Below are positions 1 to 64,000 of a stretch of DNA of 64,000 bases, piece by piece. The translations under genes were made by a program, and so were the position numbers. This stretch comes from a bacterium. Its GTDB lineage: Bacteria > CAIWAD01. The notes beneath the pieces were generated by a model. The model did no database searches. It saw only the letters and a list, made by a program, of their open reading frames with translations, and had not been told where the DNA came from. The stretch covers positions 1-64,000 of the forward strand of contig JAUIFJ010000019.1 in the NCBI GenBank assembly GCA_030429345.1, given 5' to 3'. Numbering within the stretch: position 1 is the first letter of the stretch; each line of letters opens with the position of its first letter.

Positions 1-4
1 TGCA

Positions 5-156
5 TGGCACCGTGCCTGGCACCGTGCCTGGCACTGTCCCTGGCACCGTCCATGGCACCGTCCATGGCACTGTCCCTGGCACTGTCCCTGGCACCGTCCG
101 TGGCACCGTCCCTGGCACCGTCCCTGGCACTGTCCGTGGTACCGTCCTTGGCACCA
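5..156. repeat. 12-bp tandem repeat array, 12 full copies plus a partial one
   Basis: Twelve uninterrupted copies of a 12-bp unit, consensus TGGCACCGTCCC, run from position 5 to 148 and a partial copy follows. The first two copies read TGGCACCGTGCC, which contains the palindrome GGCACCGTGCC; later copies drift at positions 6 and 10-12. The array may continue beyond the window edge. It lies just past the stop codon of the minus-strand homoserine dehydrogenase gene. Because the unit is a multiple of three it can be read as a Leu-Ala-Pro-Ser repeat, but I see no support for it being coding. Confidence 0.9.
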
Positions 157-165
157 CTTGACCTA

Positions 166-1191
166 CTACACTCTCGTCAAGTCCAGCAGGTCCAGCAGCA
201 CAGCGCTGGCTGTCACACGGTCACCCGCGCCGGGGCCGCATAGCAGGAGCGAACCAAGCGGCTCGCAGGAGACACGCAGTCCGTTCTGCACCCCTTCCAG
301 CCGGGCAAGTGGATCGGACACGGCGAGCGCTTCCAAGCGGACACGCCCCTGGGGACGGCCATCGCGCAGTCGCAATTCACCCAGCAGCCGCAGTCGACGG
401 CCGGCCTGCGCCTCGCGCTGCACGCGATCCGGGTCCAGGCCCTCGATGCCCTGCACGGGAAGATCCTCTTTCGCCAGCACTTTGCCCCAGATGTGAGCCG
501 CCAGGATCTGCAGCTTGCTGCGCGTGTCCCAGCCCAGCAGGTCGGCCCGCGGATCGGCCTCCAGGTAGCCTTCCTTCTTCGCCTGGATCACGGCGCTTTC
601 AAGCCCTTCTCCCTGTTCCAGCTTGCGCAGGATGAAACTGCAGCTGCCGCTGAACAAGCCCTCGATGCGTGTGATACGCTGCCCCGCCAGATTGTCCTTC
701 AGGAAGCGCAGGCAGGGCGTGCCCGCCATCACGGTGGCCTCGTAGCGCAGGGCGGCGCGGTAGTCCTGCGCCAGTTGCTGCAATTCGGTCCAGCCGCAGA
801 CCAGCGGCCCCTTGTCCGCCAGCACCACGGGACGCCCCTGGCGCAGGGAATCCCGGCAGCGGTCCAGTGCCGGCTGGCCCGTCTCCAGGTTGCCCGGTCC
901 CAGTTCGAGCTGGAAGTCGGCGTCCCGTTCGAGCAGTGCCCTCTCGGAAAGGTCGCGCTCCAGACCATGGCCCGAGCGCAGGTCCGCCAGCGAGCCTCCG
1001 CGCCCGATCCCCTGCAGCTCCCGCAGGTCCAGCCCGGAAGATTTGTATACACTGCCCCGCCTGCCGGTCTGGATCCCGACGATGCGGAACCGGGGGCCTT
1101 CCGGGTGGTCGGCATGCCACTGCTCGAGCAGCGCCAGCAGGCCCTGGGCCACATGGCCGAAGCCGAAGAGCAGCAGGTCGTAGTTTTTCAT
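166..1191 (-). CDS. hom: Homoserine dehydrogenase, short form without ACT domain
   Basis: Reduces aspartate-4-semialdehyde to homoserine with NAD(P)H in the threonine/methionine branch of aspartate metabolism; cytoplasmic. The 341-residue product begins with a Rossmann dinucleotide-binding motif ([11 protein letters not shown], residues about 5-15). It carries the DKGPL segment with the family's conserved lysine, then the GTPCLRF and [11 protein letters not shown] region typical of the catalytic domain. It stops without the C-terminal ACT domain seen in longer feedback-regulated enzymes. I chose the ATG at 1191 because a GGAGGA ribosome site sits just upstream; the frame stays open to 1326, but that N-terminal part does not look like the family. 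The gene is divergent from the lectin-domain genes. Confidence 0.88.
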
Positions 1192-1319
1192 GAGGGTTCC
1201 TCCGGATCCGGTGCGGCTTGTCGCTGCATTATCGGACAATTGCAGTGCAGCCACCACGCTTTTGCCGCGGCCAAAGCTGAACCCGACACGCCGCAGGGGT
1301 GTTCGCCCGGCCTTTTCGA

Positions 1320-1348
1320 TTGACAACCATTCCGAACAGTCCTACCAT
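1320..1348 (+). promoter_or_regulatory. Sigma-70-like promoter for the lectin-domain gene cluster
   Basis: A perfect TTGACA -35 box (1320-1325) is followed after exactly 17 bases by TACCAT (1343-1348), a four-of-six match to TATAAT. It points toward the first lectin-domain gene, about 70 bases ahead of its start codon. No expression evidence is available. Confidence 0.5.
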
Positions 1349-1418
1349 GCAGTGTCGGCGGCTTGTAAGCGAATAGCCGATAACACATTCCTGTCCCGCC
1401 AACCGGGAGACCATCATC

Positions 1419-2477
1419 ATGAAAAAGCTATGGCTGCTGATCGGACTGCTTCTTGGATCGTACTCTGCCAGAGCCGAACTGCAGATCAATGTGGATCCGG
1501 CCATCCTTTCCGAGTATATCTGGATCTACTATCCGGAAGAGTACCTCGTTCGTGCCCGCATCGCAACGCTGGACGCTTCCTTCGAAGCCTGGGCCGAAGC
1601 AGTGCTCGGACCCGCACAGGGAGTACCGGCAATGTGTCACGCGGTCATCCGCGCCGACTCGCTGTTTCCCCAGCAGGCCATGGTGCTTGAACTCGAGCTG
1701 GTCGTAGTCTGCGAGTTCGGGCAGAGCGCCGCTCGTCTGGAGTACGATCCGCTGACCTTCATCTACACTGCCGGACCTCCGCAGCCGCCTGCAGGGCCGA
1801 CTCCCTTTCCGCTCACGCTCTTCAATGTCTGCCCGCCAACCTTGCCGGATCTCCCAAGATCCCGTTTCATGGGCCAGGAGTATGCCAGCTACCACGGCTA
1901 CTACTACTGCGGCTGGAACGATGCCCTGCAGGTCGCCCGAGTCACAGGCGGCCGTCTGGCCGAAATCGAGAGCGAAGCGGAAAACCTCTTCCTGGCAGAA
2001 CTGGCGTACTTCACGCCCGCCTGGATCGGTCTGAGCGACTCCCTGGAAGAGGGCGTCTGGCGCTGGACTTCCGGCGAGATCGCCCAATACACGAACTGGG
2101 CGCCAGGACAGCCCGTCGACAGCCCCGCGCACTGGGATTATGTCTACATGGATGGCAATGGCCTGTGGTTCACCACGGGTCCCGAGTACAATGACATAGA
2201 GCAATGGAATACCGTGCTGCTGGAGTGGACCCCGCTGATCATGGACCTGGGCATCCGGCTCGAAGCGCACCAACTCGTGCTGGAATGGACTGCGCCGGCG
2301 GGCGGCTACGAGAATGCGCATTTTGTGATCCACCATTCCGAGCAGCCCTGGTTCTCGCCGGACGAGAGCACAAGGATCGGGGTCACACAGGAATCGTCGT
2401 ACTCCATCGCGCTAAGCGATTTGCCCGACGGGCGGGGGTGGTTCAAGGTCAAGGTAGAGCCGAACGAGGCGGAATAA
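1419..2477 (+). CDS. Secreted C-type-lectin-domain protein, paralogue A
   Basis: Predicted exported protein of 352 residues with a signal peptide (about 1-20, ending SYSARA before EL). Residues 21-125 look like a beta-rich domain of unknown family. Residues about 128-270 have the C-type lectin fold signature: WIGLSD near 202, then VWRW, YTNW and a closing LLEW. The calcium site is unclear: where EPN or QPD is usual the sequence reads GQPVDS, and the fold's disulphide cysteines are mostly absent. The last 75 residues contain PWFSPDEST and end WFKVKVE, resembling a fibronectin-III-like module. It is the first of three tandem paralogues, 12 bases before the second, and probably co-transcribed from the promoter at 1320. 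Ligand unknown. Confidence 0.82.
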   Translation: MKKLWLLIGLLLGSYSARAELQINVDPAILSEYIWIYYPEEYLVRARIATLDASFEAWAEAVLGPAQGVPAMCHAVIRADSLFPQQAMVLELELVVVCEFGQSAARLEYDPLTFIYTAGPPQPPAGPTPFPLTLFNVCPPTLPDLPRSRFMGQEYASYHGYYYCGWNDALQVARVTGGRLAEIESEAENLFLAELAYFTPAWIGLSDSLEEGVWRWTSGEIAQYTNWAPGQPVDSPAHWDYVYMDGNGLWFTTGPEYNDIEQWNTVLLEWTPLIMDLGIRLEAHQLVLEWTAPAGGYENAHFVIHHSEQPWFSPDESTRIGVTQESSYSIALSDLPDGRGWFKVKVEPNEAE

Positions 2478-2489
2478 CCCGAGTGGTCC

Positions 2490-3527
2490 ATGATGACGCA
2501 GTGGATTCTTGTCGTGCTGTTTCTCCGGGCCTTCCCGGCCCCTGCGGAGATCCAGGTGGATGTGGAACTGAACTCGCTTCCGCCTTTCTGGCTCTACGCC
2601 GAAATGCCGATCCTGCATACCACGATGATCTCCCTCGAAGACAGCATGGGGCATACCGTCCAGACCGACCCCATGGGTCCGGCCGGCGAACCCATGGCCT
2701 TGCAATTCCGGATCCAGGCCGACTCCCTGTTTCCGCAGGGAGCCATGATTACCCGTCTGGACCTGCGATTCTTCTGCCTCGGCGAAATCGGAAGCCATCT
2801 GGATTTCGCCCCCTATGAATGGATCTACACTCCCGGCTTTGCCCTGCCGCCACTGGCGCCAACCGTCTTTCCCTTCGACACACTGAGCGTGATCTGTCCT
2901 CCCAGGGTCGATAACCTGGACGAAGTCCTGCTGGCAGAAAACCGCAGTTATGCCTTTTTCAGGTTATCGACGCGATTCACATGGCCGGAGGCAAAGGGAC
3001 TCGCCGAGTGGCTGGAAAAGGACCTCGTCCGCATCGATACGGAGGCGGAGAACAGCGCTTTATCCGGTTTCATCGCCGGAACCGGGCTTACCCCCGCCTG
3101 GCTCGGCCTGAGCGATGAGGAAACAGAAGGGGAATGGGTATGGCAGGACGGAAGCCCGCCCGCGTACACGAACTGGGCCGAGGGCGAACCGGGCTCCTCT
3201 CCGATCCCCTTGGATCACGCCGTGCTGCAGGTCGATGGCCTCTGGCGTCCCTGGCCAGGACCGAAAGCACGCGTCCTGCTGGAGTGGGAACTGGGCTTGG
3301 ATGTAGACATCTCGATCATTGGCCCCTGGCTGCACCTGCACTGGCAGGTCGAAGGAGAGCCCGCTCCTGGGCAAGCCTTCGTGATCCACTCCTCGCAGCA
3401 TCCCTGGTTCACGCCGAACGCGAGTACGAGAGTCGGATACACACTTGAATCGTCGTATACCATCGCGCCAGAGGAACTTGAGGACGGGCGAAGGTGGTTC
3501 CAGGTGAGGGTAGAGACCATTGAGTAA
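2490..3527 (+). CDS. Secreted C-type-lectin-domain protein, paralogue B
   Basis: 345 residues with the same architecture as its upstream neighbour: signal peptide (about 1-19), N-terminal beta-rich domain, lectin domain and C-terminal fibronectin-like tail. Lectin-domain landmarks are AWLGLSD, WVWQDG, AYTNWAEGEPG and VLLEWE. The EPG triplet sits where the EPN calcium/sugar motif would be, so sugar binding is uncertain. The tail repeats the family pattern PWFTPNASTRVG ... WFQVRVE. The start ATG (ATG-ATG doublet) has only a weak GAGTGG ribosome site, which fits translational coupling across the 12-base gap. Overall divergence from paralogue A suggests an old duplication. Confidence 0.82.
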   Translation: MMTQWILVVLFLRAFPAPAEIQVDVELNSLPPFWLYAEMPILHTTMISLEDSMGHTVQTDPMGPAGEPMALQFRIQADSLFPQGAMITRLDLRFFCLGEIGSHLDFAPYEWIYTPGFALPPLAPTVFPFDTLSVICPPRVDNLDEVLLAENRSYAFFRLSTRFTWPEAKGLAEWLEKDLVRIDTEAENSALSGFIAGTGLTPAWLGLSDEETEGEWVWQDGSPPAYTNWAEGEPGSSPIPLDHAVLQVDGLWRPWPGPKARVLLEWELGLDVDISIIGPWLHLHWQVEGEPAPGQAFVIHSSQHPWFTPNASTRVGYTLESSYTIAPEELEDGRRWFQVRVETIE

Positions 3528-3583
3528 ATGAGATTCAGGGCAGACGACAAGCGCCGCTTTCGGATTCTGCCTGAAAAGAACAC

Positions 3584-4639
3584 ATGCGACACCTACTGCT
3601 TTTGGCAGGAACGCACCTACTGTTTCTCTCCGCGAAAGCGGAGTTGTATATCGAGTATCCTATCGATTCCTTCCCGCTGTATTACGAAGAAGGCAATCCA
3701 CCGGAGATGCGGGCTCTTCTCGTTAGCTTGGACATGCAGGACAGCCTTGAAATCCAGGCGAACCGATTGGGACCAATGTCGATACCGCCGGCATACTTTT
3801 TTGCGTTTCAGGCCGATGATATCGTCCCACAAATCCACAGCATTGTGCGCTTCGAACTGGCTTTTCCTTGTGCGGAAGAGGAAGAAGTGAATCCTTTTTC
3901 CTGGGACTACCCGCCCTTCCACCTGTTCTATCTTCCCGGCCCTGCGGGCCCTCCCCAACAAGGTCCCCCCTTCGGCCCCTACGACCGCATCTGTCCGCCG
4001 TATACAACCGGGGACCTGGGTGCCCCCTTCCTGGTCGACAATACCTGCATCGCCCCCTATCTGGCGGATTCGCTGATCGAGGCGACGGAGGCCCACGCCA
4101 TCTCGCGCTGGCTGGGCCTCGACCTGCTGCGCATCGATTCCGGCTCCAAGAACCGGAGCCTGGCCGAGTGGCTGGCGACGAACGGGGCGGGACCGGCCTG
4201 GCTGGGGCTGTCTCACGAGAACCAGAGCGGCATCTGGAGCTACCCGGACAGCAGCCTGCCGGCGTATACGAACTGGGCAGAGTGGGAGCCGCACAGCGTC
4301 ACGCCCGCGACCGACTACACGATGCTGGGGCCGGAAGGCCTCTGGACGACGACCGAAAGCGGCACGGCGCTCCTGCTGCTGGAATGGCCCCTGCGGATCG
4401 ACTCCCTCGAGCTGCGGATCTTCGGACCGGAACTGCGGATGGCCTGGAGCGCGCCGGGCGAACTGGCGCCGGGGCAGGCCTTCGTGATCCACGCGGCGGC
4501 GCAGCCCTGGTTCACGCCGGATGAAAGTTCTGCCATCGGATCGACGACCGGGCACGGCTTCGTTCTTCCGCTGGCGGCTTTGCCGTTGGACGCCAGGTGG
4601 TTCCAGGTCAGGGTGGAAGGCGATGCCGAAGCAGACTGA
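3584..4639 (+). CDS. Secreted C-type-lectin-domain protein, paralogue C
   Basis: 351 residues and the third tandem member. Signal peptide about 1-20 (LLFLSAKA before EL). Lectin-domain landmarks: AWLGLSHENQSGIW, AYTNWAEWEP and LLLLEWP. The tail contains AAAQPWFTPDESS and ends WFQVRVEG. The gap from paralogue B is 56 bases and the ribosome site is weak (GAAAAGAAC). The second half of the gene is more GC-rich than the first, especially from about 4000 on. All three proteins share the AYTNW-type core but differ in the putative ligand loop after it (QPVDS, EPGSS, EPHSV), suggesting that specificity has diverged. Whether they act together or are alternative versions cannot be told from sequence. 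Confidence 0.8.
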   Translation: MRHLLLLAGTHLLFLSAKAELYIEYPIDSFPLYYEEGNPPEMRALLVSLDMQDSLEIQANRLGPMSIPPAYFFAFQADDIVPQIHSIVRFELAFPCAEEEEVNPFSWDYPPFHLFYLPGPAGPPQQGPPFGPYDRICPPYTTGDLGAPFLVDNTCIAPYLADSLIEATEAHAISRWLGLDLLRIDSGSKNRSLAEWLATNGAGPAWLGLSHENQSGIWSYPDSSLPAYTNWAEWEPHSVTPATDYTMLGPEGLWTTTESGTALLLLEWPLRIDSLELRIFGPELRMAWSAPGELAPGQAFVIHAAAQPWFTPDESSAIGSTTGHGFVLPLAALPLDARWFQVRVEGDAEAD

Positions 4640-5037
4640 GGAACTCGTGCCGGATAACCGGAAAAGCTCTTCACGCTTTCCCTGCCGCATCTTCTTCATA
4701 CACCCTGTTCGCTTCAAGCGGCATGACTTTTGCTGGAGAAGTGCCTGTTCCCTTCTCCCATCGCCGGAGACAGGATGGATCTCTTGATTTCCGCCATCTC
4801 TCAACAGCCGGGTTTGTACACGCTGTCGGATCCAGGAGACCCTGCACACGGGCCATGAGCTTGAGCGACAGCCGTCGGGACGACCATCGGCAGGCGGGCC
4901 ACCTGGACGGCCGGTCGGGAGCACCCGCACTTCCCTGCGATCGCGATCCTGCCGCCGGCAGGTCTGCAAACAGATACGAACTGTATGAGCTTTAAATCAG
5001 ACAGCCGAGGTTCCGCTCAACCAATCATGGAGTCCCC
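4640..5037. other. 398-bp intergenic region, no gene seen
   Basis: No reading frame of convincing composition, no tRNA-like fold and no clear terminator. The region is less GC-rich than its surroundings in its first 200 bases. It contains a short GCCGCCGGC inverted repeat near 4950 and ends with the GGAGTCCCC ribosome site of the next gene. It probably holds the promoter of the 5038 gene, but I cannot point to matching -35/-10 boxes. Confidence 0.5.
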
Positions 5038-8000
5038 ATGAAACCGACCCTGCTGCTTGCAACGCTTTTCGGACTGTCAGCGCTGGCCCGCGCCACGGAG
5101 GTGCCCTATGCCTGGGGCGAGACAGCCAACGAGGCCATGAAGGTTGTTCGCTCAGGACACTACACGAACTGGGCCGGCGGTCTGACGATAAACGCTGCCG
5201 GCGAGAGCATTGTGGTCTGGAGCGATGCCCGTCAGGGTAATCTGGATCTCTATGCCCAGAAGATCAGCGCCGACGGGCAGAGCCTGCTCTGGGGAGATGA
5301 AGAGGCGCCCTTTGTGATCAATGCTGCGCCCGACGAGCAGAGCAAAGGCATTGTCATTGACGATGGAGTGGGCGGTGCCTTCGTGGCCTGGCTTGATTTC
5401 CGCGGTGGCGTACCCGGGGGCTCACTGTACATGCAGAGGATCGGTGACGCCCCGGGCGGCGGGGCACAATGGCACTGGCCTCAGGAAGTCCTGATCCACT
5501 CAGGGAATCACGCCGAGTTCGATCAGTCGCAGCGTGGTCAACCGCTGGAAAGCGGCAGTCTTTGCGGCGCTCCGGATGGTCAGGGCGGGTGCTGGCTGGC
5601 CTGGACGGACTGGCGGAACGGAAACCTCGACCCCTTTGTGTGCCGGATCACGGCAGGAGGCCAGATATTGCAGGGATTTGAAGGTGGCCTGGTGGTACCG
5701 TCAACCTCCGAGGACGACAGAGAGCTGCAACTGGCAGTCGACGGAAACGGGGGTGTCTGGCTTGCCTGGCAATCCGGTTACAGTGAAGTCCGTCTACAGC
5801 ATCTGGATGAAGACGGGCAAGCACTCGGACCTCCTGAGGGAATTCTTGCAGGCGACCCCGGTCACCACAACCAGGACCCAGTACTTGTCGTAAACAACTC
5901 GGAAGCCACCCTGGGCTGGATCGAGGCCGGCAACGGCGATTATACGGTATACGCACAGCGCTACACGGGGGATCTCGTTTCATTGTGGCCGGGCATCGGC
6001 GTACCGGCCAGTAATACAACCCCTTCATATCTGTCCCTGCATGACGTGATCCTTCAGGATGACGGCTCTTGTCTCTTGCTGTGGTCTGGCAACTTCTCTT
6101 CAGGCACCAGTCTGATCATGCAACAGGTCAACAGTGAAGGTCAGGTTGTCCTGGAGCCGGAAGGCCGGTTGGTGCACTCTGGTCCGCTGTATACGAAGCA
6201 CTCAAAACTCACGGCCATGGGAGACCATTTTGTATTCAACTGGGCAGAACGAGACCCGGATCTCGCATACTTGTCCTATGTGCGCAAACTGGATGCAACT
6301 CTGGAACCCGTCTGGGAAGAAGACGTCGTGTTCATCGAGCATTCCGGCCTTGTTGAGTTCGTCTCCACAGACTCAGGCCTGCGTGTAGTACACCTTCCGC
6401 GAAACGGGCCATATGCTCTCAGCCATCAGCTCATTGCCGGGGACGGAACCCTGTTGCTGAACGAAGAACAGCAGCACCTTTCGGGAAGCCCGTTCTCGGG
6501 CATTTTCCAGCTGAGCATCCTGGGCCGCTCTTTCGGGCTTCAGGCCTTCTGGCAGGAAGACGGGGATCCGGGTCTGACCTACCAGCGAATCGATGGTTCC
6601 AGCGGACAGCCCCTCTTTCCCGAAGAGGGCGTCCGGCTCTTCCCGAATCGGAGTATCAATGCGAACAGGCATATCCCGGGTCCAGGAGAGGACTTCTACT
6701 CGGCAATCCTGACGGACTCGCGCATACGGCTGCAACGTCACGCGGCCGACGGGACTGCCGTTTGGCCCGAAGACTACTCCGCAACGGAAGAGGATGTGAA
6801 CCTGCACGATGGATTACACCTGTGTACACACGAGGACAACCTGATCGTCGCCTGGTATGGTTCATTGGGCAATGACTCCTACCGCCTGGACCTTTTTGCC
6901 CAAGCTTTCAATGCCTCTGGTCAGCCACTCTGGGGCAGCAACGGCACCATTCCGACCCAGGAACTGCCACTGGAGGCCTGGCCCACTCTGCGCAGCATGA
7001 ATCGGCTCGGGCCGAACCAGATCGTCCTTGTATACAAGAAAGGCAACTGGGAGAACCCGATCCTGCATGCCTTGCGCCTGCACGCCGAAACCGGAGAAAC
7101 ACTCGGCCAGATTGAGCTGTCCCCGGAGGGGCAACTCAGGAGTCCTCAGACTGTTGAGCTTGCCAGTGGCAACGTGGCCATCGTCGGTCATACGGCGGAG
7201 GGGAACCTGCGTGCCATGGCATTGACCGTAGACGGTGAGATTGCCTGGGATCTTCAGACGGAACCGCAAGGAATCCGCTGGAACGACATCGCTCTTCAAG
7301 AGGATGGCCATGGAGGTCTCTTTCTCCTTTACTCGGAGTGGCACTCGGAGTCCTGGCGTCTATTGCACATTCTCGCAGACGGCACGTTGCGCTGGCAGGA
7401 TGAACCAATCCTGGACCTGCCTGCCTCTGTCTCGAGCAGTAATCTTTCGGCAATGGGACTCTGGGATTCCCCCGTTGGCCATACACTGAGCCTGGCCATC
7501 ATCAACAATGTCAGCTACCCGCACCACTACCTGTTTCACCTGCAGGGTGCAGGCATCTCCTCTTCCGATCCCATGGAAATACCCGAACTGTGGCGTGGCA
7601 CTGTCATTCGGGATCGCGACTGGCACGGCATCCAGTCCCTGCACAGCACCCACAGTCAAGACCATGGCATGTACCTGGCCTGGATCGAACGCATTCCATA
7701 CCGCCACAGTCGAATGGGCTCGATGAGCCGCTTGGTCGTCACACGCCTCGGCGAGATCAGCACCGCGGTGGACGACCCCGCTACCCGTCCCGCCACCCTG
7801 GCCCTGCGCGCCAAACCCAATCCCTTCAACCCGCGCACGCAGCTGGATTTCCAGCTCCTGCGGCCCTCCACGGTCAGCTTGAAGGTGTACGACATCCAGG
7901 GCCGCCTGGTGCGTGAAGTGCTGGATGGTGTCGCACTGGGTGCAGGTACGCATCACGCCGTACTCCAGGCCGCCGGGCCGGAAGGGGAGCTGGCCAGCGG

Positions 8001-8067
8001 TGTCTACCTGGTACAGTTGAAGACCGAGCACGGCGAGGTCGTGCGGAAGGTCACGCTGCTGCGCTAG
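5038..8067 (+). CDS. Large secreted propeller-like protein with FlgD-like C-terminal sorting domain
   Basis: 1009 residues. Signal peptide about 1-19 (LSALARA before TEV). The N-terminal third repeats a blade-like motif seen as VVWSDARQGNLDLYAQKI (about 60-77), AWLDFRGG (about 120) and AWTDWRNGNLDPF (about 185), a pattern common in FCB-group secreted beta-propellers. The centre continues as weakly repeated beta-strand segments. The last 85 residues carry KPNPFNPRTQ, YDIQGRLVR and SGVYLVQL and end RKVTLLR, the FlgD-Ig-like sorting domain. A GGAGTCCCC ribosome site precedes the ATG. The gene converges on uvrC with only 6 bases between stops. Substrate and function unknown. Confidence 0.82.
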   Translation: MKPTLLLATLFGLSALARATEVPYAWGETANEAMKVVRSGHYTNWAGGLTINAAGESIVVWSDARQGNLDLYAQKISADGQSLLWGDEEAPFVINAAPDEQSKGIVIDDGVGGAFVAWLDFRGGVPGGSLYMQRIGDAPGGGAQWHWPQEVLIHSGNHAEFDQSQRGQPLESGSLCGAPDGQGGCWLAWTDWRNGNLDPFVCRITAGGQILQGFEGGLVVPSTSEDDRELQLAVDGNGGVWLAWQSGYSEVRLQHLDEDGQALGPPEGILAGDPGHHNQDPVLVVNNSEATLGWIEAGNGDYTVYAQRYTGDLVSLWPGIGVPASNTTPSYLSLHDVILQDDGSCLLLWSGNFSSGTSLIMQQVNSEGQVVLEPEGRLVHSGPLYTKHSKLTAMGDHFVFNWAERDPDLAYLSYVRKLDATLEPVWEEDVVFIEHSGLVEFVSTDSGLRVVHLPRNGPYALSHQLIAGDGTLLLNEEQQHLSGSPFSGIFQLSILGRSFGLQAFWQEDGDPGLTYQRIDGSSGQPLFPEEGVRLFPNRSINANRHIPGPGEDFYSAILTDSRIRLQRHAADGTAVWPEDYSATEEDVNLHDGLHLCTHEDNLIVAWYGSLGNDSYRLDLFAQAFNASGQPLWGSNGTIPTQELPLEAWPTLRSMNRLGPNQIVLVYKKGNWENPILHALRLHAETGETLGQIELSPEGQLRSPQTVELASGNVAIVGHTAEGNLRAMALTVDGEIAWDLQTEPQGIRWNDIALQEDGHGGLFLLYSEWHSESWRLLHILADGTLRWQDEPILDLPASVSSSNLSAMGLWDSPVGHTLSLAIINNVSYPHHYLFHLQGAGISSSDPMEIPELWRGTVIRDRDWHGIQSLHSTHSQDHGMYLAWIERIPYRHSRMGSMSRLVVTRLGEISTAVDDPATRPATLALRAKPNPFNPRTQLDFQLLRPSTVSLKVYDIQGRLVREVLDGVALGAGTHHAVLQAAGPEGELASGVYLVQLKTEHGEVVRKVTLLR

Positions 8068-8073
8068 GACCTT

Positions 8074-9909
8074 CTAGCCCAACTCGGCGATCGCCGCCGC
8101 CAGGCCTTCGGCCTTCTTGAGGCTGATCCCCTGCACTTCCGCCAGCTGCGCCGCTGTCGCCGCGCGGATCTTCTTCAGGCTGCCGAAGTGCTTCAGCAGG
8201 CGTTCCTGGAGCACGGGCCCCAGGCCGGGCAGCTCGTCGAGGAAGTCCATCTTCCGTTCCTTGCTGCGGCGGTCGCGGTTGCGGGTGATGGCGAAGCGGT
8301 GGGCCTCGTCGCGAATGTGCTGCAGCAGGCGGTTGGCGGCGCTGGTCTTGGGAATGTTGCGCGGCAGGCTCTCGCCGGGCACGAAGACCTCCTCGAAGCG
8401 CTTGGCCAGGCCGATCACGGGCAGGGCGTCGAGGCCCAGCTCCCGCAGCACCTCGTGCGCACGGCCGAGCTGGCCCTTGCCGCCATCGATCAGCACCAGG
8501 TCGGGCAGGGTCTTCTCCTCCTTCAGCATCCGCGAGTAGCGTCGTCTGACGGCTTCGCCGATCGAGGCGAAATCGTCGATGCCTGCCGTCTCACGAATGT
8601 TGAAGATGCGGTAGTCGCGCTTCAGCGGCTTGCCGTCCTGGAAGACGACCATGCTGGCCACGGTGGCCTCCCCGGCGTAGTGGCTCACATCGAAGCCCTC
8701 GATGCGCCGTGGCGGCCCCTTCAGGTCCAGGTCCCGCGCCAGGGCGGCCAGGGTCTCGGGCACCCGTTCGCGCTTGGCCTTGTCCAGCTTCCACTCGCCC
8801 AGCCGGTGGCGGGCATTGCTTTCGGCCATCTTGAGCAGGTTCTTCTTTTCCCCGCGCTTCGGCCAGTCGATGCGCACGCTGCCCTCGCGCAGGTCCCCCA
8901 GCCAGCGCTCGAGCAGTTCCCGGTTTCCCGGCTCCAGGGGCAGCAGCACGCGCGGCGGCACCATGTGCGCTTCCGTGTAGTACTGGAAGAGGAAGCGCTC
9001 GAGGATCTCCTCGCGGCTGCTCTCCAGTGTCACACGCATCAGGCTGTGGAAGCGGCCGACCATGCGCCCCTCGCGCACGCGCAGCACGACGACTGCCGCG
9101 TCGCGGTCCTCGCGGGCCATCGCCAGCAGGTCCATCTGGTCGCTGCGGTCGCCGTGTTCCATCTTCTGTCCGCGGTCCAGCTGCTCGAGCACGGCCAGCG
9201 TGTCCCGGCAGCGGGCCGCGTCCTCGAAGCGCAGCTCCCCGGCGGCCGAGGCCATCTCGGCCTCGCATTCCTGGCGCAGGCTGAGCACCTGTCCCTTGAG
9301 AATGCGCACGACCGTTTCGACCCGGCGATGGTAGTCGGCCCGGTCGTCGCCGCCGACACAGGGCCCCAGGCACTTGCCGATGTGCAGGTCGAGGCAGGAC
9401 TGGAACTTCCCGGCAGCCACGCCTTCCGCCGTGATCGCCAGCTCGCAGTCGCGCAATTGCAGCCGCGCCTTGAAGGAGCGCAGGAAGGCCCGCAGGCGCT
9501 TGACGTCGATGTAGGGGCCGAAATAGCGGCTGCCGTCGCGCACCAGGTTGCGTGTGACAAAGATCCGCGGCCACTCTTCCTTCGTCACGCGGATGTAGGG
9601 GTAGCTCTTGTCGTCGCGGTAGGTGACGTTGTAGCGCGGGCGGTGCTCCTTGATCAGGTTGTTCTCGAGGATCAGCGCCTCGACCTCGTTGTCGGTGACA
9701 ATGGTCTCGACCTGGGTCGCCCGCCGGAGCATCACGCCGATGTGCACCCTTCCGTCCCCGCCACGCGCATAGCTGCGCAAACGCTCTCGCAGGGCAATCG
9801 CCTTGCCCACGTAGAGCACCTTTCCGTTGGCGTCGCGGAACAGGTAGACCCCGGGCTCCTTGGGGTACAGGGAAGGATCAAACTCGAAGAGTCCCATGGG
9901 CGGTGTCAC
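8074..9909 (-). CDS. uvrC: UvrABC nucleotide excision repair, incision subunit UvrC
   Basis: Makes both incisions around DNA lesions after UvrAB damage recognition. The 611-residue product has the N-terminal GIY-YIG nuclease (PGVYLFRDANGKVLYVGKA, then NNLIKEHRPRYNV), a four-cysteine-type linker (SCLDLHIGKCLGPC), a UVR segment (about 200-235), the RNase H-like C-terminal nuclease (GFDVSHYAG, VLIDGGKGQL) and tandem helix-hairpin-helix motifs at the end (LPGLGPVLQERLLKHFG). Length is normal. The frame opens with GTG at 9909; an in-frame ATG at 9897 is equally possible, and neither has a clear ribosome site. It is the last gene of the minus-strand run. Confidence 0.96.
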   Translation of the reverse strand: MTPPMGLFEFDPSLYPKEPGVYLFRDANGKVLYVGKAIALRERLRSYARGGDGRVHIGVMLRRATQVETIVTDNEVEALILENNLIKEHRPRYNVTYRDDKSYPYIRVTKEEWPRIFVTRNLVRDGSRYFGPYIDVKRLRAFLRSFKARLQLRDCELAITAEGVAAGKFQSCLDLHIGKCLGPCVGGDDRADYHRRVETVVRILKGQVLSLRQECEAEMASAAGELRFEDAARCRDTLAVLEQLDRGQKMEHGDRSDQMDLLAMAREDRDAAVVVLRVREGRMVGRFHSLMRVTLESSREEILERFLFQYYTEAHMVPPRVLLPLEPGNRELLERWLGDLREGSVRIDWPKRGEKKNLLKMAESNARHRLGEWKLDKAKRERVPETLAALARDLDLKGPPRRIEGFDVSHYAGEATVASMVVFQDGKPLKRDYRIFNIRETAGIDDFASIGEAVRRRYSRMLKEEKTLPDLVLIDGGKGQLGRAHEVLRELGLDALPVIGLAKRFEEVFVPGESLPRNIPKTSAANRLLQHIRDEAHRFAITRNRDRRSKERKMDFLDELPGLGPVLQERLLKHFGSLKKIRAATAAQLAEVQGISLKKAEGLAAAIAELG

Positions 9910-9911
9910 AA

Positions 9912-9933
9912 ATCGCTATCGCTATCGCTATCG
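9912..9933. repeat. Hexamer microsatellite (ATCGCT)n
   Basis: Three perfect ATCGCT units followed by a degenerate fourth lie in the 61-base gap between the epimerase stop and the uvrC start. The sequence sits where the uvrC ribosome site would be, so copy-number change could affect uvrC translation; that is inference. Confidence 0.7.
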
Positions 9934-9970
9934 GGATCGACGCCCCGCCTCGCAGCAGGCGAACTCCCTC

Positions 9971-10372
9971 CTAGCCTTCGCTGAGCTCCAGCAGGACGCC
10001 CGAGGTGCTCTTGGGATGCACGAAGGCGATGCGCTTGCCGGCGGCGCCGGCGCGGGGCTGCTCGTCGATCAGGCGCATGCCCTTGTCCTTGAGCCTGCGC
10101 AGGGCTTCCTCGATATCGTCCACCTTGACGCACAGGTGATGGATGCCGGAACCGCGCTTCTCGAGGAACTTCGCGATCGGGCTTTCCGGTCCGGTGGGCT
10201 CGAGCAGCTCGATGTGGCTTTCGCCCAGGTGCCCCATGGCGACGACCACGCGCTGGTCCTCCACGTGTTCGCGGGGCTCGAAATGCAGGCCGAGCACTTC
10301 TTCCCAGAAAGGCTGCGCCTCGTCCAGGTTCTGGACGGCAATGCCGATGTGATCGATTTTTTCCGAATGCAT
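9971..10372 (-). CDS. mce: Methylmalonyl-CoA epimerase (VOC family)
   Basis: Interconverts (2R)- and (2S)-methylmalonyl-CoA, linking propionyl-CoA carboxylation and methylmalonyl-CoA mutase. The 133-residue product has two glyoxalase/VOC beta-alpha-beta-beta-beta halves. Metal ligands visible are His8 in KIDHIGIAV, the glutamate of HIELLEP, a histidine in GIHHLCVKV and the glutamate of GVLLELSEG near the C-terminus. Length matches the family (about 130-150). A GGAGAG ribosome site precedes the ATG. No methylmalonyl-CoA mutase or decarboxylase gene is visible in this window, so its partners lie elsewhere. Confidence 0.92.
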
Positions 10373-10423
10373 GTGGATCTCTCCGATTGGGGTCGAGCAC
10401 CAGTTCGACCGGAATCCCTTCGT

Positions 10424-11047
10424 CTACTTTTTTCCCTGGATCACGAGCAGTTCTCCCGCCACCCTGGGCCGCTTGATCTCGCGGCGTGTCACACGGGCCT
10501 TGAAGTCCCTGCGGCAGAGCTCCGCCAGGTCGTCGAAGGGGCCGCGGCCCGGGTCGGCGATCAGGATCCGCGGCACGCCGGCCTTGACCGCGCGCTCGAT
10601 CATGCCGAAAAGCTCCTCCGTCAGGTCTTCCCAGAAGCAGATGTCCGCGCCGACCAGCAGGTCCACGCCCCGGAAGTCCTTCTGCTTCATCTCGCCGAAG
10701 CGGGCCACCCGGGTGGCGATCTCCACCTCGTTGGTGTCGGCGTGCAGGTCCAGGAAGGGGAAGACGCACTCGTCGGCGTCGAAGGCGCTGACGAAGGCTC
10801 CCCAGCGGCGCGCGCAATAGATGCCCGTCAAGCCCCAGCCGCAGCCGGCGTCGACGACCTGCGCGTTCTCCGGCAGGCCCTTGCGCTCCAGGTAGTCCAT
10901 GATCAGCCAGCTCGAGTCCCAGACCTTGGTGCCGTGGATCTCCGGCTCGTCCTCGTCGAGCAGGGTCTGGATGATGGGATGGCTGCGCCGGTAGCCTACC
11001 AGGTCGAAGCCGTGAATCAGTGCGCCGCCCTTGGCCTTGCTGATCAT
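10424..11047 (-). CDS. Class I SAM-dependent methyltransferase (METTL21/ETFB-KMT-like)
   Basis: 207 residues with a seven-strand Rossmann methyltransferase core. The SAM-binding glycine motif is VVDAGCGWGLTGIYCA (about 64-79), the acidic loop ending strand 2 is SAFDADE, and the post-II motif reads LLVGADICFWEDL. The upstream segment VWDSSWLIMDYL resembles the region preceding motif I in the METTL21/eEF2-KMT/ETF-beta lysine methyltransferase group, so a protein-lysine substrate is plausible but unproven. The ATG at 11047 overlaps the dinG stop (ATGA), with GGAGCAAGGG as ribosome site, so it is translationally coupled to dinG. Confidence 0.75.
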   Translation of the reverse strand: MISKAKGGALIHGFDLVGYRRSHPIIQTLLDEDEPEIHGTKVWDSSWLIMDYLERKGLPENAQVVDAGCGWGLTGIYCARRWGAFVSAFDADECVFPFLDLHADTNEVEIATRVARFGEMKQKDFRGVDLLVGADICFWEDLTEELFGMIERAVKAGVPRILIADPGRGPFDDLAELCRRDFKARVTRREIKRPRVAGELLVIQGKK

Positions 11048-13944
11048 CCCTTGCTCCAGAAGTTGTCGACGCTGCGCAGCAGGCCGCGTCCGTCGAAGAA
11101 GCTTTTCGCCTCCACGGGCAGGCTGCCGGTGAAGCGGCTGCCGTAGCGCTTCTGGATCACGCGCTGGTCCAGCAGCAGGAAGATGCCGCGGTCGCCCTCG
11201 TGGCGGATCAGCCGGCCGAATCCCTGGCGGAAACGGATCACGGCTTCCGGCACGCTCTGCTCCATGAAGGCATTGCCGCCGGCGGCCTCGATGGCCTTGC
11301 AGCGGGCCTCGACCATCGGCTCGTTGGGCACCTCGAAGGGCAGCTTGGTCATCACCAGCAGCTGCAGGGCCTCGCCGGGCACATCAATGCCCTCCCAGAA
11401 GCTGTCCGTGCCCAGCAGGATGCCGCGACCGGAGGCGCGGAAGGCCTCCAGCAGATCGCTGCGGCTGCCGTCCTTGCCCTGGCCCAGCAGCGGAATGCGC
11501 CGCGTGTCGAGCCGCTTGCGCAGTTCGTCGTAGGTCGCGTTGAGAAAGGCATAGCTGGTGAAGAGCAGCAGCGTGCCCTTCTCGTAGCGCGAGCTGAGCT
11601 CGGCCACCAGCTCGGCCAGCCCCGAACAGAAGTCCTGGCGATTGCGCGCGCTGGGGTCGGGCAGCCAGGTGGGAATGTAGACGCGCGCCTGGCGCGGGTA
11701 GTCGAAAGGGGTGCCCAGCGTGATGCAGCGCGTCTCGCGCTCGCAGTCCGCCAGCCCGGTGCTGGCCAGCAGGTAGTCGAAGCGGCCGTCCACGGCCAGG
11801 GTGGCACTGGTCAGCAGCAGGCTCTGCAAACGCGGGTAGAGCTGCGCCGCCAGGGTCTGCCCCACCTTGAGCGGGCAAAGGAAGAAGCGCGTCTCCATGG
11901 TGCCGGGATGGATCTCGTACCAGGCGACCTCCTCGCCCTCGCCGTGATCCACCAGCGTCTCCAGCTCGCCAAGAGCCTCCTGCAGGCCCTGCAGCTGCGC
12001 CTGCAGCTCGGCGGCCTCTTCCAGGAAGGCCGACTCGCCCTGGCCCAGCTCGTCCAGGTTCTCGAGCAGGGGCCTGCCGACCAGCGTCAGCCCTCCCCGC
12101 CGGGAGAGAAGCGTCCGGATCTCCTCGTGGAAGAAGAGCAGCGGATTGTGCTCCCGTGTCACACGGCGTTTCAGGGTGTAGCGCTGGACGCGGATCGTCT
12201 CCTCGTGCTCCTCGCGCTGGCGGCTGTTGAAGCGCTGCCAGAAGGTCTCCAGCTCCTCCTGCAGGTCGGCCAGCGCGGCGGCCAGGTCCTCGAGCAGCGG
12301 CAGCAGGCGTGCTCCCTGTTCGCCGGCGAGGGCCGGATCCAGCAGCCGGTTGCGCAGCTGGCGCAGCAGTCCCCGCCCTTCCCGCCGGGCGTCGTATACG
12401 GAAGCCAGGCGACGCGCGGTCTCGGGCAGGCTGAACTCCCGCCGCAGCTGGGACTCGGCCGTGCGGCAGAGATTGTGCGCCTCGTCGAGCACCAGGTGCG
12501 CGTAGTCCCCGAGGATCGCCCCATCCACTCCCAGGTCGCTGAGCAGCAGGTTGTGGTTGACCACCACCAGCTCGGCCTGCTGGGCGCGTCGTCTCACGAT
12601 GCTCAGGAAGCAGGGCGGCTCGGCGGGCCGGGAAGCGCCCCGCGGCTGCGACGTGCGACAGGCAGCCGAGCGGCAGTGGCGCGTGTCGCTCTGAAGCTGG
12701 GCCCAGAGCGAGCGGTTGGCGTGGTGGTGGAAGGCGCTGCATTCCTCGATGTCGCCGCTCTGTGTCACCTCGAGCCAGAGCACGATCGGCAGCAGCTTCA
12801 GGCGCTCGGCGTCGCCCAGGCGCACCGGGGCCTCGCGGCGCAGGCTCTGCCAGCGCCGACCGCAGATGTAGTTGGCGCGCCCCTTCAGCAGGACCGCGGA
12901 AAACTCCTGCTCCAGCGCGCTGCCCAGAAGAGGCAGGTCCTTGTGGAAGAGCTGTTCCTGCAGGTTGCGGGTGTTCGTTGAGACCACCACGCCGCGCAGG
13001 TCGTTGGCGCGCAGGCGCCGGCCTTCCAGCAGGGCGGGCAGCAGGTAGGCAAAACTCTTGCCCGTGCCGGTGGCGGCCTCGACCGCCTGGAAGCGTCCCT
13101 CGCGGAAACCCTCGGCGACGGCCGTCGCCATTTCCTGCTGCATCGCCCGTGGCTTGAAGCCCTCGATAGCGCGGGCCAGGCGGCCCTGCTCGCCGAACCA
13201 GTGCTCGGCAGTGGCCGGCGGCGCTCCGGGAATGCCCTCGCGCTCGTAGACCGGCGCCCGGCAATCACCGCGTGGCACCAGCTCGCAGGCATGCAGGCTT
13301 TCCAGGGGGGCGCGCTCCGCATCCGCGGCCAGGCCCTCGAGCCAGCCCTCCTGGCGGGAGCCGGTGCCGGCGCAGAGTTCGCGCAGTTCGGCCAGCAGGT
13401 GATCGGGCAGGCCCAGGGCACGGCGCCGCAGTTCCAGCAGCACTCGGCCGCTGGCCTCGGCGTCCTCGCAGGCGCGATGGGCTCCTTCCAGGCTCACGCC
13501 CAGGCGCAAGGCCACGGTCGCCAGCCGGTGGTTGGCCAGGGTCGGCAGCAGCATCTGGGCCAGGCCCAGGGTATCCCAGCTGCCCGCTTCCCGGAAGTCC
13601 AGCCCTTCCCGCTCCGCGTAGTGGCGGGTGAAGTCGAGATCGAAATCGACGTTGTGTCCCACAAGGACGTCGGAGCCCAGGAACTCGAGGAAGTCCGGCA
13701 GCACTTCGCGCAGGGAACGCGCACGGCGCAGGCGCGCCTCGTCGATGCCGGTCAGCTGCAGGATGTTCTTCGGCACCGGGCCTTCGGGCCGAACCAGTTC
13801 CGAGAAACGCTCGACCACATCCCCGCCCCGTATACGGACGGCCCCGCATTCGATGATCTCGGCTCCCTTGCGGAACTCGAGACCGGAGGTCTCCAGGTCG
13901 AAGGCGGTGAAGTCGCCCAGCCTTGAAGGACTAGGATTCCCCAT
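11044..13944 (-). CDS. dinG: DinG-family helicase with N-terminal DEDD exonuclease domain
   Basis: 966 residues. The N-terminal 170 form a DnaQ-like 3'-5' exonuclease domain (FDLETSGLEF with the DE pair, VGHNVDFDLDF, and a late CEDAEAS aspartate). The rest is an XPD/DinG superfamily 2 helicase: Walker A EAATGTGKSFAY (about 290), an Fe-S cluster segment with cysteines in NYICGRR, HCRSAAC and PPCF, the DEAH box VLDEAHNL (about 485), and motifs V/VI near GTDSFWEGIDVPG and QGFGRLIRHEGD. This exonuclease-helicase fusion is the architecture known from Bacillus DinG. The ATG has a GGAAGAG ribosome site and lies 14 bases inside gcvPB. Probable role: resolving R-loops or blocked replication structures. 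Confidence 0.9.
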   Translation of the reverse strand: MGNPSPSRLGDFTAFDLETSGLEFRKGAEIIECGAVRIRGGDVVERFSELVRPEGPVPKNILQLTGIDEARLRRARSLREVLPDFLEFLGSDVLVGHNVDFDLDFTRHYAEREGLDFREAGSWDTLGLAQMLLPTLANHRLATVALRLGVSLEGAHRACEDAEASGRVLLELRRRALGLPDHLLAELRELCAGTGSRQEGWLEGLAADAERAPLESLHACELVPRGDCRAPVYEREGIPGAPPATAEHWFGEQGRLARAIEGFKPRAMQQEMATAVAEGFREGRFQAVEAATGTGKSFAYLLPALLEGRRLRANDLRGVVVSTNTRNLQEQLFHKDLPLLGSALEQEFSAVLLKGRANYICGRRWQSLRREAPVRLGDAERLKLLPIVLWLEVTQSGDIEECSAFHHHANRSLWAQLQSDTRHCRSAACRTSQPRGASRPAEPPCFLSIVRRRAQQAELVVVNHNLLLSDLGVDGAILGDYAHLVLDEAHNLCRTAESQLRREFSLPETARRLASVYDARREGRGLLRQLRNRLLDPALAGEQGARLLPLLEDLAAALADLQEELETFWQRFNSRQREEHEETIRVQRYTLKRRVTREHNPLLFFHEEIRTLLSRRGGLTLVGRPLLENLDELGQGESAFLEEAAELQAQLQGLQEALGELETLVDHGEGEEVAWYEIHPGTMETRFFLCPLKVGQTLAAQLYPRLQSLLLTSATLAVDGRFDYLLASTGLADCERETRCITLGTPFDYPRQARVYIPTWLPDPSARNRQDFCSGLAELVAELSSRYEKGTLLLFTSYAFLNATYDELRKRLDTRRIPLLGQGKDGSRSDLLEAFRASGRGILLGTDSFWEGIDVPGEALQLLVMTKLPFEVPNEPMVEARCKAIEAAGGNAFMEQSVPEAVIRFRQGFGRLIRHEGDRGIFLLLDQRVIQKRYGSRFTGSLPVEAKSFFDGRGLLRSVDNFWSKG

Positions 13945-15391
13945 GACTCTCTTCCGGCCAGCAGAGATCCGCGCGCTTGATGGCCAGCACGTCGTTCAGC
14001 CTGCCCACCGGCGTGGTGTTGGGCGCGCTGTCCAGCAGGGGATTGTTCTCCTCGCACTCGTGATGGATCTGCAGCATGGCCTCGCAGAAGCGGTCCAGGG
14101 TTTCCCGGCTCTCGCTTTCCGTCGGCTCGATCATCAGGGCCTCGGGAACGATCAGCGGGAAATAGGTCGTCGGCGCGTGCAGGCCGAAGTCCAGCAGGCG
14201 CTTGGCGATATGGCTCGCCTTGTAGCCCAGCTTCTTCTGGTTGCGCGCGCTGAAGACGACCTCGTGCAGGGTCGGGCTGTCGTAGCTCAGGCGGTAGACA
14301 TCCTTCAGGCGGTGGCGCACGTAGTTGGCGTTGAGGATGGCGTTCTCGCTGACGCGGCGCAGGCCGCGGGCGCCCAGGCGGCGGATGTATACATAGGCCC
14401 GCACCAGGGCGCCGAAGTTGCCGTGCCACATGTGCACGCGGCCGATGGACTGTTCCGGCTTTCGCCAGTGGAAGCCCTGCTCGTCGCGGACCACCACCGG
14501 GCCCGGCCGGAAGGGAGCCAGCTCCTCGCTGAGCACCAGCGGTCCGGCTCCGGGACCGCCGCCGCCGTGCGGCACGCTGAAGGTCTTGTGCAGGTTGATG
14601 TGCATGATGTCGAAGCCGCTCTTCGCCGGCTGGACCAGCCCCAGCAGGGCGTTGAGGTTGGCGCCGTCCATGTAGCACAGGCCGCCGGCCTCGTGGACCA
14701 GCTGCGTGATCTCGCGAATGCGCGGCTCGTAGATCCCCAGGGTGTTGGGATTGGTGATCATGAATGCCGCCGTCTGCGGACCGAGCACGCGCTTCAGGTG
14801 CTCCAGGTCGACCAGCCCCTTCTCGTCCGACTTGACCTCGACCACGTCGTAGCCGGCGAAGGCGATCGAGGCCGGATTGGTGCCATGGGCGCTGTCCGGT
14901 ATCACCACCTGGCGCCGGGCGTCCCCCCGGGCCTCGAGGCAGGCGCGGATCATGAACAGCGCCGTCAGCTCCCCGTGGCTGCCGGCCACCGGCTGCAGGG
15001 TCACGGAGGGAAAGCCCGTGATGCGGCAGAGCAGCTCGCCCAGCTCGTGGATCAGCTCCATCGAGCCCTGGCAGTCCGTGTCCGGCTGCGCCGGATGCAG
15101 GGCGGTGAAGCCCTCGCGCAGGGCCAGGGCGTCGTTGACCTTGGGATTGTACTTCATGGTACAGCTGCCCAGGGGGTAGAAATCCTTGTCCACGTGGTGG
15201 TTCAGCGTCGAGAGGCGCGTGTAGTGTCGCACGACCTCGTTCTCGCTGACCTCCGGCAGGCTCGGTTCGCTGCGCCGCCGGAACTGCTCCGGCTCGCGGG
15301 GCTCGAAGCCGCCCTCGGCAATGCCCCCGTTCTCGCGGGTGAAACTGCCGCAGCCCGGCTTGTGATACTCGAAGATGATGTGCTTCTTCAT
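13931..15391 (-). CDS. gcvPB: Glycine dehydrogenase (decarboxylating) subunit 2
   Basis: PLP-binding half of the two-subunit P-protein of the glycine cleavage system: decarboxylates glycine and passes the aminomethyl group to GcvH. 486 residues. The PLP-lysine region reads DIMHINLHKTFSVPHGGGGPG; SAHGTNPASIAFAGY and MDGANLNALLG are family signatures. The ATG at 15391 overlaps the gcvPA stop (ATGA), so the two subunits are made in a coupled way. The open frame extends further upstream on paper, but that part is only a shadow of gcvPA. Confidence 0.95.
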   Translation of the reverse strand: MKKHIIFEYHKPGCGSFTRENGGIAEGGFEPREPEQFRRRSEPSLPEVSENEVVRHYTRLSTLNHHVDKDFYPLGSCTMKYNPKVNDALALREGFTALHPAQPDTDCQGSMELIHELGELLCRITGFPSVTLQPVAGSHGELTALFMIRACLEARGDARRQVVIPDSAHGTNPASIAFAGYDVVEVKSDEKGLVDLEHLKRVLGPQTAAFMITNPNTLGIYEPRIREITQLVHEAGGLCYMDGANLNALLGLVQPAKSGFDIMHINLHKTFSVPHGGGGPGAGPLVLSEELAPFRPGPVVVRDEQGFHWRKPEQSIGRVHMWHGNFGALVRAYVYIRRLGARGLRRVSENAILNANYVRHRLKDVYRLSYDSPTLHEVVFSARNQKKLGYKASHIAKRLLDFGLHAPTTYFPLIVPEALMIEPTESESRETLDRFCEAMLQIHHECEENNPLLDSAPNTTPVGRLNDVLAIKRADLCWPEESHGES

Positions 15392-16734
15392 GCGAGCGCC
15401 TCCCGCAGGCAGGTTTCCAGGTCGCCGGCGAAGGCCTCCAGGTCCTCGCGGCGCTGGTATTCGTTGACCGACAGCAGCAGGCCTTCCGGCAGGCGCTTCT
15501 CGTCGAGCTGAGTGCCGGCGAGCCAGCCCTTCCCCTTGAGCGCGGCGACCACCTCGTTGCGGCGCGGCAGGCGGATGGCGAATTCGCGGAAGAAGGGCCT
15601 GCGGCTGAAGAGTTCCACTCCCTCGATCCCCTCCAGGCGCTCGGCCAGCCAGTTGGCGCGCGTATACAATCCTCCGGCCAGGTCCTTCAGCCCCTGCCGG
15701 CCCAGCAGGCTCAGGCCGATGGTGGCGAAGGTCGCCACCAGGGCCTGGTTGGTGCAGATGTTGCTGGTGGCCTTGCCGCGGCGAATGTGCTGCTCGCGGG
15801 TCTGGAAGGTCAGGGCATAGCCGCGGCGTCCCTCGGAATCCTCCGTCGAGCCGATCAGCCGGCCCGGCATCTGGCGCACCCACTGCTTGCGGCTGGCGAA
15901 GAGGCCCAGGTTGGGGCCGCCGTACTGGATCGGCTGGGCGATGCTCTGGCCCTCGCCGACGGCAATGTCCACGTCCGCCTCCCCGCTGCTCAGGAAAAGC
16001 GCCTGGGCGAGGGGATCGAAGGAATGGATCACGAGAACGTCCTGGGCGTGACACAAGCCGCAGATGCGCTCGAGGTCCTCGATCGAGCCGTAGGCGTTGG
16101 GGCTCTGGATCACGAAGGCGCAGGTCTCCTGCTCCAGGGCCTTTTCGAGGGCCTCCAGGTCCAGCCGGCCGTCCTTCACGGGCACCTCGGCCAGTTCGCG
16201 GCCCGCCGGGGTGGCATAGGTCCGCGCCAGCTCGCTGTGCTTGCGGAAGAGGCCCTCGCTCAGGAGCACCCGCCCCTTCGGGCGGATCGCCTCCGCCATG
16301 TGGATCGCCTCGGCAATCGCCGTGCCGCCGTCATAGAGGCTGGCATTGGCGATCTCCATGCCGGTCAGGCGGCAGATCAGGCTCTGGAACTCGTAGATCA
16401 CCTGCAGCGTGCCCTGGCTGACCTCGGCCTGGTAGGGCGTGTAGGCCGTGATGAACTCGCTGCGCAGGGCCAGGGAGCGCGCCGTGTCGGTGATGTGACT
16501 CAAATAGGCGCCGCCGCCCAGCAGGCAGCGTTCGGGGGGCAGGGTGAAGTTCCTGTCGCACAGTTCGTGGATGTGGCGCGTCAGCTCGCTCTCGCTGAGC
16601 GGGGCCGGCAGGGGCAGTTCGCCCTGCACGCGGTTGTCCGGGGGAATGCCCTGCAGCAGGGCCTCCAGGTCGGGAACACCGATCTCGGCGAGCATCCGGC
16701 GACGATCCTCGTCCGAATTGGGGATATAGGGCAT
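15388..16734 (-). CDS. gcvPA: Glycine dehydrogenase (decarboxylating) subunit 1
   Basis: Partner subunit of GcvPB, cytoplasmic. 448 residues, normal for the split P-protein. Recognisable segments are FLGGGAYLSHITD-like CLLGGGAYLSHI (about 70), TAYTPYQAEVSQGTLQ, MEIANASLYDGGTA and RRGYALTFQTREQHIRRGKA. A GAGGACGCC ribosome site precedes the ATG. The 99 bases between it and gcvH hold no gene. No gcvT (T-protein) is present in the cluster, so the aminomethyltransferase must be encoded elsewhere if the pathway is complete. Confidence 0.95.
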   Translation of the reverse strand: MPYIPNSDEDRRRMLAEIGVPDLEALLQGIPPDNRVQGELPLPAPLSESELTRHIHELCDRNFTLPPERCLLGGGAYLSHITDTARSLALRSEFITAYTPYQAEVSQGTLQVIYEFQSLICRLTGMEIANASLYDGGTAIAEAIHMAEAIRPKGRVLLSEGLFRKHSELARTYATPAGRELAEVPVKDGRLDLEALEKALEQETCAFVIQSPNAYGSIEDLERICGLCHAQDVLVIHSFDPLAQALFLSSGEADVDIAVGEGQSIAQPIQYGGPNLGLFASRKQWVRQMPGRLIGSTEDSEGRRGYALTFQTREQHIRRGKATSNICTNQALVATFATIGLSLLGRQGLKDLAGGLYTRANWLAERLEGIEGVELFSRRPFFREFAIRLPRRNEVVAALKGKGWLAGTQLDEKRLPEGLLLSVNEYQRREDLEAFAGDLETCLREALA

Positions 16735-16833
16735 GGCGTCCTCAGGCAGAGCCGGCCGCCTGTCGGGCGACCGGATGGAGTGAAGTCTCGGGGGGCTTCG
16801 GAATGGCTGGTTGCACCGCGCGGAGTCCGGCGG

Positions 16834-17214
16834 CTAGTCGGCAATCTGCTCGTCGTAGTCGTCGGGACTCATCAGGTCGTCGAGTTCGGCAGGCGCGCTG
16901 ATCTTGACCCGATAGATCCAGCCCGTCTCGAAGGGATCGTTGTTGATCACCTGGGGATCGTCGTCCAGGGCCGGGTTGACTTCGAGGATCTCGCCGGAGA
17001 CGGGGGCGTATACATCGGCCGTGGCCTTGACGGCCTCGATCGTGCCCAGGCTGTCGCCCTTCTCGAAGACCAGTCCGACGTCCTGGGTCTCGACCATGAC
17101 GATGTCGCCCAGTTCGCCCTGCGCGTATTCCGTGATCCCGATGGTGACCTCGTCCCCGTCGACCAGGATCCATTCGTGATCTTCCGTATACAGCAGATTG
17201 TTCGGCACTCGCAT
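16834..17214 (-). CDS. gcvH: Glycine cleavage system H protein
   Basis: Lipoylated carrier that shuttles the aminomethyl group between the P, T and L proteins. 126 residues, full length. The lipoyl-lysine is Lys63 in SLGTIEAVKATADVYAP. The ITEYAQGELGDIV and INNDPFETGW blocks are typical. A GGGGGAACT ribosome site precedes the ATG. It starts 39 bases after the accC stop, so it is probably transcribed from the efp-accBC promoter region; I see no glycine riboswitch in that short gap. Confidence 0.95.
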   Translation of the reverse strand: MRVPNNLLYTEDHEWILVDGDEVTIGITEYAQGELGDIVMVETQDVGLVFEKGDSLGTIEAVKATADVYAPVSGEILEVNPALDDDPQVINNDPFETGWIYRVKISAPAELDDLMSPDDYDEQIAD

Positions 17215-17253
17215 TGGAGTTCCCCCTTGTCTTGCAGCGGGACGCGGCGGCCC

Positions 17254-18603
17254 CTAGTCCTCCGGTGTGTATTGCCAGTTCTCGAGGAAGCGGATGTCGA
17301 AATCCCCGCTCCGGAAGGTCTCGTCCTGGAGCAGCTGCCGGTGGAAGGGGATGGTGGTCCGCAGGTCATCGATCACGTATTCGTCGAGAGCGCGCAGCAT
17401 GCGCTGGATCGCCGCCTCGCGGTTGGCGGCGTGCACGATCAGCTTGCTGAGCAGGCTGTCGTAGTGGGTGGGCACTTCGTAGCCCTGGTAGATGTGGCTG
17501 TCGACGCGCACGCCCGGACCGCCGGGCAGGTTGAGCGCCCTCACCGGACCGGCGAAAGGCATGAAATTGCGCGCCGGATCCTCGGCGTTGATGCGGCATT
17601 CAATGGAATGGCCCTTGAGCCGGATCTGCTCCTGGCGGATGCTCAGTTTCTCGCCGGCGGCGGAGCGGATCATCTCCTTGATCAGGTCGACGCCGGTTAC
17701 CAGTTCGGTTACCGGGTGCTCGACCTGGATGCGCGTGTTCATTTCCATGAAATAGAACTCGCGCCCGTCCAGCAGGAACTCGATGGTGCCGGCGCTCTGG
17801 TAGTGGACCGATTGGGCTGCCGCCACGGCCGCCCGGCCCATGCGATCGCGCAGCTCCTCGTCGACCGCCGGGCTGGGGCTTTCCTCGAGCAGCTTCTGGT
17901 GCCGCCGCTGGATCGAGCAGTCGCGCTCGCCCAGGTGGATCACATTGCCGTGCTGGTCGCCCAGCACCTGCACTTCCACGTGGCGGGGCTTGACGAGGAA
18001 CTTCTCCAGGTAGAGGCCCGGATTGCCGAAGCCCGCCTGGGCTTCGCTGCGGGCGGTATCAAAGGCCTTCTTCAGGTCGTCGGGGCCCTGGGCGATGCGC
18101 ATGCCGCGCCCTCCGCCGCCGGCCGTGGCCTTGAGAATGACCGGATAGCCTACTTTCTCCGCCTGGCGGGCGGCTTCCTCCACATCCTCCAGCAGGCCCT
18201 CGGAACCCGGAATCACGGGCACGCCCGCGGCGCGCATGGTGGCCTTGGCCGTCGCCTTGTCGCCCATGCCGCGGATCATTTCGCCGGTGGGCCCGACGAA
18301 GGCCACGCCGTGCTCGCGGCACATGTCGGCGAATTCGGCGTTTTCGGCCAGGAAGCCGTAGCCCGGATGCAGGCTGTCGGCGCCGCTGACCTCGACGGCG
18401 CTCAGGATGCTGCGCGTATTGAGGTAGCTGTCTTTGGAGGGGGGCGGCCCGATACAGACCGATCGGTCGGCCATGCGCACCGGCATGCTCTCGGTGTCGG
18501 CCGTCGAATGGACGGCAACGGTCTCGATGCCCAGCTCGCGGCAGGCCCGAATCACCCGAAGGGCGATCTCGCCGCGATTCGCAATCAGCATGCGCTTGAA
18601 CAA
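17254..18603 (-). CDS. accC: Acetyl-CoA carboxylase, biotin carboxylase subunit
   Basis: ATP-dependent carboxylation of biotin on AccB, the first half-reaction of malonyl-CoA synthesis. 449 residues, full length. N-terminal [14 protein letters not shown], the ATP-grasp glycine loop [11 protein letters not shown], catalytic [16 protein letters not shown] and the [11 protein letters not shown] block are all present. I start it at TTG (18603), which has a well-spaced GGAGG ribosome site and matches the usual N-terminus; an ATG four codons later lacks one. A TTG start may limit translation relative to accB. It follows accB in the efp-accB-accC order common in bacteria. Confidence 0.95.
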
Positions 18604-18632
18604 GGGAAGCCTCCAGGCTGGCCGCGCGGGCG

Positions 18633-19115
18633 CTAGGGTTGGATGCGGAAGAGCACCTGATCGAACTGGACCGGCTGGCTGTTCTCCACGAGGATCTCGA
18701 CGATGGTTCCGGCTTCTTCGGCCTCGATCTCGTTCATGATCTTCATGGCTTCCAGGATGCAGAGGGTCTGCCCCTTCTTGACTGTATCACCGACCTTGAC
18801 GAAGTCCGGCGATTCGGGATTCGGAGCGGCGTAGAAGGTGCCCACCATGGGCGAGCGGACCTCGACGCCTCCGGCCTTGGGAGCCGGCTCGGGCGTGGCC
18901 TGGGGGGCCGCTTCCGCGGGGGCGGCAGGGGCCGGGGCGGCGGGCGCCGGAGCCGCCTGCGCGGGGATCACCTGGGGCGCGGCCGGCAGCAGGGCCTCGT
19001 CGGCAGGAAGGGTCTTCTCGATGCGGATCGCCAGCCCCTCTTCCTCGATTTCCAGGGAGGAGATGGCTGCGCCTTCGACCAGCTTGACCAGCTTGCGTAC
19101 TTCGTTGAAATCCAT
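18633..19115 (-). CDS. accB: Acetyl-CoA carboxylase, biotin carboxyl carrier protein
   Basis: Biotin carrier of acetyl-CoA carboxylase. 160 residues: a short N-terminal dimerisation-type helix region ([16 protein letters not shown]), an Ala/Pro-rich flexible linker at about 50-85 ([14 protein letters not shown]), then the biotinyl domain with the modified lysine in [14 protein letters not shown] and the thumb-containing [20 protein letters not shown] chose the ATG at 19115; the frame is open to 19196, but that extension is basic and unlike the family. The ribosome site is weak (AGAGAAAG). Confidence 0.94.
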
Positions 19116-19220
19116 AGCGCGCTTTCTCTTGGAGCCCTTGGGGCTGTGTGGCACCTGACTGCGTGGCAATAAGTCAAACGCCCGCTTCAGGGGCAAGACT
19201 GTCCCCGGCCATCGCAGGGG

Positions 19221-19784
19221 CTAATTCTTGACGCGCTCCACGTATTCGCGCTTGCGGGTGTCGACCTTGATCATTTCCCCTTCGCTGACGAAGAAGGGCA
19301 CCTGGACGACGGCGCCGGTTTCCAGGGTCGCCGGCTTCTTGCTGCCGGAGGCGGTGTCGCCCTTTTCGTTGGGATCGGTCTTGGCAATGGCCAGCTCCAC
19401 GTGGATCGGCAGCTCCAGGCCCAGGGCTTTTTCGCCGTGGAAGAGAATGCTGACCATCACGTTTTCCTTCATCAGGTCGACCACGTCGGCGACCGCATCC
19501 TCGTCCAGCAGGATCTGCTCGTAGGTGTCGTTGTCCATGAAGGTGTAGCCGCTGGCGTCCTTGTAGAGGTACTGCATGTCGCGGCGTTCGAGGCGCACTT
19601 CCTCGACCTTTTCGCCGCTGCGGAAGGTATTGTCGATCACCTTGCCCGTCGTGACGCTTTTCAGCTTGGTGCGGACGAAGGCGCCGCCCTTGCCGGGCTT
19701 CACGTGCTGGAACTCGATGATGCTGAAGAGATCATGATTGAACTTGATGGTCATGCCATTGCGGAAATCCGCCGTCGAGGCCAT
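19221..19784 (-). CDS. efp: Translation elongation factor P
   Basis: Rescues ribosomes stalled at polyproline stretches. 187 residues in three beta-barrel domains. The tip loop reads KPGKGGAFVRTKLK; its PGKG lysine is the position modified (for example lysylated) in many bacteria, though no modifying enzyme is visible here. A GGATAGACCCC ribosome site precedes the ATG. It lies 48 bases after ligA and 105 bases ahead of accB. The polyproline-containing sorted proteins and AccB linker in this window are possible clients (inference). Confidence 0.96.
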   Translation of the reverse strand: MASTADFRNGMTIKFNHDLFSIIEFQHVKPGKGGAFVRTKLKSVTTGKVIDNTFRSGEKVEEVRLERRDMQYLYKDASGYTFMDNDTYEQILLDEDAVADVVDLMKENVMVSILFHGEKALGLELPIHVELAIAKTDPNEKGDTASGSKKPATLETGAVVQVPFFVSEGEMIKVDTRKREYVERVKN

Positions 19785-19832
19785 GGGGTCTATCCTTTCT
19801 CACTGTGAGCGACTGTGTGTCCGTGGCAGGGC

Positions 19833-21854
19833 TCAGTCCCCGAGAGCATCCAGGAACTGCTCTTCGTCGAGGACGGGCACGCCCAGGCTTTCGGCCTTCG
19901 CGCGTTTGCTGCCCGCCTTGTCACCGGCGACAAGATAATCGGTTTTTCGGGAGATGCTGCTGCTGACCTGCGCTCCCTGGCGACGGAGTTTCTCCGCCGC
20001 CTCCTGCCGGCCCATGGAGGCCAGGGTGCCGGTGAGCACGACGGTCTTGCCGCTGAAGAAACCTTCCATCGCCGAAGCGCCGGCGGCTGCCGGGCTGGTC
20101 CGCTCCAGGTCGAACCCTGCTTCGCGGGCCTCCCGCAGGCGCTGCATGCCGATCGGCGAGTCGAACCACTCGCGCAGGCTGCGGGCAATGGCCGGCCCCA
20201 CATCGGCGACGGCCAGCAGCTCGTCTTCCCCGGCCTCGCTCAGGCGGGAAATGCTCCCGAAGGCGGCCAGCAGGCTGCGGGCGACGGTCTCGCCCACGTG
20301 GCGAATGCCCAGGGCGAAGAGCAGGCGTTCCGGCGCCTGTTCCAGGGAAGCCTTCAGCGAACCCAGGGCCCTGGCGGCGCTCTTCGGCCCCATGCGTTCC
20401 AGCCCCGCCAGCGGCTCCTCCTGCAGGTGATACAGGTCGAAGGGCCCGCGGACCAGCCCCTTTTCGAGCAGGGCCGCCAGCAGGGCGGGGCCGACGCCGT
20501 CGACATCCAGGGCCTTGCGTGAGACAAAGTGCTCGAGCAGCGCCTGGCGCTGGGCCGGGCACTCGGGATTGGGGCAGCGCAGGGCGACCTCCTCCCGCTC
20601 GAGTGTTGTATCACAGACCGGGCAGCCGGTGGGCTCCTCCACCCCCACCTCGCCCTCCGGGGGAACGACGGGCCCCAGCACCTTGGGGATCACCTCCCCG
20701 CCCTTCTCGACGAAGACCTTCTGCCCCGGCGCTACCCGCTTGCGACGGATCTCCGCCGCGTTGTGCAGGGTCGCCCGCGCCACCGTGCTGCCGTCGAGCA
20801 GCACAGGCTCCAGTTCGGCCACCGGTGTGACAATACCCGTGCGTCCCACCTGCCAGGTGATCTTCTTGAGCAGGGTCGTCGCCTGCAGGGCAGGGAACTT
20901 GAAGGCCATCGCCCAGCGGGGAGCGCGGTTGGTGAAGCCCAGTTCCTTGCGCGCCGCCAGCTCGTTGAGCTTGATCACGACACCGTCCGTCTCCACCGGC
21001 AGGTCCAGCCGCTGTTCCCGCCACTCTTCCAGCAGAGCCTCGAGCATGCCGAAGCCGCGGCAGACACGACCGTGGGGGAAGACCGGCAGGCCCCAGTCGG
21101 CCAGCTGGCGAACCAGGTCCTCCTGGCTGCCGATGCCGGGCGGGGCCAGCGGGGATTCATAAAGGTAGACGCGCAGCAGGCGTTCGCGCACCTGGGCCGG
21201 ATCCTGCAGCTTGAGGCTGCCCGCCGCCGTGTTGCGCGGATTGGCGAAGAGCTTCTGCCCGGCCTCGGCGCGCTGGCGGTTGAGCCGCTCAAAGTCCTGG
21301 CGGTGGATCACGACCTCGCCGCGCAGCAGCAGGCGCTTCGGCGCCGAGGCCGGCAGGACCAGGGGCAGGTTGCGGAGCGTGCGCGCGGCGGCGGTGATCT
21401 CCTCGCCTTGCAGGCCGTCTCCGCGTGTCGCTGCGCGCTGCAAGCGCCCCTCTTCGTACTCCAGGGAGATCGAGGCCCCGTCGAGCTTGTACTCGCAGTG
21501 CCAGTCCAGCTCCCCGGCCTCCCGCTCCAGGCCCTGGGCGGCGCGCTGCAGGAAGTCGCCCAGCTCCTCCGTGGAATAGGAATTGTTGAGCGAGTACATG
21601 CGGGGTTCGTGATGCACGACCGGCAGGTCGCCCTCGAGGGGAGCCCCGACGCGGTGGCCGGGGCTGTCTTCCGTGATCCATTCCGGGTGGAGCCGCTCGA
21701 CGGCCTGCAGTTCGCGGTAGAGGCGGTCCCATTCGCTGTCGGCGATCTCCGGCCGTCCCTGGTAGTAGAGCACGCTGTGCCGGTTGAGCGCCGTCACGCG
21801 CTCCCGGTAGCCCTCGTGTGTGACACTCGCGGGATCGAATGTCTTCGCGGCCAT
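19833..21854 (-). CDS. ligA: NAD-dependent DNA ligase LigA
   Basis: Joins nicks in duplex DNA using NAD+, for replication and repair. 673 residues, full length. Adenylated lysine is Lys123 in EYKLDGASIS. An OB-fold follows, then a four-cysteine zinc finger (CPVC ... CPNPEC), helix-hairpin-helix repeats (about 500-580) and a C-terminal BRCT domain (FSGKTVVLTGTLASMGR onward). The start lies 9 bases after the apt stop behind a run of G that serves as ribosome site, implying coupling to apt. Confidence 0.97.
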   Translation of the reverse strand: MAAKTFDPASVTHEGYRERVTALNRHSVLYYQGRPEIADSEWDRLYRELQAVERLHPEWITEDSPGHRVGAPLEGDLPVVHHEPRMYSLNNSYSTEELGDFLQRAAQGLEREAGELDWHCEYKLDGASISLEYEEGRLQRAATRGDGLQGEEITAAARTLRNLPLVLPASAPKRLLLRGEVVIHRQDFERLNRQRAEAGQKLFANPRNTAAGSLKLQDPAQVRERLLRVYLYESPLAPPGIGSQEDLVRQLADWGLPVFPHGRVCRGFGMLEALLEEWREQRLDLPVETDGVVIKLNELAARKELGFTNRAPRWAMAFKFPALQATTLLKKITWQVGRTGIVTPVAELEPVLLDGSTVARATLHNAAEIRRKRVAPGQKVFVEKGGEVIPKVLGPVVPPEGEVGVEEPTGCPVCDTTLEREEVALRCPNPECPAQRQALLEHFVSRKALDVDGVGPALLAALLEKGLVRGPFDLYHLQEEPLAGLERMGPKSAARALGSLKASLEQAPERLLFALGIRHVGETVARSLLAAFGSISRLSEAGEDELLAVADVGPAIARSLREWFDSPIGMQRLREAREAGFDLERTSPAAAGASAMEGFFSGKTVVLTGTLASMGRQEAAEKLRRQGAQVSSSISRKTDYLVAGDKAGSKRAKAESLGVPVLDEEQFLDALGD

Positions 21855-21863
21855 TCCCCCCCC

Positions 21864-22394
21864 CTATTCGCCAGTCACATGCAGCAGGGAGTGAACCTTC
21901 AGGCCGGCGGCTTCCAGGCGCTTGCGCCCCTGCAGGAAATCCAGCTCGACGACGCAGAGCACGCCGGCCACTTCGGCTCCCAGGCGCCGCACCAGGGCCG
22001 CCGAAGCCATCAGGGTGCCCCCCGTGGCCAACAGGTCGTCCACCAGCAAGACGCGGTCGCCGGGTCCGCAGGCGTCCTTGTGGATCTCGAGGGCATCCGT
22101 GCCGTACTCCAGTTCGTACTCTTCGCGGATGCACTCCCAGGGCAGCTTGCCCGGCTTGCGGATCGGCAGGAAGCCCCGCCCCTGCCGCAATGCGAGGGCT
22201 GACCCGAAGAGAAAACCCCGGCTTTCCATGCCGGCAATGCGGTCATGCCCCTCTGCCGGGTAGGCCGCCTCGCACTGCGTGATGCATTCGCGAAAGGCCT
22301 CCGGCGAGGCGAGCAGCGGGGTAATGTCCTTGAAGCCGATGCCCGGCTTGGGGAAATCGGGCACCGTTCGGATGTACTCGGCCAGGTTCATCAT
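21864..22394 (-). CDS. apt: Adenine phosphoribosyltransferase
   Basis: Salvages adenine to AMP with PRPP. 176 residues, full length. The PRPP-binding loop reads VLLVDDLLATGGTL (about 118-131) and the family N-terminus IRTVPDFPKPGIGFKDITPLL is intact. Two adjacent ATGs compete as start; the second (22391) is better spaced from the GAGG ribosome site. It is the first gene of the minus-strand run that ends with uvrC, and a dispersed inverted repeat lies just upstream. Confidence 0.96.
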   Translation of the reverse strand: MMNLAEYIRTVPDFPKPGIGFKDITPLLASPEAFRECITQCEAAYPAEGHDRIAGMESRGFLFGSALALRQGRGFLPIRKPGKLPWECIREEYELEYGTDALEIHKDACGPGDRVLLVDDLLATGGTLMASAALVRRLGAEVAGVLCVVELDFLQGRKRLEAAGLKVHSLLHVTGE

Positions 22395-22415
22395 AAATCC
22401 TCTTTTGGGGATCCC

Positions 22416-22540
22416 GCACGGAGATCACAGAGAATTCCGAGATCACGGAGGAAGAGATATATACAAGTAGTTGACTTTCCATCAACACTCTTCTCTGTGC
22501 TCCCTGTTTCCTCCATGCCCTCTGTGCGAGTTCTTTCTAG
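22416..22540. repeat. Dispersed inverted-repeat element, GCACGGAG type
   Basis: Left arm starting GCACGGAGATCACAGAG and right arm ending CCCTCTGTGCGAGTTCTT are imperfect inverted copies around an AT-richer centre. Similar elements lie at 30994, 35635 (one arm), 55434 and within 57811. This copy sits in the apt upstream region. Confidence 0.75.
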
Positions 22541-22633
22541 AGTTTGGCATGAAAGCCGGTGGCCCTTGAAGGCTATAAAGGAATATGCGAAAGCAAGAGG
22601 GCTGGTGCTGCCCGGAAAGGAAGAGGGCTCGAA

Positions 22634-22672
22634 GGAAAAAGACGCCTGCCCGGCCAACTGGACAGGCAGGCG
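22634..22672 (-). terminator. Rho-independent terminator after the 22685 gene
   Basis: On the minus strand an 8-bp perfect stem (CGCCTGCC / GGCAGGCG) with a 14-base loop is followed directly by TCTTTTTCC. It starts 13 bases past the stop codon of the secreted-protein gene, so it ends that transcript before apt. Confidence 0.85.
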
Positions 22673-22684
22673 CTGATACCGGAC

Positions 22685-25012
22685 CTAACGCAGGAGCAGA
22701 AGCTTTCGCGTTTCGACCTCTCCGTTCTGGCGCAGCTGCAGGAAGTAGACGCCACTAGCCAGCTTTCCGGCATCGAAACGCAGGGCGTGCTCCCCGGCGG
22801 GCAGGGCCTCGTCGACCAGGCTCGCCACCCGGGCTCCGAGGAGATTGTAGACCTCCAGCCGGACCGGCCCGGCCTGGGCCAGCTGGAAGGTGACGCGGGT
22901 ACTCGGGTTGAAGGGATTGGGCGCGGGGGCTCCCAGGGCGAAGGTCGGGGGGAGCGGCTCCCGGTCCAGGGCCGTCTGCGCCGTGTAGCGGTAACTCCTC
23001 AGGCCGCCATCGAGCACATAGACGGTTTCACCCAGTGCGACAAGGTCTCGCCCGCTTGATGTGGACACGGAGTCGCTCCAGCAGTCGATGCGGGGATCCG
23101 AGGGATCCTCCAGGTTCAGGTGACCGATGCCGCGATAGCCACTGGAGAGGACCACACCCCGCTCGTCCGAGAACAGACGTGGCCCGCGCAGCTCAATGTC
23201 GAGCTGGCCCAAGTGGGCCGGGAAGGGCAGATAGTCCAGGCTGTAGATGCGGATGCCCCAGTTGCCGGCCACCAGCAGCATGTTCTCGTGGATCAGGAAC
23301 TCGTCGGAACCAGGCACGAGGGGGCGTCCTCCGATGAGGGCGTCTTCGCCGGGACCATCCAAGTCCAGAATGTCCACGCCTTCGTCCCAGACCAGCAGCA
23401 GGTGGTTGCCATAGGCCAGGATCCGCTCATGCCGGTTGTACTCCAGCTCGTAGCTGCCGCGCGGCTGGGGATTCCAGGGCACGCCAAGGTCGTAGGCGAA
23501 GAGGCGCCTCCGGTTGTTGAGCACGAAGAGGCGCTCCTCGTCCACCTGGATGGCGCGCAGCGAATAGTTGTTGTATACCGGAATCCCGGCCACTGGAACC
23601 ATGTCCGTGTGGGAACCGCAGTCCAGCACCTGCAAGCCGGCGGGCTCATCCGATTGGGGTTCGTATACGATCAGGTGGCCATCGGCGCTCATCCGCCTGA
23701 TCCGGCCCGGGCATTCCGTTTCCGCGAGGAGGACGGGAGCCTGCCCGTCGGCCGTGTGCTCCAGACGGATCATGCCCAGGCTGCCGCTGAGCAGCAGGCT
23801 TCCGTCCAGGACCTGCATGTGCTGGTAGGATTCCGGAAAGCCAAAGTGTTGCAGCCGAAGCACCTGGCCCTCGTGTCCCAGGGAGAGAAGGGTGATTCGT
23901 TCCTCTCCAGAGCGCAGAGCCAGCCGATTGCCGGAAAAGGCCCGAGGATAGAGGATGGAGGATTCCAGCTCGTCGGCGCTCACCGTGTTCAGAATCTGAG
24001 GGGCAGCGGGATCTTCCATGTCCAACACCTGCAGGCGCGTCGGGCGCTCGGCTTCCGAATGGTTGCCCGGTTTTCCGGCTTCGCTATTCAATACCCTGAC
24101 CAGTGCCCGGTTGCCCGCGGGAAGGACCATGTCCACCGGATCCCGGGCATCCCAGGTCGTCTGCAGGTCCAGCACGCCCTCCGGGTTTGCGCGGTATACG
24201 GGTAGCAGGTGCAATTGGTCGTTGGTCCGGGGCTGGCAATATACCAGCGAGTCGGCGGCCCCGCGGAAGAAGACATGCCCCAGATCATTGACGGGTCCAT
24301 GATCGGGCAGCGGGGAGGCACTGAAATCCAGAACCTTGATCCGCAAATGGGTCAAGTTCTCCATATGCACGCTTTCTAGCAGCATTCGCTCGCCGAATGC
24401 ATGGAGCCTGTCCGGTCGATCGTCCCCCTCGAGGGGCTGAGAGCCCTGGAAGGTCAGCTCGCCGGTTTCGGCTATGCTGTGGACTTCCAGCGCGTAGTGG
24501 GCTTGTGGCCAAGCGTAGTCACTTGTCAGCAGGACCAGGTGGGACCCGGCGGTTTCGGCATCCAGCAACCACCAGCCCGGCTGCTGGACGTCCAAGGGCT
24601 GCTGCTGCAACAAGACCGGCGAGGAGGGGTCGGCAAGGGTGTATACATGCGCTTCCTGGGTCCCGCTCGTCAAGAGCAGAAGCCGGGCCCCTTCCGGCTG
24701 GTAGCGAAACCACCAGGAGGACAAGTGCTGATCCAGCGCCGCAACGACCCCGGGTTCTCCATCCTCGGGAAAGGCGACGACGGACAGGCGCCCGTTCAGC
24801 CGGTAGAAGGCGTGGGTATCATCCAGCAGGGCCAGATCGGCATGCCAGCCCTCCAGTTCTCCATCGTGCGGAAGGCCTTCCTCGAAACACTCCTGGGCGG
24901 GCACCGCGGCGTGCCAGACGGGCAGAAGAAGGTACAGGGCCAATCGGAGGAAGCCGGGCCGGTTGGTTTGGTGGATCAAGGACCGTCCGTGACTCTCAAG
25001 CGGGGTTGCCAT
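22685..25012 (-). CDS. Secreted beta-propeller-like protein with FlgD-like sorting domain
   Basis: 775 residues. A basic N-terminus precedes the signal core (LRLALYLLLPVWHAAVPA, about 22-39). The body is a run of short strand-rich segments of the type LLLTSG...VYTL, LQVLDM and LRIKVLDFS, resembling LVIVD-type propeller repeats. The C-terminal 80 residues are the sorting domain: APNPFNPSTRVTFQL, YNLLGARVASL, SGVYFLQL, ending RKLLLLR. An AGGAG ribosome site fixes the ATG at 25012. The gap to the upstream gene is 49 bases, so it is probably co-transcribed with it; a terminator follows. The sorting domain is almost identical, in protein and DNA, to that of the upstream neighbour. Confidence 0.82.
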   Translation of the reverse strand: MATPLESHGRSLIHQTNRPGFLRLALYLLLPVWHAAVPAQECFEEGLPHDGELEGWHADLALLDDTHAFYRLNGRLSVVAFPEDGEPGVVAALDQHLSSWWFRYQPEGARLLLLTSGTQEAHVYTLADPSSPVLLQQQPLDVQQPGWWLLDAETAGSHLVLLTSDYAWPQAHYALEVHSIAETGELTFQGSQPLEGDDRPDRLHAFGERMLLESVHMENLTHLRIKVLDFSASPLPDHGPVNDLGHVFFRGAADSLVYCQPRTNDQLHLLPVYRANPEGVLDLQTTWDARDPVDMVLPAGNRALVRVLNSEAGKPGNHSEAERPTRLQVLDMEDPAAPQILNTVSADELESSILYPRAFSGNRLALRSGEERITLLSLGHEGQVLRLQHFGFPESYQHMQVLDGSLLLSGSLGMIRLEHTADGQAPVLLAETECPGRIRRMSADGHLIVYEPQSDEPAGLQVLDCGSHTDMVPVAGIPVYNNYSLRAIQVDEERLFVLNNRRRLFAYDLGVPWNPQPRGSYELEYNRHERILAYGNHLLLVWDEGVDILDLDGPGEDALIGGRPLVPGSDEFLIHENMLLVAGNWGIRIYSLDYLPFPAHLGQLDIELRGPRLFSDERGVVLSSGYRGIGHLNLEDPSDPRIDCWSDSVSTSSGRDLVALGETVYVLDGGLRSYRYTAQTALDREPLPPTFALGAPAPNPFNPSTRVTFQLAQAGPVRLEVYNLLGARVASLVDEALPAGEHALRFDAGKLASGVYFLQLRQNGEVETRKLLLLR

Positions 25013-25061
25013 GGTCTTCTCCTAGGATTCAGCTGGTGTATACAGGCGTGCAGCGGATTCG

Positions 25062-28000
25062 CTAGCGCAGCAGCAGCATCTTCCGTGTATCGACTCGTCC
25101 TTCCTGCTGCAGCTGTAGGAAATAGACCCCGCTGGCCAGTTCTCCAGCCTCGAATCGCAAAGCATGTTCGCCGGCGGGCAGGACCTCGTCGACCAGGCTC
25201 GCCACCCGGGCTCCGAGGAGATTGTAGACCTCCAGCCGTACCGGACCGGCCTGGGCCAGCTGGAAGGTCACGCGGGTACTCGGGTTGAAGGGGTTGGGCG
25301 CGGGAGAGTGAAGGGCGAAGGCCGCTGGCCGATGCCGCTTCTCTGGCACGCTGACCTCCTCGAGCACATGCGGCCCGAACCACAGCGCGCTGCTGTCTCT
25401 CACGACATGCTGGCCGTAGAGCCCGATCACCAGCCCTTCGCTGCCATCCGGGGACTCGATGAAAGCCCGGACAGGGGCCGCGTCAGATTCCTCGTCCAAA
25501 AGGAGATAGCTGAATCGAAGGCTGGCATCCGGAGCATGCATTCTCAACTGGAGTTTCAGAAGATCCTGATACCCATAGCGACTCCAGTTGCGGAACTCGA
25601 GCAGCAGACCCTCCGGCTCCATGCGGTAGAGCACCTGGCTGCTGTCCGGCAGCGTGTGTTCGGCCATGCAGCCGCTGAAGAATCCGTTCGGGCCATCCGG
25701 AGTGGGAACGGATATCTGCCAAAAGGGAAGCTCCGGGCAATCGGGCTGGAAGCAGACCCAGCCCAGGCGCGAAAGGTAGATCTCCTCGTGGGACTCGCCG
25801 TAATACAGGAAGGGACTACCCAATGGCAGGGGGCCGGCCAGTCCCTCCTCGGGAAAGACGACTGGCTGAAAGCCTTCCGGGTCGGCCCATTCGAAGACGG
25901 CCGCCGGATCCGATTCTTCCGTGATCCACCCGTTTCCGAAACTGTCGGGCCCGCCTTCCACCCAGCGGATATCATGGAAGACTTCGGTGCTGTCCGCAAG
26001 CGTGGGGCGAGCCTCCGAGTGCATCACGAAAACCGGCCGTACGACACTGAATCCCAGCCCCGTCGGCAGGGAGGTCTCCATCTGCAAAATCAGGCTGTCC
26101 CCGGGCTCGACCCAGGGCGTCCGCTCGATGACTTCGTCATTGTGTCGCACAACCGCATCGAACCAGGACTGGCTGCGCGTCTCGACGGGGTAGCGATCCG
26201 CCTGCGTGCCGCGGTTCCAGAGGACGACTTCCGCCAGGACGGACTGGCCGGCAATCACCTCCTCCTGGTACCTTTCCGCCCAGAGACGGAAGAAGTACTC
26301 CGCTTCCACCAGTTGAATGCGATAGCTCCGCCCGGGCAGCAGCCAGAAGGGATGATTCGCCCGCCGCATCACAAGCCCCGTGTCTCCCCCTTGGTCCTCC
26401 ATGCCGACGGCCAGCTCCCGGAAGGACCAGGACTCCGTGTTGAGGCCGCCATGATGGATCCAGACCTCGTCCGTTGCCGTGTCGATCACGAGCTGGGCAT
26501 TGTCGAAAGCCTGCTGTTCGGCGTCGGAGGTGGATTGCGCCAGGCGCTCCCAGGATATGACCAGCCGGTTGTCGGTCGTGAATCCGTACCAGGCCTGCAG
26601 GGAATCCAGGTTGAACCAGCGTTTCGACAGGGCATAGATCTGCTCATTGGGAAGGTTGGGTTCCACGAACATGAAGGATTCGGCATTGCCGTCGCCCATT
26701 TGCGCCGGATCAAAGCCGACCCGTCCCTGTGCGCGGATCCAGATCTGGGATCGGTTCTGGCCATAAAAGGCCAGCTCACCGGGAAGATCCACGGGTCCCA
26801 ACACGGTGTCGTGCTCCACGAAGTCCAGGGCGATCCGAGACTCCTCGGGAAGCTCGATCCAGCTTGCCGGAGTCCCCTCGGGGTGGTTGCCGCCGTACCA
26901 GCGATTGCCCCAGGCATCCACGCCATGGGAAGCCAGGACGGAGATTGCACAGGGGAGGCTGCCTTCCACGGCCGGGTCGAACTGGCTGTGTGCTTCCAGG
27001 ACGAACTCGTCGCTCCAGGAGCTGTCCGCCAGGGGCGCTTCGCAGCGCAGGAAGAGCCGCTGAGTCTGCCAATGTTCCAGAAAGGCACTGTGTGAGACTT
27101 CTGTGCCCAGGCTGTCCACTACGTTCCAGGAAACCACGGGATCTACTCCCTCGATCAGGAAAGTGAATCGGTCGAGCCCGGTACCGCGGTTCTGGATCGT
27201 GAAGGGAAGTGTCGTCACACCCCCGGCATCTGCGAAGCCTTCAACTTCCTCCGGCAAGTGCACCAGATGAAGTGGCGCAGGACCGAGTCCGAAGCGAAGA
27301 CTCCACTCCGGGGGAAGACCCGTCGGGATCCCCTCCATGAGAACCACCAGGCTGTCCAGCTCCTCCGCATGCCGCAGGCTCACTTCGATTTCGGGTCTCT
27401 CGTCCACAGGGACGTTCGTGTATTGGCAGGTCAGGGTGCGCTCGTCCAGGTCGATCACGGCCTGAGCCCGGGCGCCGACTCCCTGCCGGTCGATGGTAAC
27501 GACTAGATGTCCGGTACCGGGGTCAATTCCGTAATACCAGAAGCGGTGGCTCAGGGTGCCGTCGAAGCCATAAAAGCGCAGGCGTTCCGGCTCCGTGGAC
27601 CCGGTATCCGCAAAGAAGCGCAGTTCGCCAGACTGGTGGATCGCAAAAAATTCGTGATACCGGCCATTGAGATACAAGGGTTCCGGCAAAGGAAGCCGAT
27701 CCGTTTCCCCCCAGTCGAAGTCCGGGAAGATCCGCTGTGCTGCCGGCAAAATGATCCAACTCGCGTCGAGGCTGTCCGTCTCGCTGGACCACCAGCGATT
27801 GCCGAAAGAGTCGGGCCCGCCGGAACGCAATGGTATGATTTCCGTGAGCAGTGGAATGGACATGCTGGCTTCAGGATCCACCTCGCTGCTCACTTCGAAA
27901 ACGGCTTGATCCACATGGGCTTCCTGCAGATCCAGGACCTGGGTTCGCAGCACCAGCTCCAGCCTTTGCTGCGGTTGCAGCAGGCCGGTCTGGCTGACAG

Positions 28001-28871
28001 CATCTCCGCCTACCAGGACCTGCCAATCCAGCAGGTCTTCAAGGAAGCTCAAGGCGAAATCCTCCGCCTGCTGGCTTCCGCAGGTCAAGAGGAGGGAATG
28101 CTCCACTTCCTGGTTCGAAGTGGTGATCGTCCCCTGCAAGGGAGGAAACAGCGCTACCCCGTGTGCCGCCGGCAGCAGGTCGAATCGCACTGAGGTCTGT
28201 TCCGGCATCGACTCACCGCTGAAAACCGTCAGCCCCGTTTCCCCCGTCGCATTCTGCAGGCCCACCTGGAAGCCCTGCAGCCCGACTTCATCCTGATCCT
28301 GGTAGTGGATGGTGATTTGCTGGTTGGCAAAATCAAGAACGATCTGGGACCGTACCCAACCATGTAGAAAGGTGTCCAGAACGTGTGTCGTCTGGATCGT
28401 CATGCGCTGCAGCTCCGGCTCGGCATTCATGTTGATCCAGGCCAGATTGGTCGGGTGGTCCTCGTGCCACAGATAGGCCAGTTTCAGGCCCGGATCATCC
28501 GGATTCGGCAAGGGCGAGCTTCCTGACCAGTCTTCCGGAGGGTAGAAACAAAGCAGTCCGTTTCTTGTCAGCCATGCCGTGGAGTAGCTCAGGCCGTAGA
28601 GCGACAGCGCTCCTTCCAGGTAGAACGGCCCGTATACGCCTTGCTCGAAATTCAGGATGTTCCCGAAAAGCGGGTTCCATTCATACTCCGGCCCGCCCTC
28701 GTCCCCGGTCATGGTCCAGGTATTACCCCAGGCATCGGGGCCGCCCTCGTCCACGGCGTGGGCCGTCTTCCCGGCGTGGGCCGATGGGACAAACAGCGGG
28801 AGGAGGGCAATCAGGAAGAGCGTGCCGCGGAGTTTCCGCGCTCTCAGGGGGTGGCAGGCTGGGGGCGCCAT
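25062..28871 (-). CDS. Giant secreted protein with four tandem ~300-residue modules and sorting domain
   Basis: 1269 residues starting at ATG 28871, which has a GGAGTTCTTC ribosome site (the frame is open 6 codons further). Signal peptide about 20-38. Four modules begin with the same motif: GGPDAWGNTW (about 40), GGPDSFGNRWW (about 350), GVDAWGNRWYGG (about 650) and GGPDSFGNGW (about 970). Within each, an aromatic-rich strand pattern (FYGFDG, YYGESHEEIYLSRLGWV) and a following Ig-like stretch recur. Sorting domain at the end (APNPFNPSTRVT ... RKMLLLR). I recognise no enzyme signature; a structural or adhesive surface protein is a guess. A dyad operator candidate lies 84 bases upstream. Confidence 0.82.
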   Translation of the reverse strand: MAPPACHPLRARKLRGTLFLIALLPLFVPSAHAGKTAHAVDEGGPDAWGNTWTMTGDEGGPEYEWNPLFGNILNFEQGVYGPFYLEGALSLYGLSYSTAWLTRNGLLCFYPPEDWSGSSPLPNPDDPGLKLAYLWHEDHPTNLAWINMNAEPELQRMTIQTTHVLDTFLHGWVRSQIVLDFANQQITIHYQDQDEVGLQGFQVGLQNATGETGLTVFSGESMPEQTSVRFDLLPAAHGVALFPPLQGTITTSNQEVEHSLLLTCGSQQAEDFALSFLEDLLDWQVLVGGDAVSQTGLLQPQQRLELVLRTQVLDLQEAHVDQAVFEVSSEVDPEASMSIPLLTEIIPLRSGGPDSFGNRWWSSETDSLDASWIILPAAQRIFPDFDWGETDRLPLPEPLYLNGRYHEFFAIHQSGELRFFADTGSTEPERLRFYGFDGTLSHRFWYYGIDPGTGHLVVTIDRQGVGARAQAVIDLDERTLTCQYTNVPVDERPEIEVSLRHAEELDSLVVLMEGIPTGLPPEWSLRFGLGPAPLHLVHLPEEVEGFADAGGVTTLPFTIQNRGTGLDRFTFLIEGVDPVVSWNVVDSLGTEVSHSAFLEHWQTQRLFLRCEAPLADSSWSDEFVLEAHSQFDPAVEGSLPCAISVLASHGVDAWGNRWYGGNHPEGTPASWIELPEESRIALDFVEHDTVLGPVDLPGELAFYGQNRSQIWIRAQGRVGFDPAQMGDGNAESFMFVEPNLPNEQIYALSKRWFNLDSLQAWYGFTTDNRLVISWERLAQSTSDAEQQAFDNAQLVIDTATDEVWIHHGGLNTESWSFRELAVGMEDQGGDTGLVMRRANHPFWLLPGRSYRIQLVEAEYFFRLWAERYQEEVIAGQSVLAEVVLWNRGTQADRYPVETRSQSWFDAVVRHNDEVIERTPWVEPGDSLILQMETSLPTGLGFSVVRPVFVMHSEARPTLADSTEVFHDIRWVEGGPDSFGNGWITEESDPAAVFEWADPEGFQPVVFPEEGLAGPLPLGSPFLYYGESHEEIYLSRLGWVCFQPDCPELPFWQISVPTPDGPNGFFSGCMAEHTLPDSSQVLYRMEPEGLLLEFRNWSRYGYQDLLKLQLRMHAPDASLRFSYLLLDEESDAAPVRAFIESPDGSEGLVIGLYGQHVVRDSSALWFGPHVLEEVSVPEKRHRPAAFALHSPAPNPFNPSTRVTFQLAQAGPVRLEVYNLLGARVASLVDEVLPAGEHALRFEAGELASGVYFLQLQQEGRVDTRKMLLLR

Positions 28872-28954
28872 GAAGAACTCCTGAAGCACCGCGACCGCGC
28901 GCGAAAGGGATGCGACCCGGAACGCGGCGTGCGGAATGGCTGGAACCTCAAGGG

Positions 28955-28972
28955 GATACCTGTTCAGGTATC
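28955..28972. promoter_or_regulatory. Dyad GATACCTG-TT-CAGGTATC, possible operator
   Basis: A perfect 8-bp inverted repeat with a 2-base spacer lies 84 bases upstream of the giant secreted-protein gene. A third half-site, GATACCTG, occurs at 29034-29041. Spacing and symmetry suit a dimeric regulator, but no regulator is encoded nearby. Confidence 0.45.
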
Positions 28973-29066
28973 GGCAGAATGATAACTCTCTTCGAATTGG
29001 ACAAGCGGAAAGCTCAAGGAAGGAGCGCTACGGGATACCTGACAAAGTGCGTTCGCCAGAATTCCC

Positions 29067-29348
29067 CTACAGCATGGCATGAAACCCCGCCCGTTCTCCT
29101 TGGAGGACCTCGGCGGGTTCATCTTCCCGTGTGTGACGATCGACCCGGATCGAGCCCGGACCGGAGAGCAGGTAGTCCAGCCATTGCTGTACGACAGATG
29201 CTTCACCTGCGACAAGGGCCTCGACCCGTCCGTCGACGAGATTGCGCACCCAGCCGGAGAGGCCGAGCACGCGCGCCTGCTCCACCGCCTGCCAGCGGAA
29301 ACCGACGCCCTGCACGCGGCCCTCGAAGAAGAAGCGTGTGACCCTCAT
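29067..29348 (-). CDS. acyP: Acylphosphatase
   Basis: Hydrolyses carboxyl-phosphate bonds of acylphosphates such as acetyl phosphate. 93 residues, family length. The phosphate loop FEGRVQGVGFRW holds catalytic Arg18, and GWVRNLVDGRVE holds the catalytic asparagine (Asn36). Its ATG overlaps the gpsA stop (ATGA). PlsY uses acyl phosphates, so an acylphosphatase in the plsY-gpsA operon could clear excess acyl phosphate; that link is inference. Confidence 0.93.
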   Translation of the reverse strand: MRVTRFFFEGRVQGVGFRWQAVEQARVLGLSGWVRNLVDGRVEALVAGEASVVQQWLDYLLSGPGSIRVDRHTREDEPAEVLQGERAGFHAML

Positions 29349-30340
29349 TCCTGTTTCAGGTCCCTTGTCATCAGGTTCTCGACCTCCTCGCGCACCGGGC
29401 TGCCCTCGAAGAGCGCGCGGTGGACGGCTTCGGTGATCGGCATGCGGACGCCGTGGCGGCGGCCCAGTTCGGCGGCGGCGTGGGTCGTGCGCACGCCCTC
29501 GGCGACCATCGTCATCCCGGCCAGCACCTCGTCCAGGCTGCGGCCCTTGCCGACTTCCTCGCCCACGAAGCGGTTGCGGCTGTGGCGGCTCATGCAGGTG
29601 GTGATCAGGTCCCCCATGCCCGAGAGGCCGGCGAAGGTTTCCGGCCGTCCGCCCATGGCCACGCCCAGCCGCGAGATCTCGACCAGGCCGCGGGTGATCA
29701 GCGCGCCCTTGGTGTTGTCGCCGAAGCCCAGGCCGTCACACATGCCGCTGGCAATGGCGATCACGTTCTTCAGGCTTCCGCCCAGCTCGACGCCGACCAG
29801 GTCGTCGTTGGTGTATACGCGGAAGGTGGTTCCGGAAAAGGCCTGCTGGGCGCGCTCGGCCAGGGCCAGGTCCGGCCCGGCAATGGTTACCGTGGTCGGC
29901 AGGCCGCGAGCCACTTCCTCTGCATGGCTGGGTCCGCTCAGGCAGAGAATCGCCGCCGGGTCGTGTTTCGGAAGCACCTCCTCCGCCACCTGGCTCATGC
30001 GCAGCAGGCTGCCCTCTTCCACGCCCTTGGCCACGTCGACCAGCGGCGTTTGCGGCCGGATCCATTCCGCCGCCAGTCCCAGCGTCGCGCGAACCGCGTG
30101 GCTCGGAACAGCCAGGACGATGAGCTCGGCCCCGTCCAGTACTGCCCGCATGTCGTTCTGGATGCTCAGGTCCGGGGGCAGGGGCACTCCGGGCAGGACG
30201 GGATTCTCCCGCAGGCCCTCCTGGTAGCGCAGGGCCAGCGCCGCGTCGTACTCCCACATGCGCAGGCGGTGTCCGTTCTCGCGCAGAAGCAGCGCCAGGG
30301 CCGTGCCCCAGCTGCCGGCTCCGATGACGGCGACAGTCAT
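29345..30340 (-). CDS. gpsA: NAD(P)H-dependent glycerol-3-phosphate dehydrogenase
   Basis: Reduces dihydroxyacetone phosphate to sn-glycerol-3-phosphate for phospholipid synthesis. 331 residues. The N-terminal dinucleotide motif VAVIGAGSWGTALALLL, the GPSHAEEVARG block and the catalytic-lysine region LGGSLKNVIAIASG are present, followed by the helical substrate domain. Start is the ATG at 30340, which overlaps the plsY stop (ATGA) and has an AGGAGG ribosome site inside plsY. An upstream open frame is only a plsY shadow. Confidence 0.96.
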   Translation of the reverse strand: MTVAVIGAGSWGTALALLLRENGHRLRMWEYDAALALRYQEGLRENPVLPGVPLPPDLSIQNDMRAVLDGAELIVLAVPSHAVRATLGLAAEWIRPQTPLVDVAKGVEEGSLLRMSQVAEEVLPKHDPAAILCLSGPSHAEEVARGLPTTVTIAGPDLALAERAQQAFSGTTFRVYTNDDLVGVELGGSLKNVIAIASGMCDGLGFGDNTKGALITRGLVEISRLGVAMGGRPETFAGLSGMGDLITTCMSRHSRNRFVGEEVGKGRSLDEVLAGMTMVAEGVRTTHAAAELGRRHGVRMPITEAVHRALFEGSPVREEVENLMTRDLKQE

Positions 30341-30972
30341 TCCTTTTCCTCCTCGATGCGGATCCTCCTGCCGATGCGGCTCTCCTCGCCGCGACGGAAA
30401 CGGGCAATGTTGGCGCGGTGTTTCAGCAGCAGGGTCAGGGGCAGGACAATGGCCAGCAGGGACGCGATCGGCCCCCGCGGAAAGAGCAGCAGGCTGGCCA
30501 GGCCGTAGGCTACTCCGCCGCTCAGCGAAGCGAGGAACATGAAACGTCCCACAAACAGCACCGGCAGGAAGACGCCCAGCGCCACCAGGGCCGACAAGGG
30601 CGTCAGCGCCAGGGTCACTCCGGCGGCGGTGGCCACTCCCTTGCCTCCGCGAAAGCCTGCGAAGAGCGGATAGAGATGGCCCAACAGGGCGGCCAGTCCG
30701 CCAAGGGCCGGGGCCAGCAGGGGATCCGTCTCGCTGCCGGGCAGGGACTGCCCGTAGGTCAGCCAGACGCCGATGGCTCCCTTCGCCGCGTCCAGCAGGA
30801 TCACGAAAATGCCCCAGCGCCAGCCGATCAGCCGCGCCGCGTTGGTCGCCCCCAGGTTGCCGCTGCCGTAGCGCCGCAGGTCCACGCCCTTCAGCGCCCG
30901 GACAATCCACAAGCCCGTCGGCACCGAACCCACCAGATACGCCAAAGGCAGCAGCCACAGCAGTGCTGTCAT
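30337..30972 (-). CDS. plsY: Glycerol-3-phosphate acyltransferase PlsY
   Basis: Inner-membrane enzyme that acylates glycerol-3-phosphate with acyl phosphate, the first step of phospholipid synthesis. 211 residues with about five hydrophobic membrane segments. The three conserved loops are visible: GSVPTGLW, the glycine-rich YGSGNLGATNAARL, and FRGGKGVATAAG. The C-terminal 25 residues are strongly charged (RRIRIEEEKE). First gene of the plsY-gpsA-acyP operon; the next gene supplies its substrate. Confidence 0.95.
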   Translation of the reverse strand: MTALLWLLPLAYLVGSVPTGLWIVRALKGVDLRRYGSGNLGATNAARLIGWRWGIFVILLDAAKGAIGVWLTYGQSLPGSETDPLLAPALGGLAALLGHLYPLFAGFRGGKGVATAAGVTLALTPLSALVALGVFLPVLFVGRFMFLASLSGGVAYGLASLLLFPRGPIASLLAIVLPLTLLLKHRANIARFRRGEESRIGRRIRIEEEKE

Positions 30973-30993
30973 TCAGGAAACCTTGTAAGAATA

Positions 30994-31139
30994 AGAGCTC
31001 GCACGGAGATCACAGAGAAGACGGAGACCGCAGGGAATTCAAAGAAGGTTTGTGATGCAGGCTTCGATCCGCTTTCCATTCAGCATTCAACTCTTCTTTG
31101 TGTTCTCCGTCTTCTCCGCGTCCTCCGTGCGAGTTCTTC
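30994..31139. repeat. Dispersed inverted-repeat element between plsY and recA
   Basis: Starts AGAGCTCGCACGGAGATCAC and ends TCCTCCGTGCGAGTTCTTCC, with inner arms AGAAGACGGAGA and TCTCCGTCTTCT. The right end abuts the recA stop codon at 31140, so the element, or a hairpin from it, lies at the 3' end of the recA transcript. Confidence 0.8.
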
Positions 31140-32186
31140 CTAGGCCTTTTCCGCCTCGGGAGTCGGGACGGGGACGGGCGCCAGGCCGACGGCTTCGCGG
31201 ACCTTGTTCTCGATCTCGGCGAAGAGGTCCGGACGCTCGACCAGCAGCTGTTTCACATTGTCGCGGCCCTGGCCGAGGCGCTCGCTGCCGAAGCTGAACC
31301 AGGTGCCGCTGCGGGTCAGGATGCCGTGCTCCAGGCCCAGGTCGATCACCTCGCCGGCGCGGCTGATGCCCTGGCCGAACATGATGTCGAACTCGACCAC
31401 GCGGAAGGGGGGCGCCAGCTTGTTCTTGACCACCTTGACCTTGGTGCGGTTGCCCGTCGAATCCTGGCCGCTCTTGATGGTGCCGATGCGGCGAATGTCC
31501 ATGCGCACACTGGAATAGAACTTGAGCGCGTTGCCGCCGGTGGTCGTTTCGGGGCTGCCGAACATCACGCCGATCTTCATGCGGATCTGGTTGATGAAGA
31601 CCAGGCAGGTACGCGACTTGCTGACGCTGGCGGTCAGCTTGCGCATGGCCTGGCTCATCAGGCGGGCCTGGGTGCCCACATGGTAGTCGCCCATGTCCCC
31701 TTCGATCTCGGCCTTGGGCACCAGCGCTGCCACCGAGTCGACGACGACCACATCCAGGGCGTTGCTGCGGATCAGGCGGTCGGCGATTTCCAGGGCCTGC
31801 TCGCCGTAGGTCGGCTGGCTCACCAGCAGGTTGTCCGTGTCCACTCCCAGGTTGCGGGCGTAGATCGGGTCCAGGGCGTGCTCGGCGTCGATGAAGGCGC
31901 AGATGCCGCCGCGCTTCTGGGCCTCGGCCACCACGTGCAGCGTCAGCGTGGTCTTGCCGCTGGACTCGGGACCGAAGATCTCGACGATGCGCCCGCGGGG
32001 CACACCGCCCACGCCCAGGGCCAGGTCGAGCTGCAGCGATCCCGTGCCGATGCTCTCGATGTCGACGATCGCGCCCTCGTCCCCCAGGCGCATGATCGAG
32101 CCCTTGCCGAATTCCTTGTCGATCTGGCTCAGCGTGCTGTCCAGGTTCTTCAGGCGATCGTCCTTGCCGTTCTGCTTGGCGGCCAT
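31140..32186 (-). CDS. recA: Recombinase RecA
   Basis: Forms the ATP-dependent filament on single-stranded DNA for homologous recombination and SOS induction. 348 residues, full length. Walker [11 protein letters not shown] (about 68-77), Walker [14 protein letters not shown], loop L1/L2 region with [25 protein letters not shown], and an acidic C-terminal tail after about 330. GAGGGGAG ribosome site before the ATG. It is 45 bases downstream of thpR in the cinA-thpR-recA order; I see no obvious LexA-type box upstream of cinA. Confidence 0.98.
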
Positions 32187-32231
32187 GTGCTGTACTCCCC
32201 TCTATGCGATTCGATTTCTTTCTGTCTCACA

Positions 32232-32807
32232 TCATTTCTTCGTTGTCCCTCGGACGACTCTCTTCGCGAAGGACGCCAGATGCACGAGGCGGTATTCCGC
32301 GCCCCGTTCTTTCAGTCTGCTTTCGTAGAGCCCCCAGCCCTCGGGCCGGAACTCCAGCGCTCTCGGCGGCGCCTGCAGCCAGGCGGCGCAGAGCTCCGCC
32401 GAGCCCTGTTTCACCCGGCCGATGCTCACATGGGGCCGGTAGCGCCGCTTTTCCAGGGCCTGCCCCGCGCGGCGCAGGTCCCGCTGCAGAGCCTCGACCT
32501 GCTTTTGCAGAAGCCCTTCCGAGTCCTCGACACCCGTCCAGAGCACTCGCGGCTCGCGATCCGGACCGAACCAGCCGTTGCCGGCCAGCCTCAGTTTCGG
32601 CGCATGTGCCTCTGCGAGGCGATCCAACAGGGCCGGCAGGTCCCGGGCGGCGGCGGCATCTACCTCCCCGAGAAAGGCGCCGGTCAGGTGCAGGTTGCTT
32701 TCCGGGATCCAGCGCACCCGCTCGCGCCGCGAGCGCAGCAGCCCCTGGCACAGCATCAGTTCTTCGCGCACCTCCCGGGGCAAAGGCATGGCAACGAAGA
32801 GCCTCAT
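32232..32807 (-). CDS. thpR: RNA 2',3'-cyclic phosphodiesterase (2H family)
   Basis: Opens 2',3'-cyclic phosphates on RNA termini. 191 residues. The two catalytic tetrapeptides of the 2H phosphoesterase fold are HLTG (about residue 40) and HVSI (about 127, in RYRPHVSIGRV). The N-terminal RLFVAMPLPREVREEL is typical. The ATG overlaps the cinA stop (ATGA). The cinA-thpR-recA order is common in bacteria. Confidence 0.92.
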   Translation of the reverse strand: MRLFVAMPLPREVREELMLCQGLLRSRRERVRWIPESNLHLTGAFLGEVDAAAARDLPALLDRLAEAHAPKLRLAGNGWFGPDREPRVLWTGVEDSEGLLQKQVEALQRDLRRAGQALEKRRYRPHVSIGRVKQGSAELCAAWLQAPPRALEFRPEGWGLYESRLKERGAEYRLVHLASFAKRVVRGTTKK

Positions 32808-34105
32808 TCTGCGATCGGTGACAATGTCTCAGGGGCCTGGGACATCTGGCGATAGAGCCAAGCCAGGGCCCGGCCGACGGCCCGCTGGCGGATCTGCTGC
32901 CGTGTTCCGTGGAAGCGGCAGGCCAGGGCCTCGACTCCCTGCGGGGAAGCCAGGCCGATGAAGGCCGTGCCGAGGGGCTTTTCCTCGCTGCCGCCGTCGG
33001 GCCCGGCAATGCCGCTGACGGAAAGACACCAGTCGGCGCCGCTTTCCCGGCGGCAGCCCTCGGCCATTTCGCGCACCACCTCGGCAGAGACGGCTCCATA
33101 GGCATCGAGGGTGGCTGCGGATACGCCGAGGCGGCGGCACTTCTCATCGTTGTCGTAGACGACCCAGGAACCGTGGAACACGGCCGAACTTCCCGGCCAG
33201 TCGGTGATCGCCGCGGCCAGCAGGCCCCCGGTGCAGGATTCGGCCAGGCTGATCCGCTGAGTGCGCCTTTTCAGCGCCTCGACCACCAGCTGGGCCACCG
33301 GTCTTTCGTCGCGGCAGAGCAGATCGTCCCCGAGCTGATCGGCAAGCGCCTGCGAGAGCACAGCCGGATCCTCCTTGCCGGGAAGTACCTTGACCAGCAC
33401 TCCGTCGGGACTGGGATAGTAGCCCAGGTCGGCGGCGGCGAGATCCGGGTGCGCTTCCACGCGGCGCGCCACTTCCTGCTCGGGCAGCAGCCAGACGCGG
33501 GCGTAGAGCGCCTCCCCGGCGGGCGGCGCCTGCAGGTAGTCCGCCAGCCAGTCCTCCAGCCCGCCGTCGAGGATGGCGCGCATCTCTCCGGGAACTCCCG
33601 GCAGGGCCAGCCAGCTGCAGCGCTCATTGTAGAAGAAGAGGCCGTCCGCCGATCCGACGGGATTGGCAAAGTTCAGCCCCGGAGAGGGATGCAGGCTCTG
33701 GCCGGTGTGGCCATGGTCAGGATCCCGTCCCGCGGCCAGCAACCGGGCGCGGAAACGCTGGCGGTGTTCTTCGTCGTGCACCAGTTCCACGCCGAAAGCC
33801 CCGGCCAGCACATCGCGTGTGCGGTCGTCCCGGGTCGGTCCCAGGCCGCCCGTGCTGAGCGTCATCCAGCCCTCTTCGCGGCACAGCGGTTCCAGAGTGC
33901 GCGGCAGGTCCGGCACGACCCGCACCTCCTCGACGACCAGGCCGCGCCGCGAAAGGCGGGCGATCAGCTCGGCGGAGTTGCGGTCGACGCGCAGGCCCGA
34001 AAGCAGCTCGTCGCCAATGCAGACCACGCGCAGGCGCGGCGGTGCGGCGGGCAAAGAAGGCAAGGCGACGCGCGCGCGCGCCATCGGGTTCTGTATCACG
34101 CTCAT
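32804..34105 (-). CDS. cinA: CinA-like protein (COG1058 domain plus nicotinamide-nucleotide amidase)
   Basis: 433 residues with both domains. The N-terminal MoaB/MogA-like domain (about 25-190) contains VCIGDELLSG and LSTGGLGPTRDDRT. The C-terminal amidase domain (about 265-415) contains SLAESCTGGLLAAAITDWPG and SVSGIAGPDGGSEEKPLGTAF, which in CinA enzymes deamidates nicotinamide mononucleotide. A proline-rich N-terminal extension of about 20 residues precedes the usual start, so initiation may be at an internal codon (GTG two codons in, or ATG at 34084). First gene of the recA operon. Confidence 0.93.
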   Translation of the reverse strand: MSVIQNPMARARVALPSLPAAPPRLRVVCIGDELLSGLRVDRNSAELIARLSRRGLVVEEVRVVPDLPRTLEPLCREEGWMTLSTGGLGPTRDDRTRDVLAGAFGVELVHDEEHRQRFRARLLAAGRDPDHGHTGQSLHPSPGLNFANPVGSADGLFFYNERCSWLALPGVPGEMRAILDGGLEDWLADYLQAPPAGEALYARVWLLPEQEVARRVEAHPDLAAADLGYYPSPDGVLVKVLPGKEDPAVLSQALADQLGDDLLCRDERPVAQLVVEALKRRTQRISLAESCTGGLLAAAITDWPGSSAVFHGSWVVYDNDEKCRRLGVSAATLDAYGAVSAEVVREMAEGCRRESGADWCLSVSGIAGPDGGSEEKPLGTAFIGLASPQGVEALACRFHGTRQQIRQRAVGRALAWLYRQMSQAPETLSPIAE

Positions 34106-34160
34106 GGCCTCAAGTTCGCAAATCCGGTTCTGCGGAAACAGCAGCGAAGAGGCACTTCGC

Positions 34161-34982
34161 TCACCGGGGCTTCTTGCTGTCCTCTTTTCCGGACGCCGGG
34201 GAGTCGCGGCCTTCCCCGCTCAGGTCGCGGGCGATCTCGCGGGCGGCTCGCAGGGCTTCCTGGCGCCGCGGCCTTCCCGGAGCCTGCTCGACAATACGCT
34301 GCAGATGCTCACGGCGTCGGGCCGCCCGGTCGCGGGCCTGCTGGCGGGCGAGGCTCAGCTGGGCGCGGTGGTCCGGGTAGCGGGCGATGTAGACGATCAG
34401 CGTGCTCACCGTCAACAGGGCGCTCAGCGCGAAGGCCAGGGTGAGGAAGTGATCCTGCCAGGGGTGGGTTGGCGGCAGCAGCCCCAGGTCCCCGCCCAGG
34501 TTGAGCAGCAAGAGGCAGCTGAGCAGGGTCAGGAACTGGACGACGGTCTTGACGCGCCCGACCATCGCCGGTCGAATGGCGATGCCGCGGGCATGGCTGA
34601 TGCCGGAAATGGTGGCGATGAGGATTTCCGTTCCCACGATCACGAAGATCGCCACGCGCGCCAGGCCCGGATCGCTCATCGGCAGGTCACGGATCAGCAG
34701 AGCCAGAATCACGCTGACGCTGAGCAGCTTGTCCGCCAGCGGATCGGCCAGCCGGCCGAAGGGCGTCTGCTGCTCGAGCACGCGGGCCAGCCAGCCATCC
34801 AGCGCGTCGGAAAGCGCGGCCAGCACAAAGAGCGCGCTGGCCACCAGGTGCAGCCCGGGAAGCGGACTGAGGAAAAGGATCAGGAAGACCGGCACCAGGG
34901 CGAAACGGAAGAGAGTGATGATGTTGGGAAGCGTGTAGACTCCCGGATCCTTCCCTTTCAACTCTGGAGACTTCGCTTCCAT
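34161..34982 (-). CDS. pgsA: CDP-diacylglycerol-glycerol-3-phosphate 3-phosphatidyltransferase
   Basis: Inner-membrane enzyme that commits CDP-diacylglycerol to phosphatidylglycerol. 273 residues. The CDP-alcohol phosphotransferase motif is complete (DALDGWLAR, eight residues, then GRLADPLAD). About six hydrophobic segments lie between 20 and 200. The last 65 residues form an unusual Arg/Ala-rich, charged tail (RDRAARRREHLQR), longer than in typical PgsA, probably cytoplasmic. Located just downstream of cinA's promoter side, 55 bases away. Confidence 0.9.
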   Translation of the reverse strand: MEAKSPELKGKDPGVYTLPNIITLFRFALVPVFLILFLSPLPGLHLVASALFVLAALSDALDGWLARVLEQQTPFGRLADPLADKLLSVSVILALLIRDLPMSDPGLARVAIFVIVGTEILIATISGISHARGIAIRPAMVGRVKTVVQFLTLLSCLLLLNLGGDLGLLPPTHPWQDHFLTLAFALSALLTVSTLIVYIARYPDHRAQLSLARQQARDRAARRREHLQRIVEQAPGRPRRQEALRAAREIARDLSGEGRDSPASGKEDSKKPR

Positions 34983-35002
34983 CCTCCCCCACCCATCCTA
35001 CA

Positions 35003-35262
35003 CCCTGTCATCCCGTGGCTTGACCACGGGATCCTCGTCCGCGTCGAAGACCGCATCGCCGCCATTCATACCTACTCACACACACCCGCGGACCCTCCGG
35101 CCTGCGGCCCACGCAAAGGATTCCGTGGTCACGCCACGGAATGACAGCGGGGGGGGGATACTGGTGCGTCCGCCGCCGCCCCGGTGGCCATTCCGGTGCA
35201 TCCGCCGCGGATCATCGTGACCGGTGTTGGTGGTTTCGCCGCCGCCCCGGACTGAAGCCCGG
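35003..35262. repeat. Copy 1 of a ~260-bp duplicated intergenic element
   Basis: Begins CCCTGTCATCCCGTGGC and carries two nested hairpins (CCCGTGGCTTGACCACGGG and TTCCGTGGTCACGCCACGGAA) before a GC-rich tail ending GGACTGAAGCCCGGGG. Copy 2 starts 284 bases later. The 696-base gap it occupies between pgsA and recR contains no credible gene. Confidence 0.88.
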
Positions 35263-35286
35263 GGCCCACTCCACTAGCATGCCCTG

Positions 35287-35547
35287 CCCTGTCATCCCGT
35301 GGCTTGACCACGGGATCCTCGTCCGCGTCGAAGACCGCATCGCCGCCATTCATACCTACTCACACACACCCGCGAACCCTCCGGCCTGCGGCCCACGCAA
35401 AGGATTCCGTGGTCACGCCACGGAATGACAGCGGGGGGGATACTGGTGCATCCACCGCCGCCGCGGTGGCCATTCCGGTGCATCCGCCGCGGATCATCGT
35501 GACCGGTGTTGGTGGTTTCGCCGCCGCCCCGGACTGAAGCCCGGGGC
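35287..35547. repeat. Copy 2 of the duplicated intergenic element
   Basis: Nearly identical to the copy at 35003, with a few substitutions and small indels in G runs (for example six rather than eight G after ATGACAGC). The internal hairpins are preserved exactly. The rest of the gap (35548-35678) holds a GCCCTGCGGGCGG stretch and one arm of a dispersed repeat. Confidence 0.88.
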
Positions 35548-35634
35548 TATCGTTGTTCGCCCTGCGGGCGGTGGATCTGGTTCATTGTACGGTAGTCGCA
35601 ATGGGGCAAGGGCTCTGATTTCATGCTCTTTCCC

Positions 35635-35678
35635 CCTCCGTGTTCCCTGTCTTCTCCGCGCCCTCCGTGTGAGCTCTT
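35635..35678. repeat. Single arm of the dispersed GCACGGAG-type element
   Basis: Reads CCTCCGTGTTCCCTGTCTTC and ends CCCTCCGTGTGAGCTCTT directly at the recR stop codon (35679). Only the right arm is present, so it is probably a remnant. Confidence 0.65.
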
Positions 35679-36290
35679 CTATCCTTCCGGCCCCTGCAAT
35701 TTTTCCCGGCCGTCGATGGCCCGCGAGAGGGTCAGCCGGTCGATGAAATCCAGGCTGCCGCCCATGGGCACGCCGCGGGCCAGGCGGCTGATCGCGATGT
35801 CGGCCCCGCGCAGGCGCTCGACCAGGTAGAGGGCCGTGGCGTCGCCCTCGACGGTGCCGTTGGTGGCCAGCAGCAGTTCGCGCACCGTGCCGCCCGCCAC
35901 GCGCCGTTCCAGTTCGGCAATGCGCAGATCCCGCGGGCCGATGCCGTCCAGCGGGCTGAGCGCCCCGCCGAGAATGTGATACAGGCCCCGGTAGTCCCCC
36001 GAGCGCTCGACGGCCAGCAGGTCGGGCAGGCTTTCCACCACGCAGATCAGCCCCGCATCCCGCCGCGGATTGCTGCAGACGGCGCAGAGCTCCTCTTCGC
36101 TCAGGTTGCCGCAGTCCTTGCAGAAGCGGCATTCCTCGGCCAGGCGCTTGAGGGCGCCGGCCAGGGCGGCGGCCTCCTCGCGATGGCCCAGGCTGTGCAG
36201 GGCCAGGCGCAGGGCGGTCTTGCGGCCGATGCCCGGCAGGCGGGCGAATTCGGCGACGAGGGCTTCCATGGCCGGAGTCAAGAGGCTCAC
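35679..36290 (-). CDS. recR: Recombination mediator RecR
   Basis: Works with RecF/RecO to load RecA at gaps. 203 residues. N-terminal helix-hairpin-helix FARLPGIGRKTALRLALH, a four-cysteine zinc finger (CRFCKDC ... CAVC) and a Toprim domain (ICVVESLPDLLAVE) are present. I place the start at GTG 36290 (VSLLTPAMEAL), matching the family N-terminus. It overlaps the stop codon of the frameshifted DnaX frame (GTGA), which supports that frame being translated. The ybaB gene often found between dnaX and recR is missing. Confidence 0.95.
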   Translation of the reverse strand: MSLLTPAMEALVAEFARLPGIGRKTALRLALHSLGHREEAAALAGALKRLAEECRFCKDCGNLSEEELCAVCSNPRRDAGLICVVESLPDLLAVERSGDYRGLYHILGGALSPLDGIGPRDLRIAELERRVAGGTVRELLLATNGTVEGDATALYLVERLRGADIAISRLARGVPMGGSLDFIDRLTLSRAIDGREKLQGPEG

Positions 36291-38088
36291 TCGATGATCC
36301 TTCCTTCCATGCGGCGCACCAGCTCGGCCAGGCCCGGGTGCTCCTTGTCCAGGGCCTTCAACCGGCCTTCCCCGCGCAGGTGGCGGGTGTCCTCCTGGAT
36401 GAAGCGTTCGTCTTCGGCCAGCTCGCCGTCCTCGAAGGCCAGTTTCAGCCGCCGCCATTCCAGTTCTTCGGCGCAGACCGTTTCCAGGGCCAGCAGGTTG
36501 CGCTGCATCTGGCTGCGCGCCGCTTCGGAGGCGTAGCGCCCTTTGAGGCGCAGGCGATCCGGCTCCACGGCCACGGGCAGGAAGGCGTTGAAATTGCTGG
36601 CCAGCATGGAGAACTCGCGGGCCACCCGTTGTCTCACGCGGCGCCAGGCCTGCTTGACCTCGTCCAGGCTGCGCAGGGATGCGCCCTCTTCGACGGGGGC
36701 GGACATCTGCCGGGAAGCGGGCGCCCTTTGCGGAACCGGCGGCGCGCCCTCATGCACTTCGCCCGCGTCGGGAAGCTCCTCGGCCTGCAGCTGCTCCTGC
36801 TCCTGCAGATCCAGGGGGCGCAGGGGCGCGGCCTCGGCCGGAGGCTCTTCCTGTGCGGGGGATGGGGTCGAGGGAATCGGCTCAGCCCTGGGCGCGGGCG
36901 GCGGGACTAGGGCTTTTTTTTTTCGGTGTGCTGGCCCAGGCTGTCCTCGGGCAGGCCGGCCAGGCTGGAAAGCAGGTCCTGCACCTGCAGGCTGCGGCTC
37001 ATGGAGGCCAGGCGCAGCAGGATCAGCTCGAAATTGAGCCGCGGCTGGCTGGCTCGCTTCAGGGAATCGATGCGGCCGCCGAGCAGGCTCAGCATGCGCA
37101 ACAGATCGTCCTCCTCGAAGGAGCCGGCCAGGGGCGCCAGCTCCTCGAGCTGCTCCTGTGTTGTCTCACAGAGGCTGCCGTCGGGGGCGATCTTCAGGAG
37201 CATCAGCGTGCGCAGCCCGTCGGCGAGCTGCAGCAGGAACTCGCCCAGGTCGATGCCGGCGGCGGCCAGCATGCGCGCCTCGCGGAAGGTGGCGCCGCGG
37301 TCGCTGGCGGCAATGGCCTGGATCACGCGCAGCAGGATGCCGTCCTCGACCATGCCCAGGGCCTGGATCACGTCCTCGTGGATCACGCGGCCCTCCGAAA
37401 AGGAGATCACCTGGTCCAGCAGGGACTGGGCGTCGCGCATGCCGCCGTCGGCGCGGCGGGCGATCAGCTGCAGGGTGCGGGGCTCGATCTCCATGCCTTC
37501 CGCCGCGCAGACCGTTTCCAGGCTTTGGGTGATCTCGTCCAGGCTGAGGCGCTTGAAATCGAAGCGCTGGCAGCGGCTGAGCACCGTGGCCGGCACCTTG
37601 TGCAGTTCCGTGGTGGCAAAAAGGAAGACCGTGTTCGGCGGCGGCTCTTCAAGGGTCTTCAACAGGGCGTTGAAGGCGCTGGTCGAGAGCATGTGCACTT
37701 CATCGATGATGTAGACCTTCCAGCGGTGCTGGCTGGGACCGTACTTGACATTGCCGCGCAGGTCGCGGATGTCGTTGACGCTGTTGTTGGAGGCGCCGTC
37801 GATCTCGATGACGTCGAAATTGCTGCTATCGTCCATGTCGAGGCAGCTGGCACAAGTGCCGCAGGGCGTATCCGTCGGCCCCTGTTCACAATTGAGGCAG
37901 CGGGCCAGAATGCGGGCGATCGAGGTCTTGCCCACCCCGCGCGGACCGCTGAAGATATAGGCGTGGGCCACGCGCTCGCTGCGAATGGCGCTGGAAAGGG
38001 TACGGGTGACATGCTCCTGGCCGATCACATCGGCGAAGGTCTTGGGGCGCCACTTGCGGGCCAGCACGACATAGGGTTTGGTGGACAT
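36287..38088 (-). CDS. dnaX: DNA polymerase III subunit tau (full-length DnaX, via -1 frameshift)
   Basis: Clamp-loader ATPase and replisome organiser. Reading the frame from 38088, shifting -1 on the A10 run at 36914-36923 and continuing to the stop at 36287 gives about 600 residues, a normal tau length. Residues 1-390 hold Walker A (SGPRGVGKTSIARI), the zinc finger (CLNCEQGPTDTPCGTCASC), Walker B/DEVHML and the sensor SRC region. After the shift comes a Pro/Glu-rich linker of about 60 residues. A conserved-looking C-terminal domain follows (LDEVKQAWRRVRQRV ... FLPVAVEPDRLRLKG), as in DnaX domains IV-V. The -1 frame is open without a stop from the A run to 36287. A homopolymer sequencing error could mimic this. 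Confidence 0.8.
36884..36923 (-). promoter_or_regulatory. Recoding site: A10 slippery run plus adjacent stem
   Basis: On the coding strand the codons are GAA AAA AAA AAG CCC TAG, containing the in-frame heptamer A-AAA-AAG (36919-36913) used in E. coli dnaX. The last A and the next bases form a 6-bp stem, AGCCCT (36914-36909) with AGGGCT (36889-36884), loop 19 bases. A run of ten A could also slip during transcription, as in Thermus dnaX. Confidence 0.75.
36907..38088 (-). CDS. dnaX: DNA polymerase III subunit gamma-like short DnaX product
   Basis: Product of reading straight through the A run: 393 residues ending GQHTEKKKP, then TAG six bases after the A10 tract. It keeps the AAA+ clamp-loader core and lacks the C-terminal domain, the relation known between gamma and tau in Escherichia coli and Thermus. 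The gene begins 53 bases downstream of the SRP RNA gene, with a weak ribosome site. Confidence 0.85.
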   Translation of the reverse strand: MSTKPYVVLARKWRPKTFADVIGQEHVTRTLSSAIRSERVAHAYIFSGPRGVGKTSIARILARCLNCEQGPTDTPCGTCASCLDMDDSSNFDVIEIDGASNNSVNDIRDLRGNVKYGPSQHRWKVYIIDEVHMLSTSAFNALLKTLEEPPPNTVFLFATTELHKVPATVLSRCQRFDFKRLSLDEITQSLETVCAAEGMEIEPRTLQLIARRADGGMRDAQSLLDQVISFSEGRVIHEDVIQALGMVEDGILLRVIQAIAASDRGATFREARMLAAAGIDLGEFLLQLADGLRTLMLLKIAPDGSLCETTQEQLEELAPLAGSFEEDDLLRMLSLLGGRIDSLKRASQPRLNFELILLRLASMSRSLQVQDLLSSLAGLPEDSLGQHTEKKKP

Positions 38089-38140
38089 TCAGGCGCTCGC
38101 GGGTGTGGGGCGCGCGGCCCCGGTAGAGAAGCGGCCGCCT

Positions 38141-38244
38141 GCAGGTGACGGAGGATCGCGGCACAAGCCAGTATCGCTTACCGCTGCTACCTTCCGGTCC
38201 TGACGGGGTTTGGCAACCTGTCATTGCGCGCCCCCGCCACCTGC
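38141..38244 (-). ncRNA. ffs: Signal recognition particle RNA (4.5S, small bacterial type)
   Basis: The minus strand contains the SRP RNA core: GUCAGGACCGGAAGGUAGCAG, with the GGAA apical tetraloop and asymmetric loop that bind Ffh, preceded by the ACAGGUUGCCAAACCCC side. The ends close as a long stem (GCAGGUG ... CACCUGC, then GGGGG opposite CCUCC), giving about 104 nt. An ffs gene just ahead of dnaX is a well-known arrangement. Exact ends are estimated from the pairing. Confidence 0.92.
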
Positions 38245-38347
38245 AGCCGGCCGGCTGCCGATCGAACGGTCGAGAAGGTAAGGAAGGGGGTGGACAGAAG
38301 GAAGGGCGTGGGGGCGGCCTCCGGGATCCTGTTGCCGCGCAGCTCGC

Positions 38348-38908
38348 TCAGTCTCGGTGGGGCAGCTCCATGCCGATGCCGACGCGAAAAGTCCGCCCGC
38401 CGCTCAGCAAGCCGCCCCGTTGATCAAAGATCAGCCTCGCGCGGCTGACGCGGATGTTCAGGTCGATGACGGTGTGCGGCGAGAGACGGAAGAACACACC
38501 GGCCGAGGCCCAGAACCCCATGCCCCTGGCCTTGTGCGTGGGCCCCGCCGTAACACTGCCATAGGCGGCTGAAACTCCCCCGGCCGCATAGGGAGACAGG
38601 TCTCCCGGCTGGAAGAAGAGCGAATAGACCCCCAGCGACAGGTCCGTGGTCGTTGCCTTGACAGGTTGCGAGAAGACCTTGTCGGACTTGCTCGAATGGC
38701 TGAGATCGAGGATCAGGCCCTGGCCCCGCGAAGTCCCCGTGAACAAGGTGAGCCCTGCCAGTCCCTGATCCTGCAGGGGATCCCAGTCCTGGTCAGGCAT
38801 GGCCTTGAGGCCCAGCTGGGCCTGCAGCCGCAACTCGGCCCGAAGATCCGCCAGGCCGGTGGCGAGCAGGGCCATGAGGATCAGAAGAAGCCGTCTGGGA
38901 ATACCCAT
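38348..38908 (-). CDS. Small outer-membrane beta-barrel-like protein, family member 1
   Basis: 186 residues from ATG 38908 (AGGA ribosome site; frame open 6 codons further). Signal peptide about 1-24 (LLATGLADLRA before EL). The mature protein starts LRLQAQLGLKAMPDQDWDPLQDQGLAGL and continues with alternating beta-strand segments, ending in RTFRVGIGMELPHRD. The motif LGxK followed by a conserved tryptophan, the mid-region YAAGGVSAAYGSV and the late strand IRVSRARLIF align with four paralogues at 43.4-45.9 kb. Probably an eight-strand-type barrel; no function recognised. Confidence 0.72.
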   Translation of the reverse strand: MGIPRRLLLILMALLATGLADLRAELRLQAQLGLKAMPDQDWDPLQDQGLAGLTLFTGTSRGQGLILDLSHSSKSDKVFSQPVKATTTDLSLGVYSLFFQPGDLSPYAAGGVSAAYGSVTAGPTHKARGMGFWASAGVFFRLSPHTVIDLNIRVSRARLIFDQRGGLLSGGRTFRVGIGMELPHRD

Positions 38909-39095
38909 TGCAGTTCCTGCGTCCATTTCAATCCGGTTATGCGGCAGGGTGAATCACAAGGTCTCGCCGCGAATCAGTCACGGGTTCAACAAAGGAATGT
39001 GCGGGGCAGGATGGATTGATTGCCGTCAAGCAGCAGGGTTTGCCTGACCGTACCTTTGAATAGCCTGCACCGGAATGCAGGGCGAGAGCAACCGC

Positions 39096-42000
39096 CTATT
39101 TGAGCAAGAGCAGCTTGCTCACCGCGCTCTGCCCTTCCGGTGTGCGAGCGCGCAGGAAGTAGACTCCGCTGGCCAGCTCGGACCCGTCGATGCCCAGGCG
39201 ATGGCGTCCGGCGGCGAGGCTTTCCCCCGCGAGGATCTGCAGCACCTTGCGCCCCTGCAGGTTGAAGAGGACCGCGGTGACACGCGTCTCCTGGGGCAGG
39301 TCCAGGTCCAGGTGCGTGCTCGCGTTGAAGGGATTGGGATAGGGTGCCGAGAGCGCGAAGGCTTCGGGCAACACGCCTTCCCGTGCGTCGATGCCGGTGC
39401 TCGCCCGCGTGATACGAATTTCGCCGATGAGCCCGTTGGCCGAATCCTCGGCTCGTACGACCACATCCAGCGGCCCCTGGTCCAGGATCACGAGCCGTGC
39501 CCTCTCGCCGGACTCGCCCTGCACACTTTCCACCTGCAGGAGCGCAGGTTCCAGCGAGGTCCATTCGTATACGGGCGTCTGCAGGCCGAAGAGCGTTTCC
39601 GCGCGCAGGGTCGTAGCGAGACTGTCCGGCGCAAGCTCCAGCTGCACCTGGCCCGCCAGCGCATCGAAGCCGCGGTTGATGTAGACGCCTGGCGGCAGGC
39701 TCGAGAAGCCCTCGCTGCTGAAGGGCACCTGCAGGACATGCGGCACAGGATTCTCGAGAAGCGAGAGCGCCAGCTCGGCCTGTGGGTTGTTCCGGCTGGG
39801 ACTCAGGTAGGCCAGGCGATAGAAGCTGTGGGCATAGTCCGCGATCTGCATCTGGATCCAGGCAAACATGGCGGGCAGCTCGGCGAAGTCGCCGTCGCTG
39901 AAGCCGGCCGATCCCAGTGCGGCCAGCACCTCCGTATCCGCCTCCTCGCCGACGGCGACGGTGAAAACCTGCCGTCCCTGAACGGCCGCCAGGGCCTGCT
40001 CGAAGCTGGCCGTTCCCTGCGTGTCCTCCCCGTCGCCCAGCAGCAGCAGCGAATGCTGGATCACGCCGCCGACCTCGTACTGGTCCTCCATCTGCTCGAT
40101 CGCCTGGATCACGGCGCCGTAGAGGTTCGTGGTCGGCTCGCCCAGGGGAATCGCGACGATGGCGGCCAGCAGGGAGGTGCTGTCCGTGCTGTACTCGTGC
40201 CGCTGGATCACATCCTCGGCAAAGGTCCACAACGCGATCTCCTGCTCGCCGAAGCGCGAGCGCACGGCGGTTCGCGCCGCTTCCTTGACCTGCTCCAGGT
40301 TGAGCCCGATGGAAAAGCTGTTGTCCAGCATCAGCAGGGTGCGCTGGCGGAAGGGGAAAGATTCGGCGCGGCCGAACCAGGGCAGGGTCTCGCTGGGCGA
40401 GAGCGGGTTGCCGTTCTCCTCCGCCAGGAACTGCTCCAGGCCTTGCAGGAAGGGAATGCCGCGGCCGGCGGCGTCGCTCACGCGGAAGAGCAGGTTGACG
40501 AAACACGGGTGCACGGTGTCCGCCTGCACCTCGTGCAGCACCAGGCCCGGGCCGGTCAGGGAGAACAGGCCGCTGCTGTCGGCGTATACGGGTTCCGCGA
40601 AGTCCGGCCGCAGGTGCAGGCGGTAGCCGGGACCGGAGGGCAGCAGCCCGGGAAGCCAGGCCGCCTCTCCGGCAGAAGCCGGCACCTGCAGCACGGGTCC
40701 CAGATCGCTGCCGTTGTGTGACAGGCTCAGCACCAGCTCGCCGGGCAGGGTGGTTTCCCAGATCACGGAATTCGGCTGGTCCCAGGAGAATTGGGCACCC
40801 GACGCGGGTTCCAACAAAGTGATCGGATTGACAAGCTCGAAAAAGCCGGAACTATGGTCCTGGTATACGAAGCCCCCCGCTTCCACAATCGCTCGGACTC
40901 GAAATCCAGGCCCCAGGGGCAGCAGGGGCACCTGCCAATCGAAGGCGCCATCGTTGGGCGTGAAGGGCGTGATCTCCTGGATCGGCGTGGTGACCTGCAA
41001 CAGGTCGAGGGCGACATTCTCGCCAATGGTGGCGGTCCACGTGACCGCGACCGTGTCTCCCGGCTGCAGGGCGGCTCCGGACGCGGGCGTGTGGACCAGC
41101 ACCGGGTTCGCAAGCGTGAATGCGGGGCCCTGTGATTCATAGGCGACACCTTCCCATTCCGTCCGCAGCCGGATGTGGGCCTGTCCACCCAGCGGGAGCG
41201 GTGGAATCGACCACACGATCGACGGCTCGCCCTCCCAGTCCGTATGGATCACATGATTGAGGCTGTCCGCGATCCACAGCTCCACGGTCGTGGGGCTGGC
41301 AACCGTCCGGTTCCAGCTGATCGTCAGATCCGTGCCGATGGCCTGCTGGCTGCCGGGCGTGGGCAGAACGAGCAAGAACGGCGGGGTTACCGTGAAGGAT
41401 TGGCTGCTTTCAACCATGAACTCGATGTCCTCGATGACTGCACGAAGATGCAGTCGGCATGAACTTCCTGCAGGTAGCATGGGTACCTGCCATGCCAGCA
41501 TTTCAACGCCTGCCGGAGCCAAGCCTAGACTTTGGTGGAATTCCCCTGCGACCCGGATCTCGACCTCCAACTGCGTCGGGATCGTTGTGCTCCAGGTCGC
41601 AATCTGCTGAGAGCCTGCAGTCAACTCCCCACCTTCGTTGTGTGACTCAAGTGCAATTGGCGAGAGAACGTGGAGTACACCATTCGTCGATGCGTTGTAG
41701 ACCGGGGGGTCCTGCATGTCGGAGACGACCAGGGTATACGGACCCGTTTCCATGACTGGAATCGGTAGTGTATATCTGGTAGGCTGCCCATTCGAGCTCT
41801 GCAGGTTCTCTGCCAGGACCACGGGTTCCGTTTGTCCATCGGCAACTAGAAGAACCTGCATCAGCGTCCCTCCTGGAGCGCACCATTCGACCTGCAAGGA
41901 GTCTCCCACCTGACAGGAAGCCCCCGGATCAGGCAAGAGGATTTCCAGGGGATTGGGGGCGTAGATTGCTCGCAGGCCCTGTAACTCAAAAGTGACAATG

Positions 42001-43133
42001 TCCGCAAAGGCATCCGCATTCAGGCGGCCGGTTGACATGGTATAGACCGACTGATTGTGCTCCTCACGCAGCCCATGAAACTGGTAGGTGCCGCCCAGAT
42101 TCTCGTACCAGGCAATATCCGGGTAGTTAGGCATGCTGTGCGCATCATCCGTGATTCGGAGCACATCCAGATCCCCATCGGCATCGAAGTCTTCCAAAGC
42201 GCTGAAAGTGATGACCTCGCTTTCGAGGTCATAGTATTCCTCGAGTGTCGTATACCAGAAAACCTGGTTTCCCGTATTCTGGAAGAGATAGATTCCCGTA
42301 TATCCCGGGTCCCCGCTCCAGTGGGCATTGACCAGGAAGTCCATATCCCCGTCCGGTTCCACGTCCCCGATATCCAAATCATCGTACAAGTCGGCAAACC
42401 ATGTAGGGCTATCAATCGAAAGGGCGTTCCACGAAGTACCCACGCCATCCAGATTGCGCAGAGTATACAGACTCTCTTCATTGTAATCCGAATCAACGAA
42501 GACGATATCGACATCCTCATCCCCATCGAGGTCTGCGGCCTTCATGTCTGCACTGCATGTATAGCTGGAGTAGTCGTAGACGGCATGATAGATCCAGTCC
42601 TCGCCGAAGTCCACGTTCTCGAACCATGCGATCGTCCCCGTTCCATCGGATGACTGACAATCGGTGAAGGACTGGAACAGGATGTCCGGTAGATCGTCTC
42701 CGTTCATGTCCACGATAATCGGGCAGCAGACGGCATAGTGAGGAATCGGAACATTCAGGGGCTCTGCACTGAATTCCCCAGCTTCGTCCAACAGGTTGCG
42801 CAGCCAATAGATTCCGTCCGACCAATTCTCATGGATCACCAGGTCCGGCATCCCGTCTCCGTCCAGATCCCCTACGGATCCCCGTCCACCTCCGATCGGG
42901 TTCGTGATCGTGTTTGTGTTCCAAACACCTTCACCATTGTTCTCGATCCAGTGGATGCTGTCCTGTGCAAAAATGACCACATCGTGCAAGCCATCTTGAT
43001 CCAGATCAGAGATCTCAGCTTCCTTCGGGTTTTGCACCGTTGCGATGATTTCGGATTCCCAGGTATACGGCCATTGGGCCTGGCAAATGGCAGTGAGGAG
43101 CAGGCAGATAAAAACACTTGTCACGGGAGTCAT
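39096..43133 (-). CDS. Giant secreted VCBS-propeller / Ig-repeat / VWA protein with sorting domain
   Basis: 1345 residues. Signal peptide about 1-19. Residues 20-400: FG-GAP/VCBS-type propeller with calcium loops (DLDQDGLHD, DLDGDGMPD, DMNGDDLPD, DLDGDEDVD, DADGDLD). Residues about 400-860: four tandem Ig-like modules, each opening with a LxPxxG ... W pattern, reminiscent of Kre9/KNH-like domains. Residues about 890-1130: von Willebrand A domain with MIDAS DNSFS, a threonine in TTNLYGA and LGDGED. The last 90 residues are the sorting domain (YPNPFNASTHLDL ... SKLLLLK). GGAGGG ribosome site. The first 1.2 kb (41.9-43.1 kb) is clearly less GC-rich than the rest. An adhesion or surface-display role is inferred. 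Confidence 0.83.
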   Translation of the reverse strand: MTPVTSVFICLLLTAICQAQWPYTWESEIIATVQNPKEAEISDLDQDGLHDVVIFAQDSIHWIENNGEGVWNTNTITNPIGGGRGSVGDLDGDGMPDLVIHENWSDGIYWLRNLLDEAGEFSAEPLNVPIPHYAVCCPIIVDMNGDDLPDILFQSFTDCQSSDGTGTIAWFENVDFGEDWIYHAVYDYSSYTCSADMKAADLDGDEDVDIVFVDSDYNEESLYTLRNLDGVGTSWNALSIDSPTWFADLYDDLDIGDVEPDGDMDFLVNAHWSGDPGYTGIYLFQNTGNQVFWYTTLEEYYDLESEVITFSALEDFDADGDLDVLRITDDAHSMPNYPDIAWYENLGGTYQFHGLREEHNQSVYTMSTGRLNADAFADIVTFELQGLRAIYAPNPLEILLPDPGASCQVGDSLQVEWCAPGGTLMQVLLVADGQTEPVVLAENLQSSNGQPTRYTLPIPVMETGPYTLVVSDMQDPPVYNASTNGVLHVLSPIALESHNEGGELTAGSQQIATWSTTIPTQLEVEIRVAGEFHQSLGLAPAGVEMLAWQVPMLPAGSSCRLHLRAVIEDIEFMVESSQSFTVTPPFLLVLPTPGSQQAIGTDLTISWNRTVASPTTVELWIADSLNHVIHTDWEGEPSIVWSIPPLPLGGQAHIRLRTEWEGVAYESQGPAFTLANPVLVHTPASGAALQPGDTVAVTWTATIGENVALDLLQVTTPIQEITPFTPNDGAFDWQVPLLPLGPGFRVRAIVEAGGFVYQDHSSGFFELVNPITLLEPASGAQFSWDQPNSVIWETTLPGELVLSLSHNGSDLGPVLQVPASAGEAAWLPGLLPSGPGYRLHLRPDFAEPVYADSSGLFSLTGPGLVLHEVQADTVHPCFVNLLFRVSDAAGRGIPFLQGLEQFLAEENGNPLSPSETLPWFGRAESFPFRQRTLLMLDNSFSIGLNLEQVKEAARTAVRSRFGEQEIALWTFAEDVIQRHEYSTDSTSLLAAIVAIPLGEPTTNLYGAVIQAIEQMEDQYEVGGVIQHSLLLLGDGEDTQGTASFEQALAAVQGRQVFTVAVGEEADTEVLAALGSAGFSDGDFAELPAMFAWIQMQIADYAHSFYRLAYLSPSRNNPQAELALSLLENPVPHVLQVPFSSEGFSSLPPGVYINRGFDALAGQVQLELAPDSLATTLRAETLFGLQTPVYEWTSLEPALLQVESVQGESGERARLVILDQGPLDVVVRAEDSANGLIGEIRITRASTGIDAREGVLPEAFALSAPYPNPFNASTHLDLDLPQETRVTAVLFNLQGRKVLQILAGESLAAGRHRLGIDGSELASGVYFLRARTPEGQSAVSKLLLLK

Positions 43134-43403
43134 TGGTTACCCTCCGGGATTGGAGTACCATAAACATTCGCCAATGTAGATCATCCCGAACTGAGTAGCC
43201 TCCCCTTTTGAGAGGGCGGGATCCGCCAGCAGGAATGAAGGATCCTCGAAGCGAAAGCCACTCCAGCCGTGCCTGCGGAGAATGACCCTGAACGACCCAT
43301 TCGAAGTGATTCTGCGACTTGAAAATCGAACACGGTGATGCAGACTGGCATGAGAGCCTGGAATGGGAGAAGGGAGTGGCTGCTTCAGGAATACCGAAAG
43401 CAG

Positions 43404-43946
43404 TTAGAAGGGCACACCTACACCGGCCCGAAGCATTAGGCCACCAGGCCTGACCTTTCTGCCGTAGAGCCTGATTTCTTGCGCCATGCTGTAGCGCACA
43501 CAGGCGTTCAGCAGCAGCCCGGACAGCGGCTGTAGATGCAGGCCGGCCTCGCACCACACTCCCGGTGCAGAGCCACGGTCCTTCCCGGCGCTTCTACGGG
43601 AGGAAGGCCCCTGCCAGGCGAAGATGAGAACTCCGCCACCCGCCAGATAGAAGCTGCCGCTTGTGTCCTGATCGAGGGGTGCGTAGGCTCCAATGGCCAC
43701 TTCCCGCGAGGAAGCCTTGTATCCGTCGTCGTAGGAGCTCAACAGCACTTGCAGCATCACGCCGATGGAAGCCGGCTCTTTTCTCGAATGAATGGAAACC
43801 CCGAGCATCCGCTGGGCATTCGTGGGACCCCACCCGTGCTTGTCGAGGCGTTTCGTGCCATATTGAAAAAGAACCCCGTTGTCGGCCTGTAACACGCTCC
43901 ATGGCAGAGCGCAAGCCACCAGGCAACACAGCAGCCACCGCAGCAT
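43404..43946 (-). CDS. Small outer-membrane beta-barrel-like protein, family member 2
   Basis: 180 residues. The ATG at 43946 has a strong AGGAGGAAGG ribosome site; the longer open frame upstream overlaps the next gene and is not real. Signal peptide about 1-21. Mature start VLFQYGTKRLDKHGWGPT carries the family motif (G-K-R/x-L then W). The C-terminus GGLMLRAGVGVPF ends in an aromatic residue, as expected for a BAM-recognised barrel strand. It is the last gene of a four-gene tandem set; the 270-base gap after it holds no gene, only GGATCC-rich inverted segments. Confidence 0.7.
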   Translation of the reverse strand: MLRWLLCCLVACALPWSVLQADNGVLFQYGTKRLDKHGWGPTNAQRMLGVSIHSRKEPASIGVMLQVLLSSYDDGYKASSREVAIGAYAPLDQDTSGSFYLAGGGVLIFAWQGPSSRRSAGKDRGSAPGVWCEAGLHLQPLSGLLLNACVRYSMAQEIRLYGRKVRPGGLMLRAGVGVPF

Positions 43947-44026
43947 GTCCTTCCTCCTCGCGAGTCCTGAATTCCGTCTGAAGCTTGCCGGAGTCCCGCT
44001 GTATACGCTCCGGTACTGGAAGATAT

Positions 44027-44587
44027 CTACTCCCATAGAAACCCCACTCCCGCCTTCAGGACCCACCCACCGGCATCGCCGTGCCAGTCCAGGATCTCGA
44101 CCCGCGCCCGGCTCCAGTGCAGGCTGCCGCTGAAGAGAAAGGGTCCGGGCAGGCCCAGGTCGCAGCCCAGTTCCAGCCAGGGGCCGAGGCCGCTGCCGGG
44201 ACGAGTCTGGTTGCGGCCATGCGAACGGTCTTCCTGCGTTTCGGCAAGCAGCAGGGCCAGGCCGACGGAGGCGTAGAGTTCTGCCGGCCCCTGTCGCAGG
44301 AAGGGCCACCAGGCGCCGATGGCCCATTCGCTGGTCTTTTCCGTCCAGCCGTCCCGTGTGCGGGATGCATTGCGGATCCAGGAGACCTGGATGCCGGCGG
44401 GGTCGCCCTCGCCCCTGGCGTGCAGCGAGAGGCATTGAGCCCCCTGCCAGGAATCCCGCCAGTCCGAAGAGCTCATCCGCTTCCCGCCCCACTCGAAGAG
44501 CACGGCCGCCGGGGCCTTCGCGGCGTGGATCACGGAAGGCGCAAGGGCGGGAAGCAGGAGGGCAAGGGCAAGCAGGAAGTGTCTCAC
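44027..44587 (-). CDS. Small outer-membrane beta-barrel-like protein, family member 3
   Basis: 186 residues from GTG 44587, chosen because AGGGGA lies at ribosome-site distance; an in-frame ATG nine codons earlier has none. Signal peptide about 1-23 (LLALALLLPALAPSVIHA). Mature region: VLFEWGGKRMSSSDWRDSW, then several amphipathic strands, ending GGWVLKAGVGFLWE. It is the most divergent of the five in the middle, with a TQEDRSHGRNQTRP loop where others have fewer charges. Confidence 0.68.
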   Translation of the reverse strand: MRHFLLALALLLPALAPSVIHAAKAPAAVLFEWGGKRMSSSDWRDSWQGAQCLSLHARGEGDPAGIQVSWIRNASRTRDGWTEKTSEWAIGAWWPFLRQGPAELYASVGLALLLAETQEDRSHGRNQTRPGSGLGPWLELGCDLGLPGPFLFSGSLHWSRARVEILDWHGDAGGWVLKAGVGFLWE

Positions 44588-44635
44588 AGCCTTCCCCTGG
44601 AGATCCACACGCATTCCAACGGCAATCGTATCACA

Positions 44636-45190
44636 TCAGATCCTCAGGCCAAGGGCCAGGTAGAAGGCAAGGCCGCCGGCTTCGACCTCCATGTCCTCGA
44701 AGTCCACTTTCGCCTTACTGTAGCGGACACCGAGTCCGACTTCCAGCCGTTCGCCTATGTCATGGCTGGAAGCCAGTTCGGCCCAATAGCCCAGTGCAGC
44801 GTCACTGGCTCCTCCGGAGGAGTTGCCGATTTGAACGGCCAGATCCGCTTCGACGCGTGCCAGGCCCAACGCGAAGACCAGCAGGGACTGCTCCGTGATC
44901 ACCCAGGGCCATGCCGGCCCCAGGGCCAGCTCCCGGGTCTCGCCGTGTACGCGGTACCCGTTCAATGACTCCTTGTCGCTGTTGAAGAGCACCTGGACCT
45001 GAACTCCGAGTCCCGCTCCCGCAGGCAGATGCAGGAGACTGAATCCGATGGCCTCCTGCTGATCGACTGGAAACCAGTGCTTCCGTTCAAGGGTCTGTTT
45101 TCCCAGGCGGAACTGCAGGGTCGTCTGTGCCAGCAGGGGAGCAAGCGGAAGGAGCAGGTACAGAACGGCCAACTGGAATGGGCGCAGCAT
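44636..45190 (-). CDS. Small outer-membrane beta-barrel-like protein, family member 4
   Basis: 184 residues from ATG 45190 (AAGGA ribosome site). Signal peptide about 1-21 (LLPLAPLLAQ). Mature start TLQFRLGKQTLERKHWFPV contains the family motif. Strands RELALGPAWPW, LLVFALGLARVEA and LEVGLGVRYSKAKVDFED match the corresponding strands of member 5, its closest relative here. Ends GGLAFYLALGLRI. Separated from member 3 by 48 bases and from member 5 by about 200 bases containing a strong hairpin. Confidence 0.72.
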   Translation of the reverse strand: MLRPFQLAVLYLLLPLAPLLAQTTLQFRLGKQTLERKHWFPVDQQEAIGFSLLHLPAGAGLGVQVQVLFNSDKESLNGYRVHGETRELALGPAWPWVITEQSLLVFALGLARVEADLAVQIGNSSGGASDAALGYWAELASSHDIGERLEVGLGVRYSKAKVDFEDMEVEAGGLAFYLALGLRI

Positions 45191-45341
45191 ACTGGATTCC
45201 TTGCCGAAATGGAGATTTCGTCGCGAACGTGAACTGTCGTTCAAACTGGAGATCGGGGCAGCCATGCCGGTTGATTTTCATCAAGGAGAAGCCGGGCGGG
45301 GCGAGTGATTCGTCCGGGGGATCCAGGGGCAGGCAAGAGAA

Positions 45342-45381
45342 CCCGGCCGGCCTGTATTACACAGAGGACAGGCCGGCCGGG
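45342..45381 (-). terminator. 14-bp perfect hairpin after member 5
   Basis: Arms CCCGGCCGGCCTGT (45342-45355) and ACAGGCCGGCCGGG (45368-45381), loop 12, placed 8 bases past the stop codon of the gene at 45390. On the minus strand it is followed by TTCTCTTGCC, a poor U-tract, so it may stabilise the transcript's 3' end as much as terminate it. Confidence 0.7.
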
Positions 45382-45389
45382 CATGGCAT

Positions 45390-45944
45390 TCAGAAACCGT
45401 AGCCCAGGCCGGCCTTGAACATCAGGCCGCCGGCCTCTCCGTCCGTGTCGAAGAGCTCCACCGTGGCCTTGCTGTATCTCAGGCTGGCGTTGAGGGTCAG
45501 ATGCTCGCCCAGCTTGAAGTTGCCGCCGCCTTCGGCCCAGAAGCCGGTCGCCGAATCATCGTCCTTGATCACGGCGAATCCGTTGGCACCTTCCAGCGTT
45601 GCCGCCACGAAGGCCAGGCCGCCTGCGCCGTACCATTCGGCCGAGGACGAAGAGCTGATGGGGATGTAGGCGCCCAGGGCCAGTTCCCCCGTCGAGCCGG
45701 TCACATCCACTCCCATCAGTTCGTCTTCCTTGGCGCTGACCAGGTACTGGGCGATGAAGCCGACAGAGCTTTGCTCGCCGATGGCGTGGAAGGCAAAGCC
45801 GAAGAGGCCCTGGCTTTCCAGGGGTTCCCAGTCATCCTTGTTCAGCGATTTCTGGCCCAGTTGCACCTGAATGCATCCCGCGGCATGGGCCTGCTGAAGC
45901 CCGAAGGCGCAGAGCAGCGCTCCGGCGATCACCAATGTTCTCAT
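45390..45944 (-). CDS. Small outer-membrane beta-barrel-like protein, family member 5
   Basis: 184 residues. GGGAGG ribosome site before the ATG. Signal peptide about 1-21 (LLCAFGLQQAHA). The mature protein starts CIQVQLGQKSLNKDDWEPLE, the clearest version of the family motif and very close to member 1 (LQDQGLAG against LESQGLFG). Strands ELALGAYIPI, YGAGGLAFVAATLEG and LTLNASLRYSKATVELFD follow, ending LMFKAGLGYGF. First of the tandem set, preceded by a terminator-like hairpin just ahead of its ribosome site, so it is probably an independent unit. Confidence 0.74.
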   Translation of the reverse strand: MRTLVIAGALLCAFGLQQAHAAGCIQVQLGQKSLNKDDWEPLESQGLFGFAFHAIGEQSSVGFIAQYLVSAKEDELMGVDVTGSTGELALGAYIPISSSSSAEWYGAGGLAFVAATLEGANGFAVIKDDDSATGFWAEGGGNFKLGEHLTLNASLRYSKATVELFDTDGEAGGLMFKAGLGYGF

Positions 45945-45955
45945 CCATACCTCCC

Positions 45956-45992
45956 AAAAGAAAAAGGACCAGCACCCACGTGCTGATCCTTT
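45956..45992 (-). terminator. Hairpin with U-tract ahead of member 5
   Basis: On the minus strand AAAGGA-TC-AGCAC / GTGCT-GG-TCCTTT (one internal bulge, 4-base loop) is followed by TTCTTTT. It looks like the terminator of the upstream ATPase gene, but it sits only about 10 bases before the ribosome site of the 45390 gene, so attenuation of that gene is also possible. Confidence 0.7.
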
Positions 45993-46150
45993 AAAAGTGA
46001 CGGTTTGTTCACTTTCAGGAATTGACCCTTGTCAAATACTGACACAGGATCCCAGAGGAAATCACCCGCTCCCGTGGCGAAACCGGCAAGAACACATTCC
46101 GAACGACTCATCGGCATCGGCTCATGGCCGAAGGATCGAGGCGGAAGCCT

Positions 46151-47359
46151 TCATATTAGCTGGCTGAGGAAAGTGCGCGCGGGAACGATGCGGGGGCGAT
46201 CCAAGGCAAGGCAATCGGCCTCCAGGTAGTCCAGGTCGAAGGCCGCCTGGAATGCCTTGACAGAGCCGATCTGTTTGGAGAAGTACTCCAGGTGCGGACT
46301 GAGCGCCGCCTTCCCGGAAAGCTTGACTTCCACCATGAACCAGGCCTCGCCGTCCCGTGATACAAGGAAGTCCACTTCGCGGCCTTCCTTGTCCCGCAGG
46401 TAATGCAGTGCGAAGTCGCCTTCTCCGCTGTCCGTCCAGTAGTGGCAGAACTTGAGCAGCGCCGAGGCGACCAGGTTTTCCGCCCTTGCACCCTCGTCCT
46501 GTACCTGGGACCAGTCCCACAGGTAGTACTTCGGCTCCTTGCGCAAGGCGCGTCTCACATTCCTGTGCCAGGGCCGGACCGTGAAGACCGTGAAGAGCTT
46601 CTCAAGCACGTCGCACCAGCGGCGGACACTGTCCACGGATGCGCGCAGATCGCGGGCCATGCCGCTGTAGTTGCAGGAAGCGCCGACCTGGGCACGCAGC
46701 AGGTTCGCCAGCACTTCCACCTGGCTCAGGTCGCGCACCTGGGTCAGGTCTCGCAGATCTTCCCGCAGCAGCTGCATGCGCCGTGTACGGCTCCAGTTGT
46801 TCCAGAAGCGGGTGTCCTGCTTGAGGAAGGGTTCCGGAAATCCCCCGAAGCGCAACAGGGCCGGCAGGAGATCGGCATCTCCTTGAATCGGTTCCTGCAC
46901 CAGCGAGGTTGCCGTTGTGCTACGCAAGCACTCGGCAAGAGAAAGGGGATGCATGCGTCGGGCAAAATACCGGCCGACCAGGCTGTCTCCAGCGGAAGGA
47001 TAGAGGTCCAGCCGCGCGCTACCCGTCACCAGGATCTTCAGCTCCCTTTCGTGCAGATCAAAGAGCCCTTTGAGAAGGTCCTTCCACTGGCTGTGCTTGT
47101 GCAACTCATCCAGCGCCAGATACCTTTCGCCAGCTGGCAGTCGATCCAGCCCCAGGCGCTGAACCAGCTTCGAGGGATCTGCGAGCAGGAGCTCGCGATC
47201 CGAAGGTGCGTCCCAATTCAAATAGAGGGTCCGCTCTGCCTCCTGCACCCATCTCCTGGCCAGAGTGGTTTTGCCTACCTGACGAGGTCCGGAAAGGAAG
47301 AGCATTTGACGAAAATTGTCAAAATGCTGATGAACTGACTGTAAATATTGTCTTTCCAT
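46151..47359 (-). CDS. AAA+ ATPase with DUF4143 domain
   Basis: 402 residues. The N-terminal AAA_14-type ATPase has Walker A LSGPRQVGKTTLARRW (about 22-37), Walker B region YLALDEL and sensor ILVTGSARLD. The C-terminal DUF4143 half ends with a PD-(D/E)XK-like strand pattern (GREVDFLV ... WFMVEVKL). This pairing is widespread, often in accessory DNA, and its function is not established. I start at ATG 47359, which fits family N-termini (MERQYLQSVHQHF); the frame is open to 47413 inside a palindrome. The gene is less GC-rich than its neighbours and stands alone, which suggests horizontal acquisition. Confidence 0.85.
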   Translation of the reverse strand: MERQYLQSVHQHFDNFRQMLFLSGPRQVGKTTLARRWVQEAERTLYLNWDAPSDRELLLADPSKLVQRLGLDRLPAGERYLALDELHKHSQWKDLLKGLFDLHERELKILVTGSARLDLYPSAGDSLVGRYFARRMHPLSLAECLRSTTATSLVQEPIQGDADLLPALLRFGGFPEPFLKQDTRFWNNWSRTRRMQLLREDLRDLTQVRDLSQVEVLANLLRAQVGASCNYSGMARDLRASVDSVRRWCDVLEKLFTVFTVRPWHRNVRRALRKEPKYYLWDWSQVQDEGARAENLVASALLKFCHYWTDSGEGDFALHYLRDKEGREVDFLVSRDGEAWFMVEVKLSGKAALSPHLEYFSKQIGSVKAFQAAFDLDYLEADCLALDRPRIVPARTFLSQLI

Positions 47360-47377
47360 ATGACCATTTTCTTGCCG

Positions 47378-47407
47378 ATCGTAAATTGGTCGCGACCATC
47401 TTACGAT
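47378..47407. promoter_or_regulatory. 30-bp near-palindrome ahead of the DUF4143 ATPase gene
   Basis: Outer arms ATCGTAA / TTACGAT and a perfect central GGTCGCGACC make a 30-base dyad with three mismatched pairs, 19 bases upstream of the start. Variants of GACCATTT flank it on both sides (47362 and, inverted, near 47417). It may be an operator. Confidence 0.5.
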
Positions 47408-47525
47408 AGGCATGGTAAATGGTCAAGGAAATCGATTGCTCGACAGCACTTGCTGCAACCCTCGATCCACGCTGGACCTGTGACTTCAAGGCGCGGCTTT
47501 CGGGTGATTTCATCTAGAATTCAAA

Positions 47526-47550
47526 CGGCCCGGAAACCTCTTCCGGGCCG
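47526..47550 (-). terminator. Hairpin downstream of clpB
   Basis: A 10-bp perfect stem CGGCCCGGAA / TTCCGGGCCG with a 5-base loop, about 60 bases past the clpB stop in the minus direction and followed by TTTGAATT. Probably the clpB terminator, with a weak U-tract. Confidence 0.65.
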
Positions 47551-47609
47551 CTTTCCGCGAAGCCTTCCAGTTGCCCTTCGCGTCTGCAGTCGATTCAGCT
47601 TAGGGTCTG

Positions 47610-50192
47610 TCACACAGCTCCTGGCAGCTTCGCCAGAGCCAGTCCCTGTGATCCATCCGCCTCCAGCCGCACAAGGTCCCCGTCAACGACTTTTCCCGCC
47701 AGCAGCAGCTCTGAGAGGGGCTCGAGCACTTCCGCGCGGATCACGCGCTTCAGGGGTCTCGCGCCCCAGGCGGGGTCGAAGCCCAGCTCGGCCAGGCGGT
47801 CGAGGGCTTCCGGCGAGGCCTCCAGCACCAGGCGGCGTTCGGCCAGCAGGTGGTCCAGCTGCTTCAGCTGAATGGCGACGATCTCGCGCAGTCGCTCCCT
47901 GTCCAGCTTGTGGAAGAGCACCTGGGCGTCGATGCGATTCAGGAATTCCGGGCTGAAGCGCTCGCGCAGGGCGGCGCGGCAGCGCTCGGCGATCTGCTCT
48001 TCGTCCTGAAGCTCGAGGATGTACTGCGAGCCGATGTTGCTGGTCAGGATCAGGATCGTGTGACGGAAGTCCACGGTGCGTCCGAGGCCGTCCGTGAGAC
48101 GCCCGTCGTCGAGCACCTGCAGCAGGATGTTCTGCACCTCGCGGTGGGCCTTCTCGATCTCGTCGAGCAGCACCACGCTGTAGGGCCGGCGTCTCACGGC
48201 CTCGCTCAATTGGCCGCCCTCCTCGTGGCCCACATAGCCGGGAGGCGCGCCGATCAGCCGGCTGACACTGTGCTTTTCCATGTACTCGCTCATGTCGAGG
48301 CGCAAGAGGGCCCCTTCGTCGTCGAAGAGGAACTCGGCCAGGGCCCGGGCCAGCTCGGTCTTGCCCACGCCCGTCGGGCCCAGGAAGAGAAAGCTGCCGA
48401 TGGGCCGCCTGGGGTCCTGCAGGCCGGCGCGCGCCGTGCGGATCGAGCGTGAGACAAGGCGCAGCGCTTCCTCCTGGCCGACCACGCGCTCGCGCAGGCG
48501 GTCCTCCATGGCCAGCAGGCGGGCGCTCTCCGTTTCCAGCATGCGTGAGACGGGAATCCCCGTCCAGCGCCCGACCACCTGGGCAATGTCCTCGGCGCCG
48601 ACCTCCTCGCGCACCAGGGGCTCGTCGCCCTGGGCTTCAACAAGTTGCTGCTGGGCCTTCTCCAGTTCCTGCTGCAGGGCCGGCAGGCGGCCGTACTCCA
48701 GCTCGGCCACCTTGTCCAGCTCGTCGCGGCGACGGTGCAGCTCGGCCTGGCGGCGGGCCTCCTCCTGGCGCTCGCGCACATGGCGGATCGCCAGCACCAG
48801 TTCGCGCTGGTGCTGCCAGCGGCCGCGCAGGGCCTTGAGCTCTTCCTCCAGTTCCGCCAGTTCCTCTTTCAGCGCCGTGAGACGCTCGCGGACCTCCTTG
48901 CCGCTTTCGCGCTTCAGGGCTTCCTTCTCCACCAGCAGGCGGGTACGGATGCGCTCGCGGTCGTCGATTTCCGCGGGCAGACTCTCGATCTCGATCTTGA
49001 TCCGGCTTGCCGCCTCGTCCACCAGGTCGATGGCCTTGTCCGGCAGGAAGCGTCCCGAGAGGTAGCGCTGGCTGAGCTTGACGGCCGCGCCGAGGGCCTC
49101 GTCGCGAATGCGGATGCCGTGATGCAACTCGTAGCGTTCGCGAAGGCCACGCAGGATCGCCAGGCTGTCCTCCGCCGAAGGCTCGGCGATGTGCACGGGC
49201 TGGAAGCGGCGCTCGAGGGCCTTGTCCTTCTCGATGTGCTTGCGGAACTCGTCCATCGTCGTCGCGCCGATGCAGCGCAAAAGGCCGCGGGCCAGGGCAG
49301 GCTTCAACATGTTGGCCGCGTCCTGCGCGCCCTCGGCGGCGCCGGCCCCGACCAGGGTGTGCAACTCGTCGATGAAGAGGATCAGCGCGCCCTCGGCGGC
49401 CTCGACTTCCTTGAGCACGGCCTTCAGCCGGTCCTCGAACTCGCCGCGGTACTTGGCTCCGGCTACCAGGGCCGCCAGGTCCAGGGCCAGCACGCGCTTG
49501 CCGGCCAGGCTCTCGGGCACATCTCCGGCGGCGATGCGCCCCGCGATGCCTTCGGCAATGGCCGTCTTGCCCACGCCGGGCTCGCCGATCAGCACCGGGT
49601 TGTTCTTGCTGCGGCGACTCAGGACCTGCAGCGTACGACGGATCTCGTCATCACGGCCGATCACGGGATCCAGCCTCCCGGCGGCCGCGTCCGCCGTCAG
49701 GTCCCGCGTATACTTGGCCAGGGCGCGGTACTTGTCCTCCGCCCCCTCGTCGGTGACACGCTGTCCGCCGCGGACCTCCTTCAGGGCATGCTCGAGGCGC
49801 TCCTGTGTCACACCGGCGGCCTTCAGCACTTCCCCCGCTGCGCTGCCGTCGAGCATCGCCAGCAGCAGGTGCTCGCTGGAAATGAACTCGTCCTTGAACC
49901 GCCCCGCCGTCCTCGCGGCCGAATCCAAGAGCCGCGTCAACTCGCGGGCCGGCAGGACTTCCCCGCCATAGACCTTGGGCAGCTTCCCGATGCGCTCATC
50001 CAGCTGGCGCGCGAAATGCTCTCCCTGCACGCCGACCTTGGCCAGCAGCGCCCCTGCCAGGCCGTCCTCTTCCTTCAGCAGAGCCTTCAGCAGGTGCAGG
50101 CTGTTGACCTCCTGCTGCTCGGCGGCCCGCACCAGGCCTTCCGCCTCCAGGAGGGCCTCGCGGGCCTTGAGGGTCAGTTTGTCGCTTCTCAT
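47610..50192 (-). CDS. clpB: ATP-dependent disaggregase ClpB
   Basis: Hexameric chaperone that extracts proteins from aggregates with DnaK. 860 residues, full length. N-terminal Clp-N repeats (1-150), first AAA+ module with Walker [14 protein letters not shown] (about 207), coiled-coil M-domain (about 400-525, rich in E, R and Q), second AAA+ module with [14 protein letters not shown] (about 605), and a short C-terminal D2 domain. Ribosome site AGAGGAGAACTCC precedes the ATG. I found no CIRCE element upstream and no convincing heat-shock promoter, so its control is open. Confidence 0.97.
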
Positions 50193-50444
50193 CCTCGGAG
50201 TTCTCCTCTATAGGGTATGACCCCTGACAAGGCGGAAAACTGGTGGATTGCGGGGGAAGTTCCCGCAGCCCAATAGATGAGGCGTGCATCTTCAGCGATC
50301 AATGGCGACTACCGCCAGCAGTCTCTCCGGACCTGTCGCCGCCACATGGGAAAGGTTGCTCCATTCGGATACACTTGACAAAGGTCTTGGCTAGCGGGAA
50401 CTCTTGTTGCTATTCTCCGAACACTGGTCGAACCGGGAGAATCC

Positions 50445-52868
50445 ATGCGCATCCTGCTTCTCATCCTGCTTGCCCTGCCCGCCGCCTGGGGTGAGATTCG
50501 ACATGTGCCGGAGGACCACGGGACGATTCAGGAGGCGATTGATGCAACCTCAGCCGGCGATACGGTTCAAGTAGCTCCCGGAACTTGGCACGAGAATCTC
50601 GTCTACCCCGCCCACGCAATCTGCCTTACATCGAATTTTTTATTCAGCCAGGATTCGCTGGACATTATCAACACGATTCTAGATGGGGATTCTCTGGCCA
50701 CGGTAGTCACAATCCAAGGAACTCTTGACGGTCAAAGCATTCTTTGTGGATTCACGATTCAAAATGGACTGGGGTATTGGGAAGGCATCGGAATCGAAAG
50801 CATAGGGGGTGGTGTTCACATTCAAGGCGACGTGTCATTTTTGCTTCGGGATCTAGTTTTCAGGGATAATGTTAGCCCCTACCATGGTTCGGCAATTCGC
50901 AATTCGCCTCGCCTAGATAATCAATCACTTGTTCAGCTGCGGAACTTGAAATTCGAAGTAAATCCCATTGAAAGAGTGAGTACTAGCCGATATGCCCAAG
51001 TCCGTCTTGATACGGATGCTAGCATTCATGCCCAGCAACTCTACATCGACGGCGAGTTTGAATCTAAGCAAGGTCTGTATTTAACGTCTGGAGATAGCCT
51101 GGTCGTGAAGGATCTGTCCGTACGCAATTGCGACCTTATGTGGATAAGTCTTATCGCAGATTCAAATGTCTGCGTATCTGACTTTCAATTGTTGGATTGT
51201 AGAAATGTAGCTCCCGTGATTAAATGCCTATCAGGACGGCTTTCATGTAGTAATCTTCGATTCGAGGACAACTTTTGGATGAGTGAACACGCTTTCTATG
51301 GAGTTTGGCTTAATGGTGAGCTAGCAATTATCGATTCGATCCAATTTCTGAATAATAGAATGAATCTTGCTGATGGTGAATCATCCTCAACAATTGCGCG
51401 CATAGCAAGTTATAGTGAACGGGGTTCAGTCAGCAATATGATTATGCGCTACAACACTGTTGATGACAGTATTCCAGAAGGTGATAGTTATGGCGAATTG
51501 GCATGGCTTACTAGCGTCAACTTGCTGAACTCAGAATTCACGGACAATCACCTTCACCTCAATCCTTCCCAGAACGCATCCAGAGAAGGCGTTGAAGGTG
51601 GAATGGTAAAGGTGACTGTCCTGCTTCCGGAGGAGTATGTGATGCAGAATGTCCGCTTCGAGGACAATCTGGTGACAGACAGGCGCGACTTTTCAGTGCT
51701 TCCAGATGCATATTACCCTGGCATCTTTGGAAGATCATTGTACTTCATCGGAACAAATTCGGCAGACACATTGACAATACGAGATCTATACTTTAGAAAC
51801 GAACGAAGCCCAAACATAGCACCTGAATACAGCACAACTGCCGGTTTAGCAGGAGTTGGTAACACCTTCTATCTGCAGGCGCATCCAAACGTGCAATGTC
51901 TGACAATGGAAAACATCAACATTATCGATTGCGATGACGGTGGTATGTATGTTGAATCAGGTGCATGGAATCAACGGTTGAGTGGTTTCCAGATTGTCAA
52001 TGTCAATCGAATGGGTCTGCTATATGATGCATACAATGCTGACCAAGGCATTCATGAAATCTCGAATGGCTGGATCCACAACATTGTAGAGCAACTTGCA
52101 TACATGCCATACCCATACATTTGGAGCATTCAACGTCCTGCAGTCATCACACAGGATGGTGACCATCTTCAATTATCAAATGTTACCATCACAGATTGCT
52201 TTACAAACTGCTTCATGATTACCAACGCTGAATGGAGGAATAGCATTTTCTCTGGAAATACCTATGACCACTTGTTCGTTCCATACTACGGTGATCTTGG
52301 CAGTTCATTCTCCTACTGCAACTTGCAAGAGGAGATGCCCGGAAGTTTCAATCAGTTAGATCAAGACCCACTTTTCGATGGGGCACAGCCTCCAATGCTC
52401 TCTCAGTCCTCTCCATGCATCGATGCTGGAAACCCTGATACTAGCTACAATGACTCGGAAGACCCTGGCAACCCGGGATTCGCACTTTGGCCAAGTCAGG
52501 GTGGCATTCGGTCAGATATGGGTGTCACGGGTGGCCCCAGGGCATTCTTACCCGAGGCGAGCATGGATATCGCACACCCGCGGGAAAGCGGTGGCAGTTT
52601 GGCTGGTGAGATTCGTCTTTCCCCGGCCTTTCCCAATCCCTTCAACTCATCTACTCGACTGCAGTTTGAACTACCTCATTCGGGCCCGCTATCTATTCGA
52701 CTGTACAATGTCCGCGGACAACTTGTCCGCGTTGTCCTTGAGCAAGAGATGGCAGCTGGAATCCACGAACTGACTCTCCATGCTCAGGATCTGGCCAGCG
52801 GTGTATACTTTCTCCACTTCGACACACTGAAAGAGACGGCGGTGCAGAAAGTGCTGCATCTCAAGTAG
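50445..52868 (+). CDS. Secreted right-handed beta-helix protein with sorting domain, AT-rich core
   Basis: 807 residues. Signal peptide about 1-16. The segment after it (HVPEDHGTIQEAIDATSAGDTVQVAPGTWHENL) is the pectate-lyase-like beta-helix entry motif seen in many FCB secreted proteins. Residues 60-700 have helix-type rungs (LSCSNLRFEDN, MENINIIDCDDGG, LQLSNVTITDC) and no clear catalytic residues. The sorting domain follows (FPNPFNSSTRLQFEL ... SGVYFLHF). GGGAGA ribosome site. The first 150 and last 300 bases are GC-rich like the genome, but 50.6-52.5 kb is far more AT-rich with different codon use. It is convergent with the next gene. Confidence 0.82.
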   Translation: MRILLLILLALPAAWGEIRHVPEDHGTIQEAIDATSAGDTVQVAPGTWHENLVYPAHAICLTSNFLFSQDSLDIINTILDGDSLATVVTIQGTLDGQSILCGFTIQNGLGYWEGIGIESIGGGVHIQGDVSFLLRDLVFRDNVSPYHGSAIRNSPRLDNQSLVQLRNLKFEVNPIERVSTSRYAQVRLDTDASIHAQQLYIDGEFESKQGLYLTSGDSLVVKDLSVRNCDLMWISLIADSNVCVSDFQLLDCRNVAPVIKCLSGRLSCSNLRFEDNFWMSEHAFYGVWLNGELAIIDSIQFLNNRMNLADGESSSTIARIASYSERGSVSNMIMRYNTVDDSIPEGDSYGELAWLTSVNLLNSEFTDNHLHLNPSQNASREGVEGGMVKVTVLLPEEYVMQNVRFEDNLVTDRRDFSVLPDAYYPGIFGRSLYFIGTNSADTLTIRDLYFRNERSPNIAPEYSTTAGLAGVGNTFYLQAHPNVQCLTMENINIIDCDDGGMYVESGAWNQRLSGFQIVNVNRMGLLYDAYNADQGIHEISNGWIHNIVEQLAYMPYPYIWSIQRPAVITQDGDHLQLSNVTITDCFTNCFMITNAEWRNSIFSGNTYDHLFVPYYGDLGSSFSYCNLQEEMPGSFNQLDQDPLFDGAQPPMLSQSSPCIDAGNPDTSYNDSEDPGNPGFALWPSQGGIRSDMGVTGGPRAFLPEASMDIAHPRESGGSLAGEIRLSPAFPNPFNSSTRLQFELPHSGPLSIRLYNVRGQLVRVVLEQEMAAGIHELTLHAQDLASGVYFLHFDTLKETAVQKVLHLK

Positions 52869-52947
52869 TTGCCGGGCATTCAGCCAGGTTGACTCGGCAG
52901 CTGATGTTATCGATTCCAAAACCGCCGCCGTCCATCCTTCACCTTCC

Positions 52948-54609
52948 CTACTCCAGGGTAATCACCCTGTACATGCCGGAGCTGTTCTCCGCGGGCGGAG
53001 GCAGGAGCAGGCTGGTTTCGCTCTGCAGGCTCCATTGCACCCAGAGGGCGAAAGGGTCGCTGCGATACTCGACGCGGTAGGAGCTCGCGTTCTCGACCGC
53101 GTTCCAGTTGAGCTGCAGCAGTCCGTTGGGCAGACGGGAGATCTGCACTTGCGGCGCTTCGGGGGGCGCGGGCTGGGGCAGGCGGAAATCGAACCAGAGC
53201 GGCAGGTGATCCGAGGCGGCGGGGGTGTCGCCTTCCTGCAGCTGCCAGGCGCTGAGCAGGCTGTCGTCCAGGGCCGGCGTCCAGAGCACTCCGGCGCCGA
53301 GGGCCTCGAGCACGCTGGCCGTATACAAAATGTAATCCAGGCGTCCCGGCGGATAGCTGGAGAACTCGTTGAACCAGGTGAAGGCATCCGCGCGTGTGGC
53401 ATGGCGCGGGATGGCGTCGGCCAGGGGGCTGCCGTCCCAGTCCGGCGGGCTGTCGGGGCCGTAGGAGCCGTTGTCGACGATGTCGCCCGTCAGCAGGGTC
53501 ACGAGCTGCTGCCGCTCGCCGACCAGGTTGAAATCGCCCGCCAGCAGCATCGGAGTGTCCTCGGGCAGGTGGAGACGGCCGCCGGGTTCGCGGGCGTCCT
53601 TGAGGAACGCGACCAGGCCGTCGGCCTCGTCCTGGCGCTGGGCATCCGCCGAGCAGCAGCGCAGGTGGCAGGCCACCAGCAGCAGGCTGTCGCCCAGGGC
53701 GGCGGAAGCGTCGATCAGGGCCGCTGTCTCACGGTAGCCGGACTGTACTTCCCAGGCATTCCGGATCGGGAAGCGGCTGGCGATCACATTGCCGGCGTCC
53801 TCTTTGACCGCCTGCCAGCTGCCGCTTTCGGGCAGCAGCGTTTCCAGCCGGGTGGCTACCTGCGCCGCGCTCTGGTCCCAGACCTCGCAGAAGACAATCA
53901 GGTCGGGCTCGGCTGCCCGCAGGATGCGCTGGTAGACGGATGTGAGACCACTGTTGAAGAGGCTGCCGCTGAGCACATTCCAGCTCAGCAGGCGCACACC
54001 TTCCGCGGGGCGAGGCAGGCAGGCCGTCGGCAGCTCCGGCAGGCTGCCCGCGCCAAGGTCGAGACTCACGGACCCGCTGTCCGGCAGGCGGTCCCCTCCG
54101 TTCGTGTACACGACGGCGCGCACCGTATCCCACGGAAAGAGCGGGCTGCCCGTGGGCGTAGCGGCCAGGTCGAGGGCGATCTCGAAGAAGGACGAGGAAT
54201 GGCTGGGCAACTGGCGCAGGCCGATGTCGTCGTGAAACACCGTACTCCCGCTGCCTCCCGCGCTGTAGACCGTGCCGCTGCGCGAGCCGAAGGTCCAGAC
54301 CAGTTCGGCACCCAGGCCCTGTGTCGAGAGGCCGGTGGCCGGGTTGGCGTCCGTGTCCAGCACCAGGCGCAGGCTGTTGTCCTGCTGCAGCAGGAGCTCT
54401 TCGTCAAAGGAGAGCTTCAGCACCAGGGTCCATTCGTCGCGGACCGCCTGCAGGCTCGTCAGGTCGGGAAAGGCATCGCCGACGCCGTCCGTGGCCAGGA
54501 CCGGCAACCCGGTCCATTCCGCATCGAGGCCGTCGATGGTGACTCGGGCCCACTCGGCGCGCAGCAGGGCAGGCAGGCAGATCAGGGAAAGCAGGAGCAG
54601 GTTCTTCAT
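52948..54609 (-). CDS. Secreted endonuclease/exonuclease/phosphatase-fold protein
   Basis: 553 residues. Signal peptide about 1-18 (LLLLSLICLPALLRA). Residues 19-200 form a beta-sandwich resembling carbohydrate-binding or DOMON-like modules (IDGLDAEWTGLPV ... VLDTDANPATGL). Residues about 205-470 are the EEP catalytic domain: LLSWNVL, an E in VFCEVWDQ, GDFNLVG, RLDYIL and the closing SDHLPLWF with the catalytic Asp-His pair. The end is a fibronectin-III-like module (SYRVEYRSDPF). It could be an extracellular nuclease or lipid/sugar phosphodiesterase; sequence alone does not decide. Divergent from msrA. Confidence 0.85.
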   Translation of the reverse strand: MKNLLLLSLICLPALLRAEWARVTIDGLDAEWTGLPVLATDGVGDAFPDLTSLQAVRDEWTLVLKLSFDEELLLQQDNSLRLVLDTDANPATGLSTQGLGAELVWTFGSRSGTVYSAGGSGSTVFHDDIGLRQLPSHSSSFFEIALDLAATPTGSPLFPWDTVRAVVYTNGGDRLPDSGSVSLDLGAGSLPELPTACLPRPAEGVRLLSWNVLSGSLFNSGLTSVYQRILRAAEPDLIVFCEVWDQSAAQVATRLETLLPESGSWQAVKEDAGNVIASRFPIRNAWEVQSGYRETAALIDASAALGDSLLLVACHLRCCSADAQRQDEADGLVAFLKDAREPGGRLHLPEDTPMLLAGDFNLVGERQQLVTLLTGDIVDNGSYGPDSPPDWDGSPLADAIPRHATRADAFTWFNEFSSYPPGRLDYILYTASVLEALGAGVLWTPALDDSLLSAWQLQEGDTPAASDHLPLWFDFRLPQPAPPEAPQVQISRLPNGLLQLNWNAVENASSYRVEYRSDPFALWVQWSLQSETSLLLPPPAENSSGMYRVITLE

Positions 54610-54680
54610 CTGCCAAGAATGGCATTCTCCGAAGGGGCGTCAAAGCAAAAAGACTCCTGCAGATTCCCGTATTCGGCGGA

Positions 54681-54714
54681 ACCTGGGAAGTCGAGATCGA
54701 ATTCGATCCCAGGT
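54681..54714. promoter_or_regulatory. Inverted repeat in the divergent msrA control region
   Basis: Perfect 8-bp arms ACCTGGGA and TCCCAGGT separated by 18 bases that are themselves TCGA-rich and partly palindromic. It lies in the 215-base gap between two divergent genes and could be an operator shared by both. Confidence 0.4.
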
Positions 54715-54824
54715 CGAAGCTCTCCCTTGCCAGTGGTATTTGTTAGAAAGGGGAGAGAAAATCGTGATGCCCCCTGCGCTTCCGGGTGTCATCTTGCGGA
54801 GCGAATGAACAGGAGGACCCGAGA

Positions 54825-55433
54825 ATGAACACCCTGAACACCCTGGCCCTGGCCCTGGCCCTGTTGCTGCTGACGGGCCTGACGGAGAAAGCAATGACGA
54901 AAAACCTGGAATCGGCAACCTTCGGCGCCGGCTGTTTCTGGTGCGTGGAGGCGGTCTTCAGCGAGCTGAAGGGCGTGCACTCGGTGGTCTCCGGCTACAG
55001 CGGCGGCCACGATCCGGACCCCGACTACCGCGAAGTCTGCAGCGGGGAAAGCGGACACGCCGAAGTCTGCCAGATCACCTATGATCCCGGAGTGATCACC
55101 TTCGGCGAACTACTGGAAGTCTTCTGGCAGACACACGACCCGACGACCCTGAACCGCCAGGGCGCCGACCGCGGCACACAGTACCGTTCCGTGATCTTCT
55201 ATCATGACGCGGAGCAGCAGCGCCAGGCGACGGAGTACAAAAAGCGCCTCGACGCCTCCGGCGCCTTCAACGACCCGATCGTCACCGAGATCAGCCCGTA
55301 TACGGACTTCTACAAGGCCGAGCCCTACCACCAGGACTACTACGCCAACAACAGCCAGCAGGGCTACTGCCAGTTCGTGATCGTGCCCAAGCTCGAGAAG
55401 TTCCGCAAGGTCTTTGCGGAGAAGCTCAAGTAG
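54825..55433 (+). CDS. msrA: Exported peptide methionine (S)-S-oxide reductase MsrA
   Basis: Repairs oxidised methionine. 202 residues. The start at 54825 has a GGAGGA ribosome site; a longer frame to 54786 lacks one. The first 23 residues form a signal peptide (LNTLALALALLLLTGLTEKA), so the enzyme is probably periplasmic. The catalytic motif FGAGCFWCVEAVF has Cys37. Conserved blocks GYSGGHDPDPDYREVCSG and FWQTHDPTTLNRQGADRGTQ are intact, and a resolving cysteine lies near the C-terminus (QQGYCQF). An export role fits protection of the many secreted proteins encoded around it (inference). Confidence 0.94.
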   Translation: MNTLNTLALALALLLLTGLTEKAMTKNLESATFGAGCFWCVEAVFSELKGVHSVVSGYSGGHDPDPDYREVCSGESGHAEVCQITYDPGVITFGELLEVFWQTHDPTTLNRQGADRGTQYRSVIFYHDAEQQRQATEYKKRLDASGAFNDPIVTEISPYTDFYKAEPYHQDYYANNSQQGYCQFVIVPKLEKFRKVFAEKLK

Positions 55434-55606
55434 GAGCTCACACGGAGGGCACGGAGGGGACAGAGAACACGGAGTTTTTAAGAACTCACGCGGAGACGCG
55501 GAGGCGTAGAAGGATTCCTCTTCGCGCCTCTGCGTCTCTGCGTGAGAACTCTTCTTTGAAACTCTCTGTGTTCTCCGTCTTCTCCGTGCCTCCGTGCGAG
55601 CTCTTC
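55434..55606. repeat. Composite dispersed inverted-repeat element after msrA
   Basis: Two nested elements. The outer arms are GAGCTCACACGGAGGGCACG and GTGCCTCCGTGCGAGCTCTT; the inner element (55484-55556) runs GAACTCACGCGGAGACGCGG to CTGCGTCTCTGCGTGAGAAC. The element begins on the base right after the msrA stop codon. It is the clearest sign that two repeat families insert into one another. Confidence 0.85.
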
Positions 55607-55703
55607 CGTCTTGCCAGTTTCAAGGGCTTTGGCTATTCTTGGTTTCCCGCCAGCAGTTGGTTGACTCCCTCTCCCCTTGTCTTTGCCTCTGGAGAGGTGC
55701 GCC

Positions 55704-57788
55704 ATGTCTTTTCGAGTCCTGTTTCTATGCCTGATCCTGGCCGTTCGTTTGTCCCCGGCACAGAATCCGATCTCTCTGGCAGAGACCTTCTCGAACCGGG
55801 CCCTTTGCTCCTGTGATACGGGGATCGCCGTCGCCTTGGGCAGCCAGCTGCTGATCCTTGATCCGGTCGATACGGATGAGCTCCGGGTGCTGGGCCGGTT
55901 GCGCCTGGATGCCCAGGTGGAAAGCCTGGTTGGCAGGGGTAACACTGTATACGCGGGTTTGCGCAATGGCACTCTCTGCGTCATCGACGCGGAGGATCCG
56001 GCGGATCCACAGGTCGCCTTTTGTCAGACAACGGCCGCAACACCGCTCTCCATGCATGCCGCGGGAGACCTGCTGGCGCTCGCCGAAGGGGAAGGTGGCC
56101 TCGAATTCTACGATGTCTCCCAGGCCCTTTCCCCCTTGCTGCTGGCCCAGGTGCTTACGCCGAGTCCGGCCTACTCCGTCGCGTTGAGTGACACCCTGGC
56201 GATCGGCGGACTGGACGACGATGTGATCCTCTATGATCTGCGTTCACCTGCCTCTCCGCTTGCGCTTTCCGGGCATGCCCTTCCCTCTCCGGCACTTGCC
56301 CAAGTACTGGATGGAACTCGCGCCCTGCTGGCCTGCGGAAGCCAGGGGCTGCGGATCCTTGATTTCGCCGATCCGTTGGCACCGAGCCTGGGTCCGCCGA
56401 CCACCTACGGCCCTTATGTGCACACAGTCGCCTTGCGGGACAGCCTGCTGCTCGTCGCCGGCATCGACTACGTGGACCTGCATCGCCTGGATCCCCTGCT
56501 GAGGCGCCTGGATCACTGGCCCAGCCTCTGGGGAACTCATGGCGGCGTGCTGACGGAAGAAGCCTGCTGGCTGGCCCAGGGCGAGAACGGCCTGCAGGTG
56601 CTGGCCTTGAGTGACACGGACACACTCAGCGCCGCCGCTCAGCTGGCCCTTCCGGACTGGGCCGGATCGCTGGCGAGGCAAGAGGATCGCCTGGCGATTC
56701 TCGATCCACTGATCGGCTTGTACTCAATGGACCTGCAGGATCCCGGCTTTCCGCTTCCCACTGCGCCCTATCTGCATCCAGGCACGATTCGCGCCTTCTG
56801 CCTGAATGAGCAGGGCGCCTGCCTGGCCCGCGCCGAGGGGCTGGAATGGATCAACTTCGACCCGCAGCTGCCGCCGACACAGGAAGAGAGCTGGGCAATC
56901 CCCTGCGAGGTTCGGCATCTCCACGCCGCAGGGGAGTTCACCCTGGCGGCCTGCACGGACGGATTGCTGAAGGTGATCCGCAGGGACCCGGAACCCGCCG
57001 TCGTCGACCAGCTTCCGACGCCGCAGAATGCCAGCGCGCTGGGCGCACTGGGCGAGCACACTTTTCTGGCGGATCACAGCGGAGGCCTACGACTCCTGTC
57101 CGTAGACGATAGCGGCGGTATCCAGGTCCTGGGCGAGTACACGGAACCGGGAGGCATCCAGGCGGCCACCGCCGCCGGGAGCCTGCTCGGACTCGCCGGT
57201 GGAGCTCCGGCAAGACTCCTGCTCCTTGAGTGGATGGGGTCGTTCTTCGTGGATAGAGGCGAGGTCGCCCTGGAGGACTCGGTCCTCTCCCTGGGGCTCG
57301 GAGAAGAAACACTCTGGGTTCTGTCGCACGATGGCGTGCTCAGCGTATACGACATCCAGGCACCCGGCCTGATCACATTCCTTGCCTCGACGCTGGTCGA
57401 TCCGCAAAGCGAGTCGATCCTGGCCGTCGACGACCGGATCTACATAGGCGAGGCCCAGCGCGGGCTGCGGGCCTATGTATACAACCCGGAAACAGGAATC
57501 CGACGCGAGAAGGCCTTCCGTCCACAAGGCATGGAACTCCTTCCGCCCTGGCCGAACCCCTTCAATGGCCGTTTGAACTACAACATCCAGCTCCAGGCCG
57601 CGGGGCCGGTCCGCCTGCGCCTCTTCGACCTGCGCGGCGCGAGAGTGCTTGAGCGAAAGCTGGGGCGATTGGTTCCAGGGAGCCACACGGGAACCCTGGA
57701 GCTGCAGGGGCAGAGCGGTGGTCTCTACTTCCTGCAGCTGGAAACAGCCGCGGGCTTCAGCACACGAAAGGTGAGCTACATCCCTTGA
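55704..57788 (+). CDS. Secreted LVIVD-type beta-propeller protein with sorting domain
   Basis: 694 residues from ATG 55704 (GGAGAGG ribosome site; frame open 9 codons further). Signal peptide about 1-19. The body repeats a short pattern: a hydrophobic strand, D-x-S/P linker, then a strand of the type LEFYDVSQ, VILYDLRSPASP, LRILDFADPLAPS, VDLHRLDP and LQVLALSD, as in LVIVD propellers. The end is a sorting domain with a shortened N-loop (WPNPFNGRLNYNIQLQ ... GGLYFLQL) and a slightly different terminus, RKVSYIP. The gene is flanked on both sides by dispersed repeats. Confidence 0.82.
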   Translation: MSFRVLFLCLILAVRLSPAQNPISLAETFSNRALCSCDTGIAVALGSQLLILDPVDTDELRVLGRLRLDAQVESLVGRGNTVYAGLRNGTLCVIDAEDPADPQVAFCQTTAATPLSMHAAGDLLALAEGEGGLEFYDVSQALSPLLLAQVLTPSPAYSVALSDTLAIGGLDDDVILYDLRSPASPLALSGHALPSPALAQVLDGTRALLACGSQGLRILDFADPLAPSLGPPTTYGPYVHTVALRDSLLLVAGIDYVDLHRLDPLLRRLDHWPSLWGTHGGVLTEEACWLAQGENGLQVLALSDTDTLSAAAQLALPDWAGSLARQEDRLAILDPLIGLYSMDLQDPGFPLPTAPYLHPGTIRAFCLNEQGACLARAEGLEWINFDPQLPPTQEESWAIPCEVRHLHAAGEFTLAACTDGLLKVIRRDPEPAVVDQLPTPQNASALGALGEHTFLADHSGGLRLLSVDDSGGIQVLGEYTEPGGIQAATAAGSLLGLAGGAPARLLLLEWMGSFFVDRGEVALEDSVLSLGLGEETLWVLSHDGVLSVYDIQAPGLITFLASTLVDPQSESILAVDDRIYIGEAQRGLRAYVYNPETGIRREKAFRPQGMELLPPWPNPFNGRLNYNIQLQAAGPVRLRLFDLRGARVLERKLGRLVPGSHTGTLELQGQSGGLYFLQLETAAGFSTRKVSYIP

Positions 57789-57810
57789 TGGAAGGGCTGG
57801 ATTCAGAAGA

Positions 57811-57943
57811 AGAACTCACGCAGAGACGCAGAGGCGCTGGAAGAAGATTTTCTCTCCGCGCCTCCGCGTCTCTGCGTGAGAACTCTTCTCTATTGAATCT
57901 CCGTGTTCTCTGTATCCTCCGCGCCCTCCGTGCGAGCTCTTCT
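57811..57943. repeat. Dispersed inverted repeats after the propeller gene
   Basis: The first part (57811-57892) has arms AGAACTCACGCAGAGACGCA and CGCGTCTCTGCGTGAGAACT. The second is a right arm CTCCGCGCCCTCCGTGCGAG ending GCTCTTCT. Both match copies at 55434 and the window end. The remaining 68 bases before the LytTR stop hold nothing recognisable. Confidence 0.82.
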
Positions 57944-58011
57944 AAAGAATAACCCACCGACAAAAACCGGCCTTGTGTTCTTTCTGACGGGCGCGCTGAG
58001 CACAAGGAAAG

Positions 58012-58824
58012 TCACTCTCCTTCCCTGAGCCCTTTCGGTCCAGGGCCGGCGAGATCCTTGAGACGGTCCCGGTAGCGGCGGCTGGCAAGGACCTCGCGGC
58101 CGCCGCGCAGGCGCAGGAGCATGTCCCCGCGCCCGAGACTCTCGGCGGATTCGATGGCGTCCAGGCGGACCAGGGCCGAGCGGTGCACCCGGCGGAACTC
58201 GGCCGGATTGAGCCGTTCCTCGAGACCGCCCAGGCTGCTCCGCAGCAGGTGCTGCTCCTTCTCCGTATACAGGCGGACATAATTCCCGTCGGCCTGTGCC
58301 AGCAGCAGCCGCTCGCAGTCGATGAAACGGATCCTGCCGCGCCCGGGCAGGGCGATGCGCTGGATCCAGTCCAGTCCGCTTTCGTGTTCCAGCACCCGGA
58401 TCATCCCCAGGACCTCCTGCAGGCCTGCCCCCTCCGCCGTCGCTCCCCGCGCCAGGCGGACCCGGGCCAGGGCCTGCAGCAGGCGCCGGCGGGTGTAGGG
58501 TTTGAGCAGGTAGTCGGTGGCGCAGAGATCGAAGGCCCGGACGGCGTGGCGATCGTGAGCCGTCACGAAGACCACCTGGGGCGCCTTCCCGCCAGCGCGG
58601 GCCAGTTGCTCCGCCAGTTCGATTCCGCTGGCGCCCGGCATGCGGATGTCCAGGAAGACCAGCTCCGGCGAATGCTGGCGCAGGGCCGCTTCGGCCTCCT
58701 CCGCCGAGCCGCACTCGCCGCAGAGGTCCAGGTCGGCCTCGAGGCGCAGCCAGTTGGAGAGCTTGCGGCGCGCCAGGGGCTCGTCGTCGACGATCAGGCA
58801 GCGCATGCGCCCGTCCGGACTCAT
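58012..58824 (-). CDS. LytTR-family response regulator
   Basis: 270 residues. The receiver domain (about 7-125) has the acidic pair VDDEP, the phospho-acceptor in VFLDIRMPG and the lysine in DYLLKPY. The LytTR DNA-binding domain (about 165-260) has ERLLLAQADGNYVRLYT and RVHRSALVRLDAIES. Start ATG 58824 overlaps the sensor-kinase stop (ATGA). Such regulators bind paired direct repeats upstream of targets; the coupled beta-helix gene upstream is a natural candidate. An AlgR/LytR-like role is inferred. Confidence 0.93.
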   Translation of the reverse strand: MSPDGRMRCLIVDDEPLARRKLSNWLRLEADLDLCGECGSAEEAEAALRQHSPELVFLDIRMPGASGIELAEQLARAGGKAPQVVFVTAHDRHAVRAFDLCATDYLLKPYTRRRLLQALARVRLARGATAEGAGLQEVLGMIRVLEHESGLDWIQRIALPGRGRIRFIDCERLLLAQADGNYVRLYTEKEQHLLRSSLGGLEERLNPAEFRRVHRSALVRLDAIESAESLGRGDMLLRLRGGREVLASRRYRDRLKDLAGPGPKGLREGE

Positions 58825-59957
58825 GCCTCTTTCGCGGCGGTCCCGAGAACCATCTCCGCCAGCCATTCCTCGCCCTCCTTTTCGCTGCGCAGGGAAGCGC
58901 GCGGACCGTACTCCAGTTCCAGCCGCTGGCGCACGTTGGCCAGGCCCGTCCCGCGGCCGGCCGGCGTCGCGCGCCCTTCTTCCGGCAGGCTGTTGCGGAT
59001 GCCGATGCGCAGGCCCGCGGAATCCGCCGTGACACAGAGCGCGATCCGCCCGGCGCCGCTCCGCTCGCTGATGCCGTGCACGAAGGCATTCTCCACCAGC
59101 GGCTGCAGGATCAGCCAGGGGACCTCCTCGTCCAGGCCTTCCGGATCCACCGCCCAGTCGACGCGCAGGCGGTCGGCAAAACGGACTTCCTCGATCTCCA
59201 GATAGGCGCGCGTATACTCCAGTTCGCGGCGCAGGGGAACGCGCGGCCGCTCCGCGTCCTCCAGCGCGAGCCTCAGGAAGCCCGCCAGGCGCTCGAGCAT
59301 CTCGTCGGCGGCCACCGGATCCTCCTGCAGGAGGGCCGAGATCGAGTTCAGCGTGTTGAAGAGGAAATGGGGCTGCAGCTGCATGCGCAGTCCCTGCAGG
59401 CGCGCCTCGTCGAGGCGGTGCTGCAGCTCCGCCTCCCGCTGCTGCTGCGCCAGCACGCGGTGGAACATGCGCCGCGAAGTGATCGCTCCCAGGACGAGCA
59501 GATAGACCAGCAGGCCGCGGAAGAGACCGACTCCCTGCAGGTAGAACAACTCCAGGCTTTCGCGGGCCGGCTGCCAGAAGGCGCGCGGGTCCTCGACGAT
59601 CCACCAGCGTTTCAACTGGATCACGAAGGTCAGAAGCAGCAGGGTCAGCGCGTAGACCGCCAGGGGCAGGAGCAGGGCCGCGAGGGCATGCAGCACGACC
59701 CGTCCGACACGACCTGTGGACGCAGCCTCCAGGCGCGGCAGCAGCAGCTCGAGCGCGCGATAGCCGCAGGCCCAGCCGATCCAGTAGAGTTCCACGTTCA
59801 TCAGCTCGCCCAGGAAGGCCATGTCCCAGCCGCGCAGGCGGGAAACGGCCTCCCAGTAGAGCGGCGGCACCAGTCCCAGGAGCAGGGCCACGCCCAGCAC
59901 CTTGTGGAAGGGGGTCAGGGGAACCGCCGTATACCCGGCGGCGTTGCCGTGTGACAT
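58821..59957 (-). CDS. LytS/YehU-type membrane sensor histidine kinase
   Basis: 378 residues. About four membrane segments between 15 and 175, then a short coiled coil (about 172-195) and the His_kinase domain with the phospho-acceptor motif MQLQPHFLFNTLNSIS. The HATPase domain follows (ILQPLVENAFVHGIS and RGTGLANVRQRLELEYG). No periplasmic or cytoplasmic ligand domain is evident, so the membrane part is the likely sensor. Only 6 bases separate its ATG from the stop of the beta-helix gene, so the three genes form one unit. Confidence 0.93.
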   Translation of the reverse strand: MSHGNAAGYTAVPLTPFHKVLGVALLLGLVPPLYWEAVSRLRGWDMAFLGELMNVELYWIGWACGYRALELLLPRLEAASTGRVGRVVLHALAALLLPLAVYALTLLLLTFVIQLKRWWIVEDPRAFWQPARESLELFYLQGVGLFRGLLVYLLVLGAITSRRMFHRVLAQQQREAELQHRLDEARLQGLRMQLQPHFLFNTLNSISALLQEDPVAADEMLERLAGFLRLALEDAERPRVPLRRELEYTRAYLEIEEVRFADRLRVDWAVDPEGLDEEVPWLILQPLVENAFVHGISERSGAGRIALCVTADSAGLRIGIRNSLPEEGRATPAGRGTGLANVRQRLELEYGPRASLRSEKEGEEWLAEMVLGTAAKEA

Positions 59958-59963
59958 GGCGCT

Positions 59964-61691
59964 CTACTTCAGCAGGAGGACCTTTCGGCGCGCCACCTGC
60001 GCGCCGCTCGCGAGCTCAAGGTAGTAGATGCCGGAGGACAGGCCCAGCCCCTCCAGCTGTCGACGGTGCCCTCCGGCGGGCAGGCCGCCCTCGAAGAGGC
60101 GCAGCACGCGGCGTCCGCGAATGTCGTACAGGTCCAGGCGGACCTTCCCGGGGCGCGCCAGGGAGAAATGCACGCCGGCGGAGGAATTGAAGGGATTGGG
60201 ACGCACCGGCTCCAGGCGGAAACCGTCGGGCCTGGCTGCGGCGGACAGCGAAACGAGGGCGTTGCCTGTCACACGGAAGGACAAGGGCCCCTCTCCGGGG
60301 GGAGTGGTATGGAGCACGACCTCGGCATCCAGCGGGCCTTCCTCCGCGGGTCGCCAGACCAGGTCCAGTTCGCGCCTCTCGAAGGGAGCGACCGGAAAGG
60401 GGAATTCAGCGCGCACCTCCAGCCCTTCACCGCTGCCGTAGAAGACCTCCACCGAGTCGACGCTCTGTGTGACACTTCCCAGGCTCGACAGGGGCTGGGC
60501 GGCCTGTGTCGAGTCCCCCGCCGCGAGGGTCCCCAGCTGCAGATCCTCCCCAAGGCCGGAGAAGCCGCTCAGCGCGAAGGCGGGCAGAAGGGCCGCTCCC
60601 GGACCGCCGTATACTCCGGCGTCGCAGGCCAGGCTGCCGAGAGCGGGTGGAAGCGGCTCTCCGGGCAGGTCCGGATGCTCCGCGTCCTCGCAGGCGGAAT
60701 CCGCGCCCAGATCGACGGCTGGCGAGGCGGGCAGGCTCAGCAGCCGGCCGCCGTCCTGGAAGAGCGGGGCCGCGTCCGTGTTCGGCCCGGACCAGCCGCC
60801 TTCGACCAGGTTGTACTCCCCCGTGATCCCGCTGCCGGGCCCGATGGCGCGCAGGGCGTGCAGCGAGGGGCTGCGTCCCGTGTTGGCCCAGACGATGTTG
60901 TGTCGCAGTAGCGCGCGGCAGTTCCAGGCAAGGACCGCGGCCCCGCTGCCGGACGGCGTCGAGCCCTGTCCCAGGCTGCGGTTGCCGATGAAGAGGTTGT
61001 GCTCGATGAGGCTCTCCTCCCCGTCGCCCCAGAGCAGCATCGCCCCGCCGCCGCCGTAGGCGTCGCTTTCGTTGTCCACGAAGATGTTGTGGCGGAAGAT
61101 TCCTGCGCAGCCGTTGGTGACGATGCCGCCGCCGTAGTGCCCGCGGTTGCCGATCACCAGGTTGTGTTCGACGAGCGGCGCCCCGTCGCTGAACTGCATC
61201 GCCCCGCCGCCGTTGCAGAAGGTGGACCAGGCATCGCTCTGGATCACATTGTCACGGAAGATGTTCCAGCGCACGGTGGGCTCGCCGGCACGGGCGTATA
61301 CGCCTCCGCCCTCGCGGCAGTTGGCGGTCATCCTCGTCCCCGCGCCTCCGGTGACGGTGAAGCCGACCAGCTCGGCCCCGTTGTCCTCGCCGGAAAGGAA
61401 ACTGACCGTCGACTGGCTGTCCGGATCCGCCGCCTGGCTGCCGTCGAGCACCGTGTTCTCCAGATGCTCCAGGTCGCCGTCGAGCACGAAATGGCTTGCC
61501 AGCACCACGGCCTCGCCGCGAAAGCGCAGGGTTTCGTAGTAGTGCCCCGGGGCCACCAGCACCGTGTCTCCCGCCTGCGCCTGGTCGAGGGCGGCCTGCA
61601 CGGTCGGCTCTTCGGCAGGCACCTGCCATTGCAGGGCGGAAGCCGGAAGGGCGGCGCCGAGGAGGATCAGAAGGGTCGAAGTGAGTGTCAT
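59964..61691 (-). CDS. Secreted right-handed beta-helix protein with sorting domain
   Basis: 575 residues. Signal peptide about 1-19 (LLGAALPASA). Entry motif VPAEEPTVQAALDQAQAGDTVLVAPGHYYETL matches that of the 50445 protein. The helix region (about 80-290) has regular rungs of the form VEHNLVIGNRGHYGGGIV, FRHNIFVDNESDAYGGGGAM and IEHNLFIGNRS, followed by an Ig-like domain (about 370-480) and the sorting domain (RPNPFNSSAGVHF ... SSGIYYLEL). Unlike the 50445 gene it is GC-rich throughout. First gene of the unit that includes LytS and LytTR; possibly controlled by them. Confidence 0.85.
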   Translation of the reverse strand: MTLTSTLLILLGAALPASALQWQVPAEEPTVQAALDQAQAGDTVLVAPGHYYETLRFRGEAVVLASHFVLDGDLEHLENTVLDGSQAADPDSQSTVSFLSGEDNGAELVGFTVTGGAGTRMTANCREGGGVYARAGEPTVRWNIFRDNVIQSDAWSTFCNGGGAMQFSDGAPLVEHNLVIGNRGHYGGGIVTNGCAGIFRHNIFVDNESDAYGGGGAMLLWGDGEESLIEHNLFIGNRSLGQGSTPSGSGAAVLAWNCRALLRHNIVWANTGRSPSLHALRAIGPGSGITGEYNLVEGGWSGPNTDAAPLFQDGGRLLSLPASPAVDLGADSACEDAEHPDLPGEPLPPALGSLACDAGVYGGPGAALLPAFALSGFSGLGEDLQLGTLAAGDSTQAAQPLSSLGSVTQSVDSVEVFYGSGEGLEVRAEFPFPVAPFERRELDLVWRPAEEGPLDAEVVLHTTPPGEGPLSFRVTGNALVSLSAAARPDGFRLEPVRPNPFNSSAGVHFSLARPGKVRLDLYDIRGRRVLRLFEGGLPAGGHRRQLEGLGLSSGIYYLELASGAQVARRKVLLLK

Positions 61692-61710
61692 GCGTACTCC
61701 GGATTGCGGG

Positions 61711-61728
61711 ACCGGGCACTCGCCCGGT
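61711..61728. promoter_or_regulatory. Hairpin upstream of the beta-helix gene
   Basis: Perfect 7-bp arms ACCGGGC / GCCCGGT with a 4-base loop, 20 bases before the minus-strand start at 61691. It may be a 5'-UTR structure; a second hairpin sits similarly before the divergent gene. Confidence 0.4.
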
Positions 61729-61843
61729 GCCGGAGACTAGGAAGGGCGCGGCAGGGACCGCCAGTTTTTTGGTGCGAACGGGATCCGGGACGGGACGAAT
61801 GCGGACTCCGTCAAGCCTGCGCCCGATTCCCGATTGCCGAATG

Positions 61844-61870
61844 CCGCGGGCAATCCTAGCTTGCCCGCGG
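61844..61870. promoter_or_regulatory. 10-bp-stem hairpin upstream of the lipoprotein gene
   Basis: Arms CCGCGGGCAA and TTGCCCGCGG around TCCTAGC, ending 19 bases before the plus-strand ATG at 61890 and just ahead of its AGGA ribosome site. Position and stability suggest a translational control element or a terminator of an upstream transcript. Confidence 0.45.
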
Positions 61871-61889
61871 GTTCCAGTCAGGATCATTC

Positions 61890-63965
61890 ATGCCATCCAC
61901 CACCGATTCCGCCCCTTCACCGGGAAGCTCCCTTTCCGCCGGACACAGAGCATCCGGCCGCATCGGCTCCGCCCTGGCCCTGGCCTGTCTGCTCTTCGCC
62001 TGCGACTACAGCGACGAAGAGCCCTCCTTCGCCGGGCCTGCGGGGGATCCGCCTGTGGCGCGGCTCAGCATTGATCCTCCCTGCGGAGTACCGGGAACCC
62101 TCTTCAGCCTGGACGCCTCGGCCTCCAGCGATGACCTCACGGCCGACGAGGAGCTCCGGTTCCGATTCGACCTGGACGGCGACGGCAGCTGGGACACGCC
62201 CTGGGCTTCCGAAGCGGTCCATGCCTTCATGTGTGTGACACCGACGGAAAGCGCCCGACTGGCGGTCCGGGACGCCGGGGGCCAGGTCGGCGTGATGCAC
62301 TTCGCACTTGGCCAGGCCGAGGTCCTGCCGGACCTGGAGCTGGAGCTGCTGCAAACGGGTCTGCTGCCCTTCAACGGGGATCCGCAAGGCTCTGCCGTCT
62401 TCGAGACCGCGATCCTCCTGCACAACCACGGCGCACTGGCGCGGAACACGCTTTCCCTGCCGTACGTGGATGTATACCGCAATGGCGGCGATGACCTGCT
62501 GGGACGCATTCCCTGCGTTGCAACACAGGGTCTACAGGAATGGCCAGGGCTGGTGCAGGCCGGGGGAAGCCGGGCCCTGCTCCTGCGCACGCAGGCCGAC
62601 AACGGTGTGACACTTCCCTGCGTCGAAGGCCTTGCCTGGCGGCTGCCGCTGTTCCACGAAGGATGTCATACAGGCATCGAACTCGAGGGACAATGGGACA
62701 TGCCCGCCGCCCCTCCCGCGCAGGGGCTGCAAATGGAGATCGGGAACCTCTCCTGGACCTACCCCACTCTCCACACGGGAAGCGCCTACGGTCTGCTGAG
62801 CGCGCAGATCCGGCTGCTCAACAACGGCCCTTCGCGGATCGAGGGCCTCTCCTTCCGCACGGCGAGGCTGTACCCCCGGGACGACTACGGGGCCGGCCGC
62901 AGCTTTCGCGTGATCCACGGCGAGGACCCCTTCAGCGGGGCGCTGGAACCGGGGGAGGAACGCCTGCTCGAGGTGCGAACGGCCGAGAGCCTCTTGCTGG
63001 ATTTCGAATGCGAGCGGGACTGGCTGATCGAGATGCCCCTCTGGCAGGGCCATTGCAGCACGGAACGGCGGGTCGAAGGCATCGCCCTGGCGGGCAGCAG
63101 CGCCGCCCTGCAGGTGGATGTGCTGCAAACGCGCCTGATGCTTTCGCCCTCCTCCGCTTTTCTCATCGAGCTGGACCTGGTCCTGGAAAATCCGCTGAAC
63201 GAGGAACTGGACGCCCTGCAGCTGATGGCCTTCCTGGATGCCGAAGGAGTCCCCGACTGGGAAACGTCCTTGCTGCTTTCCAGGCCCGATGGCACACGGC
63301 CCTCCTTGATGGGGGGCCAACGGGACACCTTGCGCCTGCACAGCGAAACCTTCCAAGCGAGCGTCGATTCGCACGATGTGCTCTCGCTGAGACTCTGGGG
63401 CCTGCATCGTGGCTGCCCGCTGGACCTGCAGGGAGCGGAACCCATGCAGTTGTCCTTCGTGGGCTACGGAGGCGAAACCCCCGACGAGGCCGTCTGGATC
63501 CAGCCCTTCGACGAGCCGAGCGGGTGGCCGCAGCAGAGCTACTTCACTCTGCTGGGAAACACCTTCTCGTTCCACAATTTCTTCGAGAACGCTTCCGGCT
63601 TCCCGCCTTGCTGCGGCAGCGATTCGACCTGCGAATGGGAGTATCAGTATACGGCGGGAAAGGATGTCTTCTACCGCTTCGAACTCTCCCGGCACCAGCA
63701 TCTGGCCATCGAGCTTCGCTCGCATCAACAGGAGTTCTTTCCCGTGGGAGTACTGATGGACAGCCTGGGCACCGTCTTCCGCAGCTTCATCGGGAGCACC
63801 GAACTGCTCTATCCGGAAGCCGGCAGGTACCTGATCGGCGTCGACGGCACGACCGGCACCTACCACTGCACGAGCAGCAACGGTTCCGTCTACGAAGAGA
63901 ACTACCTCGCTTCGGGACCATTCAACCTGACCTTCCGGCCGGCAATCCCCATCGTCGCCCCTTGA
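61890..63965 (+). CDS. Large lipoprotein with PKD-like domain
   Basis: 691 residues. The N-terminus is 25 residues of Ser/Pro-rich sequence, then a hydrophobic stretch ending in the lipobox LFAC (lipidated Cys about residue 38, followed by DYSDEE). An aspartate after the cysteine would favour inner-membrane retention by the E. coli rule, which may not hold here. Residues about 55-135 form a PKD-like domain (DASASSDDLTADEELRFRFD, then FDLDGDGSWDTP). The centre has three or four repeats with CHTG/CSTE/CPLD turns, followed by a C-terminal beta-sandwich of the PPC type (YTAGKDVFYRFELSRH ... RYLIGVDGTTGTY). No sorting domain. Function unknown. Confidence 0.8.
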   Translation: MPSTTDSAPSPGSSLSAGHRASGRIGSALALACLLFACDYSDEEPSFAGPAGDPPVARLSIDPPCGVPGTLFSLDASASSDDLTADEELRFRFDLDGDGSWDTPWASEAVHAFMCVTPTESARLAVRDAGGQVGVMHFALGQAEVLPDLELELLQTGLLPFNGDPQGSAVFETAILLHNHGALARNTLSLPYVDVYRNGGDDLLGRIPCVATQGLQEWPGLVQAGGSRALLLRTQADNGVTLPCVEGLAWRLPLFHEGCHTGIELEGQWDMPAAPPAQGLQMEIGNLSWTYPTLHTGSAYGLLSAQIRLLNNGPSRIEGLSFRTARLYPRDDYGAGRSFRVIHGEDPFSGALEPGEERLLEVRTAESLLLDFECERDWLIEMPLWQGHCSTERRVEGIALAGSSAALQVDVLQTRLMLSPSSAFLIELDLVLENPLNEELDALQLMAFLDAEGVPDWETSLLLSRPDGTRPSLMGGQRDTLRLHSETFQASVDSHDVLSLRLWGLHRGCPLDLQGAEPMQLSFVGYGGETPDEAVWIQPFDEPSGWPQQSYFTLLGNTFSFHNFFENASGFPPCCGSDSTCEWEYQYTAGKDVFYRFELSRHQHLAIELRSHQQEFFPVGVLMDSLGTVFRSFIGSTELLYPEAGRYLIGVDGTTGTYHCTSSNGSVYEENYLASGPFNLTFRPAIPIVAP

Positions 63966-63975
63966 AGCAAAAGGC

Positions 63976-64000
63976 CTCACGCAGAGACGCAGAGGCGCGG
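63976..64000. repeat. Left arm of a dispersed repeat cut by the window end
   Basis: Reads CTCACGCAGAGACGCAGAGG, the same left arm as at 55484 and 57811, starting 10 bases after the lipoprotein stop codon. Confidence 0.75.

Follow-up and report, generated by a model that had tools for sequence, protein, structure and literature searches.

The tandem genes and a fourth copy

Three consecutive genes, which share a layout of signal peptide, N-terminal domain (N-domain), C-type lectin-like domain (CTLD) and C-terminal tail, are located at positions 1,419 to 4,639 of the window, the 64,000-nucleotide stretch of DNA analysed here. The window lies on contig C64 of a host genome of 4.24 Mb, which is 98% complete. 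The features are given below with the evidence for each in brackets.

166-1326, opposite strand: 386-aa ORF upstream of the triplet (ORF list)
1320..1348, forward strand: promoter-like site 5' of gene 1, TTGACA-17-TACCAT, 10/12 (motif scan; weak)
1419..2477, forward strand: gene 1, 352 aa, signal peptide, N-domain, CTLD and tail (ORF list, Pfam scan, alignment)
1419..1475, forward strand: putative signal peptide of gene 1, ending in ARA before E (by eye; hydropathy weak in gene 1)
1476..1838, forward strand: gene 1 N-domain and CPP linker (profile, alignment)
1839..2228, forward strand: CTLD of gene 1, loop QPVDS, WFT at the WND position (Pfam, PDB profile search, alignment)
2229..2474, forward strand: gene 1 tail (tail profile; no Pfam match)
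2490..3527, forward strand: gene 2, 345 aa, layout as gene 1, loop EPGSS, WRP at the WND position (ORF list, Pfam scan, alignment)
2490..2903, forward strand: gene 2 signal peptide, N-domain and CPP linker (profile, alignment)
2904..3287, forward strand: CTLD of gene 2 (Pfam, PDB profile search)
3288..3524, forward strand: gene 2 tail (tail profile)
3584..4639, forward strand: gene 3, 351 aa, layout as gene 1, loop EPHSV, WTT at the WND position (ORF list, Pfam scan, alignment)
3584..4000, forward strand: gene 3 signal peptide, N-domain and CPP linker (profile, alignment)
4001..4387, forward strand: CTLD of gene 3 (alignment, PDB profile search)
4388..4636, forward strand: gene 3 tail (tail profile)
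5038..8067, forward strand: 1009-aa neighbour outside the triplet, with a type IX secretion (T9SS) sorting tail (TIGR04183, 30.4 bits, cut-off 23)

The gaps between the genes are 12 nt (genes 1 and 2) and 56 nt (genes 2 and 3), and the three proteins align over their full length, in agreement with the first-pass annotation, which had described them as tandem paralogues. Aligned end to end, gene 1 is 40% and 33% identical to genes 2 and 3, respectively, and genes 2 and 3 share 38% identity; their GC3 values lie between 0.73 and 0.76. The same annotation had placed the triplet under one promoter. However, the lone promoter-like site is at chance level (1 observed, 0.9 expected in shuffles), and since such a site is no commoner than chance, only the gene spacing suggests an operon.

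A search of the host's own genome revealed a fourth copy of 351 aa on contig C1, which has the same layout and is 33% identical to gene 2. The four lectin paralogues are old duplicates, three of which lie in tandem. A full-length profile of the triplet found matches in 8 of 60 genomes and covered the whole layout in the host genome only, which bears out the view that the three-part layout is unusual. In a tree of 13 N-domains, one of the ten branches was starred and the four CTLD copies grouped together in 12% of 200 bootstrap trees; it is the common layout, and not the N-domain tree, that points to a single origin of the three-part arrangement.

A CTLD with degenerate calcium-site motifs

The Pfam model Lectin_C (PF00059; cut-off 22.6 bits) recognises gene 1, gene 2 and copy 4 with 35.2, 30.1 and 37.2 bits, respectively. 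Gene 3 scores 17.3 bits, which is under the cut-off, and is 33-38% identical to genes 1 and 2 along its length. When a profile of the four CTLDs was compared with the PDB, 203 distinct sequences matched at E <= 1e-4; the best matches included single-domain IgE Fc receptor chains (E 5e-19 to 9e-18). The names of the 60 displayed matches out of these 203 are ones that we take to belong to CTLD proteins. We therefore regard the assignment of the triplet to the CTLDs as firm at the level of sequence. An AlphaFold2 prediction of gene 1 together with its two tandem paralogues (three sequences) reached a mean pLDDT of 37, with values of 30 or less in the CTLD blocks. The lectin fold proposed in the first-pass annotation is thus supported by the Lectin_C and PDB profile matches, whereas the gene 1 model is not usable as evidence on the fold itself.

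Passages of PMC7618208 describe calcium site II as defined by an EPN or QPD motif together with WND, give at least two conserved disulfides for CTLDs and state that some CTLDs bind without calcium. At the WND position, genes 1, 2, 3 and copy 4 have WFT, WRP, WTT and WSS, respectively, and at the EPN position QPV, EPG and EPH are found in genes 1-3, with EPN kept only in copy 4. The WND motif is retained in a joint alignment by three comparator CTLDs, from Poribacteria, a viral contig and a relative of the same family. Furthermore, each of the four CTLDs contains at most one cysteine. None of the copies therefore combines EPN or QPD with WND or has two intradomain disulfides and, because the site II motifs and the usual disulfides are missing, the four proteins are not canonical calcium-dependent sugar lectins according to the motif definitions in those passages. 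The triplet shares the CTLD core with PF00059 proteins, as is also apparent from the matched C-type lectin chains in the PDB, but differs from them in these motifs and in carrying an undescribed N-domain and tail. The hydrophobic residues of the CTLD core are conserved across the copies, indicating that the core is maintained, which in itself is no proof of binding.

Bacterial lectin-fold proteins of this layout had been called rare; CTLDs themselves, with Lectin_C present in 22 of the 386 genomes searched, are better described as uncommon than as very rare. A CTLD scan of viral contigs gave two loci, and the scan of genome contigs gave one locus, the Poribacteria CTLD. No match was obtained in PHROGs at E <= 0.01.

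A lineage-restricted N-domain and the tail module

The N-domain had not been recognised in the first-pass annotation, and indeed neither Pfam nor NCBIfam has a model that scores above its cut-off in this part of genes 1-3. DUF3022, which aligned to residues 10-78 of gene 1 (E 0.12, 13.1 bits, cut-off 30.6), was dismissed, as it is missing from genes 2 and 3. The domain is about 115 residues long. Its profile found no credible relative in the PDB (best E 0.17), and no relation between N-domain and tail was detectable with hhalign. A model of the gene 2 N-domain, made with the other two N-domains, is beta-rich at low confidence (pLDDT 53); with this model as the query, Foldseek returned 370 PDB matches at E <= 10, of which none reached E <= 0.001. 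Residues Cys98 and Cys138, located in the N-domain and linker of gene 1, are conserved in all four lectin copies.

At E <= 0.001, a profile built from 13 N-domains detected 12 copies in the host genome and 4, 5 and 3 copies (12 in total) in three others from its family; a fifth genome of the phylum, 67% complete, gave none. At E <= 0.01, one additional N-domain was found in the host genome (on contig C51) and one in the genome G003. Among 290 genomes, the domain was found in four, all from one bacterial family, and was absent from the 286 others in a scan that scored up to 14 first-look candidates per genome, so that weak N-domains could escape it. Both cysteines of the pair in and just after the N-domain are present in 10 of the 12 host copies, and the two beta-helix copies have the second one only.

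Six of the host's twelve N-domain proteins end in a T9SS tail, of which the four encoded on contig C8 score above the Pfam cut-off and the single ones on C46 and C60 above the NCBIfam cut-off. The other six are the four CTLD proteins and two proteins with an FGE-sulfatase domain, in which no T9SS tail was detected. FGE is described in part of PMC6328139 as a subtype of the C-lectin fold, so that the six tail-less proteins are all of C-lectin type. The split between tailed and tail-less proteins is weak evidence, however, because the tail-less six represent just two families. In the weak thirteenth copy, on C51, the match to the T9SS tail falls short of the cut-off. In the relatives, the scanned N-domain proteins contain a beta-helix, HYDIN-like repeats or little beyond the tail, with several of the tails under the cut-off; reading frames cut by contig ends were left out of this domain scan. 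These domain arrangements show the N-domain reused at the front of many exported-looking proteins of the bacterial family. In the titles and abstract openings surveyed, no description of the N-domain or of the three-part layout was found, and no paper of the collection searched joined the terms 'type IX secretion', 'C-type lectin' and 'sorting domain'; the word 'lectin' is absent from the accessible part of PMC3909097.

The nearest analogue in outline of the N-domain proteins is TANFOR (TIGR02542) of the Bacteroidetes. According to parts of PMC7073777, TANFOR is an N-terminal domain of about 147 residues, which mostly follows a signal peptide and is combined with varying C-terminal modules, and it occurs with FN3 domains nearby and in genomes that carry a T9SS. 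In genes 1-3, by comparison, no NCBIfam model matched at E <= 10, in a model set whose inclusion of TIGR02542 is unconfirmed. The C-terminal modules of the N-domain proteins in the host and its relatives are a CTLD, FGE, a beta-helix, repeats or a sorting tail, and no toxin family was recognised among the Pfam matches listed.

The tail had been annotated as fibronectin-like. The tail of gene 1, the only one of the window scanned alone, matched no Pfam family at E <= 10, and the homologous stretch in an FGE protein matched fn3 at E 0.063, under the cut-off. On the other hand, a profile of the four tails matches segments directly after an fn3 domain, both in an FGE protein of the host and in one with RCC1 repeats from a relative. 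The fibronectin-like assignment is thus not confirmed, although relatives of the tail adjoin fn3 domains; 'FN3-like' is at most our guess at a label. No credible relative was found in the PDB with the tail profile (best E 0.54). A short protein encoded on contig C21, which also looks exported, terminates in the same module. Since it is internal in one FGE and one RCC1-repeat protein, the tail is better seen as a reusable module than as an obvious sorting signal.

Putative export and possible roles of the CTLD proteins

All four copies begin with a short hydrophobic stretch that, by eye, ends with an A before E; ahead of this presumed cleavage site, genes 1-3 read AxA and copy 4 reads GTA. The proteins of genes 1-3 thus look exported, as the first-pass annotation had it, with hydropathy as partial support: further along the gene 1 protein, a 19-residue window reaches 1.35, as against 1.02 in the signal region. 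SprA (TIGR04189), the one component of the T9SS translocon that was searched for, scores above the cut-off in 5 of 5 genomes of the phylum that were covered. The lectin proteins have their N-domain in common with proteins that bear the tail of T9SS type A substrates (TIGR04183), in a genome that encodes SprA; they differ from such substrates in that no sorting tail (TIGR04183 or PF18962) was found in genes 1-3 at E <= 10 or in copy 4 at E <= 1. We consider surface display of the lectin proteins putative, and their route, location and ligand are what we infer.

We propose that genes 1-3 code for exported binding proteins in which a calcium-independent CTLD is mounted on a lineage-specific envelope module, a reading that we give an even chance of being correct. 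The proteins would leave the cytoplasm by the Sec route and their signal peptide would be cleaved. The N-domain could then anchor the protein within the cell envelope or at its surface, with the tail as a possible spacer or cap. The CTLD would act as a binding head that works without calcium, as is the case for CTLDs with non-canonical binding sites for protein or glycan. One might further speculate that the N-domain is a new module for envelope targeting or display, which serves two exported classes, T9SS-tailed proteins and tail-less proteins with a C-lectin fold (CTLD or FGE), and that the tandem CTLDs are lineage-specific, calcium-free binders displayed by an undescribed route. This extended proposal is, in our estimate, improbable as a whole.

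The first-pass annotation had suggested a set of surface receptors, in which the loop after YTNW is diversified for different ligands. The loop sequences, QPVDS, EPGSS and EPHSV, are as it stated and differ in every copy, and passages of PMC7618208 describe the long loop of CTLDs as highly variable and as giving ligand specificity. The 19-residue loop has a mean identity of 26% among the four copies; the corresponding values are 28% for the linker, 31% for the N-domain, 33% for the CTLD core, 37% for the tail and 49% for the end of the CTLD. The loop is therefore slightly less conserved than any other segment in this comparison, but it is not a peak of variability along the protein: 83 of 314 windows of its length have an equally low or lower identity, and stretches of the N-domain and CTLD drop to 16-18%. 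For pN, the ranges are 0.46-0.63 (loop), 0.41-0.58 (CTLD core) and 0.49-0.55 (N-domain). As synonymous sites are near saturation among the four copies (pS 0.61-0.68 over the full length, 0.51-0.87 in the loop), dN/dS is uninformative for the loop. The variable proteins of diversity-generating retroelements, as described in part of PMC6328139, also use the C-lectin fold as a bacterial binding scaffold, and the two FGE proteins with an N-domain are of that type. However, no reverse transcriptase (RVT_1) was found in the 98% complete host genome, with 3 of 14 control genomes positive, and such an element was rejected on this ground. With an ordinary loop, nearly saturated synonymous sites, degenerate calcium and sugar residues in all copies and no reverse transcriptase, a diversifying receptor set with differing ligands is not supported, and we consider it unlikely.

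The binding role that we prefer also has to be weighed against a structural one, in which the proteins belong to the periplasm or envelope and the CTLD is a mere scaffold without an external ligand. The loss of the calcium-site motifs and of the usual disulfides would fit this, as would the lack of a T9SS tail and the occurrence of the N-domain in large beta-helix, Big_9 and HYDIN-like repeat proteins. CTLDs usually bind something, though, and four copies have been maintained with a conserved CTLD core; a purely structural role is hence possible but doubtful. Alternatively, the T9SS could export the proteins to the surface by means of a sorting signal that lies unrecognised in their tail or N-domain. 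In favour of such a route are SprA in all five genomes, the recognised T9SS tail on half of the host's twelve N-domain proteins and the C21 protein that ends in the tail module. It is, however, difficult to reconcile with the internal position of that module in the FGE and RCC1-repeat proteins and with the missing TIGR04183 match in genes 1-3, and we regard it as quite improbable.

What is new here is an unnamed, lineage-restricted N-domain on many exported-looking proteins, in a poorly known phylum with a type IX system. In addition, a bacterial CTLD family that lacks the calcium-site motifs bears on the reuse of the lectin fold as a binding scaffold. One CTLD protein of a relative lacks any N-domain match and matches the T9SS tail at a score under the cut-off, which suggests that the CTLD itself is compatible with a T9SS tail.

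N-domain proteins outside the lectin set

The N-domain genes of contig C8 form a cluster at one locus (L016):

3533-10692, on one strand: four N-domain genes spanning 7.2 kb

Two of the four encode short proteins that end in a T9SS tail, the other two encode tailed beta-helix proteins, and a 242-aa ORF separates the second and third N-domain genes. N-domain genes are also clustered in the relatives G001 and G002. Two further N-domain proteins carry an FGE-type domain:

L017, 4105-7197: N-domain protein with an FGE-type domain
L019, 4403-7138: N-domain protein with an FGE-type domain

When compared with the model for GldK, a T9SS ring protein, these gave E values of 2e-21 and 1e-19, respectively, with scores of 77 and 71 bits that lie far under the cut-off of 350; the match probably reflects general FGE similarity. 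In a third relative, G003, the N-domain was found in the following arrangement:

L084, 288-4648: N-domain frame and an overlapping second frame

The second frame encodes an fn3 domain, the module resembling the lectin proteins' tail, and RCC1 repeats, and the two overlapping frames represent either two genes or a frameshift.

The tail module and CTLD in other proteins

The tail module common to the lectin proteins forms the C-terminal end of a protein encoded on contig C21, and a CTLD is embedded in a large viral protein:

L011, 1480-2043: short exported-looking protein, contig C21
L086, 13-4209: 1398-aa protein with an embedded CTLD, viral contig of 155 kb

Both EPN and WND are kept in the embedded CTLD. 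A match equal in length and identity came from another contig, of 218 kb (L087).

Surroundings of the lectin genes

About 2.4 kb separate the fourth lectin copy from an ORF that, by eye, looks like a tyrosine recombinase, and the contig carrying genes 1-3 opens with a repeat array:

L015, 8384-9568: candidate tyrosine recombinase ORF
Window, 5-155: 12-bp tandem array, unit TGGCACCGTCCC, 12.6 copies, right at the beginning of the contig

The two-unit pattern of TGGCACCGTCCC has 435 exact matches genome-wide, counting overlapping ones, versus 2 for the backwards control. The repeat is a dispersed minisatellite, which may be a cause of assembly breaks; among the matches listed, arrays of the pattern are present on several contigs, some of them at contig starts.
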